From Neisseria bergeri (lineage in GTDB: Bacteria; Pseudomonadota; Gammaproteobacteria; Burkholderiales; Neisseriaceae): a stretch of DNA of 64,000 nucleotides. The stretch spans positions 1 to 64,000 of the forward strand of contig POWY01000008.1 of assembly GCA_003044455.1 (NCBI GenBank). The letters are read 5' to 3'. The stretch's first letter is position 1. The number at the start of each line of letters is the position of its first letter. Positions 1-64,000 of this stretch are shown piece by piece. Both the position numbers and the translations under genes were made by a program. The notes under the pieces are model-generated. The model was not told the origin of the DNA, searched no databases, and worked only from the letters and a program-made list of their open reading frames with translations.

Positions 1-73
1 AAATGATATATTCCAAGCAGAAGCCCCTCAAAGCCCCCGTCATACGCGCCGCACCGACAAGCACCACACCGTC

Positions 74-250
74 ATTCCCGCACAGGCGGGAATCCAGTAA
101 CCGAAAAACCACAGGACTTTATCGGAAAAACACACACCCCACCGACCGTCATTCCCGCGCAGGCGGGAATCTAGAACGTAGAATCTAAGAAACCGTTTTA
201 CTCGATAAATTTCCGTGCCGAACGGACTAGATTCCCGCGCAGGCGGGAAT
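74..250. repeat. Three dRS3 repeats in a neisserial intergenic mosaic
   Basis: Three 20-bp copies of the neisserial dRS3 inverted repeat, ATTCCC-N8-GGGAAT, lie at 74-93, 151-170 and 231-250 with short spacers between them. The first copy differs from the others by one base in the loop. Such arrays are known integration targets of neisserial filamentous phage and recombination sites. They fill the 371-bp stretch upstream of the giant adhesin gene; I see no gene in 1-371. Confidence 0.9.
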
Positions 251-371
251 GACGAGATTTTAAGTTGGGGGAATTTATCAGAAACCCCCAACCCCCAAAA
301 ACCGGGCGGATGCCGCACCATCCGCCCCCAAATCCTTTTAACCATTCAAACAAACAGAAAGAAAAAACAAA

Positions 372-3300
372 ATGAACAAAATATACCGCATCATTTGGAA
401 TAGTGCCCTCAATGCCTGGGTAGTCGTATCCGAGCTCACACGCAACCACACCAAACGCGCCTCCGCAACCGTGGCGACCGCCGTATTGGCGACGCTGCTG
501 TCCGCAACGGCTCTGGCGAGTACGACTGGATCGGAATCTGAACCAAATAAGGAATTTGATCCGAGTACCCCGACTTTTGACGATAAATTTGAAACAGATG
601 ATAGCGATAGTAACGAAACTTATAAGTTCGGTTTGGCTGTTGTCGATAAGAATGGGCAGTTAAAAGATGAAGAGTTTGAAAATGCTAATGATGAAGACCA
701 GGGAAAGCGCACCATCTCGGTAGAGCAATCTCAAGGATCGGAGGCTCGCCCCAAGCTGAAAAGCAGCTACCTCTACCTCCGCGAAAACGGCGGAATTGAA
801 ATCGACCAAGAAGGACGTTCCGCCAAATTCAAAGTAAAACACGGCGACGGCTTGAAAATCAACGACGACGACGACAAACTCGTTGCCGATACCGTTGAGC
901 TTAAAGTTGAAAACGGCAAAGTAAGCACCCCTAGCACCGGCAACAACAAAAAACTCGTCAACGCCGACAATCTGGCAACCACATTAAACGGCTTAGGCTG
1001 GCAGCTTAAAACCACCAACGGTGCTGCCGCAGCCGGCAACGGCACGCCCACGACCGTCAAAAGCGGCGACGAAGTCGAGTTCAAAGGCGAAGGCGGCGTT
1101 ACCGTAACCAGTTCAACTACCGACGGCAAACACACCGTTACCATCAAAGCCGCCCAAAGCGCAAACAAAGGCGGCGCTTGGAAAATCACCGCCGACAAAG
1201 AAGACGGCGGCGAACTTGACCCTGCAAACACTGCACCTACCGAACAAGAAGTCAAGACAGGTGAAAAAGTTACCCTCAAAGCAGGCGACAACCTGAAAAT
1301 CAAACAAAGCGGCAAAGACTTCACCTACTCGCTGAAAAAAGACCTCTCAGGCTTAACCGGTGTTGCAACCAAAAAATTATCAATTGGCGAAAACGGCGAT
1401 AAAGTCAATATCGCAAGCGACACCAAAGGCTTGAATTTCGCGAAAGAAACAGCCGGTGCAAACGGCGACACCACGGTTCATCTGAACGGCATTGCTTCGA
1501 CTTTGACCGATACGTTGTCTAATACTGGAGTGACAACTAATTTAGATGGTAACGGTATTACTGACGACGAGAAAAAACGTGCGGCAAGCGTTAAAGACGT
1601 ATTAAACGCAGGCTGGAACATTAAAGGCGTTAAACCCGGTACAACAGCTTCTGATAACGTTGATTTCGTCCGCACTTACGACACAGTCGAGTTCTTAAGC
1701 GCAGATACGAAAACAACGACTGTCAATGTGGAAAGCAAAGACAACGGCAGGAGAACTGAAGTTAAAATCGGTGCGAAAACCTCTGTTATCGCTGAAAAAG
1801 ACGGTAAGTTGGTTACTGGCAACGGCGATGAGGGCAAAGGCTTAGTCACTGCAAAAACTGTAATTGACGCTGTGAATAAAAGCGGCTGGAGGGTAAGCGG
1901 CGAGGGTACGGCTGCCGAAAACGGTGCAACCGCCGTGAATGCGAGCACTGCTGAAACCGTTACATCCGGCACGAGCGTGAACTTCAAAAACGGCAATGCG
2001 ACCACAGCAACCGTAAGCAAAGTAACCGAAAATGGCGAGACTAAAATCAACGTCAAATACGATGTAACCACCGGCGACGGCTTGAAAGTTGAGGGCGGAA
2101 AAGTTGTTGCAAGTGTTGGCGACGGTTTGAAGCTGGATAACCAAAAAATCGTTGCAGACACGACCAAGCTTACCGTAACAGACGGTAAAGTTACCGCCCC
2201 TAATGGCACTAACGGCGATACGAAGAAACTTGTTGATGCAGGCAGTTTGGCTGATGCGTTAAACAAATTAAGCTGGAAAGCGAAAGCTGACAAGGATACC
2301 GATGGCGAAGTTGACCCAACAACAGCAACCGAACAAGAAGTCAAAGCAGGCGAAACTGTAACCTTCAAAGCAGGCAAAAACTTGAAAGTGAAACAGTCTG
2401 GAAAAGACTTTACTTATTCGCTGAAAGACGAACTTACGGGTTTGACAAGCGTTACTTTGGGTAATACAGCAAATGGCGGAACTGGCGCGAACGGTGCAAG
2501 CACTAAAATTGACAAAGACGGCTTAACCATCACGCTGGCGAATGGTGCGGGTGCGACTGATGCAAACAAAATCAGCGTAACCAAAGACGGCATTAGTGCA
2601 GGTAATAAAGCCATTACCAACGTTGCAAGCGGTTTGAAAACCTACGGGGACAATCAAGCCAATGCGGCAGGACAAGCAGGCAATACCGTTGCCACCGCCA
2701 AAAACGAACTGATTGACTTGAGCCAACCGAATACCGGAGCGGCAGGCACAGGCACGTCCGTAGCCGACACCACAGCCGCAACCGTAGGCGATTTGCGTAA
2801 ACTTGGCTGGGTGCTTTCGGCTGATAAAACCACGAATGGCACAGGCACCGATACGGCATTCCACGCCGCCGTTAAAAACGCCGAAGAAGTCGAGTTCAAA
2901 GGCACAGGCAAAGCCACCGTGTCCGCAAAAACCGAAAACGGCAAACATACCGTAACGATTGATGTTGCAGAAACCAAAATCGAGGCTTCAGACGGCATCG
3001 AGAAAACCACTGACGGCAAGATTAAGCTGAAAGTGGACAACACAGATGGAAACAATGTTTTAACTGTTGATGCAACGAAAGGTGCGTCTGTTGCCAAAGG
3101 CAAGCTTGAAGTTGTAAGCACCACAGCCAATGGCGACAAGAAAGGTCAGGTAAAAGCGAAAGGTGCAAATGGAACTGATGCTGCTACCGATAAGGACGTG
3201 GCAACAGTGAAGGATGTTGCCGATGCTATTAACAAAGCAGAAACTTTCGTAAAAGTAGAAAACACTACTGAAGATATTGAAGATGCAGCAGCCAATGGGG

Positions 3301-6300
3301 CAGATAATACCGCAGAAGCCCTCAAAGCAGGCGATACCTTGACCTTTAAGGCAGGTAAAAACCTGAAAGTTAAACGTAGTGGAAAAGAAATTACTTTTGA
3401 CTTGGCGAAAAACCTTGATGTGAAAACCGCGACCGTGAGCGATAAGTTGTCGATTGGTAAAGATACGAACAAAGTTAATGTAACCAGTACGGCTGACGGT
3501 TTGACCTTTGCAAAAGAAAATGGAACACCTGTAGCAGGAAGTGGTGCGCCTGATACGAGAATTTATTTAAATGGTATTGCGACGACTTTAACTGAGCCAA
3601 GTGCAGGAGCGAAGTCTTCACACGTTGATTTAAATGTGGATGCAGCGAAAAAATCTCACGCGGCAAGCATTGAAGATGTGTTGCGTGCAGGTTGGAATAT
3701 TCAAGGCAATGGCAATAATGTTGATTATGTGGCGACGTATGACACAGTAAACTTTACTGATGATGGTCAAGGAACAACGACAGTAACTGTAACCCAAAAA
3801 GATAATGGTAAAGGTGCTGAAGTTAAAATCGGTGCGAAAACTTCTGTTATCAAAGACCACAACGGCAAACTGTTTACAGGCAAAGACCTGAAAGATGCGA
3901 ATAATGGTGCAACCGTTAGTGAAGATGATGGCAAAGACACCGGCAACGGCTTGGTTACTGCAAAAGCCGTGATTGATGCCGTAAACAAGAGCGGTTGGAG
4001 GATTAAAACAACCGCTGCCAATGGTCAGGCTGGTCAAGCCGGAGATAATTTTGAAACCGTTACATCAGGCACAAATGTAACCTTTGATAATGGCAATGGT
4101 ACAACTGCATCAGTAACTAAAGATACTAGCGGCAATGGTATTACTGTTAAGTACGATGTAAATGTCGGCGACGGCTTGAAAGTGGATACTGCTACTAAAA
4201 AAATCGTTGCAGATACGACCACGCTTACTGTGAATGGAGCGGCTGCAACTGGTGCTGTTGATAACACAACTCCGAAAGGTAAAGTCAAAGAGATTACTTC
4301 TGAAAACGACAAGAAAAAACTGGTTAAAGCAGGCGATTTGGTAACTGCCTTAAACAGCCTAAGCTGGACGGCGACTGCTGGTGCAGAAGACGGTGGTGAA
4401 AAAGAGGGTAACGCAACCGAACAAGAAGTCAAAGCTGGCGACAAAGTAACCTTTAAAGCGGGCGGCAACCTGAAAATCAAACAAAGCGGCAAAGACTTCA
4501 CCTACTCGCTGAAAAAAGAGCTGAAAGACCTGACCAGCATTGAGCTTAAAGGTACAGCGAATAGCGGTAAAAACGGTGCAAGCACCAAGATTGACCAAAA
4601 CGGCTTAACCATCACTCCAGCAGCTAATGGTGCGGGCGGCACAGGTGCGCATAACGCAAACACCATCAGCGTAACCAAAGATGGCATTAGCGTCGGCGGT
4701 AAAACCGTTAAGAATGTTACAAGCGGTTTAAATGCTTATGGCGATACGAATAATCCGAATTTCAATACTACCGCTAATTCTGCAACCGATTTGGAGAGAC
4801 AGCTTGATACTACTGGTGCTTATACCGGTTTATTGAATCTAAATGAAAAAGGTGCGAATAAACAGCCGTTGGTGGCTGACAGCACCGCCGCAACCGTAGG
4901 CGATTTGCGTAAATTGGGTTGGGTATTGTCTAGCAAAAACGGTACGATGAATGAGACAAGCCAACAAGTCAAACAGGCGGATGAAGTGTTGTTTGAAGGC
5001 AAAGGCGGTGCGAAGGTTACTTCCAAATCTAACAACGGCAAACACACCATTACCATTGATGTGGCAGAAACCAAAGTTGGCGATGGTCTTGAGAAAGATA
5101 ACGACGGCAAGATTAAAGTGAAAGCTAAAGATGGTGCTGACAACTTATTGACTGTGGATGCTAATGGTGCGTCTGTTGCCAAAGGTAGCTTTGAAACTGT
5201 TAAGACTGATGCGCCTAACGCTGGTACAACTGCTGACACAAATCGCGGTAAAGTGGTTGTTAAGGCTTCAAATGGTACTGATGCAACCGACGACGACAAG
5301 AAAAAAGTGGCGACTGTCGGCGACGTTGCGGAGGCTATCAACAGTGCGGCAACCTTTGTGAAAGTGGAAAGCACAGAAGATGAAATTGAGGACAATCAAC
5401 CAGCTGATAATGCAGACCAAGCCCTTAAAGCAGGCGACACTTTAACCTTAAAAGCGGGTAAAAACTTAAAGGTTAAACGTGATGGTAAAAATGTAACCTT
5501 CGCTTTAGCAAAAGACCTTGATGTGAAAACCGCGAAAGTGAGTGATACTTTAACGATTGGCGGTAATATACCTACAGATGGCGGTGCTGCAACACCAAAA
5601 GTGAATATCACTAGCACTGCAGGTGGTTTGAACTTTGAGAATGCAATTGCCGACGCTACAGGTTCTAAAAATGTTTATTTGAAAGGTATTGCGACGACTT
5701 TAACTGAGCCAAGTGCAGGAGCGAAGTCTTCACACGTTGATTTAAATGTGGATGCAGCGAAAAAATCCAATGCAGCAAGTATCGAAGATGTGTTGCGTGC
5801 AGGTTGGAATATTAAAGGTGCTAAGACTGTAGGTGGTGCTGTTCAGAATGTTGATTTTGTTTCGACTTACGACACCGTTGAATTTGCCAGCGGCACAAAC
5901 GCAAATGTGAGCGTTACGACTGATGATCACAAAAAAACAACCGTCCGTGTGGATGTAACGGGCTTGCCGGTCCAATATGTTACGGAAGACGACAAAACCG
6001 TTGTGAAAGTGGGCAATAAGTATTACGAAGCCAAAGATGACGGTTCGGCGGATATGAATAAACAAGTCGAAAATGGCAAGCTGGCGACAACCAAAGTGAA
6101 ATTGGTATCGGCAAGCGGTAAAGATCCGGTGAAAATCAGCAATGTTGCGGACGGCACGGAAGATACCGATGCGGTCAGCTTTAAGCAGTTGAAAGCCTTG
6201 AAAGACCAAAAGGTTACTTTAACTGCGAGCAATGCTTATGCCAATGGCGGTGCAGATACCGACGACGGCAAGGCAACTCAAACTTTAAGTAATGGTTTGA

Positions 6301-9248
6301 ATTTTAAATTTAAATCCGCAGACCGCGAGTTGTTGAAAATTAGCGCGGCCGGCGACACAGTTACCTTTACGCCGAAAAAAGGTTCTGTTCAGGTTGGCGA
6401 TGATGGTAAGGCTTCAATTTCAAAAGATGCAAATATAACCGACGGTTTGGTTGAAGCTTCCGAATTGGTTGAGAGCCTGAACAAACTGGGTTGGAAAGTC
6501 GGCGTTGAGAAAGACGGCACGGGAGCGATCGATGGCACGCATACCGATACTTTAGTGAAGTCGGGCGATAAAGTAACTTTGAAAGCCGGCGACAATCTGA
6601 AAGTCAAACAAGACGGCACAAACTTCACTTACACGCTCAAAGATGAATTGACGGGCGTGAAGAGCGTGGAGTTTAAAGACACGGCGAATGGTGCAAACGG
6701 TGCAAGCACGAAGATTACCAAAGACGGCTTGACCTTTACGCCGGCAACCGGCGCGAATGGTGCGGCGGCGACTGATGCCGACAAGATTAAAGTGGCTTCA
6801 GACGGCATCAGCGCGGGTAATAAAGCGGTTAAAAACGTTGTGAGCGGACTGAAAAAATTTGGTGATGGTCATACGTTGGCAAATGGTACTATTGCAGATT
6901 TTGAAAAGCATAATGATACAGCCTATAAAGGCTTGACCAATTTGGATGAAAAAGGCGAAAACAAGCAACTGGCTGTTGCCGACAATACCGCCGCAACCGT
7001 GGGCGATTTGCGCGGCTTGGGCTGGGTCATTTCTGCGGACAAAACCACAGGCGGCTCAAAGGAATATCACGATCAGGTGCGGAATGCGAACGAAGTGAAA
7101 TTCAAGAGCGGCAATGGTATCAATGTGTCCGGTAAAACATTGGATAACGGTACGCGTGAAATTACCTTTGAATTGGCTAAAGGCGAAGTGGTTAAATCGA
7201 ATGAATTTACCGTCAAAGAAACCAATGGCAAGGAAACGAGCTTGGTTAAAGTTGGCGATAAGTATTACAGCAAAGAGGATATTGACTTAACAACTGGTAA
7301 GCCAATTGATGGTAAAGCTGAGAAATATAAAGTTGAAAACGGCAAAATTGTTTCTGCTGACGGCAAGAATACCGAAGTTACCCTAACCAACAAAGGTTCC
7401 GGTTATGTTACAGGTAACCAAGTGGCAGATGCGATTGCGAAATCAGGCTTTGAGCTTGGTTTGGCTGACGCGGCAGAAGCTGAAAAAGCCTTTGCGGAAG
7501 ACAAGCAATTATCTAAAGATAAGGCGGAAACCGTAAATGCCAACGATAAAGTCCGTTTTGCCGACGGTAAAAATACCAAAGTGAGCGCGGCAACGGTGGA
7601 AAGCACCGATGCAAACGGCGAAAAAGTAACCACAACCTTTGTGAAAACCGATGTGGAATTGCCTTTAACGCAAATCTACAATACCGATGCAAACGGTAAG
7701 AAAATCACTAAAGTTGTCGCAAATGGTCAAACTAAATGGTATGAACTGAAAGATGACGGTTCGACTGATATGGACAAAGAAGTTACCCTCGGCAACGTGG
7801 ATTCAGACGGCAAGAAAGTTGTGAAAGACAACGATAAATGGTATCACGCCAAAGCTGACGGTACTGCGGATACATCAACACAAGCGGTTGATGATTCAAA
7901 AGTTTCCACCGATGAAAAACACGTTGTCAGCCTTGATCCGAACAATCAATCGAACGGTAAGGGCGTGGTCATTGACAATGTGGCTAATGGCGATATTTCG
8001 CCAAATAGCAAACAGGCGGTAAACGGCAGCCAGATTTTCGCATTGACCGGCAACAAAACACCGAATATCACGAGTATCACGGTAGATAAGGATGGTAAAA
8101 CGGTAAACGTCGGCACGGTCGGAAACGCGAACGATACCAACAAAACGTATCACAACGTCGTGGTGGGCGAAGACGGTAAAACCCCGTTATTGACCACTTA
8201 TAATGTGGAAGGCAGAAAAGAAGTCATCACCAATTCGGTGGTCGAAGCCATCTACAATATGAATGAGCAAGGGATTAAGTTCTTCCACTCCAACGACGGC
8301 AAAGCGACTAGCAGAATCGAACGAAGCAATGAAATCGATTCCAGCGCAAGCGGCAAATACGCGACGGCAATCGGCGCGAAAGCCGATGCGGCAGGCACTA
8401 ATGCCATTGCCTTCGGCTACGGCTCAAAAGCCTTGCGCGATAACACGGTGGCGATTGGTACGGGCAACGTTGTGAATGCGGAAAAATCCGGCGCATTCGG
8501 CGATCCGAACTACATCGAAGATGGTGCAAGCGGCAGCTACGCTTTCGGTAACGATAACCGTATTACTTCTAAAAACACGTTTGTGTTGGGTAATGGGGTT
8601 AATGCGAAATATAAAGCCAATGGCGAACTTGATACTGAAACCGCAACCGTTAAGGACAAAGACGGTCAAGAGACTACCGTTACCGTTCCTAAAGCGTTAG
8701 GGGCTACAGTTGAAAACTCTGTTTATCTGGGTAATAAATCGACCGCGACAAAAAATCCGGGCAGCAACCTGAAATCCGACGGCACGGCGGGTAATACCAC
8801 AACCGCCGGCGCGACGGGTACGGTAAACGGCTTTGCCGGCGCGACGGCGCACGGTGCGGTTTCTGTCGGCGCGAGCGGCGAAGAAAGACGTATCCAAAAC
8901 GTTGCGGCAGGCGAAATTTCCGCCACTTCCACCGATGCGATTAACGGCAGCCAGCTGTATGCGGCAACCAAAGGCATCGCCGATCAGGCCGTCGGTATGG
9001 TCAGGGCGTTGAAACGCGAATTGGAAGGCGTTGCCGCCGGTGCGAATGCCGCAGCCGCCTTGCCGCAATCGTACCTGCCCGGAAAATCGATGATTTCCGC
9101 CGCAACGGGCGCATACGGTTCGACAGGCGCACTCGCCGTCGGCTACTCCAGCATCAGCGACAACGGCAAATGGGTGGTCAAAGGCCAGCTCAACGTCAAT
9201 ACCCGAAGCAAAGCCGGCGGCGGTGTCGGCGTGGGCTATATCTGGTAA
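372..9248 (+). CDS. Giant Hsf/NhhA-type trimeric autotransporter adhesin (2958 aa)
   Basis: An outer-membrane trimeric autotransporter, expected to form a long surface fibre for adhesion. Residues 1-49 are an extended signal peptide: an ESPR region starting MNKIYRIIWN, almost identical to NhhA, then a hydrophobic core ending SATALA. The passenger is a long array of degenerate Hsf/NhhA modules with recurring elements such as ATVGDLRKLGWVLS, TFKAGKNLKVKQSGK and GDGLKV. Near residues 2655-2740 there are YadA-like head repeats (AIAFGYGSKA, AFGNDNRI). The last 75 or so residues form a YadA anchor (LPGKSM, then alternating barrel strands) and end in Trp. NhhA is about 600 aa and Haemophilus Hsf about 2400 aa, so this is an unusually large member. 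No strong Shine-Dalgarno is visible. An inverted uptake-sequence terminator follows directly. The reading frame is intact. Confidence 0.93.
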   Translation: MNKIYRIIWNSALNAWVVVSELTRNHTKRASATVATAVLATLLSATALASTTGSESEPNKEFDPSTPTFDDKFETDDSDSNETYKFGLAVVDKNGQLKDEEFENANDEDQGKRTISVEQSQGSEARPKLKSSYLYLRENGGIEIDQEGRSAKFKVKHGDGLKINDDDDKLVADTVELKVENGKVSTPSTGNNKKLVNADNLATTLNGLGWQLKTTNGAAAAGNGTPTTVKSGDEVEFKGEGGVTVTSSTTDGKHTVTIKAAQSANKGGAWKITADKEDGGELDPANTAPTEQEVKTGEKVTLKAGDNLKIKQSGKDFTYSLKKDLSGLTGVATKKLSIGENGDKVNIASDTKGLNFAKETAGANGDTTVHLNGIASTLTDTLSNTGVTTNLDGNGITDDEKKRAASVKDVLNAGWNIKGVKPGTTASDNVDFVRTYDTVEFLSADTKTTTVNVESKDNGRRTEVKIGAKTSVIAEKDGKLVTGNGDEGKGLVTAKTVIDAVNKSGWRVSGEGTAAENGATAVNASTAETVTSGTSVNFKNGNATTATVSKVTENGETKINVKYDVTTGDGLKVEGGKVVASVGDGLKLDNQKIVADTTKLTVTDGKVTAPNGTNGDTKKLVDAGSLADALNKLSWKAKADKDTDGEVDPTTATEQEVKAGETVTFKAGKNLKVKQSGKDFTYSLKDELTGLTSVTLGNTANGGTGANGASTKIDKDGLTITLANGAGATDANKISVTKDGISAGNKAITNVASGLKTYGDNQANAAGQAGNTVATAKNELIDLSQPNTGAAGTGTSVADTTAATVGDLRKLGWVLSADKTTNGTGTDTAFHAAVKNAEEVEFKGTGKATVSAKTENGKHTVTIDVAETKIEASDGIEKTTDGKIKLKVDNTDGNNVLTVDATKGASVAKGKLEVVSTTANGDKKGQVKAKGANGTDAATDKDVATVKDVADAINKAETFVKVENTTEDIEDAAANGADNTAEALKAGDTLTFKAGKNLKVKRSGKEITFDLAKNLDVKTATVSDKLSIGKDTNKVNVTSTADGLTFAKENGTPVAGSGAPDTRIYLNGIATTLTEPSAGAKSSHVDLNVDAAKKSHAASIEDVLRAGWNIQGNGNNVDYVATYDTVNFTDDGQGTTTVTVTQKDNGKGAEVKIGAKTSVIKDHNGKLFTGKDLKDANNGATVSEDDGKDTGNGLVTAKAVIDAVNKSGWRIKTTAANGQAGQAGDNFETVTSGTNVTFDNGNGTTASVTKDTSGNGITVKYDVNVGDGLKVDTATKKIVADTTTLTVNGAAATGAVDNTTPKGKVKEITSENDKKKLVKAGDLVTALNSLSWTATAGAEDGGEKEGNATEQEVKAGDKVTFKAGGNLKIKQSGKDFTYSLKKELKDLTSIELKGTANSGKNGASTKIDQNGLTITPAANGAGGTGAHNANTISVTKDGISVGGKTVKNVTSGLNAYGDTNNPNFNTTANSATDLERQLDTTGAYTGLLNLNEKGANKQPLVADSTAATVGDLRKLGWVLSSKNGTMNETSQQVKQADEVLFEGKGGAKVTSKSNNGKHTITIDVAETKVGDGLEKDNDGKIKVKAKDGADNLLTVDANGASVAKGSFETVKTDAPNAGTTADTNRGKVVVKASNGTDATDDDKKKVATVGDVAEAINSAATFVKVESTEDEIEDNQPADNADQALKAGDTLTLKAGKNLKVKRDGKNVTFALAKDLDVKTAKVSDTLTIGGNIPTDGGAATPKVNITSTAGGLNFENAIADATGSKNVYLKGIATTLTEPSAGAKSSHVDLNVDAAKKSNAASIEDVLRAGWNIKGAKTVGGAVQNVDFVSTYDTVEFASGTNANVSVTTDDHKKTTVRVDVTGLPVQYVTEDDKTVVKVGNKYYEAKDDGSADMNKQVENGKLATTKVKLVSASGKDPVKISNVADGTEDTDAVSFKQLKALKDQKVTLTASNAYANGGADTDDGKATQTLSNGLNFKFKSADRELLKISAAGDTVTFTPKKGSVQVGDDGKASISKDANITDGLVEASELVESLNKLGWKVGVEKDGTGAIDGTHTDTLVKSGDKVTLKAGDNLKVKQDGTNFTYTLKDELTGVKSVEFKDTANGANGASTKITKDGLTFTPATGANGAAATDADKIKVASDGISAGNKAVKNVVSGLKKFGDGHTLANGTIADFEKHNDTAYKGLTNLDEKGENKQLAVADNTAATVGDLRGLGWVISADKTTGGSKEYHDQVRNANEVKFKSGNGINVSGKTLDNGTREITFELAKGEVVKSNEFTVKETNGKETSLVKVGDKYYSKEDIDLTTGKPIDGKAEKYKVENGKIVSADGKNTEVTLTNKGSGYVTGNQVADAIAKSGFELGLADAAEAEKAFAEDKQLSKDKAETVNANDKVRFADGKNTKVSAATVESTDANGEKVTTTFVKTDVELPLTQIYNTDANGKKITKVVANGQTKWYELKDDGSTDMDKEVTLGNVDSDGKKVVKDNDKWYHAKADGTADTSTQAVDDSKVSTDEKHVVSLDPNNQSNGKGVVIDNVANGDISPNSKQAVNGSQIFALTGNKTPNITSITVDKDGKTVNVGTVGNANDTNKTYHNVVVGEDGKTPLLTTYNVEGRKEVITNSVVEAIYNMNEQGIKFFHSNDGKATSRIERSNEIDSSASGKYATAIGAKADAAGTNAIAFGYGSKALRDNTVAIGTGNVVNAEKSGAFGDPNYIEDGASGSYAFGNDNRITSKNTFVLGNGVNAKYKANGELDTETATVKDKDGQETTVTVPKALGATVENSVYLGNKSTATKNPGSNLKSDGTAGNTTTAGATGTVNGFAGATAHGAVSVGASGEERRIQNVAAGEISATSTDAINGSQLYAATKGIADQAVGMVRALKRELEGVAAGANAAAALPQSYLPGKSMISAATGAYGSTGALAVGYSSISDNGKWVVKGQLNVNTRSKAGGGVGVGYIW
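3573..3655 (+). repeat. 83-bp perfect direct repeat inside the adhesin gene (partner 5685-5767)
   Basis: The 83 bases at 3573-3655 recur without change at 5685-5767, 2112 bp (704 codons) downstream and in the same frame. They encode the module around LTEPSAGAKSS and DLNVDAAKKS. The surrounding sequence is similar but diverged, so the exact identity suggests recent module duplication or gene conversion. Recombination between the copies would remove 704 residues in frame. Confidence 0.9.
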
Positions 9249-9265
9249 CAACCCCGAAGTGTTGA

Positions 9266-9300
9266 AAAATGCCGTCTGAAAGGCTTCAGACGGCATTTTT
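9266..9300 (+). terminator. Inverted-DUS terminator after the adhesin gene
   Basis: Two DNA uptake sequences in inverted orientation form a 12-bp stem with a short loop, preceded by A residues and followed by five T residues. This is the usual neisserial rho-independent terminator form. Confidence 0.9.
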
Positions 9301-9464
9301 ATTGCCCCGTCCGATGGTTCGCAACGGGAAAACCGTATCGCATAACGGGCGGATGTGTATTTCAGAGGGCGCGGGACCAGTGTGCAGGGTAAGGCGTAGC
9401 AACTGTATTTTTCACCCCGTCGGGCAAAAATACCAAAACTCAAGTCAAGCCGTTCGGAGGCGGC

Positions 9465-9500
9465 TCAAAAAAACGGTACTTCGCAACAGAAGTACCGTTT
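9465..9500 (-). terminator. recA terminator
   Basis: A perfect 12-bp stem (AAACGGTACTTC with its complement) and a 6-base loop, followed on the minus strand by a T run. It lies 17 bp beyond the recA stop codon. The 160 bp between this and the adhesin terminator hold nothing I recognise. Confidence 0.88.
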
Positions 9501-9516
9501 ATCGGGATTTCAGGTT

Positions 9517-10563
9517 TTATTCTTCGGGACGTTCGCCGTCGGTTTCGTCCTGCGTCCCTTCGGTGATGTGCATTTCTACGCCGTTGAGTGCGCGGATTTT
9601 TGCGTCGATTTCGTCGGCAATTTCGGGGTTTTCTTTCAGCCAGACGCGGACGTTGTCTTTGCCCTGACCGATTTTCGCGCCGTTGTAGCTGTACCACGCA
9701 CCGGATTTGTTGATGATGTCGTTTTTCACGCCGATGTCGATCAATTCGCCTTCCCAACTGATGCCTTCTCCGTAGAGGATGTCAAACTCTGCCTGACGGA
9801 ACGGTGGGGCGACTTTGTTTTTGATGACTTTGACGCGGGTTTCGTTGCCCAATACTTCTTCGCCTTTTTTGATGGATCCGGTGCGGCGGATGTCGAGGCG
9901 GACGGAGGAGTAGAATTTCAGCGCGTTGCCGCCGGTGGTGGTTTCGGGGCTGCCGAACATTACGCCGATCTTCATACGGATTTGGTTGATGAATACAACC
10001 AGCGTGTTGGTTTTTTTGATGTGCCCGGTCAGTTTGCGCAAAGCCTGGCTCATCAGCCGCGCCTGCAGTCCGACATGGCTGTCCCCCATATCGCCTTCGA
10101 TTTCGGCTTTGGGGACGAGTGCGGCTACGGAATCGACGACTACCATATCTATGCCGCCCGAACGGACGAGCGTGTCGCAGATTTCCAATGCCTGTTCGCC
10201 GGTATCGGGCTGGGACAGGTAAAGCTCTTCGACTTTTACGCCGAGTTTGCGGGCGTAAACGGGATCGAAGGCGTGTTCGGCATCGACAAAGGCGCACACG
10301 CCGCCGTTTTTCTGGCATTGGGCGACGGCTTCGAGGCAGAGTGTGGTTTTGCCGGAGGATTCGGGGCCGAAGATTTCGACGATGCGCCCGCGCGGCAGGC
10401 CGCCGACTCCGAGGGCGAGGTCTAATCCGAGCGATCCGGTGGAAATGACTTCGAGGTTTTCTTCCTGCTGGCTGCCGTCCATTTTCATGATGGCGCCTTT
10501 GCCGAAACTTTTTTCGATTTGCGCCAAGGCGGCGGCAAGGGCTTTGCTTTTGTCGTCTGACAT
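9517..10563 (-). CDS. recA: RecA recombinase
   Basis: A 348-aa RecA, the ATP-dependent strand-exchange protein for homologous recombination; in Neisseria it is needed for transformation and pilin antigenic variation. Walker A GPESSGKT is at residues 66-73, the same position as in E. coli. The MAW-type core ([10 protein letters not shown], and the [10 protein letters not shown] stretch) is intact and the acidic C-terminus is normal. The start ATG is preceded by GGAG at good spacing. A strong hairpin terminator lies just downstream. Here recA is followed on the same strand side by the adhesin and preceded by the amylosucrase gene, an unusual neighbourhood for this group. Confidence 0.98.
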
Positions 10564-10687
10564 TGGGGTTACTCCGGAACAAATGCGGTATATGGGATGC
10601 GGCGCAACACGGGCTGCGGCGCGGAATGTGATGGGCGGCTATTATCGCATGTTTCCCTTTTGGGGACTACCGTCCGCTTCGGCACAA

Positions 10688-10715
10688 ATGCCGTCTGAAA
10701 CGGTTCAGACGGCAT
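10688..10715 (-). terminator. Inverted DUS pair after the amylosucrase gene
   Basis: Inverted uptake sequences with a 4-base loop lie just past the amylosucrase stop. There is no long T run on either strand, so termination may be weak. The 124 bp from here to recA must hold the recA promoter; a minus-strand GATAAT-like -10 is visible at 10641-10646 without a convincing -35. Confidence 0.65.
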
Positions 10716-10729
10716 TCGGGAAGCGTGCG

Positions 10730-12640
10730 TCAGGCGATTTCGAGCCACATGACCTGATAGGGCTGAAGCGTCAAATCCTGATTCAAGCTGACAGTTTTGC
10801 CGCCGATGAGGTCGTGCGCCTTGAAAGGCATGGCTTGCAGGGTATGCGCGGTAACGGTTTGCGGATATTCGCTGAAGTTGCCGAATGCCAAAAGCGCGTT
10901 GTTGCGGATGTAGCCGATGATGTGTTTGTTGTTGGTGTTGAAAGTAACCAGCCTGCCGCCGTCGAAGCGCGGATTGCTTTGGCGGACGGCAATCATATGG
11001 CGCAAGCCCTGATAGATTTGCCCGGCTGCGGTCGACGGATCGTTGCGTTGCGCGTACAGGGCTTCGTTGTAGCGCGGACGGTGCGCCCAACGGCTGTCGT
11101 CGCTTTTGTTGCCGTCTTGCGCCCAGCCGTCGTCGTTGGGCGTGCCGACTTCGTCGCCGAGGTAAATCAGGGGCAGCCCGCCGGTACTCAATGCGATGCT
11201 GTACAAAAGTTTGATGCGGCTGACGGCGTGGGGGTCATTTTGAGCCAAGCCTGCCAATGCGGCGGACGTACCGCTGACGCGGCAGTCGCCCGTGTTGGGG
11301 TTGTATTGGAAGGGTACGCCGCGCGCGAAGCTGCCGTCGAAACGGTTGACGAAGAAGCGGTTGAGGAATTGGCGGTGATCGTAGCCGCTTATGCCCAGAT
11401 ATGCCGCATCTTCATCGGCAAACGTCCAGCCGATGTCGTCGTGGCTGCGGACGTAGTTGACCCAGGAGGTATGCTCGGGCAGGTTGTGGCGGTAGGTCAG
11501 CGCCTGATGGAGCAGGTTGACTTCGCGCGTGGCAAGGGTGTTCCACAACAATGCCATTTGCAGGGGGTTGTAGCCGATTTGGCATTCGTCCTGCCCGATA
11601 TATTGGACGACTTGGTCGGGGTGGACGATGGCTTCGGATTTGAAGAACACGGCGGGCGCGGCGATACGCATAACGGCATTGAACGCGCGGATGAGGGCGT
11701 GCGCCTGCGGCAGGTTTTCGCAGCTTGTACCCATTTGTTTCCAAATAAAGGCAACCGCATCCATACGCAAGATGTCAACGCCCAAGTTGGCAAGGAACAG
11801 CATTTCGCCCGCCATTGCGCGGAATACCCACGGGTTGCTGTAATTCAAGTCCCATTGGAAGGAATTGAACGTCGTCCACACCCAGCGTCCGTCTTCCAGT
11901 TGCGAGAAGCCGCCCGGGTGCTGGTCGGGGAAGATTTCGCGCAGGGTGCGGTCGTATTGGTCGGGCATCCGGCGGTCGGGGAAAATATAGTAGAAATTGT
12001 CGAAAAGCGGGTCGCCGGCGGCGCAGCGTTGCGCCCATTCGTGTTCGTTGGAGGTGTGGTTGAAGATGAAATCGACGACGGCGGAAATACCGGCTTCGTG
12101 CAGCGCGGCAATGACTTCGCGCAAGTCGTCTATTGTGCCCAGTGCCGGATTGACATCGCGGTAGCTGCTGACCGCATAGCCGCCGTCGCTTTTGCCTTCA
12201 GGGCATTTAAACAGCGGCATCAGGTGCAGATAAGTCAAACCAAGCTCTTGAAAATAAGGGATTTTGTCTTTCAAGCCCTTCAAATCGCCGGCGAACAAAT
12301 CAACGTAGCACACGCCGCCGACTTGTTTGTTGGACAAAATCCAATCGGGGTTGTTTTCGCGTTCGATGTCAATGTTTTTCAGGGACGCGCTGCGTTGGGA
12401 ATAGCTCTGCCATGCCTGCGCCAGCAGCATTTCCAGCATAGGCAGCAGGGCTTCGTTGTTGCCGTACACGCTGTCGAGTTCGTTCATCAATTTGGGGAAA
12501 TGCGTATCCATGCGGCGCGAAAACTGCCGCCAGTCTTCGGATTTTTCGATGCCGGCGCGCTGTTCGGGCGTGTAGATGTCCAAGATGCGCGTTTTGAGGT
12601 GCTGTAAAATCAAACCGACTTGCTGCGTGGGGGTCAACAT
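10730..12640 (-). CDS. ams: Amylosucrase (sucrose 4-glucosyltransferase, GH13)
   Basis: A 636-aa amylosucrase, which transfers glucose from sucrose to an alpha-1,4-glucan and releases fructose. It matches the crystallised N. polysaccharea enzyme along its whole length, with few differences as I remember that sequence. GH13 catalytic residues are present: nucleophile D294 (in ILRMDAVAF), acid/base E336 (in FFKSEAIV) and D401 (in VRSHDDIGW); these equal D286, E328 and D393 in the published numbering. The start MLTPTQQ at 12640 gives the known length; the frame stays open 27 codons further upstream, but without support. It sits alone between recA and aroD and is divergent from aroD. Confidence 0.97.
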
Positions 12641-12901
12641 AATGCCTGCTCCGATTCTGAAGTTTCCGACCGGCGGTCTGCCGCCGTATCCTGCAAATGC
12701 CGTGTAGGGCGTGTCGTGCAATCATACTGCAAGAACTGCGGACTGACTAGAAAAGACAGGGCTTGTGCCAAGTCTGCATTCCGATATGCGGATGCTGCTT
12801 GATTCATATCAAGCCGGCCGCACAGAAATGCCGTCTGAAACATTGCCTGTGCCTTTGCTATAATTGCGTCTTTACCGTTCCCTTCAGCCGCAACAACCGC
12901 C
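12641..12901. promoter_or_regulatory. Divergent amylosucrase/aroD intergenic region
   Basis: This 261-bp gap must hold both divergent promoters. A TATAAT is at 12859-12864 on the plus strand, about 40 bp before aroD, but no good -35 matches it. One lone uptake sequence lies at 12828-12839. Confidence 0.4.
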
Positions 12902-13666
12902 ATGCACACCAGCCTTACCGTCAAAAATACCGTTATCGGAAGCGGACGCACCAAAATCACCGTGCCGCTTGTCGCCCGCGATGCCGCCGTACTTTCCGCC
13001 GTACTTGACCAAATCAAAAACCTGCCCTTCGACATCGTCGAGTTCCGCGCCGATTTTTTGGAATGCGCGGGCAGCATCGGCGAAGTATTGCACCACACGC
13101 AGACCGTCCGTGACGCGCTGCCCGACAAACCGCTGCTGTTTACGTTCAGACGGCATGGCGAAGGCGGCTCGTTCCCGTGTTCGGACGATTATTATTTTAA
13201 ACTGCTCGACGCGCTGATCGAAAGTCGCCTGCCCGACATTATCGATATCGAGCTGTTTTCCGGCGAAACCGCCGTCCGGCGCGCTGTGGCGAATGCTCAA
13301 AAAAACGGCATCGCCGCCCTGCTCTGCAATCATGAGTTTCACCGCACGCCGCCGCAAGAAGAAATCGTATGCCGTCTGAAACAGATGGAGGACTGCGGCG
13401 CGGACATCTGCAAAATTGCGGTGATGCCGCAAAGCGCGGAAGATGTGCTGACTTTGCTTTCTGCCACGCTCAAAGCGAAACAGCTTGTCGCCAAACCGAT
13501 TGTTACGATGTCGATGGGGCAAAAGGGGGCGGTCAGCCGCCTTGCCGGACAAACGTTCGGCTCAAGCATCACATTCGGTTCGGGAACGCAAAACTCCGCG
13601 CCGGGGCAAATCGGCGTATCCGCCCTCCGTGCGGCACTCGACTGCCTCGAAAACGGAGCAGACTGA
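12902..13666 (+). CDS. aroD: 3-dehydroquinate dehydratase, type I
   Basis: A 254-aa class I dehydroquinase, the third step of the shikimate pathway (dehydroquinate to dehydroshikimate through a Schiff base). The active-site residues line up with E. coli AroD: H144 in NHEF, the Schiff-base lysine K171 in CKIAVMP, and R213 in SRLAG. A DNA uptake sequence is embedded in the coding sequence at 13369-13380. rep starts 19 bp downstream, so the two genes are probably cotranscribed. Confidence 0.96.
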   Translation: MHTSLTVKNTVIGSGRTKITVPLVARDAAVLSAVLDQIKNLPFDIVEFRADFLECAGSIGEVLHHTQTVRDALPDKPLLFTFRRHGEGGSFPCSDDYYFKLLDALIESRLPDIIDIELFSGETAVRRAVANAQKNGIAALLCNHEFHRTPPQEEIVCRLKQMEDCGADICKIAVMPQSAEDVLTLLSATLKAKQLVAKPIVTMSMGQKGAVSRLAGQTFGSSITFGSGTQNSAPGQIGVSALRAALDCLENGAD

Positions 13667-13685
13667 TTTCAGACAGCATCAAAAC

Positions 13686-15701
13686 ATGATGAAACTCAAT
13701 CCCCAACAGCTCGAAGCCGTCCGTTACCTCGGCGGCCCACTGCTCGTCCTTGCCGGTGCAGGCAGCGGCAAAACCGGCGTAATTACTCAAAAAATCAAGC
13801 ATTTGATTGTCAATGTCGGCTATCTGCCGCATACCGTCGCCGCAATTACCTTTACCAACAAAGCCGCTGCGGAAATGCAGGAGCGCGTCGCCAAAATGCT
13901 GCACAAATCGCAAACGCGCGGGCTGACAATTTGCACGTTCCATTCTTTGGGCATGAAGATTTTGCGCGAAGAGGCGAACCATATCGGTTACAAAAAAAAC
14001 TTCTCCATTCTCGATTCTACCGACAGCGCGAAAATCATCGGCGAACTCTTAGGCGGTACGGGCAAAGAAGCCGTATTCAAGGCGCAGCACCAGATTTCCT
14101 TGTGGAAAAACGATTTAAAAACGCCTGAAGATGTCGTTCAGACGGCATCGAACATTTGGGAACAACAAACCGCACGCGTGTATGCGAGCTATCAGGAAAC
14201 CTTACAAAGCTATCAGGCAGTGGACTTCGATGACTTAATCCGCCTGCCTGCCGTGCTGTTGCAGCAAAACAGCGAGGTGCGCAACAAATGGCAGCGGCGG
14301 CTGCGTTATCTGTTGGTTGACGAATGCCAAGATACGAATACCTGCCAATTTGTGCTGATGAAGCTCTTGACCGGTGCGGAAGGGATGTTTACCGCCGTCG
14401 GCGACGACGACCAGTCCATCTACGCGTGGCGCGGCGCGAATATGGAAAACCTGCGCAAAATGCAAGAAAACTATCCGCAGATGAAAGTCGTCAAACTGGA
14501 GCAAAACTACCGTTCCACGGCGCGGATTCTCAAAATCGCCAACAAAGTCATCGAAAACAACCCCAAGCTGTTTACCAAAAAACTTTGGTCGCAATTGGGC
14601 GAAGGCGAGCCGGTCAAAGTCGTTGCCTGCCAAAACGAGCAGCACGAAGCCGACTGGGTCGTCAGCCAAATCATCAAACAAAAACTCATCGGCGGCGACA
14701 AAACCCAATATGCCGATTTCGCCGTGTTATACCGGGGAAAGCATCAGGCGAGGATTTTCGAGGAAGCATTGCGCGGCGCGCGCATCCCCTACCGGCTCTC
14801 CGGCGGACAAAGCTTTTTCGACAAAGCCGAAATCAAAGACGTGTTGTCTTATGTGCGGCTGCTTGCCAACCCCAACGACGATCCCGCCTTTCTGCGTGCC
14901 GTTACCACGCCCAAACGCGGCATCGGCGATGTAACGCTGGGCAAGCTCAACACTTACGCGCACGAACACGAATGCAGCCTGTATGAAGCCGCGCAAAACG
15001 AAGAAGCCCTTGCCACGCTGAACAATACCAACCGCCAACACCTGCAAGCCTTTATGGATATGTTCGGCAGTTACCGCGCCAAAGCCGAAACCGGCGAAGC
15101 GGGCGAGTTCATCAACAACCTGCTCAAAGAAATCGATTACGAAAACCATTTGATGCAAAACGAGGAAGGCAAAGCCGGCGAAATCAAATGGCGCAACGTC
15201 GGCGATTTGGTATCGTGGTTCGCACGAAAAGGCGGACAGGACGGCAAAAACATCATCGAACTCGCCCAAACCGTCGCCTTGATGACGCTTTTGGACGGAA
15301 AAGACGAGGAGGAAGCCGATGCCGTCTCGCTGTCCACGCTACACGCCGCCAAAGGTTTGGAGTATCCGTATGTTTTCCTTGTCGGTTGCGAAGAAGGTGT
15401 TTTGCCGCACAACGACAGCATCGAAGAAGGCAACGTCGAAGAAGAACGCCGCCTGATGTACGTCGGCATTACCCGCGCCAAACGCCAACTCACGCTGACC
15501 CACTGCGTCAAACGCAAAAAACAAGGCACATGGCAGTTCCCCGAACCCAGCCGATTCATAGACGAAATGCCGCAGGAAGATTTGAAAATCCTGGGGCGCA
15601 AAGGCGGCGAACCGATTGTGAGCAAGGAAGAAGGCAGGCGCAACCTTGCCGACATAATCGGAAGGCTCGACAGCATGAAAAAAGGTAATCCGTCGGATTA
15701 A
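13686..15701 (+). CDS. rep: ATP-dependent DNA helicase Rep (UvrD/Rep family)
   Basis: A 671-aa superfamily 1A helicase that helps replication forks restart past bound proteins. Walker A GAGSGKT is at residues 24-30, motif II is DECQDT, motif III is the GDDDQSIYAWRGA stretch, motif IV region QNYRS, and motif V/VI are STLHAAKGLEYPYV and YVGITRAKRQL. Two ATGs in a row (13686, 13689) make the start uncertain by one residue; a much longer upstream frame overlaps aroD and is unlikely. It follows aroD closely. A Correia element and an inverted-DUS terminator lie downstream. Confidence 0.95.
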   Translation: MMKLNPQQLEAVRYLGGPLLVLAGAGSGKTGVITQKIKHLIVNVGYLPHTVAAITFTNKAAAEMQERVAKMLHKSQTRGLTICTFHSLGMKILREEANHIGYKKNFSILDSTDSAKIIGELLGGTGKEAVFKAQHQISLWKNDLKTPEDVVQTASNIWEQQTARVYASYQETLQSYQAVDFDDLIRLPAVLLQQNSEVRNKWQRRLRYLLVDECQDTNTCQFVLMKLLTGAEGMFTAVGDDDQSIYAWRGANMENLRKMQENYPQMKVVKLEQNYRSTARILKIANKVIENNPKLFTKKLWSQLGEGEPVKVVACQNEQHEADWVVSQIIKQKLIGGDKTQYADFAVLYRGKHQARIFEEALRGARIPYRLSGGQSFFDKAEIKDVLSYVRLLANPNDDPAFLRAVTTPKRGIGDVTLGKLNTYAHEHECSLYEAAQNEEALATLNNTNRQHLQAFMDMFGSYRAKAETGEAGEFINNLLKEIDYENHLMQNEEGKAGEIKWRNVGDLVSWFARKGGQDGKNIIELAQTVALMTLLDGKDEEEADAVSLSTLHAAKGLEYPYVFLVGCEEGVLPHNDSIEEGNVEEERRLMYVGITRAKRQLTLTHCVKRKKQGTWQFPEPSRFIDEMPQEDLKILGRKGGEPIVSKEEGRRNLADIIGRLDSMKKGNPSD

Positions 15702-15733
15702 ACCAAGACAGTGAAACGAAGCCGGAGACAATG

Positions 15734-15889
15734 TATAGTGGATTAACAAAAAACAGTACGGCGTTGCCTCGCCTTAGCTCAAAGAGAACGATTCTCTAAG
15801 GTGCTGAAGCACCAAGTGAATCGGTTCCGTACTATTTGTACTGTCTGCGGCTTCGTCGCCTTGTCCTGATTTAAATTTAACCCACTATA
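15734..15889. mobile_element. Correia repeat enclosed element, full length (156 bp)
   Basis: TATAGTGG at the left end and CCACTATA at the right form the terminal inverted repeats of a neisserial Correia element (CREE). The internal sequence includes the segment near CGGTTCCGTACTATTTGTACTG seen in the other copies here. It lies between rep and its terminator. CREEs are nonautonomous MITE-like elements that can supply promoters or RNase III sites. Confidence 0.95.
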
Positions 15890-15897
15890 AAGCAGCC

Positions 15898-15935
15898 ATG
15901 CCGTCTGAAAACCGTTCAGACGGCATGTTTTTTTT
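15898..15935. terminator. Inverted-DUS terminator between rep and dinB
   Basis: A 12-bp inverted uptake-sequence stem followed by a run of nine T on the plus strand. It lies between converging rep and dinB; on the minus strand the T content is poorer, so it mainly serves rep. Confidence 0.85.
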
Positions 15936-15955
15936 CGACGGCGTGGTAAATCGGT

Positions 15956-17014
15956 TTACGCCCACAAGCCCTGCTGCTGGTTTTTCGGCACAAGATGTCC
16001 CACGCCGATACCGATGAGGCGGAACGCGTCTTCCGTCTGCGGCGGGACGCGCGCCATCAACATTTGCGCCGCCTGAAGCAGGGAGGCGCAGTCGGGCAGT
16101 ACGGAGGAATAAGTCAGCGTGCGCGTGATGATGCGGAAATCGTAGGTCTTCAGCTTGAGCGTTACGCTTTGGGCTTCGACGTTTTTGCGCGTGATTTGCC
16201 GCCACAGGTCTTCGGCAAGATGGGGCAGGTGTCCGGCAGCCTGCTCTAGCGGCAGGTCTTCGGGCAGGGTGATTTCTGTGGAGATTTGGAGGCGTTCGCG
16301 TTCGGCTTTGACGGGGCGTTCGTCCGTACCGCGCGCCAAATCATAGAGGCGGTAGCCGTAGCGTCCGAAATGGTTTAAGAGCTCGCCGCGCTCGAAACGG
16401 CGCAAGTCGCCCGCCGTCTGCATACCCAGCGACTGCATTTTTTTCAGCGTTACCTTGCCCACTCCGGGGATTTTGCCCAAAGGCAGGGTTTCCAAAAATG
16501 CCATGACTTTGTGCGGCGGCAACACAAACTGCCCGTTCGGTTTGCGCCAGTCCGACGCGATTTTCGCCAGAAATTTGTTCGGCGCGATGCCTGCGGATGC
16601 GGTCAAACCCGTTTCCGCAAAAATGGCGGCGCGGATTTCTTTGGCAACTTCGCTGGCGTAAGGGATGTTTTTGAAATTACGGGTAACGTCAAGATAGGCT
16701 TCGTCCAGCGACAGGGGTTCGATTAAATCGGTATAACGCCTGAATACGGCGTGAATCTGCGCGGAAACCTGACGGTACAAGTCGAAATGCGGCGGCACAT
16801 ACACCGCTTGCGGACACAGCCTTTTCGCCGTTGCCACCGACATCGCGGAATGCAGCCCGAACTGCCGTGCCTCATACGATGCGGCGCAAATTACCGAACG
16901 CGCGCCCTCCCACGCGACGACCACCGGCCGCCCTTTCAAATGCGGCTGCTCGCGCAGTTCCACCGATGCGTAGAACGCGTCCATGTCGATATGGATGATT
17001 TTGCGTGAAGGCAT
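15956..17014 (-). CDS. dinB: DNA polymerase IV (Y-family, error-prone)
   Basis: A 352-aa translesion polymerase. The catalytic acidic residues are in HIDMDAFYASVE near the N-terminus and in PLSLDEAYLDVT. The thumb has a helix-hairpin-helix stretch (GKIPGVGKVTLKKM), and a little-finger domain follows. The start MPSRKIIHIDMD at 17014 matches meningococcal DinB; an upstream in-frame ATG at 17038 would add eight residues, and neither has a clear Shine-Dalgarno. It converges on rep. A hairpin lies upstream at 17054-17078. Confidence 0.93.
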   Translation of the reverse strand: MPSRKIIHIDMDAFYASVELREQPHLKGRPVVVAWEGARSVICAASYEARQFGLHSAMSVATAKRLCPQAVYVPPHFDLYRQVSAQIHAVFRRYTDLIEPLSLDEAYLDVTRNFKNIPYASEVAKEIRAAIFAETGLTASAGIAPNKFLAKIASDWRKPNGQFVLPPHKVMAFLETLPLGKIPGVGKVTLKKMQSLGMQTAGDLRRFERGELLNHFGRYGYRLYDLARGTDERPVKAERERLQISTEITLPEDLPLEQAAGHLPHLAEDLWRQITRKNVEAQSVTLKLKTYDFRIITRTLTYSSVLPDCASLLQAAQMLMARVPPQTEDAFRLIGIGVGHLVPKNQQQGLWA

Positions 17015-17053
17015 ATGTCTATACATAATATAATGCATCCATTCGATAAAGCA

Positions 17054-17082
17054 AAGCCCCGAAGTGGCAGCTTCGGGGGCTT
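17054..17082. other. Strong hairpin upstream of a tiny peptide gene
   Basis: AAGCCCCGAAG pairs with CTTCGGGGGCTT around a 6-base loop, with one bulged G. It lies between the dinB start and the 18-codon gene at 17109. It could be a terminator for transcription entering from either side or a 5' leader structure. I cannot tell which. Confidence 0.6.
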
Positions 17083-17108
17083 ATCGGATAGAAAGGAGGC
17101 TTGAAGAA

Positions 17109-17165
17109 ATGGCGAAAGTTATTTTATTCCTGTTTCTTTTGTTAGTTTGCGCTCCAGCCTACTAA
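17109..17165 (+). CDS. Tiny hydrophobic peptide gene (18 aa)
   Basis: An 18-codon frame, MAKVILFLFLLLVCAPAY, preceded by a near-perfect Shine-Dalgarno (AAAGGAGG at 17092-17099, nine bases before the ATG). The peptide is one basic residue followed by a hydrophobic segment, like a small membrane peptide, type I toxin or truncated signal peptide. It lies between two hairpins (17054-17082 and 17183-17211) and upstream of a 55-codon gene. I do not recognise a family. The strong ribosome binding site is the main argument that it is translated. Confidence 0.5.
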   Translation: MAKVILFLFLLLVCAPAY

Positions 17166-17182
17166 TGAAAAACTGAAATAAC

Positions 17183-17211
17183 AAGGGGTGGCAGAACACC
17201 GCGCCCCTTTC
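17183..17211 (+). terminator. Hairpin after the 18-aa peptide gene
   Basis: AAGGGG pairs with CCCCTT, with alternative internal GGTG/CACC pairing, followed by only three T. It may be a weak terminator or a leader structure before the next small gene. Confidence 0.4.
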
Positions 17212-17267
17212 GCCAACCTTTCTACGAGCCATTTTACTACAATAGTTTTAAAAATCAAGGATTACCT

Positions 17268-17435
17268 ATGGTTGATGAAAAACTGGCCGAATACCGCAAA
17301 CGGGCGGCAGCCAAGCGGACGATAAAAAATGTCTCTTTTAACAACGAAGCCGAGAAAGATTTACTTGAGTTTGCAAATAAAATTGATTTTTCCCAATGGG
17401 TTAAAGAGAAAATCCGCGAAGAATTTTTGAAATAG
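17268..17435 (+). CDS. Small protein, possible ribbon-helix-helix fold (55 aa)
   Basis: A 55-aa basic/acidic mixed protein starting MVDEKLAEYRKRAAAKRT, with AAGGA upstream of the ATG. The middle (TIKNVSFNNEAEKDLLEFA) followed by a helix ending SQWVKEKIREE has the strand-helix-helix layout of short ribbon-helix-helix DNA-binding proteins from plasmids and filamentous phages. That assignment is by pattern only. A hairpin with a short T stretch follows at 17443-17472. It lies between dinB and fpr and may be a mobile-element relic. Confidence 0.6.
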   Translation: MVDEKLAEYRKRAAAKRTIKNVSFNNEAEKDLLEFANKIDFSQWVKEKIREEFLK

Positions 17436-17442
17436 CCCATCC

Positions 17443-17472
17443 GCTGCCAAGCCGAGAACTTGGCGGTTTCCT
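17443..17472 (+). terminator. Terminator after the 55-aa gene
   Basis: A stem of GCCAAG with CTTGGC, extended by wobble pairs, around a 7-base loop and followed by TTTCCTT. It starts eight bases past the stop codon. From here to the fpr start (17473-17917) I see no convincing gene. Confidence 0.65.
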
Positions 17473-17917
17473 TATACCATCCGAACTTGACTCAAGTTGA
17501 CCGTTCAGTTATTAAATTTTATTGGCTGTGTTTTAGTAATCTGTTGATTTCAATTATTTGCAAGGGAAAAGACAATTATTTTCCGGTTAGGAATAAACCT
17601 ATCCTGTTGAATACCTTGAAGCCAAACACGCCTATCAACATCATATTAAAACACAGCTATTTTATTTGATAACTCGCGCCTCGCTTCGGTTCCGCTGAGG
17701 ATAAAAGGGATATTCTACTGTCGGCATCGGGCAAATTCCAAATATACGCCCCAGTATGGGCACTCCTATCAAACCGGCCGCATCCGGACGGGAGGCGGTG
17801 TTGGAAACAGGCAAACGGATAACGGCATATTGCCTGATTGCCATTCAAATACAGGAAGTGCGGAAAAAAACACCCGAATTGGCTATAATCCCGACAAACA
17901 CACCCAAGGACAACAAC
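17473..17917. promoter_or_regulatory. Intergenic region upstream of fpr
   Basis: 445 bp without a supported gene. Near its end TATAAT lies at 17884-17889, 29 bases before the fpr start codon and well placed for a -10, but I do not see a good -35. A Shine-Dalgarno (AAGGA) precedes the fpr ATG. Confidence 0.45.
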
Positions 17918-18697
17918 ATGGCAGCCTCGCCCGAAGCAAAATTCACCGAAGAAAAGATTTTGTGGGTCAAACACCACACGCCGAAACTCATCACTTTCGC
18001 CATCAGCCGTCCCGAATCCTACCGTTTTAAAGCGGGACAGTTCTCCCGACTCGGTTTCTACGAAGGTGAAGGCTTTATTTGGCGCGCCTATTCCGTCGTT
18101 TCCGCGGAATATGCCGACACGCTCGAATATTTCGCCGTCCTCATCCAAGGCGGTCTGATGTCGGCTCGTTTCGCCAAAATGCGGCAGGGCGACACCATCC
18201 TGCTCGATAAAAATGCCACCGGCTTCCTCCTGCCCGAACGCTTCCCTGACGGCAAGGATTTGGTGATGCTTTGCACCGGCTCGGGCATCGCCCCCTTCCT
18301 TTCCATTCTCGAACAACCCGAAATTTGGCAGCGTTTCGATACTGTCAGCCTGATACACTCCGTTTCCTTCTCGGAAGAACTGATTTTCAACAGCCGCCTC
18401 GCTGCCCTTTCCGAACACCCTCTGGTCGGCGAATACCTGCACAAATTCCGTTTCGTCCCCGTAACCACCCGCGCCACCAATCCCAACGGATTGGGCGGAA
18501 AACGCATTCCCGAACTCTTAAAAAACGGCAGCCTCGAACAGGCGCTGCATACCAAGTTCACGCCCGAATCCACACGGTTTATGATTTGCGGCAACCCGGA
18601 AATGGTCAAAGACACCTTCCAAACGCTGCTCGATATGGGTTACGCCATGCACCGCAACCGCGTCCCCGGTCAAATCATGATGGAAAACGGTTTTTGA
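17918..18697 (+). CDS. fpr: Ferredoxin/flavodoxin--NADP+ reductase
   Basis: A 259-aa FAD-dependent reductase of the bacterial subclass that includes Azotobacter and E. coli Fpr; it moves electrons between NADPH and ferredoxin or flavodoxin. The FAD motif RAYSVVSA is near residue 56, the NADP-binding CTGSGIAPF near residue 120, and a CGNPEMV motif lies near the C-terminus. The start at 17918 (MAASPEAKFTEEKIL) has AAGGA upstream and matches the meningococcal length; the frame continues upstream without support. It is followed by a C8 tract and small phage-like genes. Confidence 0.93.
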   Translation: MAASPEAKFTEEKILWVKHHTPKLITFAISRPESYRFKAGQFSRLGFYEGEGFIWRAYSVVSAEYADTLEYFAVLIQGGLMSARFAKMRQGDTILLDKNATGFLLPERFPDGKDLVMLCTGSGIAPFLSILEQPEIWQRFDTVSLIHSVSFSEELIFNSRLAALSEHPLVGEYLHKFRFVPVTTRATNPNGLGGKRIPELLKNGSLEQALHTKFTPESTRFMICGNPEMVKDTFQTLLDMGYAMHRNRVPGQIMMENGF

Positions 18698-18914
18698 AAA
18701 ATTACCCTACCCCCCCCGCACAAAACAAGTCCTCACCCAAATATGGGACTACGCCGTCCGGCGCGGCATCATTACCGACGAACGCCGCAACCACGCCGCC
18801 CCTTGCCGAACAAAAGCCAAACCCCGCAAAAACAAAAAACCGCCTAAAAAAATTTCAGACGGCATTCTGCCATCCGACAAGCGGCGGCAACCGCCAAAAA
18901 CGAAAGGAAATACA
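18684..18914 (+). other. Start-less open frame containing a C8 tract, joined in frame to the next gene
   Basis: After the fpr stop there is a run of eight C (18710-18717). One frame stays open from 18681 through the tract into the ATG at 18915 and reads like protein (KQVLTQIWDYAVRRGIITDE, then a Lys/Arg-rich tail). It has no ATG, GTG or TTG start before 18915. It may be the remnant of a longer gene, or need a change in the C tract to be joined to a TTG start at 18694. Low confidence. Confidence 0.25.
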
Positions 18915-19118
18915 ATGAACACAATCGAACAAGAAATGAAACGCGCCGGGTTAAGAGAAATAGATGCCGAAATCGCCAAAATCATTGCCGACGCGCACAA
19001 AATCAACGCCGAATCGGTAAAAATAGCCCAAGAATCCCGATGGTATCCCATGATGGCGGCAACCGGGCTGGTTACCGCCATCGCCTCCGTGTTGGCACTG
19101 ATATTCAAATTTGCCTGA
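18915..19118 (+). CDS. Small single-pass membrane protein, phage-like (67 aa)
   Basis: A 67-aa protein starting MNTIEQEMKRAGLREIDAE, with a Shine-Dalgarno (AAAGGAAA) before the ATG. Residues 1-40 are a charged, probably coiled helix; residues 44-65 are a hydrophobic membrane segment (MMAATGLVTAIASVLALIF). The layout resembles small membrane proteins in neisserial prophages, but I cannot name a function. A GC-rich hairpin terminator follows. It probably belongs with the 115-aa gene next door. Confidence 0.7.
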   Translation: MNTIEQEMKRAGLREIDAEIAKIIADAHKINAESVKIAQESRWYPMMAATGLVTAIASVLALIFKFA

Positions 19119-19121
19119 CCA

Positions 19122-19143
19122 CAAGCCCCGCGAGGGGCTTTAT
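19122..19143 (+). terminator. Hairpin terminator after the 67-aa gene
   Basis: AAGCCCC pairs with GGGGCTT around a 3-base loop, then TAT. The stem is short but strong and lies directly after the stop codon. Confidence 0.65.
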
Positions 19144-19154
19144 CCCTCAACAAA

Positions 19155-19502
19155 ATGAACAGAGCCGCACTATTCAACCGCTGCCCCGAATGGATTATCG
19201 GGCAAGACGGGGCAAGCCGTTTCATTACCCATTGCCGCCATCCCCGTCTGATTGCCACAATCCACAGGCAGGCAGACGGCGAATGCCCGGGCGGGCATTA
19301 CCGCCATTCCGAAAACGGCATCACCCTTTACGATTTTATTTTTTTCGACGGCAAACCGGCAGACAAAGCCCGATTTGCCGCCGTCCTTACCGAAACCTGC
19401 CACTATGAAGCCGAACCCGATACCGAAACGCGGCGGGCCGATATGCCTCTGGAAAAATGGCGGCAGTTCCTCGATTGGATAGAAAAAACAAATGCCGTCT
19501 GA
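19155..19502 (+). CDS. Hypothetical protein (115 aa)
   Basis: A 115-aa soluble protein of unknown function starting MNRAALFNRCPEW. It has four Cys and several His residues in the first half (CRHPRLI, ECPGGHYRH, CHYE), which could bind metal, but no recognised domain. The stop codon TGA lies inside a DNA uptake sequence (19492-19503). It probably belongs to the same phage-like block as the 67-aa gene. No strong Shine-Dalgarno is visible. Confidence 0.6.
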   Translation: MNRAALFNRCPEWIIGQDGASRFITHCRHPRLIATIHRQADGECPGGHYRHSENGITLYDFIFFDGKPADKARFAAVLTETCHYEAEPDTETRRADMPLEKWRQFLDWIEKTNAV

Positions 19503-19691
19503 AGCCTTCAGAGTGCGAAGCCTGCCCGTAGGGTGCAGCATTTTTTACCGACCCCAAACCTAAAAACCGCAACCAAGACCCACGCCGCCTGCCCCGACCC
19601 AGCCGCCACACCAAAACGAACCCGCCCTGCCCGTCCGATGCCTCGGGACGGACGGGCAAACCGACACGGCACGAAAATCGCGTCGGCAAAG

Positions 19692-19722
19692 ATGCCGTCT
19701 GAAGCCTTCAGACGGCATTTTC
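19692..19722. terminator. Inverted-DUS terminator upstream of the exonuclease 3' end
   Basis: Inverted uptake sequences with a 3-base loop and TTTT on the plus strand. It can stop transcription from the 19155 gene and from the exonuclease gene that ends at 19828. The 190 bp before it hold a lone, half-mirrored uptake sequence and nothing else recognised. Confidence 0.8.
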
Positions 19723-19827
19723 GGGTACATTATCTGCAAACGGCAGCACACCTGCACAAACCGATTAGGCAATCGATACGGTGACGGCTGTTTGCATATT
19801 TGCCGGCTTTCGCCAAGCAACATCGGT

Positions 19828-21213
19828 TTAACCGATTTCCTTAATATTTTTCCTGTCCGTTTTAAACTTCGCCTTAAACGCATCCGGTAAATCTTTATCG
19901 AAATACCAAAGCCCGTCATCCATTTCCAATGCGCCGCCCATTCCATGCAGAACGACTTTTTCCCCCGTTAAAGGATCGGTTTCGGTAATTTCCACCTCAT
20001 GCATTTTTCCCCAATCCAAAACAGGCAACTTGTGTGCAAACGCCAAAACCTGTTCGTCAGAACGGTCGCACGCCTTATCGCATCGGCCTGAAACATATAC
20101 GGGACAAGGCTCACCCTCTGCATAACCGTCCGGCAGGATACCGGCTGCGGCAGGACACAATCCGTATGTTTCCGCCCACGACGACAAAGCCCGTCTCACC
20201 GCCTTTTTATTGGCAAATAATCCGGTAGGCGGATTATCCGTCACACCGTTTTTCAAAGCCGCTGTTTTCGCATTCAACATACCGTCTGAACCTTTTTCAA
20301 ACCTGACCGTCGTAAATGTTTTCAGCAGATTTTTGGCAGATACATAACAACCCGAATGATAACGTCCGACCAATTCCGCTTTAATCTTATATGCATGCAG
20401 ACTGCCCAATGCAGGAAAAAAACGGACTTCCTCCGTATTGCACCAATCAAACGGGGCTTTTCCGGAATCCAATAAAGCCGAAACCTCGCTATATACCCGT
20501 TCAAACGTACCGATGTAATTTACTTTCCCTCCGCCGTCGAAACAAGCCAGCACCCCCATACCGTCAGGCAAACCGTACAACTGTTCCCTCAACCGTTCGG
20601 GCAGCGCGGCAGGCAGCGGTTTCGGATTCATCAAACGGAAACACTGCCTAATCCACTCCTCAACCCCGTGTTCCGACAGGCTGTATTCCAAATAATCACA
20701 CAATGCCGATACATCCGCCATCGCACGATGCCTGTCTTCCACAACAATCCCCAACCTTTCGATGATGCTGTCCAGGCTGTGCTTGTAAAATTGCGGATAC
20801 AGACACCGGGACAGTTGCACACTGCACAAAGCAGGCGATGAAAATCCGATGCCCGCACGATGAAACTCATGCTTTAAAAACGTATAGTCAAAACGGCTGT
20901 TATGTGCAACCAGCACACAACCCTTCAATACCGAAAACAACTCGCCGGCAATCTCTGCAAAAACAGGCGCGTCGGCAACCATGCCGTCTGAAATCCCCGT
21001 CAGCCCCGCCACAAACTGCGGAATCGGTTTTTGAGGATTAACCAGCCACTCATGCCTCACCACCCTTCCCTGCTCAAACTTGACCAAAGCCACTTCGGTT
21101 ACCCTGTCTTCATACAGATTGCCGCCCGTCGATTCCAAATCGACCACGGCAACCGGCATTCCAAACCGTAAAAACGCCTTTTCCAGCAAGGGCCAACGGG
21201 AAGCAACAATCAT
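19828..21213 (-). CDS. DEDDh 3'-5' exonuclease (DnaQ-like) with degenerate GIY-YIG-like region
   Basis: A 461-aa protein with an N-terminal DnaQ-type exonuclease: ExoI D25/E27 in VVDLEST, ExoII D109 in AHNSRFD, ExoIII H162 and D167 in HRAMAD. The second half has a weak GIY-YIG-like start (GVLACFDGGGKVNYIG) and an extended C-terminal domain, the arrangement of proteins annotated as DNA polymerase III epsilon-like/UvrC-like (YcbX-independent Cho-type relatives). The ATG at 21213 has AAAGAGAA upstream and is preferred over one nine codons earlier. It is divergent from the tRNA operon. A repair or nucleic-acid trimming role is inferred. Confidence 0.85.
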   Translation of the reverse strand: MIVASRWPLLEKAFLRFGMPVAVVDLESTGGNLYEDRVTEVALVKFEQGRVVRHEWLVNPQKPIPQFVAGLTGISDGMVADAPVFAEIAGELFSVLKGCVLVAHNSRFDYTFLKHEFHRAGIGFSSPALCSVQLSRCLYPQFYKHSLDSIIERLGIVVEDRHRAMADVSALCDYLEYSLSEHGVEEWIRQCFRLMNPKPLPAALPERLREQLYGLPDGMGVLACFDGGGKVNYIGTFERVYSEVSALLDSGKAPFDWCNTEEVRFFPALGSLHAYKIKAELVGRYHSGCYVSAKNLLKTFTTVRFEKGSDGMLNAKTAALKNGVTDNPPTGLFANKKAVRRALSSWAETYGLCPAAAGILPDGYAEGEPCPVYVSGRCDKACDRSDEQVLAFAHKLPVLDWGKMHEVEITETDPLTGEKVVLHGMGGALEMDDGLWYFDKDLPDAFKAKFKTDRKNIKEIG

Positions 21214-21283
21214 TTTATTCTCTTTAAATTCAAACAACAAACCGATATTTTACACTTTTAAGGCATTTCATCCAACAAAACAA

Positions 21284-21312
21284 TTGACAGAATCCGACGA
21301 TTACCCTAAAAT
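21284..21312 (+). promoter_or_regulatory. Sigma70 promoter of the first tRNA-Arg/tRNA-Glu operon
   Basis: TTGACA at 21284-21289 and TAAAAT at 21307-21312 with exactly 17 bases between them. The predicted start of transcription is about 12 bases before the tRNA-Arg. Confidence 0.85.
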
Positions 21313-21330
21313 TCAAATCTTTCTTGCAGC

Positions 21331-21407
21331 GCACCCGTAGCTCAGTTGGATAGAGTATCTGGCTACGAACCAGAGGGTCGGGCGTTCGAATCGCTCCGGG
21401 TGCGCCA
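21331..21407 (+). tRNA. tRNA-Arg(ACG)
   Basis: A 77-nt cloverleaf with the encoded CCA end. The anticodon loop CTACGAA gives anticodon ACG (read as ICG). The T-arm has the expected GTTCGAATC. An identical copy on the opposite strand is at 60587-60663. Confidence 0.97.
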
Positions 21408-21424
21408 GTAAGAAAATACAATAT

Positions 21425-21499
21425 GCGCCCATCGTCTAGCGGTTAGGACATCGCCCTTTCACGGCGGTAACCGGGGTTCGATTCCCCGTGGGCGTGCCA
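21425..21499 (+). tRNA. tRNA-Glu(TTC)
   Basis: A 75-nt cloverleaf with encoded CCA; the anticodon loop is CTTTCAC, anticodon TTC. It is 17 bases after tRNA-Arg and shares its transcript. The acceptor stem starts with a G-U pair. An identical copy is at 60495-60569. Confidence 0.97.
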
Positions 21500-21508
21500 A
21501 ATTCCCAA

Positions 21509-21536
21509 TCCCTGAGATTATTCTCAGGGATTTTTT
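21509..21536 (+). terminator. tRNA operon terminator
   Basis: TCCCTGAGA pairs with TCTCAGGGA around a 4-base loop and is followed by six T. The next 136 bp are AT-rich and hold nothing recognised. Confidence 0.93.
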
Positions 21537-21672
21537 ATTGCCTCGGCAACTCGTTACCATAGTTAAAATTTAACAAGCACTATTTTCACTTTTTATCCTT
21601 TCCTACAACTTCGAATTTACGTATCCACATAAATTTATATTTTCTACAATTTCAATACTATCCAATTATTGC

Positions 21673-22014
21673 TTATTCATTTTTCTTATAGTAACTGGGA
21701 TATAGAGGGTGTTCAAATAAACCATCATCAATCATTTTCTCAATCTTCGCCGGCAAATCAACTTTATATACTTTGTTATAAATAGCTGTGCTTAAACATT
21801 CAAATCCGCCTCCCGAAGAAGCATCACCTAAAAAATTTTGAATTGCTTCTATATCGGGATAATGATCAGGATTATGTAGATAACGCATATATTCCTCTAA
21901 AACTCGTCTAATGTATAGAAAGTCTTTCAGGTCCATTGTTATTTTTTCCTTATCAGAAATAGCATCTAATCCATATTCAACGATATCTTTTATACTTGTA
22001 TATTTTATCATCAT
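21673..22014 (-). CDS. Hypothetical acidic protein, possible immunity or antitoxin (113 aa)
   Basis: A 113-aa acidic, soluble protein in AT-rich DNA, starting MMIKYTSIKDIVEYGL. It overlaps the end of the upstream 90-aa gene by 38 bases, which suggests translational coupling. A purine-rich TAGGTAAAG precedes the ATG pair. The size, acidity, AT bias and position after a second small gene fit an immunity or antitoxin protein of the kind left beside polymorphic toxin genes, but I recognise no family. It lies between the tRNA operon and the nitronate monooxygenase gene. Confidence 0.65.
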   Translation of the reverse strand: MMIKYTSIKDIVEYGLDAISDKEKITMDLKDFLYIRRVLEEYMRYLHNPDHYPDIEAIQNFLGDASSGGGFECLSTAIYNKVYKVDLPAKIEKMIDDGLFEHPLYPSYYKKNE

Positions 22015-22249
22015 CTTTACCTACCCCCTTCATCAGAATCTCAGACGTAATCGAATCATATTCAAACCTTTGCCGTGCAAACCGATATCCCATAACCGGA
22101 TGCGGTGTCCGTTTAATATTTTGTCCGATTGGTACAGATATAACAGCATATTCCAAAGCTCCTTCTGCTTTTCTGTTTACCACTGCAATATTTAGAGTAT
22201 AATACCAAATTTGAGCAATGGTTCTAAAACAGTCAGAACCATTTTTCAT
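21977..22249 (-). CDS. Hypothetical basic protein, possible toxin-domain remnant (90 aa)
   Basis: A 90-aa protein with a hydrophobic/aromatic N-terminal third (IAQIWYYTLNIAVVN) and a strongly basic end (KIYKYKRYR). It reads like the last domain of a larger protein, and the frame is open upstream of the ATG into the antisense of the next gene. Coupled to the acidic 113-aa gene, it may be the toxic half of a decayed toxin/immunity or toxin/antitoxin pair. This is inference from layout; no catalytic motif is evident. Confidence 0.5.
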   Translation of the reverse strand: MKNGSDCFRTIAQIWYYTLNIAVVNRKAEGALEYAVISVPIGQNIKRTPHPVMGYRFARQRFEYDSITSEILMKGVGKDDDKIYKYKRYR

Positions 22250-22282
22250 GAGCCTGACTGATTCGTATACTCGGAGAAACTG

Positions 22283-23458
22283 ATGCAGAATATTTTTGAC
22301 CCTTTGATTATTCGTGGAAAATCCCTTATCCCCATCGTACAGGGCGGCATGGGGGTCGGTGTTTCCGCATCGGGTTTATCTAGCGCGGTGGCACGTGAAA
22401 ACGGTATCGGAACTATTGCCAGTGTGGATTTACGCCACCTTCACGAAGACCTGCTCGCCGAGTCCCAAATCAATCCGAGCGAGGAGAAATATACGTCTTT
22501 GAACTGTACCGCATTAGACAGGGAAATCCAAAAAGCCAAAAGTGCTTCAGAGGGAAAAGGACTGATTGCGGTCAACGTGATGAAGGCGGTCAAAGACCAC
22601 GCCGCGTATGTCCGCCAGGCTTGCGAATCAGGGGCGGATGCAGTCGTGATGGGTGCCGGCCTGCCTTTAGACCTGCCGGAAATGACCGAGGGCTATCATA
22701 AAGATGTTGCCCTGCTGCCGATTCTATCCGAATCGCGCGGTATTAATATCGTCTTGAAACGTTGGATGAAAAAAGGCATATTGCCCGATGCGATTGTAGT
22801 CGAACATCCTGCCCACGCGGCCGGGCATTTGGGTGCATCAACCGTTGAAGGCGTAAACGATGCTAAATTCGACTTCAAACGCGTGATTGAGGAAACGTTT
22901 GAAGTCTTCAAAAGTTTAGGGCTGGAAAGCGAAAAAATCCCGCTTATTCTTGCGGGAGGCATGGCAAATTTTGAAAAAGTCAAAACCGCCCTAAAGAACT
23001 GGGGAGCCTCCGCCGTTCAAATCGGTACCGCTTTTGCCGTTACCGAAGAAGGAGATGCACACCTTAACTTCAAAAAAACGCTTGCCGGTGCGGAAACTGA
23101 AAAAGTAGTCGAATTTATGTCTGTTGCCGGTTTGCCGGCACGCGGCGTACGTACCAAATTCCTAGACAGCTACATCAAGCGTGAAAGCAAACTTCAGGCA
23201 AACGCCAAAGCCGACCCGCGCCGCTGTACCCAAGGTTTAAACTGCCTGACCAGCTGCGGTCTGCGCGACGGGCTTGCCAAAGCAGGGCAATTCTGTATTG
23301 ATATCCAGCTTGCTGCCGCATTCCGTGGAGAAGTAGATAAAGGCCTGTTCTTCAGAGGTAAAGACCCGCTGCCCTTCGGTAATGCCATACGCACCGTCCG
23401 TGAGACGATACAATATCTGCTGACGGGGAGCGAACCTGTTGCAACAGTAGGACGCTGA
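22283..23458 (+). CDS. NAD(P)H-dependent flavin oxidoreductase / nitronate monooxygenase family
   Basis: A 391-aa FMN-dependent TIM-barrel protein of the nitronate monooxygenase (2-nitropropane dioxygenase) family. The N-terminal PIVQGGMGVGVS and the catalytic-region EHPAHAAGHLG are typical, and ILAGGMAN and QIGTAFAVTEE provide phosphate-binding loops. A Cys-containing insert (RRCTQGLNCLTSCGLRDG) near the C-terminus is a feature of this subgroup, perhaps a metal or redox site. GGAG precedes the ATG. Detoxifying nitronates is the family role; the substrate here is unknown. It is divergent from the 90/113-aa pair. Confidence 0.9.
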   Translation: MQNIFDPLIIRGKSLIPIVQGGMGVGVSASGLSSAVARENGIGTIASVDLRHLHEDLLAESQINPSEEKYTSLNCTALDREIQKAKSASEGKGLIAVNVMKAVKDHAAYVRQACESGADAVVMGAGLPLDLPEMTEGYHKDVALLPILSESRGINIVLKRWMKKGILPDAIVVEHPAHAAGHLGASTVEGVNDAKFDFKRVIEETFEVFKSLGLESEKIPLILAGGMANFEKVKTALKNWGASAVQIGTAFAVTEEGDAHLNFKKTLAGAETEKVVEFMSVAGLPARGVRTKFLDSYIKRESKLQANAKADPRRCTQGLNCLTSCGLRDGLAKAGQFCIDIQLAAAFRGEVDKGLFFRGKDPLPFGNAIRTVRETIQYLLTGSEPVATVGR

Positions 23459-23485
23459 TATCAAAACAGTCGATACCGTAGAAAA

Positions 23486-23520
23486 ATGCCGTCTGAAAAG
23501 TTTCAGACGGCATCTCTTTA
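23486..23520. terminator. Inverted-DUS terminator
   Basis: Inverted uptake sequences with a 4-base loop between the converging oxidoreductase and fixH genes, preceded by five A (a T run for the minus strand). Confidence 0.85.
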
Positions 23521-24066
23521 TTTGCTTTCAGTATTATTGAAAAGTTTATCCATCGGGGTCAGATCGACCGCATTGCCCTGGCTGGTAATCCATTTGTTTT
23601 CCACGCGCCACACGCCTGCTGCGTCCTCCACGCGCACATACCAGTGGTTGGTCGGCGGAAGGGTTTTGAACACCGCCTCATATTCCGCCCTGCCGTTCTG
23701 CGCGCTGCCGACAGGCTTAAGGTTTACGGTTTGATCGTCCGCCTTGCGGGTCGGATGCATCAACAGCAGCTTCAACGGTTGATTTCCGTCAAATTCGCCG
23801 CTGACGAACACCTTTGCCGCATTCATATCGGGGGAAATGAGGACCTGCACCCCGATATGCCGTCTGACGGCTTCTTCATCCCGATGAAGCTGGATGTCGA
23901 TATGCTTGCCGTCTTTATAATAATCGTCCGTAACCAAATCTGTCGCGTGCTGCTGTGCGACAAAAAACATGGCGACGCTGGCGATGACGACAAAAATCGG
24001 TCCCGCCATCAAGACCCACGGCCAGACGTGTTTGTACCAAGGCTTGATTGGATTGTTTTGAGACAC
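23518..24066 (-). CDS. fixH: FixH family protein
   Basis: A 182-aa membrane-anchored protein: residues 15-38 form a transmembrane helix (WPWVLMAGPIFVVIASVAMFF), followed by the FixH hallmark DYYKDGK and a periplasmic beta domain. FixH proteins act in cbb3 oxidase biogenesis, probably in copper delivery or redox steps. It starts two bases after the ccoG stop, so the two are coupled. The ccoNOP oxidase genes are not in this window. Confidence 0.9.
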   Translation of the reverse strand: MSQNNPIKPWYKHVWPWVLMAGPIFVVIASVAMFFVAQQHATDLVTDDYYKDGKHIDIQLHRDEEAVRRHIGVQVLISPDMNAAKVFVSGEFDGNQPLKLLLMHPTRKADDQTVNLKPVGSAQNGRAEYEAVFKTLPPTNHWYVRVEDAAGVWRVENKWITSQGNAVDLTPMDKLFNNTESK

Positions 24067-24068
24067 GG

Positions 24069-25565
24069 TTATTCTCCGATAAAGGTTGCGTCTTCTTCCA
24101 AAACAACCGGCTTGCCGTCTGATGCACCGCTTTCTCGGTATTGGAAGATAAACTCGATAGGATGACTGCCTTTGTCCGCGTATTCCGGAATGGTAGACAC
24201 TTGGACGGGAAGGGTTACTGTTTCGCGCGGAGCCACTTTTATACCGCCTTCAGGCAGCCCGGTCAGGGCGATTTCGTCAAATCCTTTGACACTTGCGGTA
24301 ATCAGCTGTTCTTTTTCACTGTTGTTGATGATACGTAGGCTATATGCGTTTTCCAGCCAGCCTTTGGCGTTTTCGCGCACCATTACGCCACGGTCTTTCA
24401 AAATATCGACTTCGACCATTTTGCGCGTGGACAAACCGACCAAAAAGGCGGCGATAACCACTGCCAACACCGCGCCGTAACCTGCCACGCGCGGTCTGAG
24501 CAGCCGTTTTTTAATGTCTTTTTCGGAATATTCGTGTTCCAGCGCGCTTTCGGTCGTATAACGGATTAATCCGCGCGGATAGCCCATTTTGTCCATAATC
24601 TCATCACACGCGTCGATACAGGCGGCGCAGCCGATACATTGGTATTGCAGACCGTTGCGGATGTCGATGCCGACAGGGCAGACTTGGACGCACATCGCAC
24701 AGTTGATGCAGTCGCCCAAACCCGCCTCTTCCTTATTGACCGTTTTCTTGCGGGCTCCGCGCGGTTCGCCGCGTTCCGCGTCATAAGAAACAATCAGCGT
24801 GTCCTTGTCGAACATCGCGCTTTGGAAACGTGCATACGGACACATATGCAGGCATACTTTTTCGCGCATAATATGGGCGAAGAAGAAGGTCATAAAGCCG
24901 TAAAACGCTGCGGCAAACATCGCGCCGCCACCTGCTGCTCCGGTGAATAAATCGGGAACGAACTGGCGGATAGGGACAAACCAGCCGGCAAAAGTGATGC
25001 CCGTCCACGCGCAGACAAGGAAAATCAACAGGTATTTGGTGGCTTTGATGCGGATTTTAGTGAAATTCCACGGCGATTTTTCCAGTTTCAGCCGTTTGTT
25101 TCTATCGCCTTCGACCAGGTTGTCAATCCACAGCATAATTTCGGTGTAAACCGTTTGCGGGCAGGAATAGCCGCACCACAGTCGCCCAGCAATCGTCGTC
25201 CACCAAAACAGCCCGAAGGCGCAAATCATCAGCAGCAGGGCAAGGTAAATCAAATCGCCCATCCCCAACGACAATCCGAAAATGAAGAAATGCCGTTCGG
25301 GGATATTGAAAACGACAGCCTGCCTGCCGCTCCAGTTGAACCACGGAATCACATAAAACACAAACTGGGTCGCCAATACGGCGGCGATACGCAGTTTGGC
25401 GAACCGCCCTTCCGCCTTTTTGGGATGGATGCGTTCGCCTTCGGGATGGATTTGAATCACGCTGGCACGCGGATCGAATGTTTTTTTCGCTTTCGGTGCG
25501 GCTTTTGTTTTTTCGGACGGGCTGTGCTCGGGTTCCGGATTACCGGCTTGATTTTCCGTGGTCAT
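24069..25565 (-). CDS. ccoG: Cytochrome cbb3 oxidase accessory protein CcoG
   Basis: A 498-aa membrane ferredoxin-like protein. Several transmembrane helices in the first half are followed by two 4Fe-4S cysteine clusters (CINCAMCVQVCP and CIGCAACIDACD) and a C-terminal immunoglobulin-like domain typical of CcoG. CcoG reduces copper for CuB assembly in cbb3 oxidases, the terminal oxidase of Neisseria. The acidic/Ser-rich N-terminus is cytoplasmic. It is the first gene of ccoG-fixH. Confidence 0.95.
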   Translation of the reverse strand: MTTENQAGNPEPEHSPSEKTKAAPKAKKTFDPRASVIQIHPEGERIHPKKAEGRFAKLRIAAVLATQFVFYVIPWFNWSGRQAVVFNIPERHFFIFGLSLGMGDLIYLALLLMICAFGLFWWTTIAGRLWCGYSCPQTVYTEIMLWIDNLVEGDRNKRLKLEKSPWNFTKIRIKATKYLLIFLVCAWTGITFAGWFVPIRQFVPDLFTGAAGGGAMFAAAFYGFMTFFFAHIMREKVCLHMCPYARFQSAMFDKDTLIVSYDAERGEPRGARKKTVNKEEAGLGDCINCAMCVQVCPVGIDIRNGLQYQCIGCAACIDACDEIMDKMGYPRGLIRYTTESALEHEYSEKDIKKRLLRPRVAGYGAVLAVVIAAFLVGLSTRKMVEVDILKDRGVMVRENAKGWLENAYSLRIINNSEKEQLITASVKGFDEIALTGLPEGGIKVAPRETVTLPVQVSTIPEYADKGSHPIEFIFQYRESGASDGKPVVLEEDATFIGE

Positions 25566-26120
25566 GCTACGTTCCTTGATTTTTGATTAATGGTTTGTCC
25601 GTCGTGGCTACTGTTTTCTTTTCAGACGGCATTTTGCTTTTTTTGATGTCTTTACGTTTTGATATTTTCAGAAAATATATTTTTCTCAAAATACACTCTT
25701 GCTATTGTACAACTTTATGCACTTATTGATACGCAAAAAGATAAATATCCGAACAATACCGCCCCAAATGCACCTCCCCTTCACGGACAAAGCCATATAT
25801 GCTGAAAACTTCCTTATTTGAATATAATTAAAAAACAACGGGTAAGAAATAAATAGGCAAATGACTGCAAAAAACGTCGATACCCCATCATAAACAAACA
25901 CTATTTATTTAATAAATAATTTGTAACACTTTGTTTTCAAAAGTATAGAAACACCTTTCACATCCAAGCTGAAACTGATATCCCGATACCCGGAGCATAT
26001 ATCCTTCCGGCACAGCCGTACCGCCCGCTCCTCCTTTTCTTGAAAGCATATACGAATCGGGCGATAATCAACGCCGTCTGACCATCCACTTATCCAAAAC
26101 ACCAGCAAGGAAAATACAAA
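25566..26120. promoter_or_regulatory. AT-rich divergent intergenic region between ccoG and tkt
   Basis: 555 bp with a lone uptake sequence (reverse) at 25621-25632 and a very AT-rich core near 25650-25960. TATAAT at 25823-25828 lies far upstream of tkt without a matching -35. A 71-codon minus-strand frame at 25686-25901 is hydrophobic but looks like chance in AT-rich DNA. AAGGA precedes the tkt ATG. Confidence 0.45.
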
Positions 26121-28100
26121 ATGTCTCAACTGGCAAACGCAATCCGTTTCCTCTCGGCTGATGCCGTTCAAAAAGCAAATTCCGGCCACCCCGGCGCGCC
26201 TATGGGCATGGCGGAAATGGCAGAAGTATTGTGGACGAAATTCCTGCATCACAACCCCGCCAACCCCAAATTCTACAACCGCGACCGCTTCGTCCTCTCC
26301 AACGGCCACGCGTCCATGCTGTTGTACAGCCTACTGCACCTGACCGGCTACAACGTATCCATCGAAGACTTGAAAAACTTCCGCCAACTGCACAGCAAAA
26401 CCCCCGGACACCCCGAATACGGCTACACCGACGGCGTGGAAACCACGACCGGCCCGTTGGGACAAGGGATTGCCAACGCGGTGGGTATGGCATTGGCGGA
26501 AAAAATCCTTGCCGCCGAATTCAATAAAGACGGTTTGAACATCGTCGATCACTACACCTACGTCTTCATGGGCGACGGCTGCCTGATGGAAGGCGTATCG
26601 CACGAAGCCTGTTCGCTCGCCGGCACTTTGGGCTTGGGCAAATTGATTGTTTTGTATGATGACAACAATATTTCCATCGACGGCAAAGTGGACGGCTGGT
26701 TTACCGAAAACATCCCGCAACGCTTTGAAAGTTACGGATGGCACGTCGTTCCCAACGTAAACGGCCACGACACCGCCGCCATTCAGACGGCCATCGAAGC
26801 CGCCCGCGCCGAAACCGGCAAACCGTCCATCATCTGCTGCAAAACCTTAATCGGCAAAGGCAGTGCCAACAAAGAAGGCAGCCACAAAACCCACGGCGCA
26901 CCTTTGGGTGCGGACGAAATCGAAGCCACGCGCAAACATTTGGGTTGGGCATATCCTGCGTTTGAAATCCCGCAAGAAATTTACGATGCGTGGAATGCCA
27001 AAGAAAAAGGCGCGAAACTGGAAGCCGAATGGGACAAACTGTTCGCGCAATATCAAGCCAAATATCCTACCGAAGCCGCAGAATTTGTGCGCCGTATGGA
27101 TAAAAAGCTGCCGGACAATTTCGACACCTACGTTCAGACGGCATTAAAAGAAGTGTGCGCCAAAGCCGAAACCATCGCCACCCGCAAAGCCAGCCAAAAC
27201 AGTATCGAAATCCTCGCCAAAGCACTGCCCGAACTGGTGGGCGGTTCTGCCGACCTGACCCCGTCCAACCTGACCGACTGGTCCGGCAGTGTCTCCGTTA
27301 CCCGCGACAAAGGCGGCAACTACATCCACTACGGCGTGCGCGAGTTCGGCATGGGTGCCATCATGAACGGCCTTGCCCTGCATGGCGGCGTGAAACCCTT
27401 CGGCGCGACTTTCCTGATGTTCAGCGAATACGAACGCAACGCCCTGCGCATGGCAGCACTGATGAAAATCAACCCCGTCTTCGTCTTCACCCACGATTCC
27501 ATCGGTCTCGGCGAAGACGGCCCGACCCATCAGCCGATTGAGCAGACCGCCACCCTGCGCCTGATTCCGAACATGGACGTATGGCGTCCGTGCGACACCG
27601 CCGAATCGCTGGTGGCATGGGCGGAAGCGGTAAAAGCCGCCGATCACCCGTCCTGCCTGATTTTCAGCCGTCAAAACCTGAAATTCCAAGCGCGCAGCGA
27701 GCAACAACTGAACGACATCAAACGCGGCGGCTACGTTATCAGCGAAGCCCAAGGCAACGCCCAAGCCGTCATCATTGCCACCGGCTCAGAAGTCGAGCTG
27801 GCTTTGGAAGCGCAAAAAGCCCTCGCCGCGCAAAACATCGCCGTACGCGTCGTTTCCATGCCGTCCACCAACGTCTTCGACCACCAAGATGCCGCCTATC
27901 AAGCCACCGTCCTGCCCGAAGGCCTGCCGCGCATCGCCGTAGAAGCCGGACACGCCGACGGCTGGTACAAATACGTCGGATTGAACGGCACAGTCGTCGG
28001 CATCAACCGCTTCGGCGAATCCGCCCCTGCCGAACTGCTGTTCAAAGAATTCGGCTTTACCGTGGAAAATGTGGTGGATACTGTGAAATCAGTGTTGTAA
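26121..28100 (+). CDS. tkt: Transketolase
   Basis: A 659-aa thiamine-diphosphate enzyme of the nonoxidative pentose phosphate pathway. The N-terminal [11 protein letters not shown], the ThDP motif GDGCLMEG followed by DDNN, and the pyrimidine-domain segment [12 protein letters not shown] are intact. The length is normal. AAGGA precedes the ATG. Its downstream terminator carries a foreign-type uptake dialect (see 28118-28167). Confidence 0.98.
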
Positions 28101-28117
28101 GCGGCAGCCATCGCATC

Positions 28118-28167
28118 AAAGGTCGTCTGAAAACGGGAGATGAAGGTTTTCAGACGACCTTTTTCCT
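28118..28167 (+). terminator. Terminator built from AGGTCGTCTGAA repeats (AG-mucDUS dialect)
   Basis: AGGTCGTCTGAA at 28120-28131 and its reverse complement at 28149-28160 form the stem, followed by five T. Every other terminator of this kind in the window uses the ATGCCGTCTGAA or GCCGTCTGAA form. AGGTCGTCTGAA is the uptake dialect described for the N. mucosa group. Confidence 0.9.
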
Positions 28168-28168
28168 T

Positions 28169-28274
28169 TATAGTGGATTAACTTTAAACCAGGACGGCGT
28201 TACCTCGCCTTGCCGTACTATCCGTACTGTCTGCGGCTTCGTCGCCTTGTCCTGATTTTTGTTAATCCACTATA
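28169..28274. mobile_element. Correia element, internally deleted (106 bp)
   Basis: Terminal repeats TATAGTGG and CCACTATA enclose a body lacking about 50 bp compared with the copies at 15734 and 33161, the known short CREE class. The following 224 bp up to the sulfatase-like pseudogene hold no recognised feature. Confidence 0.93.
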
Positions 28275-28498
28275 AAACCGCCCAAACCGGTTTAACAAAA
28301 ATCCAAATACCCATACAGTGGCGCGACCCTTCCTACGCCAACGAAGTTGCATAGAAACGCCTAATAAAGCAGCGTCTGAAGCCCCTCCTATTCCCGATAA
28401 TCCTTTGCCATATCTTGAAAGCCATACCGCTAAACCGTAAAATCACACCTTACCCAATTTGATATAAATTTACATCCACCCCATCTTACCCGCCAATT

Positions 28499-30470
28499 AT
28501 GATGACCCGCCTTGCCGCCTATCGGAAAACCCTCCTCATCTGCCTGATTTTATGGGCATCCATCATCGCCGTTTTCTCCGCCGAACGTTTCTTCATGCTG
28601 CACCATTTCGTTTCAGACGACATCCGCAGCCGTTATGTGGGCGATTTGGCGGCTTTGTTTGTCAAAGGGCTGTTGTTCGACATCAAAATCGCCTCCGTTG
28701 CCGCCGCCTTCCCCTTCCTGATCGGGCTGTTCGGACTGGCTACACAGAAAACCGCCGCCTTTACCCTACGCCTCCTGCCTACCGTCGCAACCGTCCTTTT
28801 CCTGACCGCCTTCTCCGCCGCACTGGGCAACTGGTTCTATTACAGCGTTTACGACCGTCAATTTGACGTCTTCGTCTTCGGACTGGCGGACGAAGATACC
28901 CGCGCTGTCCTGAAAACCGTCTAGTCGGACTATCCCGTCATCCCCTGTCTTGTCGCCTTGATTGCCGCAGCTTTCGTTTTCGGCAAAATCTTCAGCCTCA
29001 TCCGCCGCCGCACCCGCTTTCAGACAACCTCATGGGGGAAAACCGCTTGGATTGCCGCCATCCTCTTACCTGTCCTCGCGCTTGCCGCAGGCATACGCGG
29101 CTCGTTCGGCAAATTCCCCCTGCGTCAGACCGCCATGCAGATTTCCGCCGCACCGCAAATCAACAAACTCGTCCCCAACGCCCTGATCTCCCTAAGCTGG
29201 GCAATCAACGAATACCGCAACAGCAACGACTTCCATCCCGTCTCCGATGAAGACGGCAGCCGGCTCATCAGTACCCTGCTCGATAAAAAAACCGACGCCG
29301 ACTTGACGCAGCTCTTTGCCCAAACCGCCGCAAACGCCGCCGTCGAAAAACACCGTCCCAACGTCGTTCTCACCGTCATGGAAAGCATGAGCGCGCATCT
29401 CTTGAACATGGACAATCCCGAACGGGACTTCTTGGGCGAACTGGGCAAACACTGGCAGCAAGACTGGGTGTACCGCAAATTCGTTTCCGAGGGAGACGGC
29501 ACCAGCGACACCCTGCACCGCTTCTTCGTCCGCAGCCAATCCCTTGCCAAAAACAAAACCTTCCCAGGCAACATGTTCAAACCCTATCTCGATGCCGGTT
29601 ACCGCGTCGTCTATATCACGGCGGGCAACGGCGGCTGGCGCGATTTCGACACCTTCCTGCGGCACTTGGGCGTCAATGAAATCATCGATGAAAACACCCT
29701 CAAAACCCGCTATCCTGAAGCCAAATCCGGCACATGGGGCGTACCCGACGAATTCATGTTCCGTTATGGCGAAGAAGAACTCGCACGCGCTGAAAAAAGC
29801 GGTACTCCCGTATTCATCATGATGATGTCCGTAACCAACCATCCGCCCTACCACCTGCCTGCACCGCACCAGCTCAAAAACTTCCGTTTGGAAGAACAAG
29901 AGCAAAAACGCCTTGCCAATCTCGCCTCAGGCGAAGAGTTGAATGAAATTTTCAACACCTTCCGATACAGCAACGACCAACTCGGACGCTTTATCGGCAA
30001 AGTAAAAACCATCGCGCCCGACACCATTTATGCGCGCCATCGGCTATCCCGAATCTACCGATGCCTCACTCGGTCACAGCGTCCCCTTCTATCTGTACGT
30101 TCCGCAAGCCTACCGCGGCAGTGCCGAATACCATCCCGAACGCGCAGGTTCGCACAAAGACATCCTACCGACCCTCTACAACTTAAGCCTGTCCGAAGCA
30201 CGTTACTACCAAACCGGTTGCAACCTCACTGCCCCGCGACTTGATTCCCCTTGGTGCGGCTACGGCTACAACCCCGAAGTCATCATTACCGAACGCGGTT
30301 TCTATCATCTACACAGCAAAGCATTCCACAAATGGGACAACAAAAACATCCAAACCGCCGAAAGCCGCCCAAGCACGCCGGACGGCGAAGACCAAGCCAT
30401 TATCCGCCGCGCCTCGGCATATACGCCGTTTCTTGAATGGCAGATTAACCAGATTGTCAGCACCCAATAA
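28499..30470 (+). pseudogene. Broken sulfatase-type membrane phosphotransferase (LTA synthase/alkaline phosphatase superfamily)
   Basis: The product would be an inner-membrane protein with N-terminal transmembrane helices and a periplasmic sulfatase-fold domain (NVVLTVMESMSAHLL with the metal/nucleophile region, then FVRSQSLAKNKTFPGN). Two lesions break it. An in-frame TAG at 28922-28924 separates the first 141 codons from the rest, which continues in the same frame. Near 30026-30030 the frame shifts; the join (PDTI to MRAIGYPESTD) looks like loss of about 23 bp that would encode the conserved ATGDHN metal-binding motif. The end (SVPFYLYVP, GSHKDILPTL) is normal. Native substrate is unknown. 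Confidence 0.85.
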
Positions 30471-30486
30471 ATCCGTTTATCGCCAA

Positions 30487-30523
30487 ATGCCGTCTGAACG
30501 CTTTTCAGACGGCATTTTTTTTG
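30487..30523. terminator. Inverted-DUS terminator
   Basis: A 12-bp uptake-sequence stem followed by eight T on the plus strand, after the broken sulfatase gene. Confidence 0.9.
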
Positions 30524-30541
30524 CCCTCCCGCCTTGATGCT

Positions 30542-30569
30542 TTCTCATTCCGCCAATCTCCATTATAAT
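30542..30569 (+). promoter_or_regulatory. Candidate fumC promoter
   Basis: TTCTCA (30542-30547) and TATAAT (30564-30569), 16 bases apart, about 40 bp before the fumC start codon. The -10 is perfect, the -35 modest. Confidence 0.45.
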
Positions 30570-30611
30570 ATTTGCGAATCACTCTTATTCACATTTAAAA
30601 AGGAGAAACGT

Positions 30612-32000
30612 ATGAACACCCGCACCGAACACGACACCATGGGCAATGTCGAAGTCCCGTCCGAAGCCTATTGGGGCGCGCAGACCCAGCGCAGCCGCAA
30701 CAATTTCAAAATCGGCGGCGAAACCCTGCCGCAGCCGCTGATTTATGCTTTGGCGTTGGTGAAAAAAGCCGCTGCCGCGACCAATGTTTCCCTCGGCAGG
30801 ATTAAGCCCGAACAGGCGGATTTGATTACGCAGGCGGCAGATGATGTGTTGAATGGCAAGCTCGACGGGCAGTTTCCTTTAGTGGTTTGGCAGACCGGTT
30901 CCGGTACGCAGTCCAATATGAATATGAACGAAGTGCTGGCGAACCGCGCCAACGAAATCGCCGGTACGGGTTTGGCGGCGTATCAGCCCGTCCATCCCAA
31001 TGACCATGTGAACCACGCGCAATCGACCAATGATGCGTTCCCGACCGCCATCCACGTCGCCGCCGCGATTGAAATCAACCGCCACCTTATTCCGGCGGTA
31101 AAAGCCTTGCGCGACACCTTGGACAAAAAAGCCCAAGCCTTCGCCCCCATCGTCAAAATCGGCCGCACCCACTTGCAGGACGCGACGCCGCTGACTTTGG
31201 GACAAGAGTTTTCCGGCTACGTTTCCCAGCTCGACCACGGCTTAGGCCGTCTAAACGACGCGCTTAAAGGTTTGTATGAACTCGCCTTGGGCGGCACAGC
31301 AGTCGGCACAGGTTTGAACAGCCATCCCGAATACGCCGAAAAAGCCGCCGCCAAACTCGCCGAATTGTCCGGCCTGCCGTTTGTCAGCGCGCCGAACAAA
31401 TTTGAAGCCTTGGGCGGACGCGATGCCGCCGTTGCCGCTTCGGGCGCATTGAAAACGCTGGCGGCAAGCCTGAACAAAATCGCCAACGATATCCGCTGGC
31501 TGGCAAGCGGCCCGCGCTGCGGTTTGGGCGAAATCAAAATCCCCGAAAACGAGCCGGGTTCGTCCATCATGCCGGGCAAAGTCAACCCGACCCAATGCGA
31601 AGCGATGACCATGGTGTGCTGCCAAGTGTTCGGCAACGACGTTACCATCGGTATGGCGGGCGCGTCGGGCAATTTCGAGCTGAACGTCTATATGCCCGTC
31701 ATCGCTTACAATCTCTTGCAATCCGTCCGCCTGTTGGGCGACGCGTGCAACAGCTTCAACGAACACTGCGCCGTCGGCATCGAACCCGTACCGGAAAAAA
31801 TCGACTATTTCCTGCACCATTCCCTGATGCTCGTTACCGCGTTAAACCGTAAAATCGGCTACGAAAACGCCGCCAAAGTCGCCAAAACCGCCTACAAAAA
31901 CGACAAATCGCTGCGCGAAACTGCCGTTGAGTTGGGCTTGCTGACGGGCGAAGAGTTTGATGAATTGGTCGTTCCTGCCGATATGGTTCATCCGCGCTAA
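30612..32000 (+). CDS. fumC: Fumarate hydratase class II
   Basis: A 462-aa oxygen-stable, iron-free fumarase of the TCA cycle (fumarate to malate). The family signature [11 protein letters not shown] is present, as are the active-site segments [27 protein letters not shown] and [14 protein letters not shown]. An AAGGAG Shine-Dalgarno precedes the ATG at 30612; the frame is open 26 codons further upstream but without support. It is followed by an inverted-DUS terminator. Confidence 0.97.
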
Positions 32001-32017
32001 TCCTTCCCTCAAATAAA

Positions 32018-32051
32018 ATGCCGTCTGAAACCTCGTTCAGACGGCATTTTC
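32018..32051. terminator. Inverted-DUS terminator between fumC and the DMT permease
   Basis: Inverted uptake sequences, 6-base loop, TTTT on the plus strand and A-rich on the other side; can serve both converging genes. Confidence 0.85.
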
Positions 32052-32064
32052 CGTTGCCTGCGAA

Positions 32065-32988
32065 CTAGCGGCGTTTGAACAGCCTGTCCCCCACCGCCGC
32101 CGTAACCGCTCCCCCGACCACGACCAGTGCACCTGCATAACCCAAACCGTTCATATCTGGCGCGGCAAAAGTATCAGGCATCACATAATGCCCGAGCAAA
32201 GAAAATATTACGGTAAACACAGGGAGCAAGGTTGTTACCACACTGACTTTGGAAGCCTCCCAATGTTTCAACGCCTCGCCGAACGAGCCGTAACCGATTA
32301 AAGTATTCAAGCAGCAATACACAAAACAAACCCACGCCAACGTACCGTCCAAACTTCCGATGTGTGCCGGTTCGGCAAACGGCAGGAACACGGCGGCACT
32401 TGCCGCATAAATCAACAGCAGAATCTGTTGCGGCCCGAATTGCGCCGACAGCAGCTTTTGCGCCACGGCATAACACACCCAGGCCATACTGCCTGCCGCA
32501 CACAGCAACACGCCCTTCGCATACGCGCCCAAACCCGACAACTCACCGAATTTGTCGTTAAAAAACATAAGCAAACCGACAAGCAGCAAAACCAAACCGA
32601 TTTTCTGCGCGGCAGTCATCCGGTCTTTAAACAGCAATACGCCGACAACAATCATCGTAAACGGCGAAATCTGCCACAAAACCTGCGTCGTAGTCGGCGA
32701 AATATAATGCAGCCCTTGGGCAATCAGCACAAAGTTTGCCGAAATGCCCGCCACGCCGAGCAGCAGCAGCCTGAATGACCGCCAAGAAAAATCCCGCCGC
32801 TTCGGCAGCCGCCCGCCCAATGCCAGCAAAACAAACAATACCGCCGCCGCCACGGTAAAACGCACCCACACCAGCGTCGGCGCATCGACAAACTTCAATA
32901 CCTGCCGCACGGCAATCGGCAGCGTCCCCCACGTCATCGCCGCCAAAAGTGCCAACGCGAAGCCTAGGAGCGGCCTTTGGTTTTCCAT
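32065..32988 (-). CDS. EamA/DMT family transporter
   Basis: A 307-aa inner-membrane protein with ten predicted hydrophobic helices in two EamA repeats (first repeat around ALLAAMTWGTLPIA, second around AGSMAWVCYAV). Family members export metabolites or amino acids; the substrate is not evident. The start MENQRPLLGF at 32988 has GGGGAAATCAGG upstream and is preferred to an ATG 21 codons earlier. Upstream lies a Correia element. Confidence 0.9.
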   Translation of the reverse strand: MENQRPLLGFALALLAAMTWGTLPIAVRQVLKFVDAPTLVWVRFTVAAAVLFVLLALGGRLPKRRDFSWRSFRLLLLGVAGISANFVLIAQGLHYISPTTTQVLWQISPFTMIVVGVLLFKDRMTAAQKIGLVLLLVGLLMFFNDKFGELSGLGAYAKGVLLCAAGSMAWVCYAVAQKLLSAQFGPQQILLLIYAASAAVFLPFAEPAHIGSLDGTLAWVCFVYCCLNTLIGYGSFGEALKHWEASKVSVVTTLLPVFTVIFSLLGHYVMPDTFAAPDMNGLGYAGALVVVGGAVTAAVGDRLFKRR

Positions 32989-33160
32989 CCTGATTTCCCC
33001 ATTTTTAAACAACCGTATTGCCGGACGATGCCGGTTTGCCGCATCGGGCAATGATGGTTCAAGCGTTTGGCGTTTGATTCCAACCTTTTGATTTCAAACA
33101 AACCGGCTGAAGCCCGACTATTGCTTCGCGCTATTTGGAAACACCGCCTGAATTTTAAAA

Positions 33161-33315
33161 TATAGTGGATTAACAAAAACCAGTACGGTGTTGCCTCGCC
33201 TTAGCTCAAAGAGAACGATTCTTTAAGGTGCTGAAGCACCAAGTGAATCGGTTCCGTACTATTTGTACTGTCTGCGGCTTCGTCGCCTTGTCCTGATTTT
33301 TGTTAATCCACTATA
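33161..33315. mobile_element. Correia element, full length (155 bp)
   Basis: TATAGTGG and CCACTATA termini, nearly identical in sequence to the copy at 15734-15889. It lies in the 523-bp gap between the DMT permease start and ssb. The rest of the gap holds a lone partial uptake sequence and the ssb terminator. Confidence 0.95.
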
Positions 33316-33427
33316 CCGTCTGAAAACAGCGGGGGCGTGCGGCAGGCATCACTGCCTCAAAACGCCGAACGGCGCAATCGCAACGTTCCGCCCAACGCAA
33401 GGGGCGGCAACAAGCAGGCACAAATGC

Positions 33428-33467
33428 AAAAAAGAGAAACCCTGCCCCGTAAGGTTTAAGGTTTCTC
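33428..33467 (-). terminator. ssb terminator
   Basis: GAGAAACC pairs with GGTTTCTC; on the minus strand the stem is followed by six T. It lies 45 bp past the ssb stop. Confidence 0.8.
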
Positions 33468-33511
33468 CGTCCTTTATGATTTCCCTCCGCGAGGATGTGC
33501 TGCCGTAAAAT

Positions 33512-34036
33512 TCAGAACGGGATGTCGTCGTCAATATCCTCGACCGGGGCGGCGGCCGGCACGGGTTGGCGGCGCGGCGCGGCTGGTGCTTCTTGAGGAT
33601 GGGACGGCGCGTCGGGGGCAGGCTGCCGGCTTTGCTGCGCGGGACGTTGGTAAGCCTCCTGACTCTGACCGTAACCTTCTTCGTAAGGCGCGCCGCCGCT
33701 GTTTTCATTGCGCCCGCCCAACATTTTCATTTCGTTGGCGACAATATCGTAAGCGGTGCGTTCGATGCCGTCTTTGCCTTGGTATTTGCGGCTTTGGATT
33801 CTGCCTTCCAGATAAACCAGCCCGCCTTTTTTGAGGTATTGCCCGGCAATTTCCGCCAGTTTGCGGTACATCGTGATGTTGTGCCACTCGGTGCGCTCCA
33901 CACGTTGACCGTTGCGGTCGTTCCAAGTTTCGCTGGTGGCGACGCTGAAATTACACACCGCCTCGCCGTTGGGCATATAGCGCACTTCGGGATCTCGTCC
34001 GAGGCGGCCGATAAGGATGACTTTGTTCAATGACAT
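33512..34036 (-). CDS. ssb: Single-stranded DNA-binding protein
   Basis: A 174-aa SSB: an OB-fold over residues 1-110 or so ([17 protein letters not shown] at the start), a Gln/Pro/Ala-rich linker, and the conserved acidic tip DDDIPF that recruits partner proteins. It starts three bases past the stop of the MFS gene, so it is translated from that transcript as well. Confidence 0.97.
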
Positions 34037-34039
34037 TTT

Positions 34040-35422
34040 TTAAACTCCTGTGATGATTTTTTCAGCGGCAGCCTGATCGAAACCCTTCTGCAACACTTTA
34101 AGATAGACGGTCTGCCCGTCGAAACTGAAACCGATGTCTTCCACGCCTTCGAGTTGCGACAAAACACGTTGCAATCCGTCCCGATTGCCCTGCCACACGC
34201 CGCCGACAGGGTAACTGAGGTTTTTGACGGGCTTGGGTGCGGGCGATAAAACGGCAATCACCAGCCACAGCAGCATCAATATGCTGCAAAAGGCAAACAC
34301 GCCGGAAAAACCGTATTTTTGAAACAGCAAGCCGCCTGCCGCGCCGCCGGCAAACAGTCCGAGCGACTGCATCGTGTTGTACACGCCCATCGCCGTACCC
34401 TTCAGGTCGGACGGCGCGATTTTGGAAACCATAGACGGCAGGCTGGCTTCCAACACATTAAAACCGATAAAGTAAACAACCAGATAAGCGGTAATCAGCC
34501 AAATCGAGTGCATTCCGGACAGCAAACCGATCTGCGCCGCCGCAATACAGACGATACCCAAGATAAAAACCTGTTTGAGCTTGTTGCGCGTTTCGCCGAC
34601 GATAATCAGCGGAACCATCACCACCAAGCCCGTAATGGTCGAGGGCAGATAGACTTTCCAATGCTGGATTTTTTCCAAACCGAGCCGGGTCATCGCGAAA
34701 GGCAGCGCGGTAAACAATGCCATTTGTGCGGCGTGCAGGGCGAAAATGCCGAAATCGAGCGTCAGCAGCCTGCGGTTTTTCAAAACTTCGCCTATGCGCG
34801 AAGGCTGCGCCTGCGTATCTTCGTGCAGCTTGGAAACCTCTGGGTCGGGAGTCATAAACGCCACCACGCCGATACTGGCAACGGTCAAGATACCGGTCAG
34901 CAGGAACAAGCCGCGAACGCCCACCGCGTCGGCAATCATCGGCGCAACCACCAGGCTGACCGAAAACGTCAGACCGATACTCAAACCGATCATCGCCATC
35001 GCGCGGGTACGCACGCCGTCGCGCGTCAAGTCGGCAAGCAGCGCGGTAACCGCCGCACTGACCGCTCCCGCCCCCTGTATGGCACGGGCGGCAACCAGCA
35101 TAGGCAGCGTATCGGCGGAGGCGGCAAGAAAGCTGCCGGCGGCAAACACAATCAGCCCGACATAAATGGTTTTCTTGCGCCCGAACTTGTCGGAAGCGAT
35201 GCCCAAAGGCAGTTGCAGCAATGCCTGCGTCAGCCCGTAAATGCCCATTGCCAGCCCGACCAGCGTTTTATTGTCTTCCGCACCGGGCAGCGAGGCGGCA
35301 TATATTGCCAAAACGGGCAACACGAGGAACATACCGAGCATACGCAGCGCGTACACGCCGGAAAGCGTCGTACTGGCGCGCCATTCGTGCGGAAACATTT
35401 GGATACGGTTGTCTCTTGCCAT
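34040..35422 (-). CDS. MFS transporter with C-terminal YAM-like domain (YajR type)
   Basis: A 460-aa major facilitator with 12 hydrophobic helices; the loop 2-3 motif A reads GIASDKFGRKKT. After the last helix comes a soluble tail of about 65 residues (LQRVLSQLEGVEDIGFSFDG) similar to the ferredoxin-like YAM domain of E. coli YajR. The start MARDNRIQMFPHEW at 35422 is chosen over an ATG in an uptake sequence upstream; no clear Shine-Dalgarno is visible. It forms a unit with ssb downstream. Substrate unknown. Confidence 0.88.
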   Translation of the reverse strand: MARDNRIQMFPHEWRASTTLSGVYALRMLGMFLVLPVLAIYAASLPGAEDNKTLVGLAMGIYGLTQALLQLPLGIASDKFGRKKTIYVGLIVFAAGSFLAASADTLPMLVAARAIQGAGAVSAAVTALLADLTRDGVRTRAMAMIGLSIGLTFSVSLVVAPMIADAVGVRGLFLLTGILTVASIGVVAFMTPDPEVSKLHEDTQAQPSRIGEVLKNRRLLTLDFGIFALHAAQMALFTALPFAMTRLGLEKIQHWKVYLPSTITGLVVMVPLIIVGETRNKLKQVFILGIVCIAAAQIGLLSGMHSIWLITAYLVVYFIGFNVLEASLPSMVSKIAPSDLKGTAMGVYNTMQSLGLFAGGAAGGLLFQKYGFSGVFAFCSILMLLWLVIAVLSPAPKPVKNLSYPVGGVWQGNRDGLQRVLSQLEGVEDIGFSFDGQTVYLKVLQKGFDQAAAEKIITGV

Positions 35423-35431
35423 AAATAATTT

Positions 35432-35466
35432 TTCAGACGGCATCAACAGTTGCAATGCCGTCTGAA
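35432..35466. terminator. Inverted DUS pair downstream of the lytic transglycosylase gene
   Basis: TTCAGACGGCAT and ATGCCGTCTGAA pair across 11 bases, in the opposite order from most pairs in the window. It lies between the transglycosylase stop and the MFS start, with poor T runs, so it may be only a partial terminator. Confidence 0.6.
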
Positions 35467-35533
35467 CTTCCAGTGAACAGATTTTCGGATTATACAGGAT
35501 TCGCCGTATTTCGGTTGCGGAGCGGGTTCAAAA

Positions 35534-36157
35534 TCAACGCCACTGCCAGCGGTTGCGCCACGCGCCCAAAACGGCGTTCGGATATTTATTGCTGCCCAAG
35601 CTGCCGTTGAAGCGGGCAAGCGCGCGGACGATGTCGCCCTTTTCAAGGTTGCGGTAATGGCGCAGGATGGTACAGCCGTAACGCAGGTTGGTGCGGATGT
35701 CGAACAGGTTGTGCGCGGGTTTGCCGATGTAGTTTTTCCAAAACGGCATAACCTGCATCAGGCCGCGCGCACCGACACCGCTGATTGCATACTGGCGGAA
35801 CGCGCTTTCCACCTCAATCAGCCCCAACACAATCTGCGTATCCAAACCGGCCCGGCTGCTTTCATACTGTATATTGACCAGCAGCCTGCGCCGCTCTTCT
35901 TCATCGGGGACAAACCTTGCCAAACGTGCCGACATGGCAGACAGCCAACGTTCGCCCTCTTTCGGATTGTCGAACACCAACCTCGGCGGATTGACGCTGC
36001 CGACAGAACTCCTCATCACGGAAGCCACATCGTCGGCAAGCGTTTCCTCACGTTGCGCGCCGGCGTGCGCCAGAGGACTGAACAGCAGCGCACCGGCGGC
36101 ACACAGCAGGCGGCGGCGTTGCAGATTGACGGGTAGGGTATCGGTCGGTTTTTTCAT
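35534..36157 (-). CDS. Lytic transglycosylase (SLT family)
   Basis: A 207-aa periplasmic murein hydrolase. The N-terminus has a twin-arginine-like signal (RRR at 14-16, then LLCAAGALLFSPLAHA). The SLT domain shows the catalytic E117 in IEVESAF, GARGLMQV, and a C-terminal NGSLGSNKYP stretch. It cleaves peptidoglycan to give anhydromuropeptides; several paralogues are known in Neisseria. The gene stands alone, with an inverted DUS pair downstream. Confidence 0.92.
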   Translation of the reverse strand: MKKPTDTLPVNLQRRRLLCAAGALLFSPLAHAGAQREETLADDVASVMRSSVGSVNPPRLVFDNPKEGERWLSAMSARLARFVPDEEERRRLLVNIQYESSRAGLDTQIVLGLIEVESAFRQYAISGVGARGLMQVMPFWKNYIGKPAHNLFDIRTNLRYGCTILRHYRNLEKGDIVRALARFNGSLGSNKYPNAVLGAWRNRWQWR

Positions 36158-36364
36158 AGGGAACGGGGGGCGCGTCCGGACGTTTCAGACGGCATTAAAT
36201 ATTCAAACAGACATAATTGCTTTTAACGCGAAAAACCGCGCGCAAAATCCAAACACGGCATATCGCCCTGCCCTTTTCAGGCAAATCCCGATTTTACCGC
36301 CCTCAAGAACGCTTGTCCAAGCAGGCACAGACAACACCGCCCGGGCATTTCCCGTTTTCACCGG

Positions 36365-36733
36365 CTATCCGTTGTCCGGATTGTGCAGCAGCACCATCAG
36401 CGCATCACGCTTTTCGGGCGGCAGCAGGCGGAAATATTTCAACAGCAGGGCTTCTTGCGGCGAAGCCGCACCTTCCGTGCCGGAGAGCCTGCCGTGGCGC
36501 AGCCATTCCGCGCTGGTATCCAGCCATTTTGCCAGCGTCTCGATTTTATCCGGAGTCGGAATCGACCTGCCGACCAGCCAATGGTGAAACGCCTGCGTAC
36601 TGACAGGCTGATTGGGATGGCGCAGGTTGAAGCGGTTGGCGAGGTTGGCATTGGACAGCTCGTCCAAACCCGCGAGGTGTATTGCTGTTTTCAAGCGTTC
36701 GCTGAAATCGGTTTTATCTTGTTCGGTATGCAT
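36365..36733 (-). CDS. XRE-family helix-turn-helix regulator
   Basis: A 122-aa protein with an N-terminal Cro/C1-like HTH: residues 10-70 contain LSNANLANRFNLRHPNQPVSTQAFHHWLVGRSIPTPDKIETLAKWL, split here only as a motif description, with the recognition helix near STQAFHHW. The C-terminal 45 residues may be a dimer region. It is divergent from the surface lipoprotein gene 160 bp away and might control it, but this is only position. The 207 bp downstream hold nothing recognised apart from a lone uptake sequence near 36184. Confidence 0.85.
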   Translation of the reverse strand: MHTEQDKTDFSERLKTAIHLAGLDELSNANLANRFNLRHPNQPVSTQAFHHWLVGRSIPTPDKIETLAKWLDTSAEWLRHGRLSGTEGAASPQEALLLKYFRLLPPEKRDALMVLLHNPDNG

Positions 36734-36892
36734 AATGGCGGATTATGAATAGCCGACTGTTGCCTTTTTTAAACAAAATAATTGATAGTATTAACAATTT
36801 GGTTATCAGAAAAAAAGTGAATATGGGTACGATGGGAAGCGGTTTACACAACCATAAACTTATTTACTTAATTTCTGAAATTTTGGGGATTT

Positions 36893-37962
36893 ATGATGAC
36901 TTTGAACAAAGTTTTCGCATTGAGCATGATCGCCTTGAGCCTGGCAGCTTGCGGCAGCAAGCCTCCCAGCAGCACCCTGCCCAACACTAACCCGACTGTT
37001 ACCAATCCGTCCAACAGCAACCAAACAAATAACGGCAATGCTGCTGCCAACAATGGCAACTCTGCCAATAGTAGCAACTCTGCCAATAGTAGCAACTCTG
37101 CCAATAGTAGCAACTCTGCCAATAACGGCAACTCTGCCAATAGCGGCAACTCTGCCAATAATGGTAACACCGCCGATAGCGGTAACACTGGCGCCAACAG
37201 TCCTCCTCCGTTTACACTGAAAAACGACACACCTAATTTTTCAGTCAGCGTCAGTGGATTGAAACGTGAGGCTGAAGCAGATATACGTGAGTTGGCTAGA
37301 AAGTACGATGTGGATGAGTATAATGTAATTGATTCGACTTACCAAGTCAGCACTCTGGGTCAAAATGCCAATGGCGGCTCTCTTGATTTGTCTAAAGCAC
37401 CTTTGAAACAGCTGACCCGCGCTGCACATAAAGAAACTGTACAGCTACGTGCAGAGGGTAAAACTTTTAAACTGACCCGCAAGGGCGAGTCCCATATCTA
37501 CCGTCAGAATTATTCTCTGATTGCCGGCGTTAAACCGACTTCCTACTCAATGCAAGGAGATGATCTAGGAAATGGACTGAATACGCCTAATCCTATCAAT
37601 GATGAAAATTATCTGACCATCAAAGGTACGCCGACTGAAGTTTTGCCAACAGCCGGTAAAGCGACTTATTCCGGTACTGCATTTGACGAAAAAAACAAGG
37701 CGTGTTGAACTACTCCGTCGATTTCAAGGAAAGAACGGGTGAGGGCAACATTACCGGTTTGGGTGAAACAGTCGTCTTGAACAAGGGCAACATAACCAAT
37801 ATCGATCATAAGAACGAAATTGATGGAAGCCGCCTTCAAGGCTACGGTATTCAAGGCTCTTCTAATAAAGGTAATTACGAACTCGGCTTCTTCGGTGCCA
37901 ATGCCGAAGAAATCGTCGGTACGGTAAACGACGGCGAAATCGGCTTTGCCGGTTCCCGTTAA
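36893..37962 (+). pseudogene. Slam-type surface lipoprotein (TbpB/fHbp-like barrel), out of frame at an A7 tract
   Basis: A secreted lipoprotein with lipobox LAAC (C20), a low-complexity Asn/Ser linker, and a C-terminal eight-stranded barrel of the TbpB/factor H-binding class (YSGTAFD, then FFGANAEEIVGT and GEIGFAGSR at the end). The frame breaks at seven A (37689-37695): as it stands, translation ends after KNKAC at 37708. One more A joins it to the frame ending at 37962. This looks like phase-off by slippage rather than decay, as the rest is intact. The Slam gene 38076-39470 follows and is the likely exporter. The ligand is unknown. Confidence 0.85.
37049..37192 (+). repeat. Eight 18-bp tandem repeats in the surface lipoprotein linker
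   Basis: Eight units of 18 bp, three of them identical (AATAGTAGCAACTCTGCC at 37067-37120) and five with a few changes. They encode six-residue Asn/Ser/Ala units between the lipobox and the barrel. As a multiple of three, changes in copy number alter linker length without a frameshift. Confidence 0.92.
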
Positions 37963-37977
37963 TCCCGCCTGATACAA

Positions 37978-38017
37978 ATGCCGTCTGAAACCGGAAACGG
38001 TCTTTCAGACGGCATTT
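37978..38017 (+). terminator. Inverted-DUS terminator between the lipoprotein and Slam genes
   Basis: Inverted uptake sequences with a 14-base loop that has some pairing of its own, followed by TTT. The T run is short, so readthrough into the Slam gene is possible. Confidence 0.7.
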
Positions 38018-38075
38018 CGACCATTTGACTGCGCGGTTTGCCCGTCCGGTCCCTTGCCCTGAAACTGTTTGACTT

Positions 38076-39470
38076 ATGAAAAAATTTGCTTTGCTTCTTT
38101 TGTCCGTGCCGGCGGCGGCTGTTGCCGAAACGCCCGTTTTGCCCATACCCGTGTCGAAGCAGGTGTTCGTGGACGGCAAGTTCGACGATAGGATAGTGCC
38201 TGCCGAAAGGCTTGAAAGGGTTGGCGAAACGGAAATTCCGGTAGAGCAGATCAACCGCGCCGTCGTCGCCCGTGATTGGGACACGCTGCAAACGCTGTTG
38301 TCAAGCTATCGCGCCCTGCCGGATTTCAATCCGGTTCTGCACGATTACGCGCTGGGCGGTTTGCGCCGCAGCCAGTTGCGCCATGACGAGGCGGTGGCTT
38401 TGTATCGCGGCATTTTGGCGCAACAGCCCGATTTGGCGTATCCGCGTTTCGATTTGGGCGTGATGCTGTTTGAAAACAGGCAGTACCGCGAAGCGAAGGC
38501 GGAATTGGATCGGGCGAAACCCGATTTGCAGCCGCCGATGCAGCAACTTGCCGACCGCTATCTTGCCGCCATAGACAAGGCTCAAGGCTGGAAGCCCGAT
38601 GTGTCGCTGCAATACGAGCAAACGGACAATGTAAACAACGCTTCGTCCGAAAAAACGATTGAATTTGCAGGAAAAAGCTGGACGAAAACCGCCGACAGCC
38701 TGCCGCAAAAGGCACACGGTTTGCGCTACGGCTTGGGCGTGTCGCGCGAAATCAATGCGGGCGGGCATCATTTCCTCTACGGCGACATCAGCGGCGGCGG
38801 CGTGCATTATTGGGATAACAAAGATTTCAGCGAACAGAGCCTGCGCCTGTCGCTCGGCTATAAAAACCGTTCAGTAACGCGCTCGTTCGGCATCGTGCCG
38901 TTTGTCGAGCAAAACCTCTTAGGCGGCAGCCGATACAATTTCGTCGGCGGCTTCAATGCCGATTTCTCCCAACGCTTGAGCGAACACTGGCGGCTGACGC
39001 TGAACGCGGGCAATATGTGGAAGCATTATCAGGAAGACCGCACTGCCGCCCGATACGACAGCCATATGCCGCTGGCGGGCGCGACGCTGATGTATTCCGC
39101 GCCGAAAGACTGGCTGCTTTACGGCGGTGCGGACTGGTCGCACGACATGACGAAAGAGGCGGAACAGGCTTCCGTCCGCAAGGGTTTGCGTGTCGGCGCG
39201 GTCAAAACGTTCGACGGCGGCTTGGGTCTGCGGGCAAACCTGCGCTATACCCGCAGGACTTTTGATGCACCCGGGACCATTGTGTACCGCTTCCCGCGCA
39301 AAGACCACGAATATCAGGCAAACCTGTCGTTGTGGCACGACAAAATCTCTTGGAAGGGCTTTACGCCGCAACTCAATTTCCTCTATCTGAAAATCGACAG
39401 CAATATGAAAAGTTTTTACACACGCAAAAACATGCAGATTTTCATGAGCGTGGAAAAGGATTTCAAATAA
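38076..39470 (+). CDS. Slam-family outer membrane protein (surface lipoprotein assembly modulator)
   Basis: A 464-aa outer-membrane protein that moves a surface lipoprotein to the cell exterior. Residues 1-17 are a signal peptide (ending AAAVA); a TPR-like helical domain follows (about 60-165, with LRHDEAVALYRGIL and LGVMLFENRQYREAKAEL); the rest is the DUF560 barrel with alternating strands. Known meningococcal Slam1 (TbpB, LbpB, fHbp) and Slam2 (HpuA) are about 485-490 aa and are encoded elsewhere, so this is probably a third paralogue for the lipoprotein upstream. Confidence 0.88.
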   Translation: MKKFALLLLSVPAAAVAETPVLPIPVSKQVFVDGKFDDRIVPAERLERVGETEIPVEQINRAVVARDWDTLQTLLSSYRALPDFNPVLHDYALGGLRRSQLRHDEAVALYRGILAQQPDLAYPRFDLGVMLFENRQYREAKAELDRAKPDLQPPMQQLADRYLAAIDKAQGWKPDVSLQYEQTDNVNNASSEKTIEFAGKSWTKTADSLPQKAHGLRYGLGVSREINAGGHHFLYGDISGGGVHYWDNKDFSEQSLRLSLGYKNRSVTRSFGIVPFVEQNLLGGSRYNFVGGFNADFSQRLSEHWRLTLNAGNMWKHYQEDRTAARYDSHMPLAGATLMYSAPKDWLLYGGADWSHDMTKEAEQASVRKGLRVGAVKTFDGGLGLRANLRYTRRTFDAPGTIVYRFPRKDHEYQANLSLWHDKISWKGFTPQLNFLYLKIDSNMKSFYTRKNMQIFMSVEKDFK

Positions 39471-39479
39471 GCGCAAAAA

Positions 39480-39514
39480 ATGCCGTCTGAACGTTTTTCA
39501 GACGGCATTTTTTG
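39480..39514 (+). terminator. Inverted-DUS terminator after the Slam gene
   Basis: Inverted uptake sequences, 5-base loop, six T on the plus strand. Confidence 0.9.
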
Positions 39515-39632
39515 CTGTCGGAAACATACCGTCGGCAACATCTGTGAGCAGAATCAAAAACAGCCGCATCATTTATTGTCAACGCCCATACCGGCAGAGT
39601 AACATTGCGTTTTTCCCCCACCGGTATCCGCC

Positions 39633-41141
39633 ATGATCACCAATCCCGCAAACGTCCTTGCCTCCGTCGATTTGGGTTCCAACAGTTTCCGCCTCCAGAT
39701 TTGCGAAAACAACAACGGACAGTTGAAAGTCATCGATTCCTTCAAACAGATGGTCCGTTTTGCCGCCGGTCTGGACGAACAGAAAAACCTCAGTGCATCC
39801 TCACAGGAACAGGCTTTAGACTGCCTGGCAAAATTCGGCGAACGCCTGCGCGGCTTCCGCCCTGAACAGGTACGCGCCGTAGCAACCAATACATTCCGCG
39901 TTGCCAAAAACATCGCAGATTTCCTTCCCAAGGCTGAAGCGGCACTGGGTTTCCCCATAGAAATCATCGCCGGGCGCGAAGAGGCCCGGCTGATTTATAC
40001 CGGCGTCGTCCACACCCTTCCCCCGGAAGGCGGCAAAATGCTGGTTATCGACATCGGCGGCGGCTCGACAGAATTCATTATCGGTTCAACCCTGCGCCCC
40101 GACATTACCGAAAGCCTGCCTTTAGGCTGCGTTACCTACAGCCTGCGCTTCTTCCAAAACAAAATCACCGCCAAAGACTTCCAATCTGCCATTTCTGCCG
40201 CCCGTAACGAAATCCAACGCATCAGCAAAAACATGAAGCGCGAAGGTTGGGATTCCGCCGTCGGAACTTCGGGTTCGGCAAAATCCATCCGCGACGTCCT
40301 TGCAGCCGAATTGCCGCAAGAGGCAGACATTACCTATAAAGGCATGCGCGCCCTTGCCGAACGCATCGTCGAAGCCGGCTCGGTCAAAAAGGCCAAATTT
40401 GAAAACCTGAAACCGGAACGCATCGAAGTCTTTGCCGGCGGGCTTGCCGTGATGATGGCGGCATTTGAAGAATTGGAACTCAATAAAATGACCGTAACCG
40501 AAGCCGCTCTGCGGGACGGTGTGTTCTACGACCTGATAGGCCGTGCGCTGAACGAAGACATGCGCGAACAAACGGTTTCGGAGTTCCAACACCGCTATCA
40601 CGTCAGCCTCAATCAGGCAAAACGCGTTGCCGATACCGCACAAACCTTTATGGATAGCCTCTGCCACGTCAAAAACGTTACCGTCCAAGAGCTTGCCCTT
40701 TGGAAACAATATCTCGGACGTGCCGCGCGCCTGCACGAAATCGGTTTGGACATCGCCCACACGGGATATCACAAACATTCCGCCTACATCCTGGAAAACG
40801 CCGATATGCCGGGTTTCTCACGTAAAGAACAGACCATACTTGCCCAACTGGTCATCGGTCATCGCGGCGATATGAAAAAAATGGGCGGCATTATCGGCAC
40901 CAACGAAATGTTGTGGTATGCCGTTTTGTCCCTGCGCCTTGCCGCCCTGTTCTGCCGTTCGCGTCAAGACCTGTCTTTCCCGAAAAACATGCAGTTGCGC
41001 ACGGATACGGAAAGCCACGGCTTCATCCTGCGTATTGACAGTGAATGGCTGGAACGCCACCCCCTGATTGCCGACGCATTGGAATATGAAAGCGTCCAAT
41101 GGCAAAAAGTCAATATGCCGTTTAAAGTTGAAGCCGTCTGA
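39633..41141 (+). CDS. ppx: Exopolyphosphatase (Ppx/GppA family)
   Basis: A 502-aa phosphatase that removes terminal phosphates from polyphosphate. The actin-like ATPase fold motifs are VDLGSNSFRLQ near residue 12 and MLVIDIGGGSTEFIIG near residue 135; an HD-type C-terminal domain (LHEIGLDIAHTGYHKHSAYI) follows. The length is typical. The stop overlaps a partial uptake sequence, and an inverted-DUS terminator follows. Confidence 0.95.
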   Translation: MITNPANVLASVDLGSNSFRLQICENNNGQLKVIDSFKQMVRFAAGLDEQKNLSASSQEQALDCLAKFGERLRGFRPEQVRAVATNTFRVAKNIADFLPKAEAALGFPIEIIAGREEARLIYTGVVHTLPPEGGKMLVIDIGGGSTEFIIGSTLRPDITESLPLGCVTYSLRFFQNKITAKDFQSAISAARNEIQRISKNMKREGWDSAVGTSGSAKSIRDVLAAELPQEADITYKGMRALAERIVEAGSVKKAKFENLKPERIEVFAGGLAVMMAAFEELELNKMTVTEAALRDGVFYDLIGRALNEDMREQTVSEFQHRYHVSLNQAKRVADTAQTFMDSLCHVKNVTVQELALWKQYLGRAARLHEIGLDIAHTGYHKHSAYILENADMPGFSRKEQTILAQLVIGHRGDMKKMGGIIGTNEMLWYAVLSLRLAALFCRSRQDLSFPKNMQLRTDTESHGFILRIDSEWLERHPLIADALEYESVQWQKVNMPFKVEAV

Positions 41142-41155
41142 CCTTTACAAACCAA

Positions 41156-41184
41156 ATGCCGTCTGAATGATGTTCAGACGGCAT
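41156..41184 (+). terminator. Inverted-DUS terminator after ppx
   Basis: Inverted uptake sequences with a 5-base loop and TTT. Between here and 41386 I see no gene. Confidence 0.8.
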
Positions 41185-41385
41185 TTCCCTATCCGCAACA
41201 CCCAAAAGAACCGACTGCCTTGTATCTATGACGGCAGACGGGTCGATTTGCAACTCCAAGCAAAAACCTGCTTATATGCGCGGCAAATTCAGCCAACCCG
41301 AATAAGACCAAGCCAGTCTTTCATAACCCGCATACATGGTGCAGACCACATCCCGTCAAGGCGGAACCGGACTCAGGACATAGAT

Positions 41386-41416
41386 AAAGCGGCAACCGGA
41401 TGGCTGCCGCTTTTTT
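41386..41416. terminator. Hairpin terminator downstream of the 107-aa lipoprotein gene
   Basis: AAAGCGGCA pairs with TGCCGCTTT and has six T on the plus strand and TTTA on the minus strand. It lies 15 bp past the lipoprotein stop and can work in both directions. Confidence 0.8.
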
Positions 41417-41430
41417 AAACAATCGAAAAA

Positions 41431-41754
41431 TTATTTAGCAGCGTCTTTCATTTTGTCTGCCGCTTCTTGAGTCGCATCAGCAGCTTTGTTCAAAGTATCT
41501 TTAGCTGCTTCAGTTACAGCTTCTTTGGTTTCAGTCACAGCTTGATCGGCACTTTCTTTTGCATCAGCTGCAGCATCTTTGATTTTATCTTTCGCTTCTT
41601 GAGTAGCAGAAGCAGCAGACTCAGCGACAGAAGCCGCGGTATCTTTAACATCGGACTGAACGGCTTGAGCCGCTTCCTTAGTCTCTTGTTTAGCCTCTTG
41701 TGAGCATGCCGCCAAAGCAGCCGCCATCATTGCAGCAATCAGTAATTTTTTCAT
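41431..41754 (-). CDS. Small Ala/Lys/Glu-rich lipoprotein (107 aa)
   Basis: A 107-aa lipoprotein: signal peptide with lipobox LAAC (C17), then a wholly helical, heptad-like chain of Ala, Lys, Asp and Glu (AAQAVQSDVKDTAASVAE and similar 11-residue periods) resembling apolipoprotein or LEA-type amphipathic helices. I know no function. It is probably periplasm- or outer-membrane-anchored and stress-related by composition only. Confidence 0.85.
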   Translation of the reverse strand: MKKLLIAAMMAAALAACSQEAKQETKEAAQAVQSDVKDTAASVAESAASATQEAKDKIKDAAADAKESADQAVTETKEAVTEAAKDTLNKAADATQEAADKMKDAAK

Positions 41755-42117
41755 ATCCTATCCTTCTTACATTTTTAATTTAAATTTCAGTTAAAAAACT
41801 ATTTTATGAAAACAGCGGGAAAATTGTAACACACATTCTTCTCATTTTGAGTTTCCCGTCAGTGTAAACTCGACCAAATCGCCATCACGGATGGATAGAT
41901 TATCCAGCTGACAGAAATGCTCCTTACCGTTCTCTCCTCTATGTAGCTATTGCCCCTATTGGAACAAAACCACTTTTATATTTACTTTTCCTATCTGACG
42001 AATTTCCATTTCTGCAAACAATTCCCCGACCGTCTCCATCAGGACAAAGAACTTGTTGCAGCCACTTTACTGAAAGGACTAGGAAAACTCAAATGCATTA
42101 TGGGATTTTTGAATACC
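41755..42117. other. AT-rich intergenic stretch
   Basis: 363 bp between two minus-strand lipoprotein genes. It must hold the promoter of the 107-aa gene. No repeat, terminator or gene could be supported. Confidence 0.4.
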
Positions 42118-42663
42118 TCAATAATGGCGGCGGCGGAAATAAAACATCCCCTCACTGTCGATTTCCAGCACATAGCGTCCGTTCTGCACGGCGGCATATC
42201 CGCTTTTCCCCGTCTGGTAAGGTTGCAGTGCAGCATGCGAAACCAGGTAATCCGTCAGCTTCCCGCCGTCTTGCGCGACATTGTCCACCAGTTTGGCAAA
42301 CAAGGTATGACACACGCCGTTTGCCGCCCAACCTGCCGGACCGCCCTTATCGTCGGTTTCCATGCATTTGCCGCTGATGACTTCCAAGTCGTTGGGATGC
42401 TTGCCGATCAGTTGCAACACATTCTGTTCCGACAAGCCCTCGATCGGATAAGTCAGCTGTTTTTTGCCTTCAGCCGTTTTTCCTTCTTGCACCCCGCCCA
42501 GAGCCAAGCCAGCAATCGCCGTATTGTCGATATATTTGACTTTGAAAACCGGTTTCGGCGCACTTTGTACCGCATTTTGCGGCTGTTCCGCCGTATTTTC
42601 GGATTTGCCGCAGGCGGCAAGCAGCAGGCAGCCGCCCAATATGGCAAAAGGTATTTTCAGCAT
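42118..42663 (-). CDS. Lipoprotein, conserved in pathogenic Neisseria (181 aa)
   Basis: A 181-aa lipoprotein with lipobox LAAC (C18), a short Gln/Asn/Pro-rich linker and a soluble domain with two Cys (SGKCMETDD and NGVCHTLF) that probably form a disulphide. It closely resembles a meningococcal lipoprotein I remember as a vaccine candidate near this position (NMB1468); the identity is from memory. The function is unknown. An inverted DUS pair separates it from trpS upstream. Confidence 0.85.
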   Translation of the reverse strand: MLKIPFAILGGCLLLAACGKSENTAEQPQNAVQSAPKPVFKVKYIDNTAIAGLALGGVQEGKTAEGKKQLTYPIEGLSEQNVLQLIGKHPNDLEVISGKCMETDDKGGPAGWAANGVCHTLFAKLVDNVAQDGGKLTDYLVSHAALQPYQTGKSGYAAVQNGRYVLEIDSEGMFYFRRRHY

Positions 42664-42686
42664 TCCACACTCCTGATGGTTTCAAA

Positions 42687-42726
42687 ATGCCGTCTGAAAC
42701 ACTGACAATGGATGTTCAGACGGCAT
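42687..42726 (-). terminator. Inverted-DUS terminator after trpS
   Basis: Inverted uptake sequences with a 16-base loop, followed on the minus strand by TTTTGAAA. Confidence 0.75.
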
Positions 42727-42730
42727 GGGT

Positions 42731-43741
42731 TTATTTCAATGGGCGGATACCGACCGCATCGCGTACCTTATTCAAAAGTTCGCGCGCTTCTTTGCGCGCT
42801 TTGGCCGCGCCTGCCTGCAGGATGTCTTCGATTTGCGAAGGATTAGAGGTCAGCTCGTTGTAGCGTTCGCGCGGTTCGGCGAGTTCGGCGTTGATTTTCG
42901 CCGCCAAAAGTTTTTTGGCCTCACCCCAAGCCAAGCCTTCGGCAAGCATTTGCGTAAATTCCGCCGTTACAGACGGCGTGGAGAAGGCCTTGTAGATTTC
43001 AAACAAGGGGCTTTCGTCGGGCTGTTTCGGCTCGCCCGGTTCTTTCATATTGGTGATGATTTTATTGACCGATTTTTGGGTTTTCTTGTCGTTTTCCCAA
43101 AGCGGAATGGTGTTGCCGTAAGATTTGGACATTTTGCGTCCGTCCAAGCCGACCAAAAGTTCGACGTTTTCGTCGATTTTCACTTCAGGCAGGGTGAAGA
43201 GTTCTTGGAAACGGTGGTTGAAGCGGCCGGCGATGTCGCGCGCCATTTCGACGTGTTGGATTTGGTCGCGCCCGACGGGGACTTCGTTGGCGTTGAACAT
43301 CAGAATGTCGGCAGTCATCAGAATCGGATAACTGAACAAACCCATTTCCACGCCGAAATCAGGGTCTTCCTGCCCGTTTTCCGCATTTGCCTGCACGGCG
43401 GCTTTGTAGGCGTGGGCGCGGTTCATCAAACCTTTGGCGGTAATGCAGGTTAGAATCCAGTTCAATTCCATCACTTCGGGAATGTCGCTTTGGCGGTAGA
43501 AGGTGGTGCGCTCGGGATCGAGTCCGCAGGCAAGCCAAGTGGCGGCAACGGCTTGGGTGGATTGGTGAATCATCTCCGGATCGTGGCATTTGATGATGCC
43601 GTGGTAATCGGCGAGGAAGAGGAAGGATTCGGTATCGGGGTTTTGCGCCTCGCGGACGGCGGGGCGGATGGCACCGACGTAGTTGCCCAGATGCGGGATG
43701 CCGGTGGTGGTTACGCCGGTCAGAACTCGTTTTTTGCTCAT
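42731..43741 (-). CDS. trpS: Tryptophanyl-tRNA synthetase
   Basis: A 336-aa class I synthetase. The HIGH-like motif is PHLGNY (residues 16-21) and the KMSKS loop is present as [11 protein letters not shown]. The length is normal. Two lone uptake sequences (43763-43774 and 43817-43828, facing each other) lie upstream. Confidence 0.97.
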
Positions 43742-43936
43742 AAAAATGTCCTTACGGCATCAATGCCGTCTGAAAGGGAAAAAGATGCGCCGATTATACC
43801 CGATTCACAATATTTGTTCAGACGGCATCGGACGTTTCCCTATTGGACAGATTAAGTTATACACACGAATTAAAAAATTTATTTCAATCGTATTCAACAA
43901 GATACGTAATTAAACCTGAAAAGTTAAAATCTGACG

Positions 43937-43964
43937 CTTGAGTTATCCACAATTATGCACATAT
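43937..43964 (+). promoter_or_regulatory. Candidate heat-shock (sigma32-type) promoter of clpB
   Basis: CTTGAG at 43937-43942 and GCACATAT at 43957-43964, 14 bases apart, resemble the sigma32 consensus (CTTGAAA and CCCCATNT) in part. They lie just before clpB, a gene usually under heat-shock control. The -10 match is poor. Confidence 0.35.
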
Positions 43965-44001
43965 AGGCTTCGACAGCGGACATTTTGAAAAGGAAACGAA
44001 A

Positions 44002-46581
44002 ATGCGATACGACAAATTAACCGCCAAATTCCAACAAGCCCTTGCAGAAGCTCAGAGTTTGGCGTTGGCTGCGGACAGCAGCTATTTGGAAGCAGGCTTC
44101 GTGCTGAAAGCCCTGCTTGACGACCAAAACAGCGGGGCTGCCGCGCTCTTGGCTCATGCTGGTGTGAATGTGCCGCAAGTGAAACAGCGTTTGCAGCAGC
44201 ATTTGAACAGCCTGCCGAAAGTGTCCGGTCAGGGCGGCGACATTTTGCCCAGCCGCGAATTGCAGGCGGTGTTGAACCTGATGGACAAAGCCGCAACCAA
44301 ACGCGGCGATGCCTATATCGCCAGCGAACTTTTCCTGCTTGCCTTGGTACAACAGAACGATGCGACCGGCAAAATCCTGAAAGAAGCCGGTGCGACCGAA
44401 CAAAACATCAACGCCGCGATCGACGCGGTACGAGGAGGACAAAACGTGAACGATGCCAATGCCGAAGACCAACGCGATGCTCTGAAAAAATATACGCTCG
44501 ACCTGACCCAGCGTGCCCGCGACGGCAAGCTTGACCCCGTTATCGGTCGTGATGATGAAATCCGCCGCGCGATTCAGGTGCTGCAACGCCGAACCAAAAA
44601 CAACCCAGTGTTGATCGGTGAGCCGGGTGTGGGTAAAACCGCTATTGTTGAAGGCTTGGCGCAACGTATCGTCAACGGCGAAGTCCCCGAATCCCTGCGC
44701 AACAAACGCCTTTTGGTTTTGGACTTGGCGGCTTTGATTGCCGGCGCGAAATACCGTGGCGAATTTGAAGAACGCTTGAAAGGCGTGTTGAACGACTTGG
44801 CGAAAGACGACGGCAACACCCTGATTTTCATCGATGAAATCCATACTTTGGTCGGTGCGGGCAAAACCGACGGCGCGATGGATGCGGGCAATATGTTGAA
44901 ACCGGCTTTGGCACGCGGCGAATTGCACTGCATCGGCGCGACCACCTTGGACGAATACCGCCAATACATCGAAAAAGACGCGGCACTCGAACGCCGCTTC
45001 CAAAAAGTATTGGTCGGCGAACCCAGCGTGGAAGACACCATCGCCATTTTGCGCGGTTTGCAGGAACGTTATGAAATCCACCACGGTATCGATATTACCG
45101 ACCCTGCTATTGTTGCCGCCGCAGAATTGAGCGACCGCTACATCACCGACCGCTTCCTGCCCGATAAAGCGATTGATTTGATTGACGAAGCCGCCAGCCG
45201 TGTCAAGATGGAAAAAGAAACCAAGCCGGAAGCAATGGACAAAATCGACCGCCGTCTAATTCAGCTTCGGATGGAAAAGGCGCACGTTGAAAAAGAAAAA
45301 GACGATGCCAGCAAAAAACGTTTGGAACTGATAGACGAGGAAATCAACGGTCTGCAAAAAGAATACGCCGATTTAGACGAAATCAGGAAAGCCGAAAAAG
45401 CGATTTCAGACGGTGTCGCCAATATTAAGAAACAAATTGACGAAGTCAAAATTAAAATCGAACAGGCAAAACGGCAAGGCGATTTAGCACTGGCTTCAAA
45501 ATTGATGTATGAAGATTTGGAACATTTGGAAAAACAGCGTGCAGCCGCCGAACGGGAAGATACGGACAGCACAAAACCGGCAAACAAACTCTTGCGTAAT
45601 AATGTCGGTGCTGAGGAAATCGCAGAGGTGGTTTCCCGCATGACCGGCATTCCCGTATCCAAAATGATGGAAGGCGAACGCGATAAATTGTTGAAAATGG
45701 AAGAAGTATTGCACCGCCGCGTAGTCGGTCAAGACGAAGCCGTGCGTGCCGTGTCCGACGCTATCCGCCGCAGCCGTTCCGGTTTGGCCGATCCGAATAA
45801 ACCTTACGGCAGCTTCCTGTTCCTAGGCCCGACCGGTGTGGGTAAAACCGAGTTGTGCAAAGCCTTGGCAGGCTTCCTGTTCGACAGCGAAGACCACCTC
45901 ATCCGTATCGATATGTCCGAATACATGGAAAAACACGCCGTTGCCCGCTTAATCGGCGCGCCTCCGGGCTATGTCGGCTACGAAGAAGGCGGCTACCTGA
46001 CCGAACAAGTGCGCCGCAAACCGTACAGCGTGATTCTTTTGGACGAAGTGGAAAAAGCCCATCCCGACGTGTTCAACATCCTGCTGCAAGTATTGGATGA
46101 CGGCCGTTTGACCGACGGGCAAGGCAGGACGGTAGATTTTAAAAACACCGTGATTGTGATGACTTCCAACATCGGCAGCCAGCACATCCAACAAATGGGC
46201 ATTCAGGACTACGAAGCAGTGAAAGAAGTTGTGATGGAGGATGTGAAAGAACATTTCCGTCCTGAAATGATCAACCGCATCGACGAAGTGGTCGTGTTCC
46301 ATGGCTTGGATCAGGCAAACATCCGCAGCATTGCGAAAATCCAGCTTAAAGGTTTGGAAAAACGTTTGGAAAAACAAAACCTGCGCCTGACTGTTTCCGA
46401 TGCCGCTCTGGACATCATCGCCAAAGCCGGTTTCGACCCGATTTACGGCGCACGTCCGCTCAAACGCGCGATCCAATCGGAAATCGAAAACCCGCTGGCA
46501 AAAGCCCTGCTTGCCGGAAACTATGCGCCCGAAAGCGAAATCAGGGTGGAAGCCGACGGCGACAGACTGAAATTTGCCTGA
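44002..46581 (+). CDS. clpB: ATP-dependent disaggregase ClpB
   Basis: An 859-aa Hsp100 chaperone that works with DnaK to resolve aggregates. Domains in order: N domain (1-145), AAA1 with Walker A GEPGVGKT at 206-213, coiled-coil middle domain (about 400-530, with [12 protein letters not shown] and [14 protein letters not shown]), AAA2 with Walker A GPTGVGKT at 609-616, and a C-terminal domain. The length is normal. AAGGA precedes the ATG. An inverted-DUS terminator follows. Confidence 0.98.
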
Positions 46582-46596
46582 TTCGTTCCTGCTGTT

Positions 46597-46643
46597 GAAA
46601 ATGCCGTCTGAAACGGGAATCTCCGTTTCAGACGGCATTTTTT
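46597..46643. terminator. Inverted-DUS terminator between clpB and the aminotransferase
   Basis: The uptake-sequence stem is extended to ATGCCGTCTGAAACGG, with a short loop and six T on the plus strand; it serves both converging genes. Confidence 0.9.
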
Positions 46644-46652
46644 ATCAGAATC

Positions 46653-47867
46653 CTACTGATGGTAGGTTTGCAGGAATCTTGCCAACCTGCCCATCGCCTC
46701 TTCAATCTGATGGACGTAAGGCAGCGTAACAATGCGGAAATGGTCGGGTTTGATCCAATTAAACCCCGTTCCCTGTACCAGCAAGACTTTTTCGCGCACC
46801 AGCAAATCGTAAATGAATTTCATGTCATCGTGGATACGGTACATTTCGGTATCGATTTTTGGGAACATATACATCGCACCCATCGGTTTGACGCAGGACA
46901 CGCCGGGAATCTGGTTGACCAGTTCCCACGCCCTGTTGCGCTGTTCCAAAAGCCGCCCGCCGGGCAAAATGAATTCGTTAATGCTCTGATAGCCGCCCAA
47001 TGCCGTCTGAATCGCGTGCTGCATCGGCGTATTAGCACACAGGCGCATGGACGAAAGCATATCCAAACCCTCGATATAACCTTTTGCATGATGTTTCGGC
47101 CCGTTGAGCACCATCCAGCCTTGGCGGAATCCGGCGACGCGGTAGGCTTTGGACAAACCGTTGAACGTTACCGTCAAAAGGTCGGGGGCAAGCGCGGCAA
47201 TATGGTGGTGAACCGCGCCGTCGTAGAGGATTTTGTCGTAAATCTCGTCGGCAAAGATAATCAGACCATGTTTGCGCGCCAGTTCGGCGATTTCCAGCAG
47301 GATTTCCCTGCTGTACACCGCGCCTGTCGGATTATTGGGATTGATGACGACGAGGGCTTTGGTTTTGGGCGTGATTTTGGCTTCCATATCGGAAAGGTTG
47401 GGAAACCAGCCGTTTTCTTCGTCGCACAGATAATGGCGTACCGTACCGCCCGCAAGCGTTGCCGCCGCCGTCCACAAAGGGTAGTCGGGCGCGGGAATCA
47501 GGATTTCGTCGCCGTCGTTGAGCAATGCCTGCATAGACATCGTAATCAGCTCGGACACGCCGTTGCCGATATAGACATCGTTTACCGTAATATCGCGCAA
47601 ACCTTTGGTCTGATAGTAGTGAACGATGGCTTTGCGGGCGGAATACAGCCCTTTGGAATCGCAATAGCCTTGCGAAGTCGGCAGGTTGCGGATGACATCG
47701 ACCAAGATTTCATCAGGGGCTTCAAAGCCGAACGGCGCAGGGTTGCCGATATTGAGCTTGAGGATTTTATTGCCCTCCTCTTCCAACTGAAGGGCTTTTT
47801 TGTGAACCGGCCCGCGTATGTCGTAACAGACGTGGTCGAGCTTTGCAGACTTGGGAAACTTATCCAT
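46653..47867 (-). CDS. alaA: Pyridoxal-phosphate aminotransferase, AlaA-like
   Basis: A 404-aa class I/II aminotransferase closest in sequence to E. coli AlaA (YfbQ), which makes alanine from pyruvate and glutamate. The PLP lysine is in GLSKAYRVAGFRQGW; NPNNPTGAVYS and FADEIYDKILYDG are typical of the fold. The substrate is inferred from similarity. It ends next to the clpB terminator, and a tautomerase gene lies upstream on the same strand, 88 bp away. Confidence 0.88.
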   Translation of the reverse strand: MDKFPKSAKLDHVCYDIRGPVHKKALQLEEEGNKILKLNIGNPAPFGFEAPDEILVDVIRNLPTSQGYCDSKGLYSARKAIVHYYQTKGLRDITVNDVYIGNGVSELITMSMQALLNDGDEILIPAPDYPLWTAAATLAGGTVRHYLCDEENGWFPNLSDMEAKITPKTKALVVINPNNPTGAVYSREILLEIAELARKHGLIIFADEIYDKILYDGAVHHHIAALAPDLLTVTFNGLSKAYRVAGFRQGWMVLNGPKHHAKGYIEGLDMLSSMRLCANTPMQHAIQTALGGYQSINEFILPGGRLLEQRNRAWELVNQIPGVSCVKPMGAMYMFPKIDTEMYRIHDDMKFIYDLLVREKVLLVQGTGFNWIKPDHFRIVTLPYVHQIEEAMGRLARFLQTYHQ

Positions 47868-47955
47868 AATGTGTTCCGTAAATTTTGGGCAATGGGTGGG
47901 AATGTACTCTTTTTCACGCGGAATTTAAAGCATCAGGGCGGGGTTTTCAGGTTTT

Positions 47956-48165
47956 TCACCTGCCCTCTTTGCGCCGTTCGCTGACGCTTTTGCCGCCTAT
48001 GCCCCAGTTATCGGTATCCACTTCATCGATAACGACCACTGTCGTCTCAGGATTTTTACCCAACACACGACCCAACAATTCGGTTACACCTTGTATCAGC
48101 TCCGCCTTCTGCTCCGTACTCGGCGCTTCCTTACCACCGGTTACTTTAATATTGACATAGGGCAT
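47956..48165 (-). CDS. 4-oxalocrotonate tautomerase family protein
   Basis: A 69-aa tautomerase with the catalytic Pro directly after the initiator Met (MPYVNIKVTGG), a family hallmark. The family forms hexamers and moves keto-enol double bonds; the physiological substrate is unknown in Neisseria. The length is normal. It is possibly cotranscribed with the aminotransferase. Confidence 0.92.
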   Translation of the reverse strand: MPYVNIKVTGGKEAPSTEQKAELIQGVTELLGRVLGKNPETTVVVIDEVDTDNWGIGGKSVSERRKEGR

Positions 48166-48255
48166 GATATTTCTCCGTTTTGAAATATTGCTATCTTATC
48201 AAACAAGTTGCCTCCGCCCAAACGTCCGCTTCATTTTCTGAAAAATTCAAATCGA

Positions 48256-48409
48256 TATAGTAGATTAACAAAAATCAGGACAAGGCGGCGAGCCGCAGAC
48301 AGTACAGATAGTACGGAACCGATTCACTTGGTGCTTGAGCACCTTAGAGAATCGTTCTCTTTGAGCTAAGGCGGGGCAACGCCGTACTGGTTTTTGTTAA
48401 TCCACTATA
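48256..48409. mobile_element. Correia element, full length, reverse orientation (154 bp)
   Basis: TATAGTAG at the left and CCACTATA at the right, with the body in the opposite orientation to the copies at 15734 and 33161. The left end has one change from the usual TATAGTGG. It lies 47 bp upstream of the Zur box and may add a promoter to the following gene. Confidence 0.93.
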
Positions 48410-48455
48410 CAAAAAGACAGTTTTCAGACAGCAAATCCGTCTTCACACGATATTT

Positions 48456-48478
48456 ATTTTGTTATAACATAACAAAAT
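48456..48478 (+). promoter_or_regulatory. Zur box
   Basis: ATTTTGTTAT and ATAACAAAAT are perfect 10-bp inverted arms around a 3-base centre. The core TGTTATAACATAACA fits the published neisserial Zur consensus TGTTATDNHATAACA exactly. It lies 30 bp before the ATG of the DUF4198 gene, where bound Zur would block transcription when zinc is plentiful. Confidence 0.85.
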
Positions 48479-48508
48479 CTTTAACCCACACGATACAAAG
48501 GCTGCACC

Positions 48509-49315
48509 ATGAAGAAAACATTGGCACTGCTCGCCGTTTCCGCCCTGTTTGCCGCATCCGCACACGCCCACCGCGTCTGGGTCGAAACCGCCCACACGCA
48601 CGGCGGCGAATACCTTAAAGCCGACTTGGGCTACGGCGAATTTCCCGAACTCGAACCCATCGCCAAAGACCTCCTGCACATCTTCAGCAAACCGATGCAG
48701 CTGGTTACCGAAAAAGGCAAGGAAAACATGATTCAACGCGGTACATACAACTACCAATACCGAAGCAGCCGCCCCGTTAAGGACGGCAGCTACCTCGTTA
48801 CCGCCGAATATCAGCCTACTTTCTGGTCAAAAAACAGCGCAGGCTGGAAACAGGCGAGTATCAAAGAAATGCCTGACGCAAGCTATTGCGAACAAACCCG
48901 AATGTTCGGCAAAAACATCGTCAACGTCGGACACGAAAGCGCGGACACCGCCATCATTACCAAACCGGTCGGACAAAACTTGGAAATCGTCCCACTGGAC
49001 AATCCCGCCAACATTCACGTAGGCGAACGCTTCAAAGTCCGCGTTCTGTTCCGTGGCGAACCGCTGCCCAATGCCACTGTTACCGCCACATTTGACGGCT
49101 TCGACACCAGCGACCGCAGCAAAACGCACAAAACCGAAGCCCAAGCCTTTTCCGACACCACCGACGGCAAAGGCGAAGTGGACATCATCCCCTTGCGCCA
49201 AGGCTTTTGGAAAGCCAGTGTCGAACACAAAGCCGACTTCCCCGATCAAAGCGTGTGCCAAAAACAGGCGAACTACTCGACTTTAACCTTCCAAATCGGC
49301 CATTCTCACCATTAA
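48509..49315 (+). CDS. Periplasmic DUF4198 protein, Zur-controlled
   Basis: A 268-aa secreted protein: signal peptide ending AHA (residue 20), and a mature part starting HRVW, characteristic of DUF4198. His residues cluster at both ends (HRVWVETAHTHGG, GHSHH), so metal binding is plausible. DUF4198 proteins often occur near nickel, cobalt or zinc uptake genes. With the Zur box upstream it probably takes part in zinc (or other metal) acquisition; I recall the meningococcal orthologue as a Zur regulon member. No transporter is next to it. Confidence 0.87.
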   Translation: MKKTLALLAVSALFAASAHAHRVWVETAHTHGGEYLKADLGYGEFPELEPIAKDLLHIFSKPMQLVTEKGKENMIQRGTYNYQYRSSRPVKDGSYLVTAEYQPTFWSKNSAGWKQASIKEMPDASYCEQTRMFGKNIVNVGHESADTAIITKPVGQNLEIVPLDNPANIHVGERFKVRVLFRGEPLPNATVTATFDGFDTSDRSKTHKTEAQAFSDTTDGKGEVDIIPLRQGFWKASVEHKADFPDQSVCQKQANYSTLTFQIGHSHH

Positions 49316-49327
49316 TCCCGCCCGCAC

Positions 49328-49364
49328 AAAAAATGCCGTCTGAAGGCTTCAGACGGCATTTTTT
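49328..49364. terminator. Inverted-DUS terminator
   Basis: Inverted uptake sequences with a 3-base loop, A6 before and T6 after, between the converging DUF4198 and glutamate dehydrogenase genes. Confidence 0.92.
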
Positions 49365-49373
49365 GTTCAAACA

Positions 49374-50639
49374 TCAATACCAGCCGCGCAGCTTCATCGC
49401 TTTTTCAACACGGCGGATACTCATCATATAAGACGCGGTACGCAAATCGACATCATACTCTTGCGCCAAGTTCCAAATATCGCGGAACGCGCGGCGCAGG
49501 ACGACGGTTTCTTTTTCCTGAACTTCGTCAAATTCCCAATAATAGCCTTGCAGGTTTTGCACCCACTCGAAATAGGAAACGACCACGCCGCCGCAGTTCG
49601 CCAGAATATCGGGCACGACCAATACGCCGTTTTGACGCAGGATAACGTCGGCTTCTGGCGTAGTCGGGCCGTTCGCGCCTTCAACCACGATTTTCGCGCG
49701 GACTTTACCGGCGTTTTCAGAAGTCAGTTGATTTTCCAGCGCGCAAGGGGCAAGTACGTCCACATCCAAAGCCAAAAGTTCGGCGTTGGTAATTTCCTTG
49801 CCGTAACCGGCGTCGTTGGTGATGAAGCCTTTTTCTTGGAACTCTTTAAACAGGGCTTCCATATCCAAGCCGTTTTCATTGTAAATGGCAACGTCAACAG
49901 TAGATACAGCAACAACTTTCGCACCGGATTGATGCGCGTAATAACCTGTGTGGTAACCGACATTACCGAAGCCTTGAATGGCGTAAGTGGCACCCTTCAC
50001 GTCTTTGCCCAGTTTTTCCAAAGCTTGGACGGCGGCGAGGTTCACACCGTAACCGGTAGCTTCGGTACGCGCCAAAGAGCCGCCGAACTCAACCGGTTTG
50101 CCGGTAAATACGCCCGGTGCGGAATGTTTCACCACGTTTTCATAGGCATCAACCATCCAAGACATGATTTTGCCGTTGGTGTTCACATCGGGAGCGGGAA
50201 TATCGATTTTCTCGCCAATCAGCGGAGAAATGGCTTCGGAATAAGCGCGTGCGATACGTTCCAGTTCCGCCTCGGAATAATCGCGCGGATCCAAAGTAAT
50301 ACCGCCTTTACCGCCGCCGTAAGGAATGCCGGCCACGCAGCATTTGATGGTCATCCAAATCGACAGGGCTTTGACTTCGTCCAGATTCACACCGGGATGA
50401 AAGCGCACGCCGCCTTTGTAGGGACCGACGGCGTTGTTGTGTTGCGAACGGTAGCCCGTGAAGGTTTTGACCGTGCCGTCGTCGAGTTTGACGGGGAAAT
50501 TGACTTCCAACACGCGGGTCGGACTCTTCAGGATTTCATAAACGGCCGGATCGGTTTTCAGCCGGTCGCAGGCGGTTTTGACCTGTTTTCGCGCGATTTC
50601 AAACGGATTGAGGGTTTCTTTTGCAACGGCATCAGACAT
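49374..50639 (-). CDS. NAD-type glutamate dehydrogenase
   Basis: A 421-aa Glu/Leu/Phe/Val dehydrogenase. The substrate-binding GGVRFHP and catalytic-lysine GIPYGGGKGG segments are present, and the Rossmann motif GFGNVG lies in the NAD domain. Its length and similarity fit the NAD-dependent catabolic enzyme, not the NADP-dependent biosynthetic one; the cofactor is inferred. It runs alone, divergent from gph. Confidence 0.93.
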   Translation of the reverse strand: MSDAVAKETLNPFEIARKQVKTACDRLKTDPAVYEILKSPTRVLEVNFPVKLDDGTVKTFTGYRSQHNNAVGPYKGGVRFHPGVNLDEVKALSIWMTIKCCVAGIPYGGGKGGITLDPRDYSEAELERIARAYSEAISPLIGEKIDIPAPDVNTNGKIMSWMVDAYENVVKHSAPGVFTGKPVEFGGSLARTEATGYGVNLAAVQALEKLGKDVKGATYAIQGFGNVGYHTGYYAHQSGAKVVAVSTVDVAIYNENGLDMEALFKEFQEKGFITNDAGYGKEITNAELLALDVDVLAPCALENQLTSENAGKVRAKIVVEGANGPTTPEADVILRQNGVLVVPDILANCGGVVVSYFEWVQNLQGYYWEFDEVQEKETVVLRRAFRDIWNLAQEYDVDLRTASYMMSIRRVEKAMKLRGWY

Positions 50640-51045
50640 TTTGCTTCCTTTTCACAAAAAGATTTTCAGGGGCGTGCATTTCGCTCATTACTATAACCAA
50701 TTTCCCGACAAAATGTAATAGCGTGTAGTCGGAATCAGCCCGATTTGATTAATCTATATATGATTTTATTTTTCAAGCCGCACGGAATCAGCCCGGACTC
50801 CGCCTGAAAAAGCAGCCTCCGCGTCCGAAAAATAAATGTCCAATTAAATAAAGATATAGGCATCCTTTTATTTTTTAAAAATTTAATTGGAACATCGCCG
50901 GGATTTCAAACCCTTGCCCGACTCCGCCACGAAATCCGAAAACACCGCCTGCAAAACCTGTTGCGATTGTTAACAATCCATACATTAGAAGCCCTGTGCA
51001 AACGATGTTAAAATAAACCCTTTCAACCCGACAGGAAACCGGATT
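50640..51045. promoter_or_regulatory. Divergent intergenic region between glutamate dehydrogenase and gph
   Basis: 406 bp, AT-rich. It contains a direct repeat GGAATCAGCCCG (near 50732 and 50786), a perfect palindrome GATTGTTAACAATC at 50965-50978 and TAAAAT at 51009-51014 as a possible gph -10. The palindrome is at a place suited to an operator, but I know no regulator for it. Confidence 0.45.
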
Positions 51046-51756
51046 ATGAATGCAGCCATCGAACACGTCCAAGCCGTCGCCTTCGATTTGGACGGCACAC
51101 TGTGCGATTCCGTCCCCGACCTTGCCGCCGCCGCAGAAGCGATGTTGGAACAACTCGGTATGAAACCGCTGCCCGCCAAAGTGGTCGAAAGCTATGTGGG
51201 CGACGGCATCGGCAAACTGGTTCACCGCGTCCTCACCAACGACCGCGACCGCGAAGCCGATTCCGAACTGTGGGAAAAAGGTTTCGTGTCCTATATGAAA
51301 TACTACCGCGACCATTTGAGCGTCTTCACCCGCCCCTATCCCGAAACCGAAGCCGGGCTGGCATTGCTCAAATCTTTGGGCATCCCGCTCGCCGTCGTTA
51401 CCAACAAAAACGAAATCCTTGCCGTCGAGCTGTTGAAACAGCTCGGACTTGCCGACTACTTCAGCCTGATACTCGGCGGCGACAGCCTGCCCGAAAAAAA
51501 ACCCAGCCCGCTGCCGCTGCGGCACACCGCCGAAGTTTTGGGTATCGATGTTGCAAACATGGTTATGGTCGGCGACTCGCGCAACGACATCATCGCCGCC
51601 AAAGCCGCCGGCTGCCTGAGCGTCGGCGTTACCTTCGGTTACGGCGATATGACGCTGCTCTCGCAAGACGATGCGACCCGCCCCGACTGGATTATCGGCT
51701 CGCTGCCCGAAATTTACGAAAACCTGCGACCGCAGAAAAACAAAGACGAAGAATAA
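51046..51756 (+). CDS. gph: Phosphoglycolate phosphatase (HAD superfamily)
   Basis: A 236-aa HAD phosphatase. The nucleophile aspartate D14 and acid/base D16 are in FDLDGTL; motif II is in VVTNKNE, motif III/IV are K and GDSRNDI. The length matches Gph, which clears 2-phosphoglycolate from DNA repair. It is followed within 75 bp by recX. Confidence 0.93.
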   Translation: MNAAIEHVQAVAFDLDGTLCDSVPDLAAAAEAMLEQLGMKPLPAKVVESYVGDGIGKLVHRVLTNDRDREADSELWEKGFVSYMKYYRDHLSVFTRPYPETEAGLALLKSLGIPLAVVTNKNEILAVELLKQLGLADYFSLILGGDSLPEKKPSPLPLRHTAEVLGIDVANMVMVGDSRNDIIAAKAAGCLSVGVTFGYGDMTLLSQDDATRPDWIIGSLPEIYENLRPQKNKDEE

Positions 51757-51828
51757 AACAATCTGTTCAGACGGCATCGGAATCCGTTTCCCATGCCGTC
51801 TGACTCTTTCCGTGCCGAAACTGCCGCC

Positions 51829-52290
51829 ATGAAACCGCAAAAATCCCTACGCGCCCGCGCGATGGACATCCTCTCGCGCCAAGAAGTCAGCCGCATCGGT
51901 CTGAAACGCAAACTTGCACCTCACGCCGAAAGCGAAGAGGATCTGGAAAACGTGTTAAACGAATTTTCCGAACGCAACTGGCAGTCGGATTTACGCTATG
52001 CAGAAGCCTATATCCACAGCAAAAGCCGGAAACACGGCTCCCTGCGCCTGAAACAGGCTTTGGCGCAACAGGGCATAGATGAAGAAACCAGCCGCAACCT
52101 GCTTCCCGACCGCTCAAGCGAAAAACAGTCCGCCATAGCCGTGTTGCGTAAAAAATTCAAACACCCCGCCGCCGACCTCAAAGAAAAACAAAAACAGGCG
52201 CGCTTCCTCGCCTATCGCGGATTTGATGCCGATGCCGTTCAGACGGCATTGAAACACGCTTGGGACGAAAATTGGGAAGACGGCTGCTGA
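51829..52290 (+). CDS. recX: RecX, RecA regulator
   Basis: A 153-aa RecX with the three-helix repeat composition (LRARAMDILSRQEVSRIGLKRKL and later repeats). It matches the gonococcal protein in length and sequence as I remember it. The start MKPQKSLRARAMD at 51829 is preferred; an upstream ATG at 51793 lies in a partial uptake sequence. RecX modulates RecA filaments; in Neisseria it supports pilin variation and transformation. It is far from recA here, as in other Neisseria. An uptake sequence lies inside the gene near 52234. Confidence 0.93.
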   Translation: MKPQKSLRARAMDILSRQEVSRIGLKRKLAPHAESEEDLENVLNEFSERNWQSDLRYAEAYIHSKSRKHGSLRLKQALAQQGIDEETSRNLLPDRSSEKQSAIAVLRKKFKHPAADLKEKQKQARFLAYRGFDADAVQTALKHAWDENWEDGC

Positions 52291-52363
52291 CCTTCCTTCT
52301 TGAATCTTTTTGCACGGCAGCGTAACCTTACGCCCGTTTCCAACTTTTCCGATTGAGAACAAA

Positions 52364-52525
52364 ATGTCCGGACAACCCGAAAAACACCACACCTCCCCCA
52401 TCGAAGACGAACGCAAAAACCCGGTTTACCGTATGGGACGGGCAGTTGCCGGATTCATGCTCGCCGTTTGGGCGGGCGTGCTGGCACTCGTGTTTTTCTT
52501 GGTTTTCCGTTTTTGGCTTTCCTGA
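52364..52525 (+). CDS. Small membrane protein (53 aa)
   Basis: A 53-aa protein starting MSGQPEKHHTSP: a polar N-terminal half and one hydrophobic helix (AVAGFMLAVWAGVLALVFFLVFRFW) at the end. No strong Shine-Dalgarno. An inverted-DUS terminator starts six bases after the stop, which supports that it is a real gene at the end of the gph-recX unit. The function is unknown. Confidence 0.65.
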   Translation: MSGQPEKHHTSPIEDERKNPVYRMGRAVAGFMLAVWAGVLALVFFLVFRFWLS

Positions 52526-52530
52526 ACAAA

Positions 52531-52557
52531 ATGCCGTCTGAAGCCTTCAGACGGCAT
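52531..52557 (+). terminator. Inverted DUS pair after the 53-aa gene
   Basis: Inverted uptake sequences with a 3-base loop. There is no T run, so it is only a fair terminator. Confidence 0.7.
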
Positions 52558-52677
52558 CGGCGGCCCATTTCGGCAGGCTATCCCGCCATAGCTTTTTTTA
52601 GCTTGAATTCCACTTCCCCATTCCCTAAAATTTTCCCGCCCCCATTTCAAAACACCCTTTCTTAAAACAGGTACACT

Positions 52678-53160
52678 ATGACACAACAACGCCAACTGCC
52701 TTCCCACGAACTCATCATGTCCGAACTGATGATGCCGGACACCGCCAATTTCAGCGGCAACGTACACGGCGGCGAACTCCTGCTCCTGCTCGACCAAGTC
52801 GCCTATTCCTGCGCCAGCCGTTACAGCGGCAATTATTGCGTTACCCTGTCGGTTGACAAAGTCCTGTTTAAAGAACCCATCCACATCGGCGATTTGGTTA
52901 CCTTTTACGCCGCTGTCAACTACACGGGACGCACCTCGATGGAAATCGGCATCCGTGTCGAAGCACAAAACATCCGCACCGGCGAAATCCGCCATACCAA
53001 CAGCTGCTACTTCACGATGGTTGCGGTCAAAGACGGCAAACCCGTCCCCGTCCCTCCGCTGGAAATCCTGACCGACCGCCAACGCTGCCGCTACGAAAAA
53101 GCGAAAAAACGCAGAGAAATCAGCCTCCAAGCCTCCGGAGACGTGTCCTGCGGCTGCTGA
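52678..53160 (+). CDS. Acyl-CoA thioesterase (hotdog fold)
   Basis: A 160-aa thioesterase of the YciA/ACOT type. The catalytic residues are N24 and D39, in DTANFSGNVHGGELLLLLDQ (shown in part). It hydrolyses acyl-CoAs; the meningococcal orthologue has been characterised structurally as a hexameric enzyme. A Cys-rich tail (SCGC) is odd. It is followed by 396 bp without genes. Confidence 0.92.
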   Translation: MTQQRQLPSHELIMSELMMPDTANFSGNVHGGELLLLLDQVAYSCASRYSGNYCVTLSVDKVLFKEPIHIGDLVTFYAAVNYTGRTSMEIGIRVEAQNIRTGEIRHTNSCYFTMVAVKDGKPVPVPPLEILTDRQRCRYEKAKKRREISLQASGDVSCGC

Positions 53161-53556
53161 CGGCGGCCTATGCCGTCTGAAATACCGGACAAGCATTGTT
53201 CCAACATTCGGCGTAATGGTTTGGTTTATTGAAGCAAAACCGCCCGATTCCGACCCATCCGTTTTTCAACGACATTTTGAAATACAGCCGTGAAACCAAG
53301 CGGCTGTGTTTTCATATTCCCTTGATGCAGCCCTAATCAGTCGGACAAAATGCCTTTTATCCGATAAAACCGCCCTCCGAACGGAAATAAGCGGCTTTTC
53401 CATTGCAAACAGATGAAATCAAGCAAATACCCAAACACAGTCAAACAAATTTATACGCCCCGTCCCTTCGGAATGATTTGAAAACACAGCCGCCAAAACA
53501 AAATGCCGTCTGAAGACCTTTCAGACGGCATTTTTAACCTGATTGCAAACGGAAAG
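53161..53556. other. Intergenic region with a lone uptake sequence and two hairpins
   Basis: 396 bp without a gene. A lone uptake sequence is at 53170-53181. A stem ACAGCCG/CGGCTGT with GTTTT after it (53284-53312) may terminate the thioesterase transcript. An inverted-DUS terminator at 53503-53537 belongs to the nlpD-like gene. Confidence 0.6.
53503..53537 (-). terminator. Inverted-DUS terminator after the nlpD-like gene
   Basis: Inverted uptake sequences with a 5-base loop, T5 on the plus strand and TTTTG on the minus strand. Confidence 0.85.
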
Positions 53557-54570
53557 TCAGAACGCGATATAGCTGTTCGGGTTAACCGGTTTGCCGTTTT
53601 GCCGTACCTCGAAATGAAGCTGCGTTCTGGAAGCATCGGTATTGCCCATCAAAGCAACCTGCTGACCGCGTTTGACCTGCTGCCCCTCACCGACCAGCAA
53701 TTTTTGGTTGTGCCCGTACGCGGTCAGGAAAGAGGAATTGTGCTGGATGATGACCAAATTTCCGTATCCCCTCAAACCGGAACCGGCATAAACCACTTTG
53801 CCGTCAGCCGCCGCCAAAACGGGTTGTCCGGCATTACCGGCAATATCGACACCCTTGTTGTTGCCGCCGAAATCGGCAACCACTTTACCTTGCGTCGGAC
53901 GCTGCCAAACAATGCCGCCGACCGAACGCGTGCCGGAAGGCGAAGCGGCAGGAGATTGCGGGGCGGGCGCGGGGGCGGGAACCGCTTTATTTTCCGCAGC
54001 GGGCGCGGCAGGTTGAGGTGCGGACTGCACGGACGGTTGCGCGGCGGGTTTCACAGGGGTTTGTACGGCAACCGGTACGGCAGGCCTGCTTTCTACGGCT
54101 GCGGTTTTCGGTGCGGCATATCCTGCCGGTTTGACTTTAACAATCTGACCGATGCTCAACGTATTGTCGGTCATGCCGTTCCACGCACGGAAATCGTCTT
54201 GAGAGATATGGTAGCGTTTGGAGATGTTGTACACCGTGTCGCCGCGCACAATAGTATGCGTCGCCGCGTTGATGTCGACAGGTGCGTAAGAAGGAACATA
54301 TGTACCCGAAACGGCAGGTGCAGACGGCGGAACATAAGCAGGAGGCGTATAAACCGGCGCAGTTTGCACGGGCGGCACATACGGCGCATCGTTGGCTGCA
54401 GGAGCGGCATTGTACGGCGTTGCGCCATAAGGATTGTAAACCGATGCAGACGGTACGGTCTGCATTCCTGAATTTCCTGCAATGACGGGGGCAGGCTGTT
54501 GGGTGGCACAACCGCCCAACAGAGCGGCAACGGCGGTACAAGCTGCCAAAAGTGTCGTTTGTTTCAACAT
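53557..54570 (-). CDS. nlpD: NlpD-like lipoprotein with LysM and degenerate LytM (M23) domain
   Basis: A 337-aa outer-membrane lipoprotein: lipobox LGGC (C21), a Pro/Ala/Tyr-rich linker, a LysM domain (HTIVRGDTVYNISKRY) that binds peptidoglycan, a second Pro/Ala linker and an M23-type domain. In that domain the first metal His is replaced (NKGVDIAG in place of HKGxDI), while later GHN and LHFE remain. A catalytically dead activator of an amidase such as AmiC is therefore likely. It follows surE on the same strand, the order also found in other proteobacteria. Confidence 0.92.
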   Translation of the reverse strand: MLKQTTLLAACTAVAALLGGCATQQPAPVIAGNSGMQTVPSASVYNPYGATPYNAAPAANDAPYVPPVQTAPVYTPPAYVPPSAPAVSGTYVPSYAPVDINAATHTIVRGDTVYNISKRYHISQDDFRAWNGMTDNTLSIGQIVKVKPAGYAAPKTAAVESRPAVPVAVQTPVKPAAQPSVQSAPQPAAPAAENKAVPAPAPAPQSPAASPSGTRSVGGIVWQRPTQGKVVADFGGNNKGVDIAGNAGQPVLAAADGKVVYAGSGLRGYGNLVIIQHNSSFLTAYGHNQKLLVGEGQQVKRGQQVALMGNTDASRTQLHFEVRQNGKPVNPNSYIAF

Positions 54571-54672
54571 AAGATAACCTTCATGTTCCGATATATAGCC
54601 TGAATGCGGTATATCATAATAAAAATGCGCGTTCTTCTCAAGCGCAAAGCCCGACGGTATTTGATAAAACGG

Positions 54673-55419
54673 TCAGTCCGTATGCCAAAAGGCCGCCGTT
54701 TCCGCCATGTCCGGATAGGCGGTCAGATCGATTTGCAGCGGCGTTACGGTAATGAAACCTGCGCCGCATTCACCGAAATCCGTCCCCTCTTCCCGATCGG
54801 AAACTTCACCGACCGGCCCTATCCAATAAATCTGTTCGCCGCGCGGATTGCGGGACGGGACAATGTTCTGCTCGTGATTCCGTCTGCCCAGACGGGTAAT
54901 TTTGACTCCCCTAATTTCATCCGGCGCGACAGCAGGGATGTTGACATTCCACAAGACAGGCGCGGACGGCGGTTTTTTAAAAAAATGCGCCAACACCTTC
55001 CATACCGCCTGCTCTGCGGTCTGCCAATAGCGTCCGGAAGCATCGTTTAAAGAAAACGCCACAGCAGGCATACCCATCAGATAGGCTTCGGTTGCCGCCG
55101 CAACCGTCCCCGAATAAAGCGTATCGTCCCCCATATTCGCCCCTCTGTTGATGCCTGAAAACACGACATCGGGCTTAAAATCGGGCAGGGCAAACTGACC
55201 GACATGGATGCAGTCGGTCGGCGTGCCGTTGACATAGTAGAACCCGTTTTGCGCCTGTTTCAACTGCAAAGGGCGGTCGAGCGTCAGCGAATTGCTGACT
55301 CCGCTCCTGTCGCGTTCGGGCGCGACCACCCTGACGTTGGCAAATTCCGACGCAACCCGCGCCAAAACGGCAATACCTTCGGAGAGGTAGCCGTCGTCGT
55401 TGGAAATCAAAACGTTCAT
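54673..55419 (-). CDS. surE: 5'/3'-nucleotidase SurE
   Basis: A 248-aa metal-dependent nucleotidase for nucleoside monophosphates. The metal ligands are in the N-terminal ISNDDGY (D8, D9) and in [10 protein letters not shown]. The length is typical. A gap of 102 bp separates it from the nlpD-like gene, consistent with the surE-nlpD cluster. Upstream, the TerC/CBS gene ends 16 bp away, so all three may share a transcript. Confidence 0.95.
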
Positions 55420-55435
55420 TTCCTATCCTGAATGC

Positions 55436-56992
55436 TTATTCTTCGGGCAATTTGGTGATTTTGACCCGCTCGATACGCTGCCCTTCTTTTTCGACCACTT
55501 CAAACCGCCAGCCGTGAAAATCGGCAAAATCGCCGACATCGGGGATGGTTTGCAATTCTTCCATAATCAGCCCGGCAACCGTATGGAAATCGGTATCTTC
55601 CTCCTGCTGCGGCAGATTGAGTTGTGATGCCAGCTCCACATATTCCAACGCGCCTTCCACCGTCAGGCTTTCATCGGGATTCCCCTGAACGGCGGGTTCT
55701 TCTTCGCGCTCGAATTCTTCGGGAAAATCGCCGGCAATGGCTTCCAACAGGTCTTTCATCGTCACCATACCCAATACCGCGCCGAACTCGTCCACGACGA
55801 GGGCGTAATCCGCGCTACTTTGGCGGAAGAGTTCGAGCGCGCCCAAGGCGGTCGTGCCGTCGGGCAGGACGAGCGGCTGGCGCAATGCCGTCTGAATGTC
55901 GAGACCACCTGTTTCCAGCAGTTGGGACAGCAGGTCTTTTTTGTTGATGTAGCCCAACGGTTCGTCCACGCCCGCCTTTCCGACAACGAGCAGGCGGCTG
56001 TAAGGCGTGTTTTGCAGTTGGGCATACTGTTCTTCGCGGCTTTGGGAAATGTCCAGCCGTTCGATGTCGCGGCGTGGGATCATCACCCCCATAATCGGGC
56101 GTTCGGCAAGCGTCAGTACGCTGCGTATCATCGATTTTTCGTTTTCTTCAAAATGCGCGTCGTCTTCGGCTTCATTGCCTGCTTTGGCCAGCACGCTCTC
56201 GCGTATACCCATCATACCCAAGACGTTTTCGGCGGTGCGCTTGCGCCAAGAGCTGCCGATGTAGTCGTTTTTGCGGCTGTTGCGCTGGGAAATCTGGTTA
56301 AACAGTTCGATTAAAATCGAGAAGCCGATGGCGGCGTAGAGGTAGCCTTTGGGAATGTGGAAATGGAAGGCTTCGGCAATCAGGCTGAAACCGATCATCA
56401 ACAAAAAACCAAGGCAGAGCATCACGACGGTGGGATGCCTGTCCACAAATTCGGTCAAGAGTTTGCTGGCGGAAATCATGACCGCCATTGCGACAACGAC
56501 CGCGCCCATCGCCACGACGATGTGATCGACCATCGCCACGGCGGTGATGACCGAATCGATGGAAAACACGGCATCCAGTATCAGGATTTGCGCAACCACG
56601 CCCCAAAACGGCGCGTGTTTTTTTTGGTTGTCGGCAACGGCAAACCGGTTGTGCCCTTCGAGGCGTTCGTGCAGTTCGGTAGTGGCTTTGTAAAGCAGGA
56701 AAATACCGCCAGCGAGCATAATCATGTCCTTGCCGGAAACGGCGAGGCCGCCGATTTGGAACAGCGGTTCGGTCAGCGTGATGATGTGCGCCATAAAAGC
56801 AAGCATAATGATGCGGATGACGACTGCCAGCCCCAGCCCGGTAATCCGTGCGCGGTCGCGCCGTGCGGGCTGGACCTTGTTTGCCAAAATCGCCACAAAG
56901 ACAAGGTTGTCTATCCCCAATACGACTTCCAACACCAAAAGCGTGGCAAAACCTATCCAGGTATGCGGTTCTGCCAACCAACTGAAATCCAT
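55436..56992 (-). CDS. TerC-family membrane protein with CBS and CorC/HlyC domains
   Basis: A 518-aa inner-membrane protein, YegH/YoaE-like. The TerC domain has seven or so helices with conserved acidic residues (LEVVLGIDNLVFVA and LDAVFSIDSVITA), then a CBS pair (about 305-425, PIMGVMIPRRDIERLD and ALVVDEFGAVLGMVT) and a CorC-type C-terminal domain (about 440-518). TerC proteins are linked to manganese or calcium export; the CBS pair suggests nucleotide control. It is the first gene of a possible unit with surE and the nlpD-like gene. Confidence 0.92.
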   Translation of the reverse strand: MDFSWLAEPHTWIGFATLLVLEVVLGIDNLVFVAILANKVQPARRDRARITGLGLAVVIRIIMLAFMAHIITLTEPLFQIGGLAVSGKDMIMLAGGIFLLYKATTELHERLEGHNRFAVADNQKKHAPFWGVVAQILILDAVFSIDSVITAVAMVDHIVVAMGAVVVAMAVMISASKLLTEFVDRHPTVVMLCLGFLLMIGFSLIAEAFHFHIPKGYLYAAIGFSILIELFNQISQRNSRKNDYIGSSWRKRTAENVLGMMGIRESVLAKAGNEAEDDAHFEENEKSMIRSVLTLAERPIMGVMIPRRDIERLDISQSREEQYAQLQNTPYSRLLVVGKAGVDEPLGYINKKDLLSQLLETGGLDIQTALRQPLVLPDGTTALGALELFRQSSADYALVVDEFGAVLGMVTMKDLLEAIAGDFPEEFEREEEPAVQGNPDESLTVEGALEYVELASQLNLPQQEEDTDFHTVAGLIMEELQTIPDVGDFADFHGWRFEVVEKEGQRIERVKITKLPEE

Positions 56993-57062
56993 GATTTTCG
57001 TGTTCCTCGACGGTACGGCGGCAAGGCCGCCGTTGTGTTTGCAATGTCCGGCATATTTAGGG

Positions 57063-57093
57063 ATGCCGTCTGAACGCCGGTTTCAGACGGCAT
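57063..57093 (-). terminator. Inverted DUS pair after the pilin accessory gene
   Basis: Inverted uptake sequences with a 7-base loop; no T run beyond it. It lies between the 57099 gene's stop and the TerC gene start. Confidence 0.7.
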
Positions 57094-57098
57094 CGGGC

Positions 57099-57884
57099 TC
57101 AGTCGGCGATAAAGCCGTCTATCGGCGCGTAGCCCCGTGCATTTCCCTGCGCGTCCAGCACCACGATCCAATCTTTCTGCCTGCTGCCGGTAAAGGGCAG
57201 GAAATACCAGTCTTTATCTTCGGAAATATCTGCCTGCTTCAAAATATCGGCAACGGCGATTTTTCTCACATCTGCCAATTTTTTCAGCGGCTTCATCGCC
57301 TTACGGATTTTCTCCGCCTCTTGACGGGAATACGGCAGCCACCGGTCCGGGCGCATACTCGGCTCTATGCCCTGCATAGACAAATCCAAGGTTTTGTTTT
57401 GTTCGTCCGCCGTATCCGGCTCTTTCAGCCCGACGCGGCGGATGCCGAACCACGACAGGCTTTGCAGCCCTTCCGGCGCTTTGTGCAAATCTTCAACCGC
57501 CACTTCGGCGGCGGTTACAATATTAATCCTGTCTTTTTCAAACGCCTCTATCACGGGGCGCGCCAAAGAAACGCTGTGCAGACCGTATGCCAATGCGGCA
57601 AGCTGAATCGCGCCGGTCAGGGAAAAATCCACGATCCGCGCCCTGCTTGTCTTTTTCGGACTGGACAATATCAGCGTCAGCAGCGGGCCGCACACGATGT
57701 CCACTGCCACCACCAGCTGATAAAGCGACAGACCGCCCGTCAGCTCGGCATAAGGATAAGGATACCAAACCTTAAAAACCAGCAATGCCGCCAGCCCTGC
57801 AACCGATAGGCTGATTAAGAGGTGCCAGCCCGCACTTTTCAAGGCAAAACGCCATCTCGAAACTGTTTTTCCGTTTTCCATCAT
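57099..57884 (-). CDS. TfpX/TfpZ-family type IV pilin accessory protein
   Basis: A 261-aa inner-membrane protein with three or four helices in the first 110 residues (GWHLLISLSVAGLAALLVFKVWY, then LYQLVVAVDIVCGPLLTLIL) and a periplasmic remainder. It resembles the TfpX/TfpZ accessory proteins of pilins in Pseudomonas and Moraxella, which help assemble particular pilin types. ATG codons at 57884 and 57881 compete. No pilin gene is nearby. It borders the cmr remnants. Confidence 0.85.
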   Translation of the reverse strand: MMENGKTVSRWRFALKSAGWHLLISLSVAGLAALLVFKVWYPYPYAELTGGLSLYQLVVAVDIVCGPLLTLILSSPKKTSRARIVDFSLTGAIQLAALAYGLHSVSLARPVIEAFEKDRINIVTAAEVAVEDLHKAPEGLQSLSWFGIRRVGLKEPDTADEQNKTLDLSMQGIEPSMRPDRWLPYSRQEAEKIRKAMKPLKKLADVRKIAVADILKQADISEDKDWYFLPFTGSRQKDWIVVLDAQGNARGYAPIDGFIAD

Positions 57885-57958
57885 ATCTTGTTCAAATCAA
57901 AACTAACCGTAAAAACAGAGCGCATTGTACAACAGATAAAGACTCCTTAAAATGCGGC

Positions 57959-57989
57959 GCCGTCTGAAAACCTGCCGTTCAGACGGCAT
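57959..57989 (-). terminator. Inverted-DUS terminator after the cmr3 remnant
   Basis: A 10-bp form (GCCGTCTGAA) pairs with its complement around a 9-base loop; weak T content on either side. Confidence 0.7.
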
Positions 57990-57992
57990 CCT

Positions 57993-58410
57993 TCACCCGA
58001 TATCAATGCACAGATATTTCAAGTCCCAATATGCCGCACCGTCGTCAAAGGCTTTCGGCGCAAAGCGGACAAGTTGGATCTGATTGCTTTCTTTGTTTCT
58101 CAAATATAGGGTGTTGGCAGGCTTAGGCAATAAAATCCTTATGCCGTCTGAAGCGTCCCTGTTCTCCCAAAACGCACCCTGCACGGGGATCAGGCGCAAT
58201 CCTGCTGCCTGTTTGCCCGACAATCCGGCACGGTTGCCCCAGATTTCATCCGCCCAATCCCAAGGCACATAACATAACCTGCGCGCGTACCAAACCTGCG
58301 GCGGCAGATGGCAGGGAGAATTGGATGTCATCGATATCCGACTGCGCGCCAAATGGTTTGCCGCTGCGGAATACCAAGGGTGCTGATGCATCTAAAAAAT
58401 AGCTGTTCAT
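57993..58410 (-). pseudogene. cmr3: cmr3 remnant (type III-B CRISPR RAMP protein)
   Basis: Starts with a good Shine-Dalgarno (AGGAAGTG) and MNSYFLDASAPLVFRSGKPF, followed by FSLPSAAAGLVRAQ, the N-terminal signature of Cmr3 (SGKPF then a phase in which the chain reads SAAAG). The frame shifts after about 50 codons, and the second frame carries GLSGKQAAGLRLIPVQGAFW and ILLPKPANTLYLRNKES, ending at 57993 after CIDIG. Cmr3 is normally over 300 aa, so the 3' half is missing as well. It points the same way as the cmr1 5' fragment (59776-60134) and opposite to the cmr2 piece. Not functional. Confidence 0.7.
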
Positions 58411-58487
58411 GATTGCACTTCCTGTCCTCAATCTTTTTGCAAGCCAGCGGGCGATAATCAATTCGACAGCCAATACTTGGAAGCGCA

Positions 58488-58622
58488 TCAGAAAAAACGG
58501 ATAGCGACATATGCGGTAAAAGCAAGGGCAATTACATAGATAAACCCCTTTATAAATTCAAAAGTCTCATCTATATCGCTATATTTTTCTTTCAGTTCGT
58601 CAGATTTTCGATAACGTTTCAT
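58488..58622 (-). CDS. Small predicted membrane protein at a rearrangement junction (44 aa)
   Basis: A 44-codon frame starting MKRYRKSDELKEKYSD with a C-terminal hydrophobic helix (GFIYVIALAFTAYVAIRFF). It begins at the point where the cmr1 3' fragment starts on the other strand, so its first codons may be formed by the rearrangement. No clear Shine-Dalgarno or family. Possibly a phage-derived small gene or no gene at all. Confidence 0.35.
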   Translation of the reverse strand: MKRYRKSDELKEKYSDIDETFEFIKGFIYVIALAFTAYVAIRFF

Positions 58623-58788
58623 TTTCAAGACCACTCCAGGCGGATTGGGTGGCCGCACTAGACGTGGTTGTGGTGCATTCAAGGCAGAAGGTATAGAACT
58701 GGTTTCGATTCATGAAATGCGTAAATTGGGTTGCAAAATTTCATATTCAGCCGTCCGGTTTATGAAAGCGGTCGATGGAGTGGGATGA
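58615..58788 (+). pseudogene. cmr1: cmr1 3' fragment (glycine-rich loop of a RAMP protein)
   Basis: An open frame without a start, reading GGLGGRTRRGCGAFKAEG and ending MKAVDGVG, stop at 58786-58788. GLGGRTRRGxGAF is the C-terminal glycine-rich loop of Cmr1 and related RAMP proteins that bind crRNA or stabilise the complex. It ends 55 bp before the cmr2 start, as in intact cmr1-cmr2 operons. The matching 5' part of cmr1 lies at 59776-60134 on the opposite strand, so the gene is split by an inversion. Confidence 0.7.
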
Positions 58789-58843
58789 TTATTCTATTGT
58801 CGAACAGCAGTCAGGAAGTCAAATAAATTTTGGAGAAAACAAA

Positions 58844-59224
58844 ATGACCCAATACGTTTTAATCTTATCCGTCGAACCCGTGCAGGGGTTTATCGCTTCA
58901 GCGCGTCGCAGCAGGGATTTGTGGAGCGGTTCGTGGCTGCTGTCGGAAACCGCAAAGGTGGCGGCAAAGTGTTTGTTTGAGGCAGGTGCCTGGATGGTGT
59001 TTCCATTCGTGGGAAAGCCGGTCTCCCTTAATCCTTGCGATACGATGGAAAATAATTTTTCGGTCGGTAATAAGATTTAAGTGCAGATTGATACGGCTGA
59101 CGATGCTGTCGTCCGTGAATTGGTCGGACGGGCAAAATCAGCGGCGCAAGTTGGGGAAGAAAGAATTGGAAGTCCACCTCGAGAAACTGCAACAGCAGCT
59201 TGGCGACAGACAGACCGATGCACT
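58844..59224 (+). pseudogene. cmr2: cmr2/cas10 5' fragment (type III-B)
   Basis: Starts with GGAGAAAACAAAATG and MTQYVLILSVEPVQGFI, then ASARRSRDLWSGSWLLSETAK, the typical N-terminus of Cmr2 (Cas10 of type III-B). A TAA at 59078-59080 interrupts the frame after 78 codons; beyond it the same frame goes on as QIDTADDAVVRELVGRAKSAAQ, and then a shift leads to KELEVHLEKLQQQLGDRQTD. Cmr2 sequence stops near 59224 where phage tape-measure sequence begins. The HD and GGDD domains are absent. Only about 15 percent of a normal gene remains. Confidence 0.78.
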
Positions 59225-59692
59225 CAATTGTTTTTCAAACTGTCGGTTGGTCTGCTCCAAGCGGTTTTTCAAATCTTTTTGGGTTTTTGCCAGATTGTCG
59301 GTGGATATGCCCGCCGCCTTCATGTCTTTGGCAAGTCGGGCTGTGCTTTTGATCTGCCTCTTTTGGGTCTGCTCTAGGTTTTCGGCTTGGCGGGCGAGTT
59401 TGTTCATTTCGCGGCTTTGGGCTGCGGTTGCGCCGCCGCCTTTTTTCATTTCTGCCAAAAGTTCTTTTTGCCTGTTGCGGTTTTCGGACAGTTTTTTGCT
59501 TATTTCGTTAAGGTTGTTTCGGTAGCGTTCGAGCTTTTGGACATCGTTCAGGGCTTTGTTGAGGCGGATTTGCTCTTGCTCGGTCTTTTTGATGTTGCCG
59601 CCCAAGACGCTTGCGGCTTTGCTGATGCGCTGGAACTGTCCGCTTGCTTTGTCGGCAGCTTTGAGAATAATATTTATGATCTTGTTGGTCAT
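59225..59692 (-). pseudogene. Mu-like phage tail tape-measure protein, 5' fragment
   Basis: Starts MTNKIINIILKAADKASG, then ISKAASVLGGNIKKTEQEQ and a Gln/Lys/Glu-rich coiled coil (KLSENRNRQKELLAEMKKG), as in the N-termini of tail tape-measure proteins from neisserial Mu-like prophages, which run to over 700 aa. It ends in cmr2 sequence after about 156 codons. The 83 bp before the start (59693-59775) also read like the end of a phage tail gene (SRAMAFGW on the minus strand). Not functional; inserted between two cmr pieces. Confidence 0.75.
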
Positions 59693-59775
59693 GAAGTGAC
59701 CCACTGGCGCAAAGTTTCCAAAACCTGCTGTTTGTCCACGTCATTTGCTCTTCCACCCAAACGCCATTGCACGAC

Positions 59776-60134
59776 TCATTGCAAACCTTCCTTACCCAAT
59801 TTCATTTCAAGTAATCCTGTCCTTGTCTTACGAGCCGTAAACAAAACATAACCCAAAGGATCATTTAGTCCTTCTGCATAATTAGAAAGTGAAGCACTTT
59901 GCAGCTTATTTGTTACATGTGCACGCAAAAATACTAAGCTGGCTGCGGCCTCTTCTCCGATACCACCCCACAAACAAAGTTCCGCTTCGCGCAGGCTTTT
60001 ACTGCTCAAATTTCATTTGTGTTTTGCCGACAACCGCCATGCAAGGGCGTAACCAGTTCGCAACGAATTTCATGCCAAGCATCCCTGCTTTCAGCCAGTG
60101 CCGGAGGAGCAAAATCAAGTATCAGCAAAGTCAT
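59776..60134 (-). pseudogene. cmr1: cmr1 5' fragment (type III-B)
   Basis: From the ATG at 60132-60134 the frame reads MTLLILDFAPP and then AWHEIRCELVTPLHGG, the start of Cmr1 (a first strand, then VTPLxGG), and stops at NTNEI. In the next frame follows SLREAELCLWGGIGEEAAASLVFLRAHVTNK split by family positions EAELxxWGG, and DPLGYVLFTARKT, with a stop at 59776. About 40 codons between the two blocks, which should carry the RGQLRFWW-like motif, have been lost. The gene's 3' end lies at 58615-58788 on the other strand. Confidence 0.7.
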
Positions 60135-60457
60135 TTTTTCGTCCTTTGTTGTTTAAGCGATGAGGTTCTTTATAAGAGAAATAAATATATTTCGTACCAT
60201 CCACAAATTTGTCAACTTTCGACGAAACATTCAAATAGAAAACCTTAGCAGCCTGCCTGTCATTTCTACTTTTAAAGACGATATAAAAAGAAAATAAACA
60301 GATACGGTTACTAGAAATAGAAAGAAAGAAACATTCAGCGTGCCGAATTGGAAACGATACAGTATTGCCTTGCTGCGCCGTCTATACTGTCAGAGGTTTT
60401 GTCGCCCGTCCCGATTTTTATGAATCGACTATATGTCCGCATATGCAAACAGAAATG
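60135..60457. other. Intergenic region with a degenerate Correia fragment
   Basis: AT-rich, no gene. At 60363-60433 a diverged Correia-like end is recognisable (CTGTCAGAGG.TTTTGTCGCC, then CGACTATA). No CRISPR repeats or leader could be seen next to the cmr1 fragment. Confidence 0.5.
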
Positions 60458-60490
60458 GAAAAATGCCCCCAGTAAAACTGGAGGCATTTT
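60458..60490 (-). terminator. Terminator of the second tRNA operon
   Basis: AAAATGCC(T)CCAG pairs with CTGGGGGCATTTT on the minus strand, with a TAAA-type loop and T run after the stem. It lies directly downstream of tRNA-Glu. Confidence 0.88.
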
Positions 60491-60494
60491 AAAT

Positions 60495-60569
60495 TGGCAC
60501 GCCCACGGGGAATCGAACCCCGGTTACCGCCGTGAAAGGGCGATGTCCTAACCGCTAGACGATGGGCGC
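60495..60569 (-). tRNA. tRNA-Glu(TTC), second copy
   Basis: Identical over 75 nt to the copy at 21425-21499, on the opposite strand. CCA end encoded. Confidence 0.97.
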
Positions 60570-60586
60570 ATGTTGTGTATTCTTGT

Positions 60587-60663
60587 TGGCGCACCCGGAG
60601 CGATTCGAACGCCCGACCCTCTGGTTCGTAGCCAGATACTCTATCCAACTGAGCTACGGGTGC
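60587..60663 (-). tRNA. tRNA-Arg(ACG), second copy
   Basis: Identical over 77 nt to the copy at 21331-21407, opposite strand. The spacer to tRNA-Glu is again 17 nt but differs at several positions from that of the first copy. Confidence 0.97.
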
Positions 60664-60668
60664 AGCAC

Positions 60669-60688
60669 AATCACTTGTTCAAGTGATT
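60669..60688 (-). other. Perfect inverted repeat in the tRNA leader
   Basis: AATCACTTG and CAAGTGATT, nine-base arms with a 2-base centre, between the promoter and the tRNA-Arg 5' end. It would form a tight hairpin in the precursor RNA or could be a protein site. The first tRNA operon lacks it. Confidence 0.7.
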
Positions 60689-60699
60689 AAGAAAGCGTG

Positions 60700-60728
60700 A
60701 TAATACGGATTTATCTGAGTTCTGTCTA
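60700..60728 (-). promoter_or_regulatory. Promoter of the second tRNA operon
   Basis: On the minus strand TAGACA (60723-60728) and TATTAT (60700-60705) are 17 bases apart. The start of transcription would be near 60693, putting the inverted repeat at 60669-60688 in the leader. Confidence 0.7.
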
Positions 60729-60773
60729 TTATTTTAGACTTTTATTTTCAGTTATTTTTATAACTAATTGATT

Positions 60774-62447
60774 TTAAAATAAACTATTTTTCGACGCAAG
60801 TTGCAGCAATTCTGCCGCATGTTGCCGCGTCGTATCGGTAATGATTTCCCCGCCCAACATACGGGCAACCTCTTCGATCCGTTGGATTTCATCCAATATA
60901 CTGATTTCGCTGACGGTTTGCTCTCCCTCGCTGTGCTTGCGCACCCGCCAGTGGTTTTCGCCACAGGATGCGACTTGCGGAAGATGGGTAACGGCAAGCA
61001 CCTGATGTTTTCTGCCCAACGCACGCAAGGCTTTGCCGACCATTTCGGCTACTCCCCCTCCAATACCGGTATCGACCTCATCAAAAATCAGGGTGGGAAC
61101 TTGGGTATATTGGCTGGCAACAACCTGCAAGGCAAGGCTGATACGCGCCAATTCACCGCCGGAGGCGACTTTGTTCAGCGGGCGGGGCGGATTGCCTTTG
61201 TTGGCGGCAACTTGAAACTGTACCTGCTCCAAACCGTGTGCCGTCGGGGAAGACGGCAGCAGAACGATGTCGAAACGCGCGCCTTTCATAGCGAGATGCT
61301 GCATATTTTCCGTTGTCTCTTCGCCAAGCCTGCCGGCAGCCTGATGCCGCATAGCGGAAAGGATGTGGGCGGCTTCTTGATATTCGGCAAGGTTGCGGGC
61401 AACGGTTTGCGTCAATGCTTCCAAATCGGCGGCAGCTTGAAGGCTTTGCAGGCGTTCTTCGATTTCTGCCAACTTGGCAGGCAACTCTTCGGGCTCGATA
61501 CGGTATTTCCGTGCCATGCCCATCAGTTCGCCCATACGCTGTTCCTGTGCCGCCAATTCATTGGGGTTGATGTCGCTGCGTCCAGCCACATCGCGCATAT
61601 TGGCACTGATTTCGCCCAATTCGGCCTCGATGCTTGCCAACATATTCAGGCTCTCGGCAAAGCGCGGCTCGATGTTTTGCAGATTGGCCAATAGTTTTTG
61701 ACATTGATAGATATGGCGTTGGATGCCGTTGTCGCCGTCAATCTTGCTTCCGACTTCTTCGGCGGCCTGCAACAGCTCGGCAGAATGGGCAAGGCTGTCG
61801 TGGCTTTGGCTGAGGGTTTCCCATTCGCCTTGTTTAATGTCCAACTGATTCAGTTCGTTAAACTGCCATTCCAAACGCTCACGCTCAATGATGATGGTCT
61901 CGGCGTGTTCCTGCGCCTCTTGAAGGGCTTTTTTCGCATTGACCCAATTTTGATAAAGCTGCCTGACGATTTCCGCCTGCACCTTGCTGCCCGCAAATGC
62001 GTCCAACAATTCGCGCTGGGCGGCTTCCTGATTAAGCGAATGATGGGCGTTTTGCCCGTGGATGTCGATAAGCTGCCCGCCAATGGCTTTGAGTTGCGCC
62101 AAGGTAGCCGCCTGATTGTTGATAAAGCTGCGACTTTTGCCTTTAGCATCGATAATGCGGCGGATACTGAGTTCTTCTTCTCCGTCGTTTAAAAGCCCCT
62201 GTTCATACAATTCTGCTTTTAAAACAGGTAAATGGGAAATATCGAACAACGCCGACAATTGGGCTTCTTTTGCACCGCTGCGGACTTGGCTGTAATCGGC
62301 CTTGTCGCCCAACAGCAGACCAATCGCATCCAAAGTAATGGACTTGCCTGCGCCGGTCTCGCCGGTCAAGACGGTAAAACCGCTTTGAAAATCCAGATTC
62401 AGATTTTCGACAATGACAAAATCACGCAAAGAAAGTGTTAGAAGCAT
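60774..62447 (-). CDS. recN: DNA repair protein RecN
   Basis: A 557-aa SMC-like ATPase for double-strand break repair. Walker A GETGAGKS is at residues 29-36; the middle is a long coiled coil (KALQEAQEHAETIIIERERLEW region) and the C-terminal ABC head has the signature VASGGELARISLAL and Walker B LIFDEVDTGIGG. The length is normal. The 126 bp after its upstream end hold an AT-rich promoter region. Confidence 0.97.
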   Translation of the reverse strand: MLLTLSLRDFVIVENLNLDFQSGFTVLTGETGAGKSITLDAIGLLLGDKADYSQVRSGAKEAQLSALFDISHLPVLKAELYEQGLLNDGEEELSIRRIIDAKGKSRSFINNQAATLAQLKAIGGQLIDIHGQNAHHSLNQEAAQRELLDAFAGSKVQAEIVRQLYQNWVNAKKALQEAQEHAETIIIERERLEWQFNELNQLDIKQGEWETLSQSHDSLAHSAELLQAAEEVGSKIDGDNGIQRHIYQCQKLLANLQNIEPRFAESLNMLASIEAELGEISANMRDVAGRSDINPNELAAQEQRMGELMGMARKYRIEPEELPAKLAEIEERLQSLQAAADLEALTQTVARNLAEYQEAAHILSAMRHQAAGRLGEETTENMQHLAMKGARFDIVLLPSSPTAHGLEQVQFQVAANKGNPPRPLNKVASGGELARISLALQVVASQYTQVPTLIFDEVDTGIGGGVAEMVGKALRALGRKHQVLAVTHLPQVASCGENHWRVRKHSEGEQTVSEISILDEIQRIEEVARMLGGEIITDTTRQHAAELLQLASKNSLF

Positions 62448-62589
62448 TGTTAGGATTCCTTAGCAATTCTACCGACAAAAGCAATATCAGCTTTAGATAT
62501 ACGAATTATAACTAAGATTTTTTAAATTAAAAATAAGTTTTTCCTTAATTTTGCTTAGTGCTTGTTTTTATCTGCTTATTTGTTGCAAC

Positions 62590-62622
62590 GCCGTCTGAAG
62601 CAATGTGCATTTCAGACGGCAT
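62590..62622 (-). terminator. Inverted-DUS terminator after scpB
   Basis: GCCGTCTGAA pairs with TTCAGACGGC around an 11-base loop, eight bases past the scpB stop; a weak T run on the minus strand. Confidence 0.75.
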
Positions 62623-62630
62623 TTGGAATT

Positions 62631-63233
62631 TCAGTTGGGCAGGGTATCGGACGGTACGGTTTCCGGCTCTTCTTCATCCGTAGGCAGCATTTCTATCAAA
62701 TCGGGCAAAACCAGTTCGCCCAGTTCAGTCAGCGGTGGCAGTTCTTCCAGACCGTCCAAACGCAAATCGCTGAGAAAAGTTGCCGTTGTCGCCCACAATG
62801 CGGGTTTTCCCAATGTGTCCCGATGTCCGATGACTTCAATCCACCCCCGATCCTGCAAGGTCTGCATCACGTTCTGCGACACCGCCACGCCGCGTATGCC
62901 TTCGATGTCGCCGCGCGTTACGGGCTGCTGGTAGGCGATAATCGCCAATGTTTCCATCACGGCGCGGGAATAGCGCGGCGCACGCTGTTCCTGAAGGCTG
63001 CCCAGCCGTTCGAATGCCGTCTGAACAACCTGAAAACGCCAGCCCTCTTGCGTATGCACCAGTTGCAACGCCCTATCCTGCCAACGCGTTTTCAACTGCG
63101 CCAACACATCAATCAGTTTGTCTTGCGACAGCGGCGGCACACACAGTTCGCGCATGGATTTTTCGTTCAGGGGTTCGGTTTGGGTCAGAAGCGCGGCTTC
63201 AATCAGCGCGTCGGGAGAAATTTTGTCGGTCAT
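62631..63233 (-). CDS. scpB: Segregation and condensation protein B
   Basis: A 200-aa winged-helix protein that bridges the SMC-ScpA condensin. The typical YSRAVMETLAIIAYQQPVTRGDIEGIRGV is present, shown here only in outline. The start MTDKISPDALIEAALL at 63233 is preferred; the frame runs on upstream through an uptake sequence. It is 100 bp from rbgA, on the same strand. Confidence 0.93.
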   Translation of the reverse strand: MTDKISPDALIEAALLTQTEPLNEKSMRELCVPPLSQDKLIDVLAQLKTRWQDRALQLVHTQEGWRFQVVQTAFERLGSLQEQRAPRYSRAVMETLAIIAYQQPVTRGDIEGIRGVAVSQNVMQTLQDRGWIEVIGHRDTLGKPALWATTATFLSDLRLDGLEELPPLTELGELVLPDLIEMLPTDEEEPETVPSDTLPN

Positions 63234-63301
63234 ACGGGTATCCGTGCTGAAACGGCATGGGTTTGGATATGCCGTCTGAAATCGGTTGGAATGGAGAGAA
63301 G

Positions 63302-63330
63302 CTGCCTGAAAAATATTTTTCAGACGGCAT
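63302..63330 (-). terminator. Hairpin with uptake sequence after rbgA
   Basis: GCCTGAAAAA pairs with TTTTTCAGACGGC-type sequence at 63304-63330, the right arm being an uptake sequence. A second, forward uptake sequence lies at 63269-63280. Together they probably end the rbgA transcript. Confidence 0.65.
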
Positions 63331-63333
63331 TCT

Positions 63334-64000
63334 TTATGCTTCCGCAGGCTTCTGCCCTTTACGCTCTGCTTTTCTTGCCTCACGCAATGCCTTGAGTTCG
63401 GCTTCTTTCTGACGTGCTTTTTTAAGCCAAGTTTCCCATTGGTTCGGCGTTTCGAGGGTGATTCTGCCGATTTTGCCTTCGCGGAAGTCGGTGAGGATGT
63501 TTTCGGCGGCTTTTTGGTAATTGACCCGTCCGCCGCTGAGGACTGCGCCGCGTTTTTTGGCTATCCACTCGAGCCACGAGTTGTCATCCCAGTGGCTGCC
63601 GGGGTCTTTGTCGGCTTGGTAGCGTTCTTGCAACATAGGAAGGTAGTGGCGGCGGAGGTAGTCTAAAAGTTCGAGGGCGACTTCTTCTTCGTCCAATGCA
63701 TTGCGTCCGACCGCGCCGCCGGCGGCGAGGTTGTAGCCGCTTTCTTCGACGATGATTTTCGGCCACAGCATTCCGGGGGTGTCGTACAGCCAGAAGTCGT
63801 CGGCGAGGAAAAGGCGTTGTTCGGCTTTGGTGATGCCGGGTTCGTTGCCGGTTTTGGCGGATTTTTTGCCTATCATTCCATTGATGAGGGTGGATTTGCC
63901 GACGTTGGGAATGCCGCAAATCAAAACGCGCAGGGGTTTGTCTATGCCTTGCCGGTGGGGAATCATCGCGCGGCAGGCTTGGGTGATTTTGCCGTGCGCG
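63334..64000 (-). CDS. rbgA: Ribosome biogenesis GTPase RbgA/YlqF (partial, 5' end outside the window)
   Basis: A circularly permuted GTPase for late 50S assembly. The visible part has G1 GIPNVGKST, G2-region PGITKAEQ and G3 DTPGMLWP, then the C-terminal domain and a Lys/Arg/Ala-rich tail. The G4/G5 motifs, which come first in this family, lie past the window end. Before the internal ATG at 63966 the frame stays open to base 64000 and reads KITQACRA, as in full-length RbgA, so that ATG is not the start. Confidence 0.93.
   Translation of the reverse strand, partial: AHGKITQACRAMIPHRQGIDKPLRVLICGIPNVGKSTLINGMIGKKSAKTGNEPGITKAEQRLFLADDFWLYDTPGMLWPKIIVEESGYNLAAGGAVGRNALDEEEVALELLDYLRRHYLPMLQERYQADKDPGSHWDDNSWLEWIAKKRGAVLSGGRVNYQKAAENILTDFREGKIGRITLETPNQWETWLKKARQKEAELKALREARKAERKGQKPAEA

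Follow-up and report, generated by a model that had tools for sequence, protein, structure and literature searches.

What did the four short Cmr protein signatures between positions 57990 and 60140 belong to, and how did that locus come to its present state? The window, that is, the whole stretch of DNA that was analysed, comprises the first 64,000 bases of contig C8 in a draft genome of 40 contigs (G000). It was compared with the genomes of the genus Neisseria in a set of 46, G000 included. Five of these (G008, G014, G019, G022 and G039) have a DNA match to the left flank of the locus and are referred to here as the relatives. To judge from its sequence, the window holds dead fragments of cmr1, cas10/cmr2 and cmr3 from a type III-B operon. 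It is a well-resolved CRISPR fossil, and there is no new mechanism in it.

Pieces of cmr1, cas10 and cmr3 in the window

The features around the signatures, with their flanks, are as follows.

57099..57884, minus strand: left flanking gene of 261 aa without a Pfam match, directly after gabD in all five compared relatives
57993..58031, minus strand: 3' end of gabD (succinate-semialdehyde dehydrogenase), in frame with the cmr3 fragment to which it is fused; matches the gabD 3' ends of all five relatives up to 58042
58032..58412, minus strand: 5' part of cmr3 up to about codon 127, frameshifted after codon 46; 73% DNA identity to G018 cmr3 (tblastn E 6e-39)
58410..58476, minus strand: 3' end of cas10, which overlaps the start of cmr3 just as it does in the intact operon
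58479..58638, minus strand: prophage piece P1, a spacer that includes a small ORF of 44 aa; G000:C3, G039:C11 and G019 have places with 98-99% identity to it
58639..58788, plus strand: middle of cmr1 with the glycine loop GGLGGRTRRGCGAF, within the putative small inversion; tblastx E 3e-5 to G031 6365-6406
58844..59155, plus strand: cas10/cmr2 codons 1 to about 104, within the putative small inversion; 77% DNA identity to G031, and profile matches
59156..59228, plus strand: cas10 codons about 569-592 (G018 numbering); 70% DNA identity to G018 cas10 nt 1704-1776 (E 1.9e-4)
59229..59698, minus strand: prophage piece P2, about 155 codons from the 5' end of a tail tape-measure gene; PHROG 28, E 2e-20
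59699..60134, minus strand: cmr1 codons 1-35 and 61 to about 175 (G031 numbering); 74-79% DNA identity to G031 cmr1
60135..60213, minus strand: cmr1 upstream region, homologous to G031
60495..60663, minus strand: tRNA-Glu and tRNA-Arg, the right flank; cmr1 of G031 likewise comes after a tRNA-Glu

All four signatures lie where the initial annotation had placed them and stand above chance: the cmr1 start at 60134 (minus strand), the cmr1 glycine loop at 58639-58680 (plus strand), the Cas10/Cmr2 start at 58844 (plus strand) and the Cmr3 start at 58410 (minus strand). Profile searches, proposed there as a check, gave a divided answer. The Cas10 N-terminus is recognized by PADLOC (Cas10b, 8.6e-15), by Pfam above the cut-off (Cmr2_N, 2.1e-12) and by NCBIfam under the whole-protein cut-off of the model concerned (TIGR02577, 1.2e-10). 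The Cmr3 N-terminus is found by PADLOC (2.4e-5), with weak scores in Pfam (0.01) and NCBIfam (0.086) that are both under cut-off, and the cmr1 pieces match no profile in any of the three libraries. The latter were therefore identified through alignment to intact Neisseria cmr1. Here the 5' part gives a tblastn E of 8.9e-50 and the glycine loop a tblastx E of 3e-5 over 14 residues; the middle piece has no blastn match to the intact genes and, past the loop, a weak match judged by eye.

The weak Cmr3 scores and the lack of a profile match for the cmr1 pieces could be taken to mean that the similarity is due to chance or that another family is involved. However, five of the six pieces have a DNA identity of 70-79% to open Neisseria genes, the sixth being the glycine-loop piece of cmr1. 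With cmr1, cas10 and cmr3 queries, tblastn scores on the real stretch 57990-60140 range from 86 to 162 bits, while the best scores on 200 two-base-block shuffles of that stretch are 23.9-33.5 bits. Together with the intact relatives of the locus, which refute it, these values make a chance or foreign origin of the similarity practically negligible.

About 1.42 kb of the 4.28 kb of cmr1-cas10-cmr3 is still present in the window. The cmr1 5' part and cmr3 are found on the minus strand, the cmr1 middle and cas10 on the plus strand, and the pieces are therefore not collinear as they stand; the order cmr1-cmr2-cmr3 earlier ascribed to them does not hold for the window. Read along the minus strand from the tRNA side, the cmr1 5' part is followed by the 5' end of the tape-measure gene, the reversed cas10 and cmr1 middle pieces, the prophage spacer, the cas10 end, cmr3 and the end of gabD. 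The 55-bp gap between cmr1 and cmr2, which had been cited as evidence for an operon, was rejected as a native spacing: where the two genes are intact, 1 bp (G031) or 17 bp (G018, G023) separates them, and the 3' part of cmr1, roughly 165 of 402 codons as judged by eye, is missing at this point. The gap is to be read as a deletion scar.

The frameshifts, the stop and the large deletions claimed in the initial annotation are all seen. In addition to the frameshift in cmr3, the cmr1 5' piece has an internal deletion and in-frame stops, and the cas10 piece 58844..59155 contains a stop codon at 59078-59080. About 465 codons of cas10 (codons about 105-568) are missing, the 5' part being joined to codon 569 or thereabouts. 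The palm of Cas10 with its GGDD motif, which we take to be the palm signature and which is visible in the Cas10 translations of G018 and G023, is thereby gone from the window. The frame 58775-59080 is open as an ORF of 101 aa that carries the Cas10 N-terminus, and the start of Cas10 is well conserved, so that a leftover fragment of this kind could be imagined to be still made in a new role. This is highly improbable, given that there is no palm or GGDD motif, that partners, Cas6 and repeats were not found, and that the other pieces have stops or frameshifts. Most likely, the remains are without a function of their own.

Counterparts in other Neisseria and missing components

Cas10/Cmr2 exceeds the curated cut-off in three of the 46 genomes (G018, G023 and G031), and nine have a Cas10 match at E <= 0.001: these three, G000, and further G010, G016, G020, G034 and G038. 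The last five match the end of the Cas10/Cmr2 profile only, in frames of 883-963 aa, and their Cmr4 matches are under cut-off. They were discounted as III-B and probably represent a different form of type III. In G034, G016, G038 and G010, cas1 is matched no more than about 10 kb from the Cas10-like frame; in G023 there is no Cas1 match.

Cmr1, Cas10, Cmr4, Cmr5, Cmr6 and a ring nuclease are all over the NCBIfam cut-offs in G018. Cmr3 of this genome reaches 98.0 bits against an NCBIfam cut-off of 100.4, and its Cas6 and CARF-PDDEXK nuclease match no NCBIfam model. PADLOC names all proteins of the locus, with a Csm3 model ranking above Cmr1 for the Cmr1 protein. G023 (N. sicca C2010005502, NZ_POXG01000001) has homologous open frames for the III-B genes, and arrays of a 36-nt repeat occur in both genomes. 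Thus, III-B loci with a CARF nuclease and a ring nuclease are documented in other Neisseria. On the basis of what is known of the family, Cas6 would make the crRNAs in the intact system and the Cmr complex would recognize target RNA, upon which the Cas10 palm would make cyclic oligoadenylate and the CARF nuclease would respond to it. The repeats of the III-B arrays (L040 4773-6804, L041 6089-6405) vary at two middle bases, GAT-NN-GTGGGG (TA, TC, GA, GC, AC, AA, GG); such variation from copy to copy is unusual for CRISPR repeats.

Alignment of the loci in G018 and G023 with the remnant gives the same homologous cmr1, cas10, cmr3 and CARF-PDDEXK nuclease genes, in the same order and relative orientation. 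They differ in content and in place: G018 and G023 have open cmr1-6 and Cas6 frames and arrays, whereas most genes of the remnant are gone, and their loci are near the tmRNA gene, at a distance of a few kb, and not at tRNA-Glu; the one in G018 is accompanied by a tyrosine integrase. The closest cmr1 allele, with 74-79% DNA identity, is that of G031, a Neisseria MAG (JAUMUU010000080), where the gene also comes right after a tRNA-Glu. Unlike in the remnant, its cmr1 and cas10 frames are open, and the genes beyond the tRNA differ; the contig of this 83% complete MAG ends at the end of cas10. The tyrosine integrase of G018 overlaps the end of the tmRNA gene near the intact III-B locus (L040 17083-18631), which suggests that this locus is on an island at ssrA.

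Comparison with related genomes had been suggested as a way to find an intact cmr operon. Open operons are indeed present in G018 and G023, but the five relatives have no DNA match to any cmr or other cas gene of the N. sicca locus (four matched only between genes and one nowhere). Neither is there a Cas10/Cmr2 or Cmr4 profile match in any of them. The view that III-B is unusual in this species group agrees with the relatives compared. However, III-A, III-B and III-D type repeats have been reported among the arrays of commensal Neisseria (PMC9238386), so that III-B in the genus is not new. Among the literature matches listed, which covered titles and the starts of abstracts, with preprints and most subscription papers outside the scope, no account of a degraded III-B locus in Neisseria is present.

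The Cmr4 profile, which is over cut-off in two of the 46 genomes (G018 and G023) and matches seven at E <= 0.001, has no match in G000. Searches of G000 with the Cmr6 protein and with Cas6 of G018, both of them with no positive genome as control, gave no match either. At the DNA level, a query with the N. sicca locus that began at the nuclease gene and reached as far as cmr1 gave no G000 match in cmr4 or cmr6. Cmr5 was matched neither by the DNA search nor by tblastn, the latter limited to the fetched stretches. For cmr4, cmr5, cmr6, cas6 and the nuclease, no query scored higher in the window than on the shuffles. The 36-nt repeat, with up to 3 mismatches allowed, is found in two of the 46 genomes, and G000 is not one of them. 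Nothing in the remnant can work as a III-B system: it has broken frames and no Cas10 palm, and the searches of G000 detected no Cmr4, Cmr6, Cas6 or repeats.

G000 also has a type II-C-like system, in which a Cas9 of 1,081 aa is accompanied by a type II Cas1 and an array with 5 or more repeats; this genome has kept type II-C while III-B was lost. Another CRISPR type in ruins is seen on the 4.3-kb contig C30 of G000, where a DarT-DarG toxin-antitoxin pair (L176 943-4090; NCBIfam equivalogs over cut-off) lies between two cas1 5' fragments that match type I-C best.

The prophage insert and a probable small inversion

The stretch 59229-59698 was considered as further cmr sequence and rejected, as it is a fragment of a tape-measure gene (PHROG 28, 2e-20). 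This piece, P2, is 65-70% identical to five IMG/VR viral contigs, and its alignment to L051 begins at 59228; a search of a phage DNA collection with the insert gave no DNA match. Together, the spacer and the 5' end of the tape-measure gene make up an insert of about 630 bp in cas10, near codon 592. The cas10 sequence breaks off at G018 nt 1776 on one side and resumes at 1780 on the other, as in a nearly clean insertion. In two other places, G000:C3 and G039:C11, P1 and P2 abut with an overlap of 4 bases (L048 11369-11372; L050 6953-6956). In G019, 18 bases from the start of the tape-measure gene come after the spacer, which lies next to what resembles, by eye, the upstream phage gene.

From this arrangement we infer that the segment 58639-59698 (1,060 bp) has been inverted. 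When the inversion is undone, cmr1 is rejoined and the prophage DNA becomes contiguous: the cmr1 5' piece stops at G031 6357 and the reversed piece starts at 6365. Both this continuity and the abutting prophage pieces fit a single inversion of 58639-59698 bounded on both sides by the four bases CACT, of which cmr1 and the prophage piece would each have supplied one copy. That cmr1 carried CACT before it was broken is deduced from its two halves, and G031 cmr1 differs there. Almost no bases would have been lost in such an event.

The part on contig C1 and a probable large inversion

More of the locus is recovered by alignment on contig C1, at G000:C1:335662-336599 (335662-336008 and 336011-336599), directly after a complete gabD and followed by mnmC and ubiE. 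Here gabD and mnmC were named through profile searches, and recN and ubiE are the names that we presume for flanking genes. The stretch contains cmr3 codons 207-323, codons 158-324 of the 426-aa CARF-PDDEXK nuclease and a short match to codons 130-163 (123-165 in a further search) of the 880-aa gene that lies upstream of the CARF nuclease. The order and strand are those of G018 minus cmr4-6, cas6 and the arrays. The DNA query with the N. sicca stretch between nuclease gene and cmr1, both included, finds two places in G000 outside C8, both of them on C1. Between the two parts of cmr3, the codons from about 128 to 206 are missing. The claim of a once complete III-B locus that is now dead is borne out by the open homologous operons in the genus and by the C8 and C1 remnants, which are collinear with them if the rearrangements are allowed for. 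The C1 part, the gabD fusion, the prophage insert and the small inversion are absent from the initial annotation.

In four of the five relatives (G008, G014, G019 and G039), recN and mnmC are on one stretch, the contig of G022 ending early, and in all five gabD adjoins the 261-aa gene. G000 has other joins: the stretch from recN through the tRNA and cmr1 to the start of cmr3 runs into the 261-aa gene, and gabD is followed by the remaining part of cmr3 and, further on, by mnmC. The two loci are oppositely oriented and about 590 kb apart in G008 and about 707 kb in G019; the opposite orientation is what a single inversion needs. The gene order of the relatives points to an inversion of approximately 0.6-0.7 Mb, with one end inside cmr3. 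The exchange is not exact to the base. The end of gabD aligns over 24-44 bp on both sides, and the breakpoint between cmr3 and gabD is ambiguous, from about 58020 to 58042. The ORF 57993-58391, which was considered as cmr3 throughout and rejected as such, is the cmr3 fragment fused to the gabD end. On C1, some 135 bp between gabD and cmr3 have no other match in the 46 genomes. With the gabD-cmr3 stretch as the query, four other genomes match, in 29 bases of the gabD end only. No repeats were found in the C1 stretch behind gabD, and a search near the C1 part for a repeated tRNA-Glu end, as a possible second attachment site, gave matches of only 11 bases.

All junctions were read from one genome of the species, a draft in 40 contigs, and the small prophage ORF is present on C3 as well (98%), so that the junctions might be thought to be assembly errors that hide a simpler remnant in the real genome. 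The repeated P1 stretch, however, is only about 160 bp long and differs from the copy on C3, the cmr3/gabD joint shows no more than a short, imperfect similarity, and both sides of each exchange are found with complementary content. An artefact of assembly is therefore very improbable.

Another reading is that there was never a working operon here, and that pieces already broken were imported by natural transformation from other Neisseria. The genus is known for its natural competence and readily takes up DNA, none of the five compared relatives has a cmr gene match, and a prophage piece is mixed in. Nevertheless, the C8 and C1 pieces taken together follow the intact operon collinearly, and their flanks, tRNA-Glu and mnmC, are those expected of a single insertion, which piecemeal import would not be likely to produce; we consider this reading very unlikely, though slightly less so than an assembly error.

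The reconstruction that we prefer, and regard as very probable, is that of a III-B locus between tRNA-Glu and mnmC lost via deletions, frameshifts, a prophage insert and two inversions. A complete Cmr locus would once have stood between the tRNA-Glu that comes after recN and mnmC, in the order cmr1-cas10-cmr3-(cmr4-6, cas6, arrays)-CARF nuclease, of which the bracketed part is modelled on the intact relatives. It would have been lost through deletions and frameshifts, and about 630 bp of a tailed prophage, the spacer with the tape-measure 5' end, would have been inserted near the 3' end of cas10. An inversion between CACT in cmr1 and CACT in the prophage piece would have flipped 58639-59698. 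Either earlier or later, the large chromosomal inversion would have cut through cmr3, so that its first part now meets the gabD end and the remainder, with the nuclease remnant, is on C1. What the pieces are, how they are ordered and oriented, what lies on C1 and which intact loci correspond to them is shown by the alignments themselves; the sequence of events and the two inversions belong to the reconstruction. Degraded CRISPR-Cas loci in general share deletions, stops and mobile DNA in former cas genes with this remnant; here, in contrast, both products of a large rearrangement can still be read. The locus may serve as an example of III-B loss in which gene deletions and prophage DNA in cas10 are combined with a local and a large chromosomal inversion that splits the operon.

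Both proposed inversions, of about 1 kb and about 0.6-0.7 Mb, have an end within this one dead operon, and the smaller is nearly lossless. It could also be imagined, on this basis, that the operon was taken apart by active recombination and not by passive decay. For example, a phage invertase might have used short sites within cmr1 and the prophage piece, or a tRNA-linked hotspot might have been rearranged repeatedly. We give this idea as little weight as the import of broken pieces.

Finally, the interval between tRNA-Glu and mnmC varies among the relatives. In G039 (L171 5451-10889) it holds a transposase-like ORF and two large ORFs, which we take to resemble a type III restriction-modification system, and in G008 no ORF listed for it reaches 70 aa. 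This stretch between the two genes may be a hotspot for defence genes. An Rfam search of the window returned tRNAs only. Two tRNA-Arg/tRNA-Glu pairs (21331-21499 and 60495-60663) are present in it, in opposite orientation and about 39 kb apart, and their tRNAs are identical.
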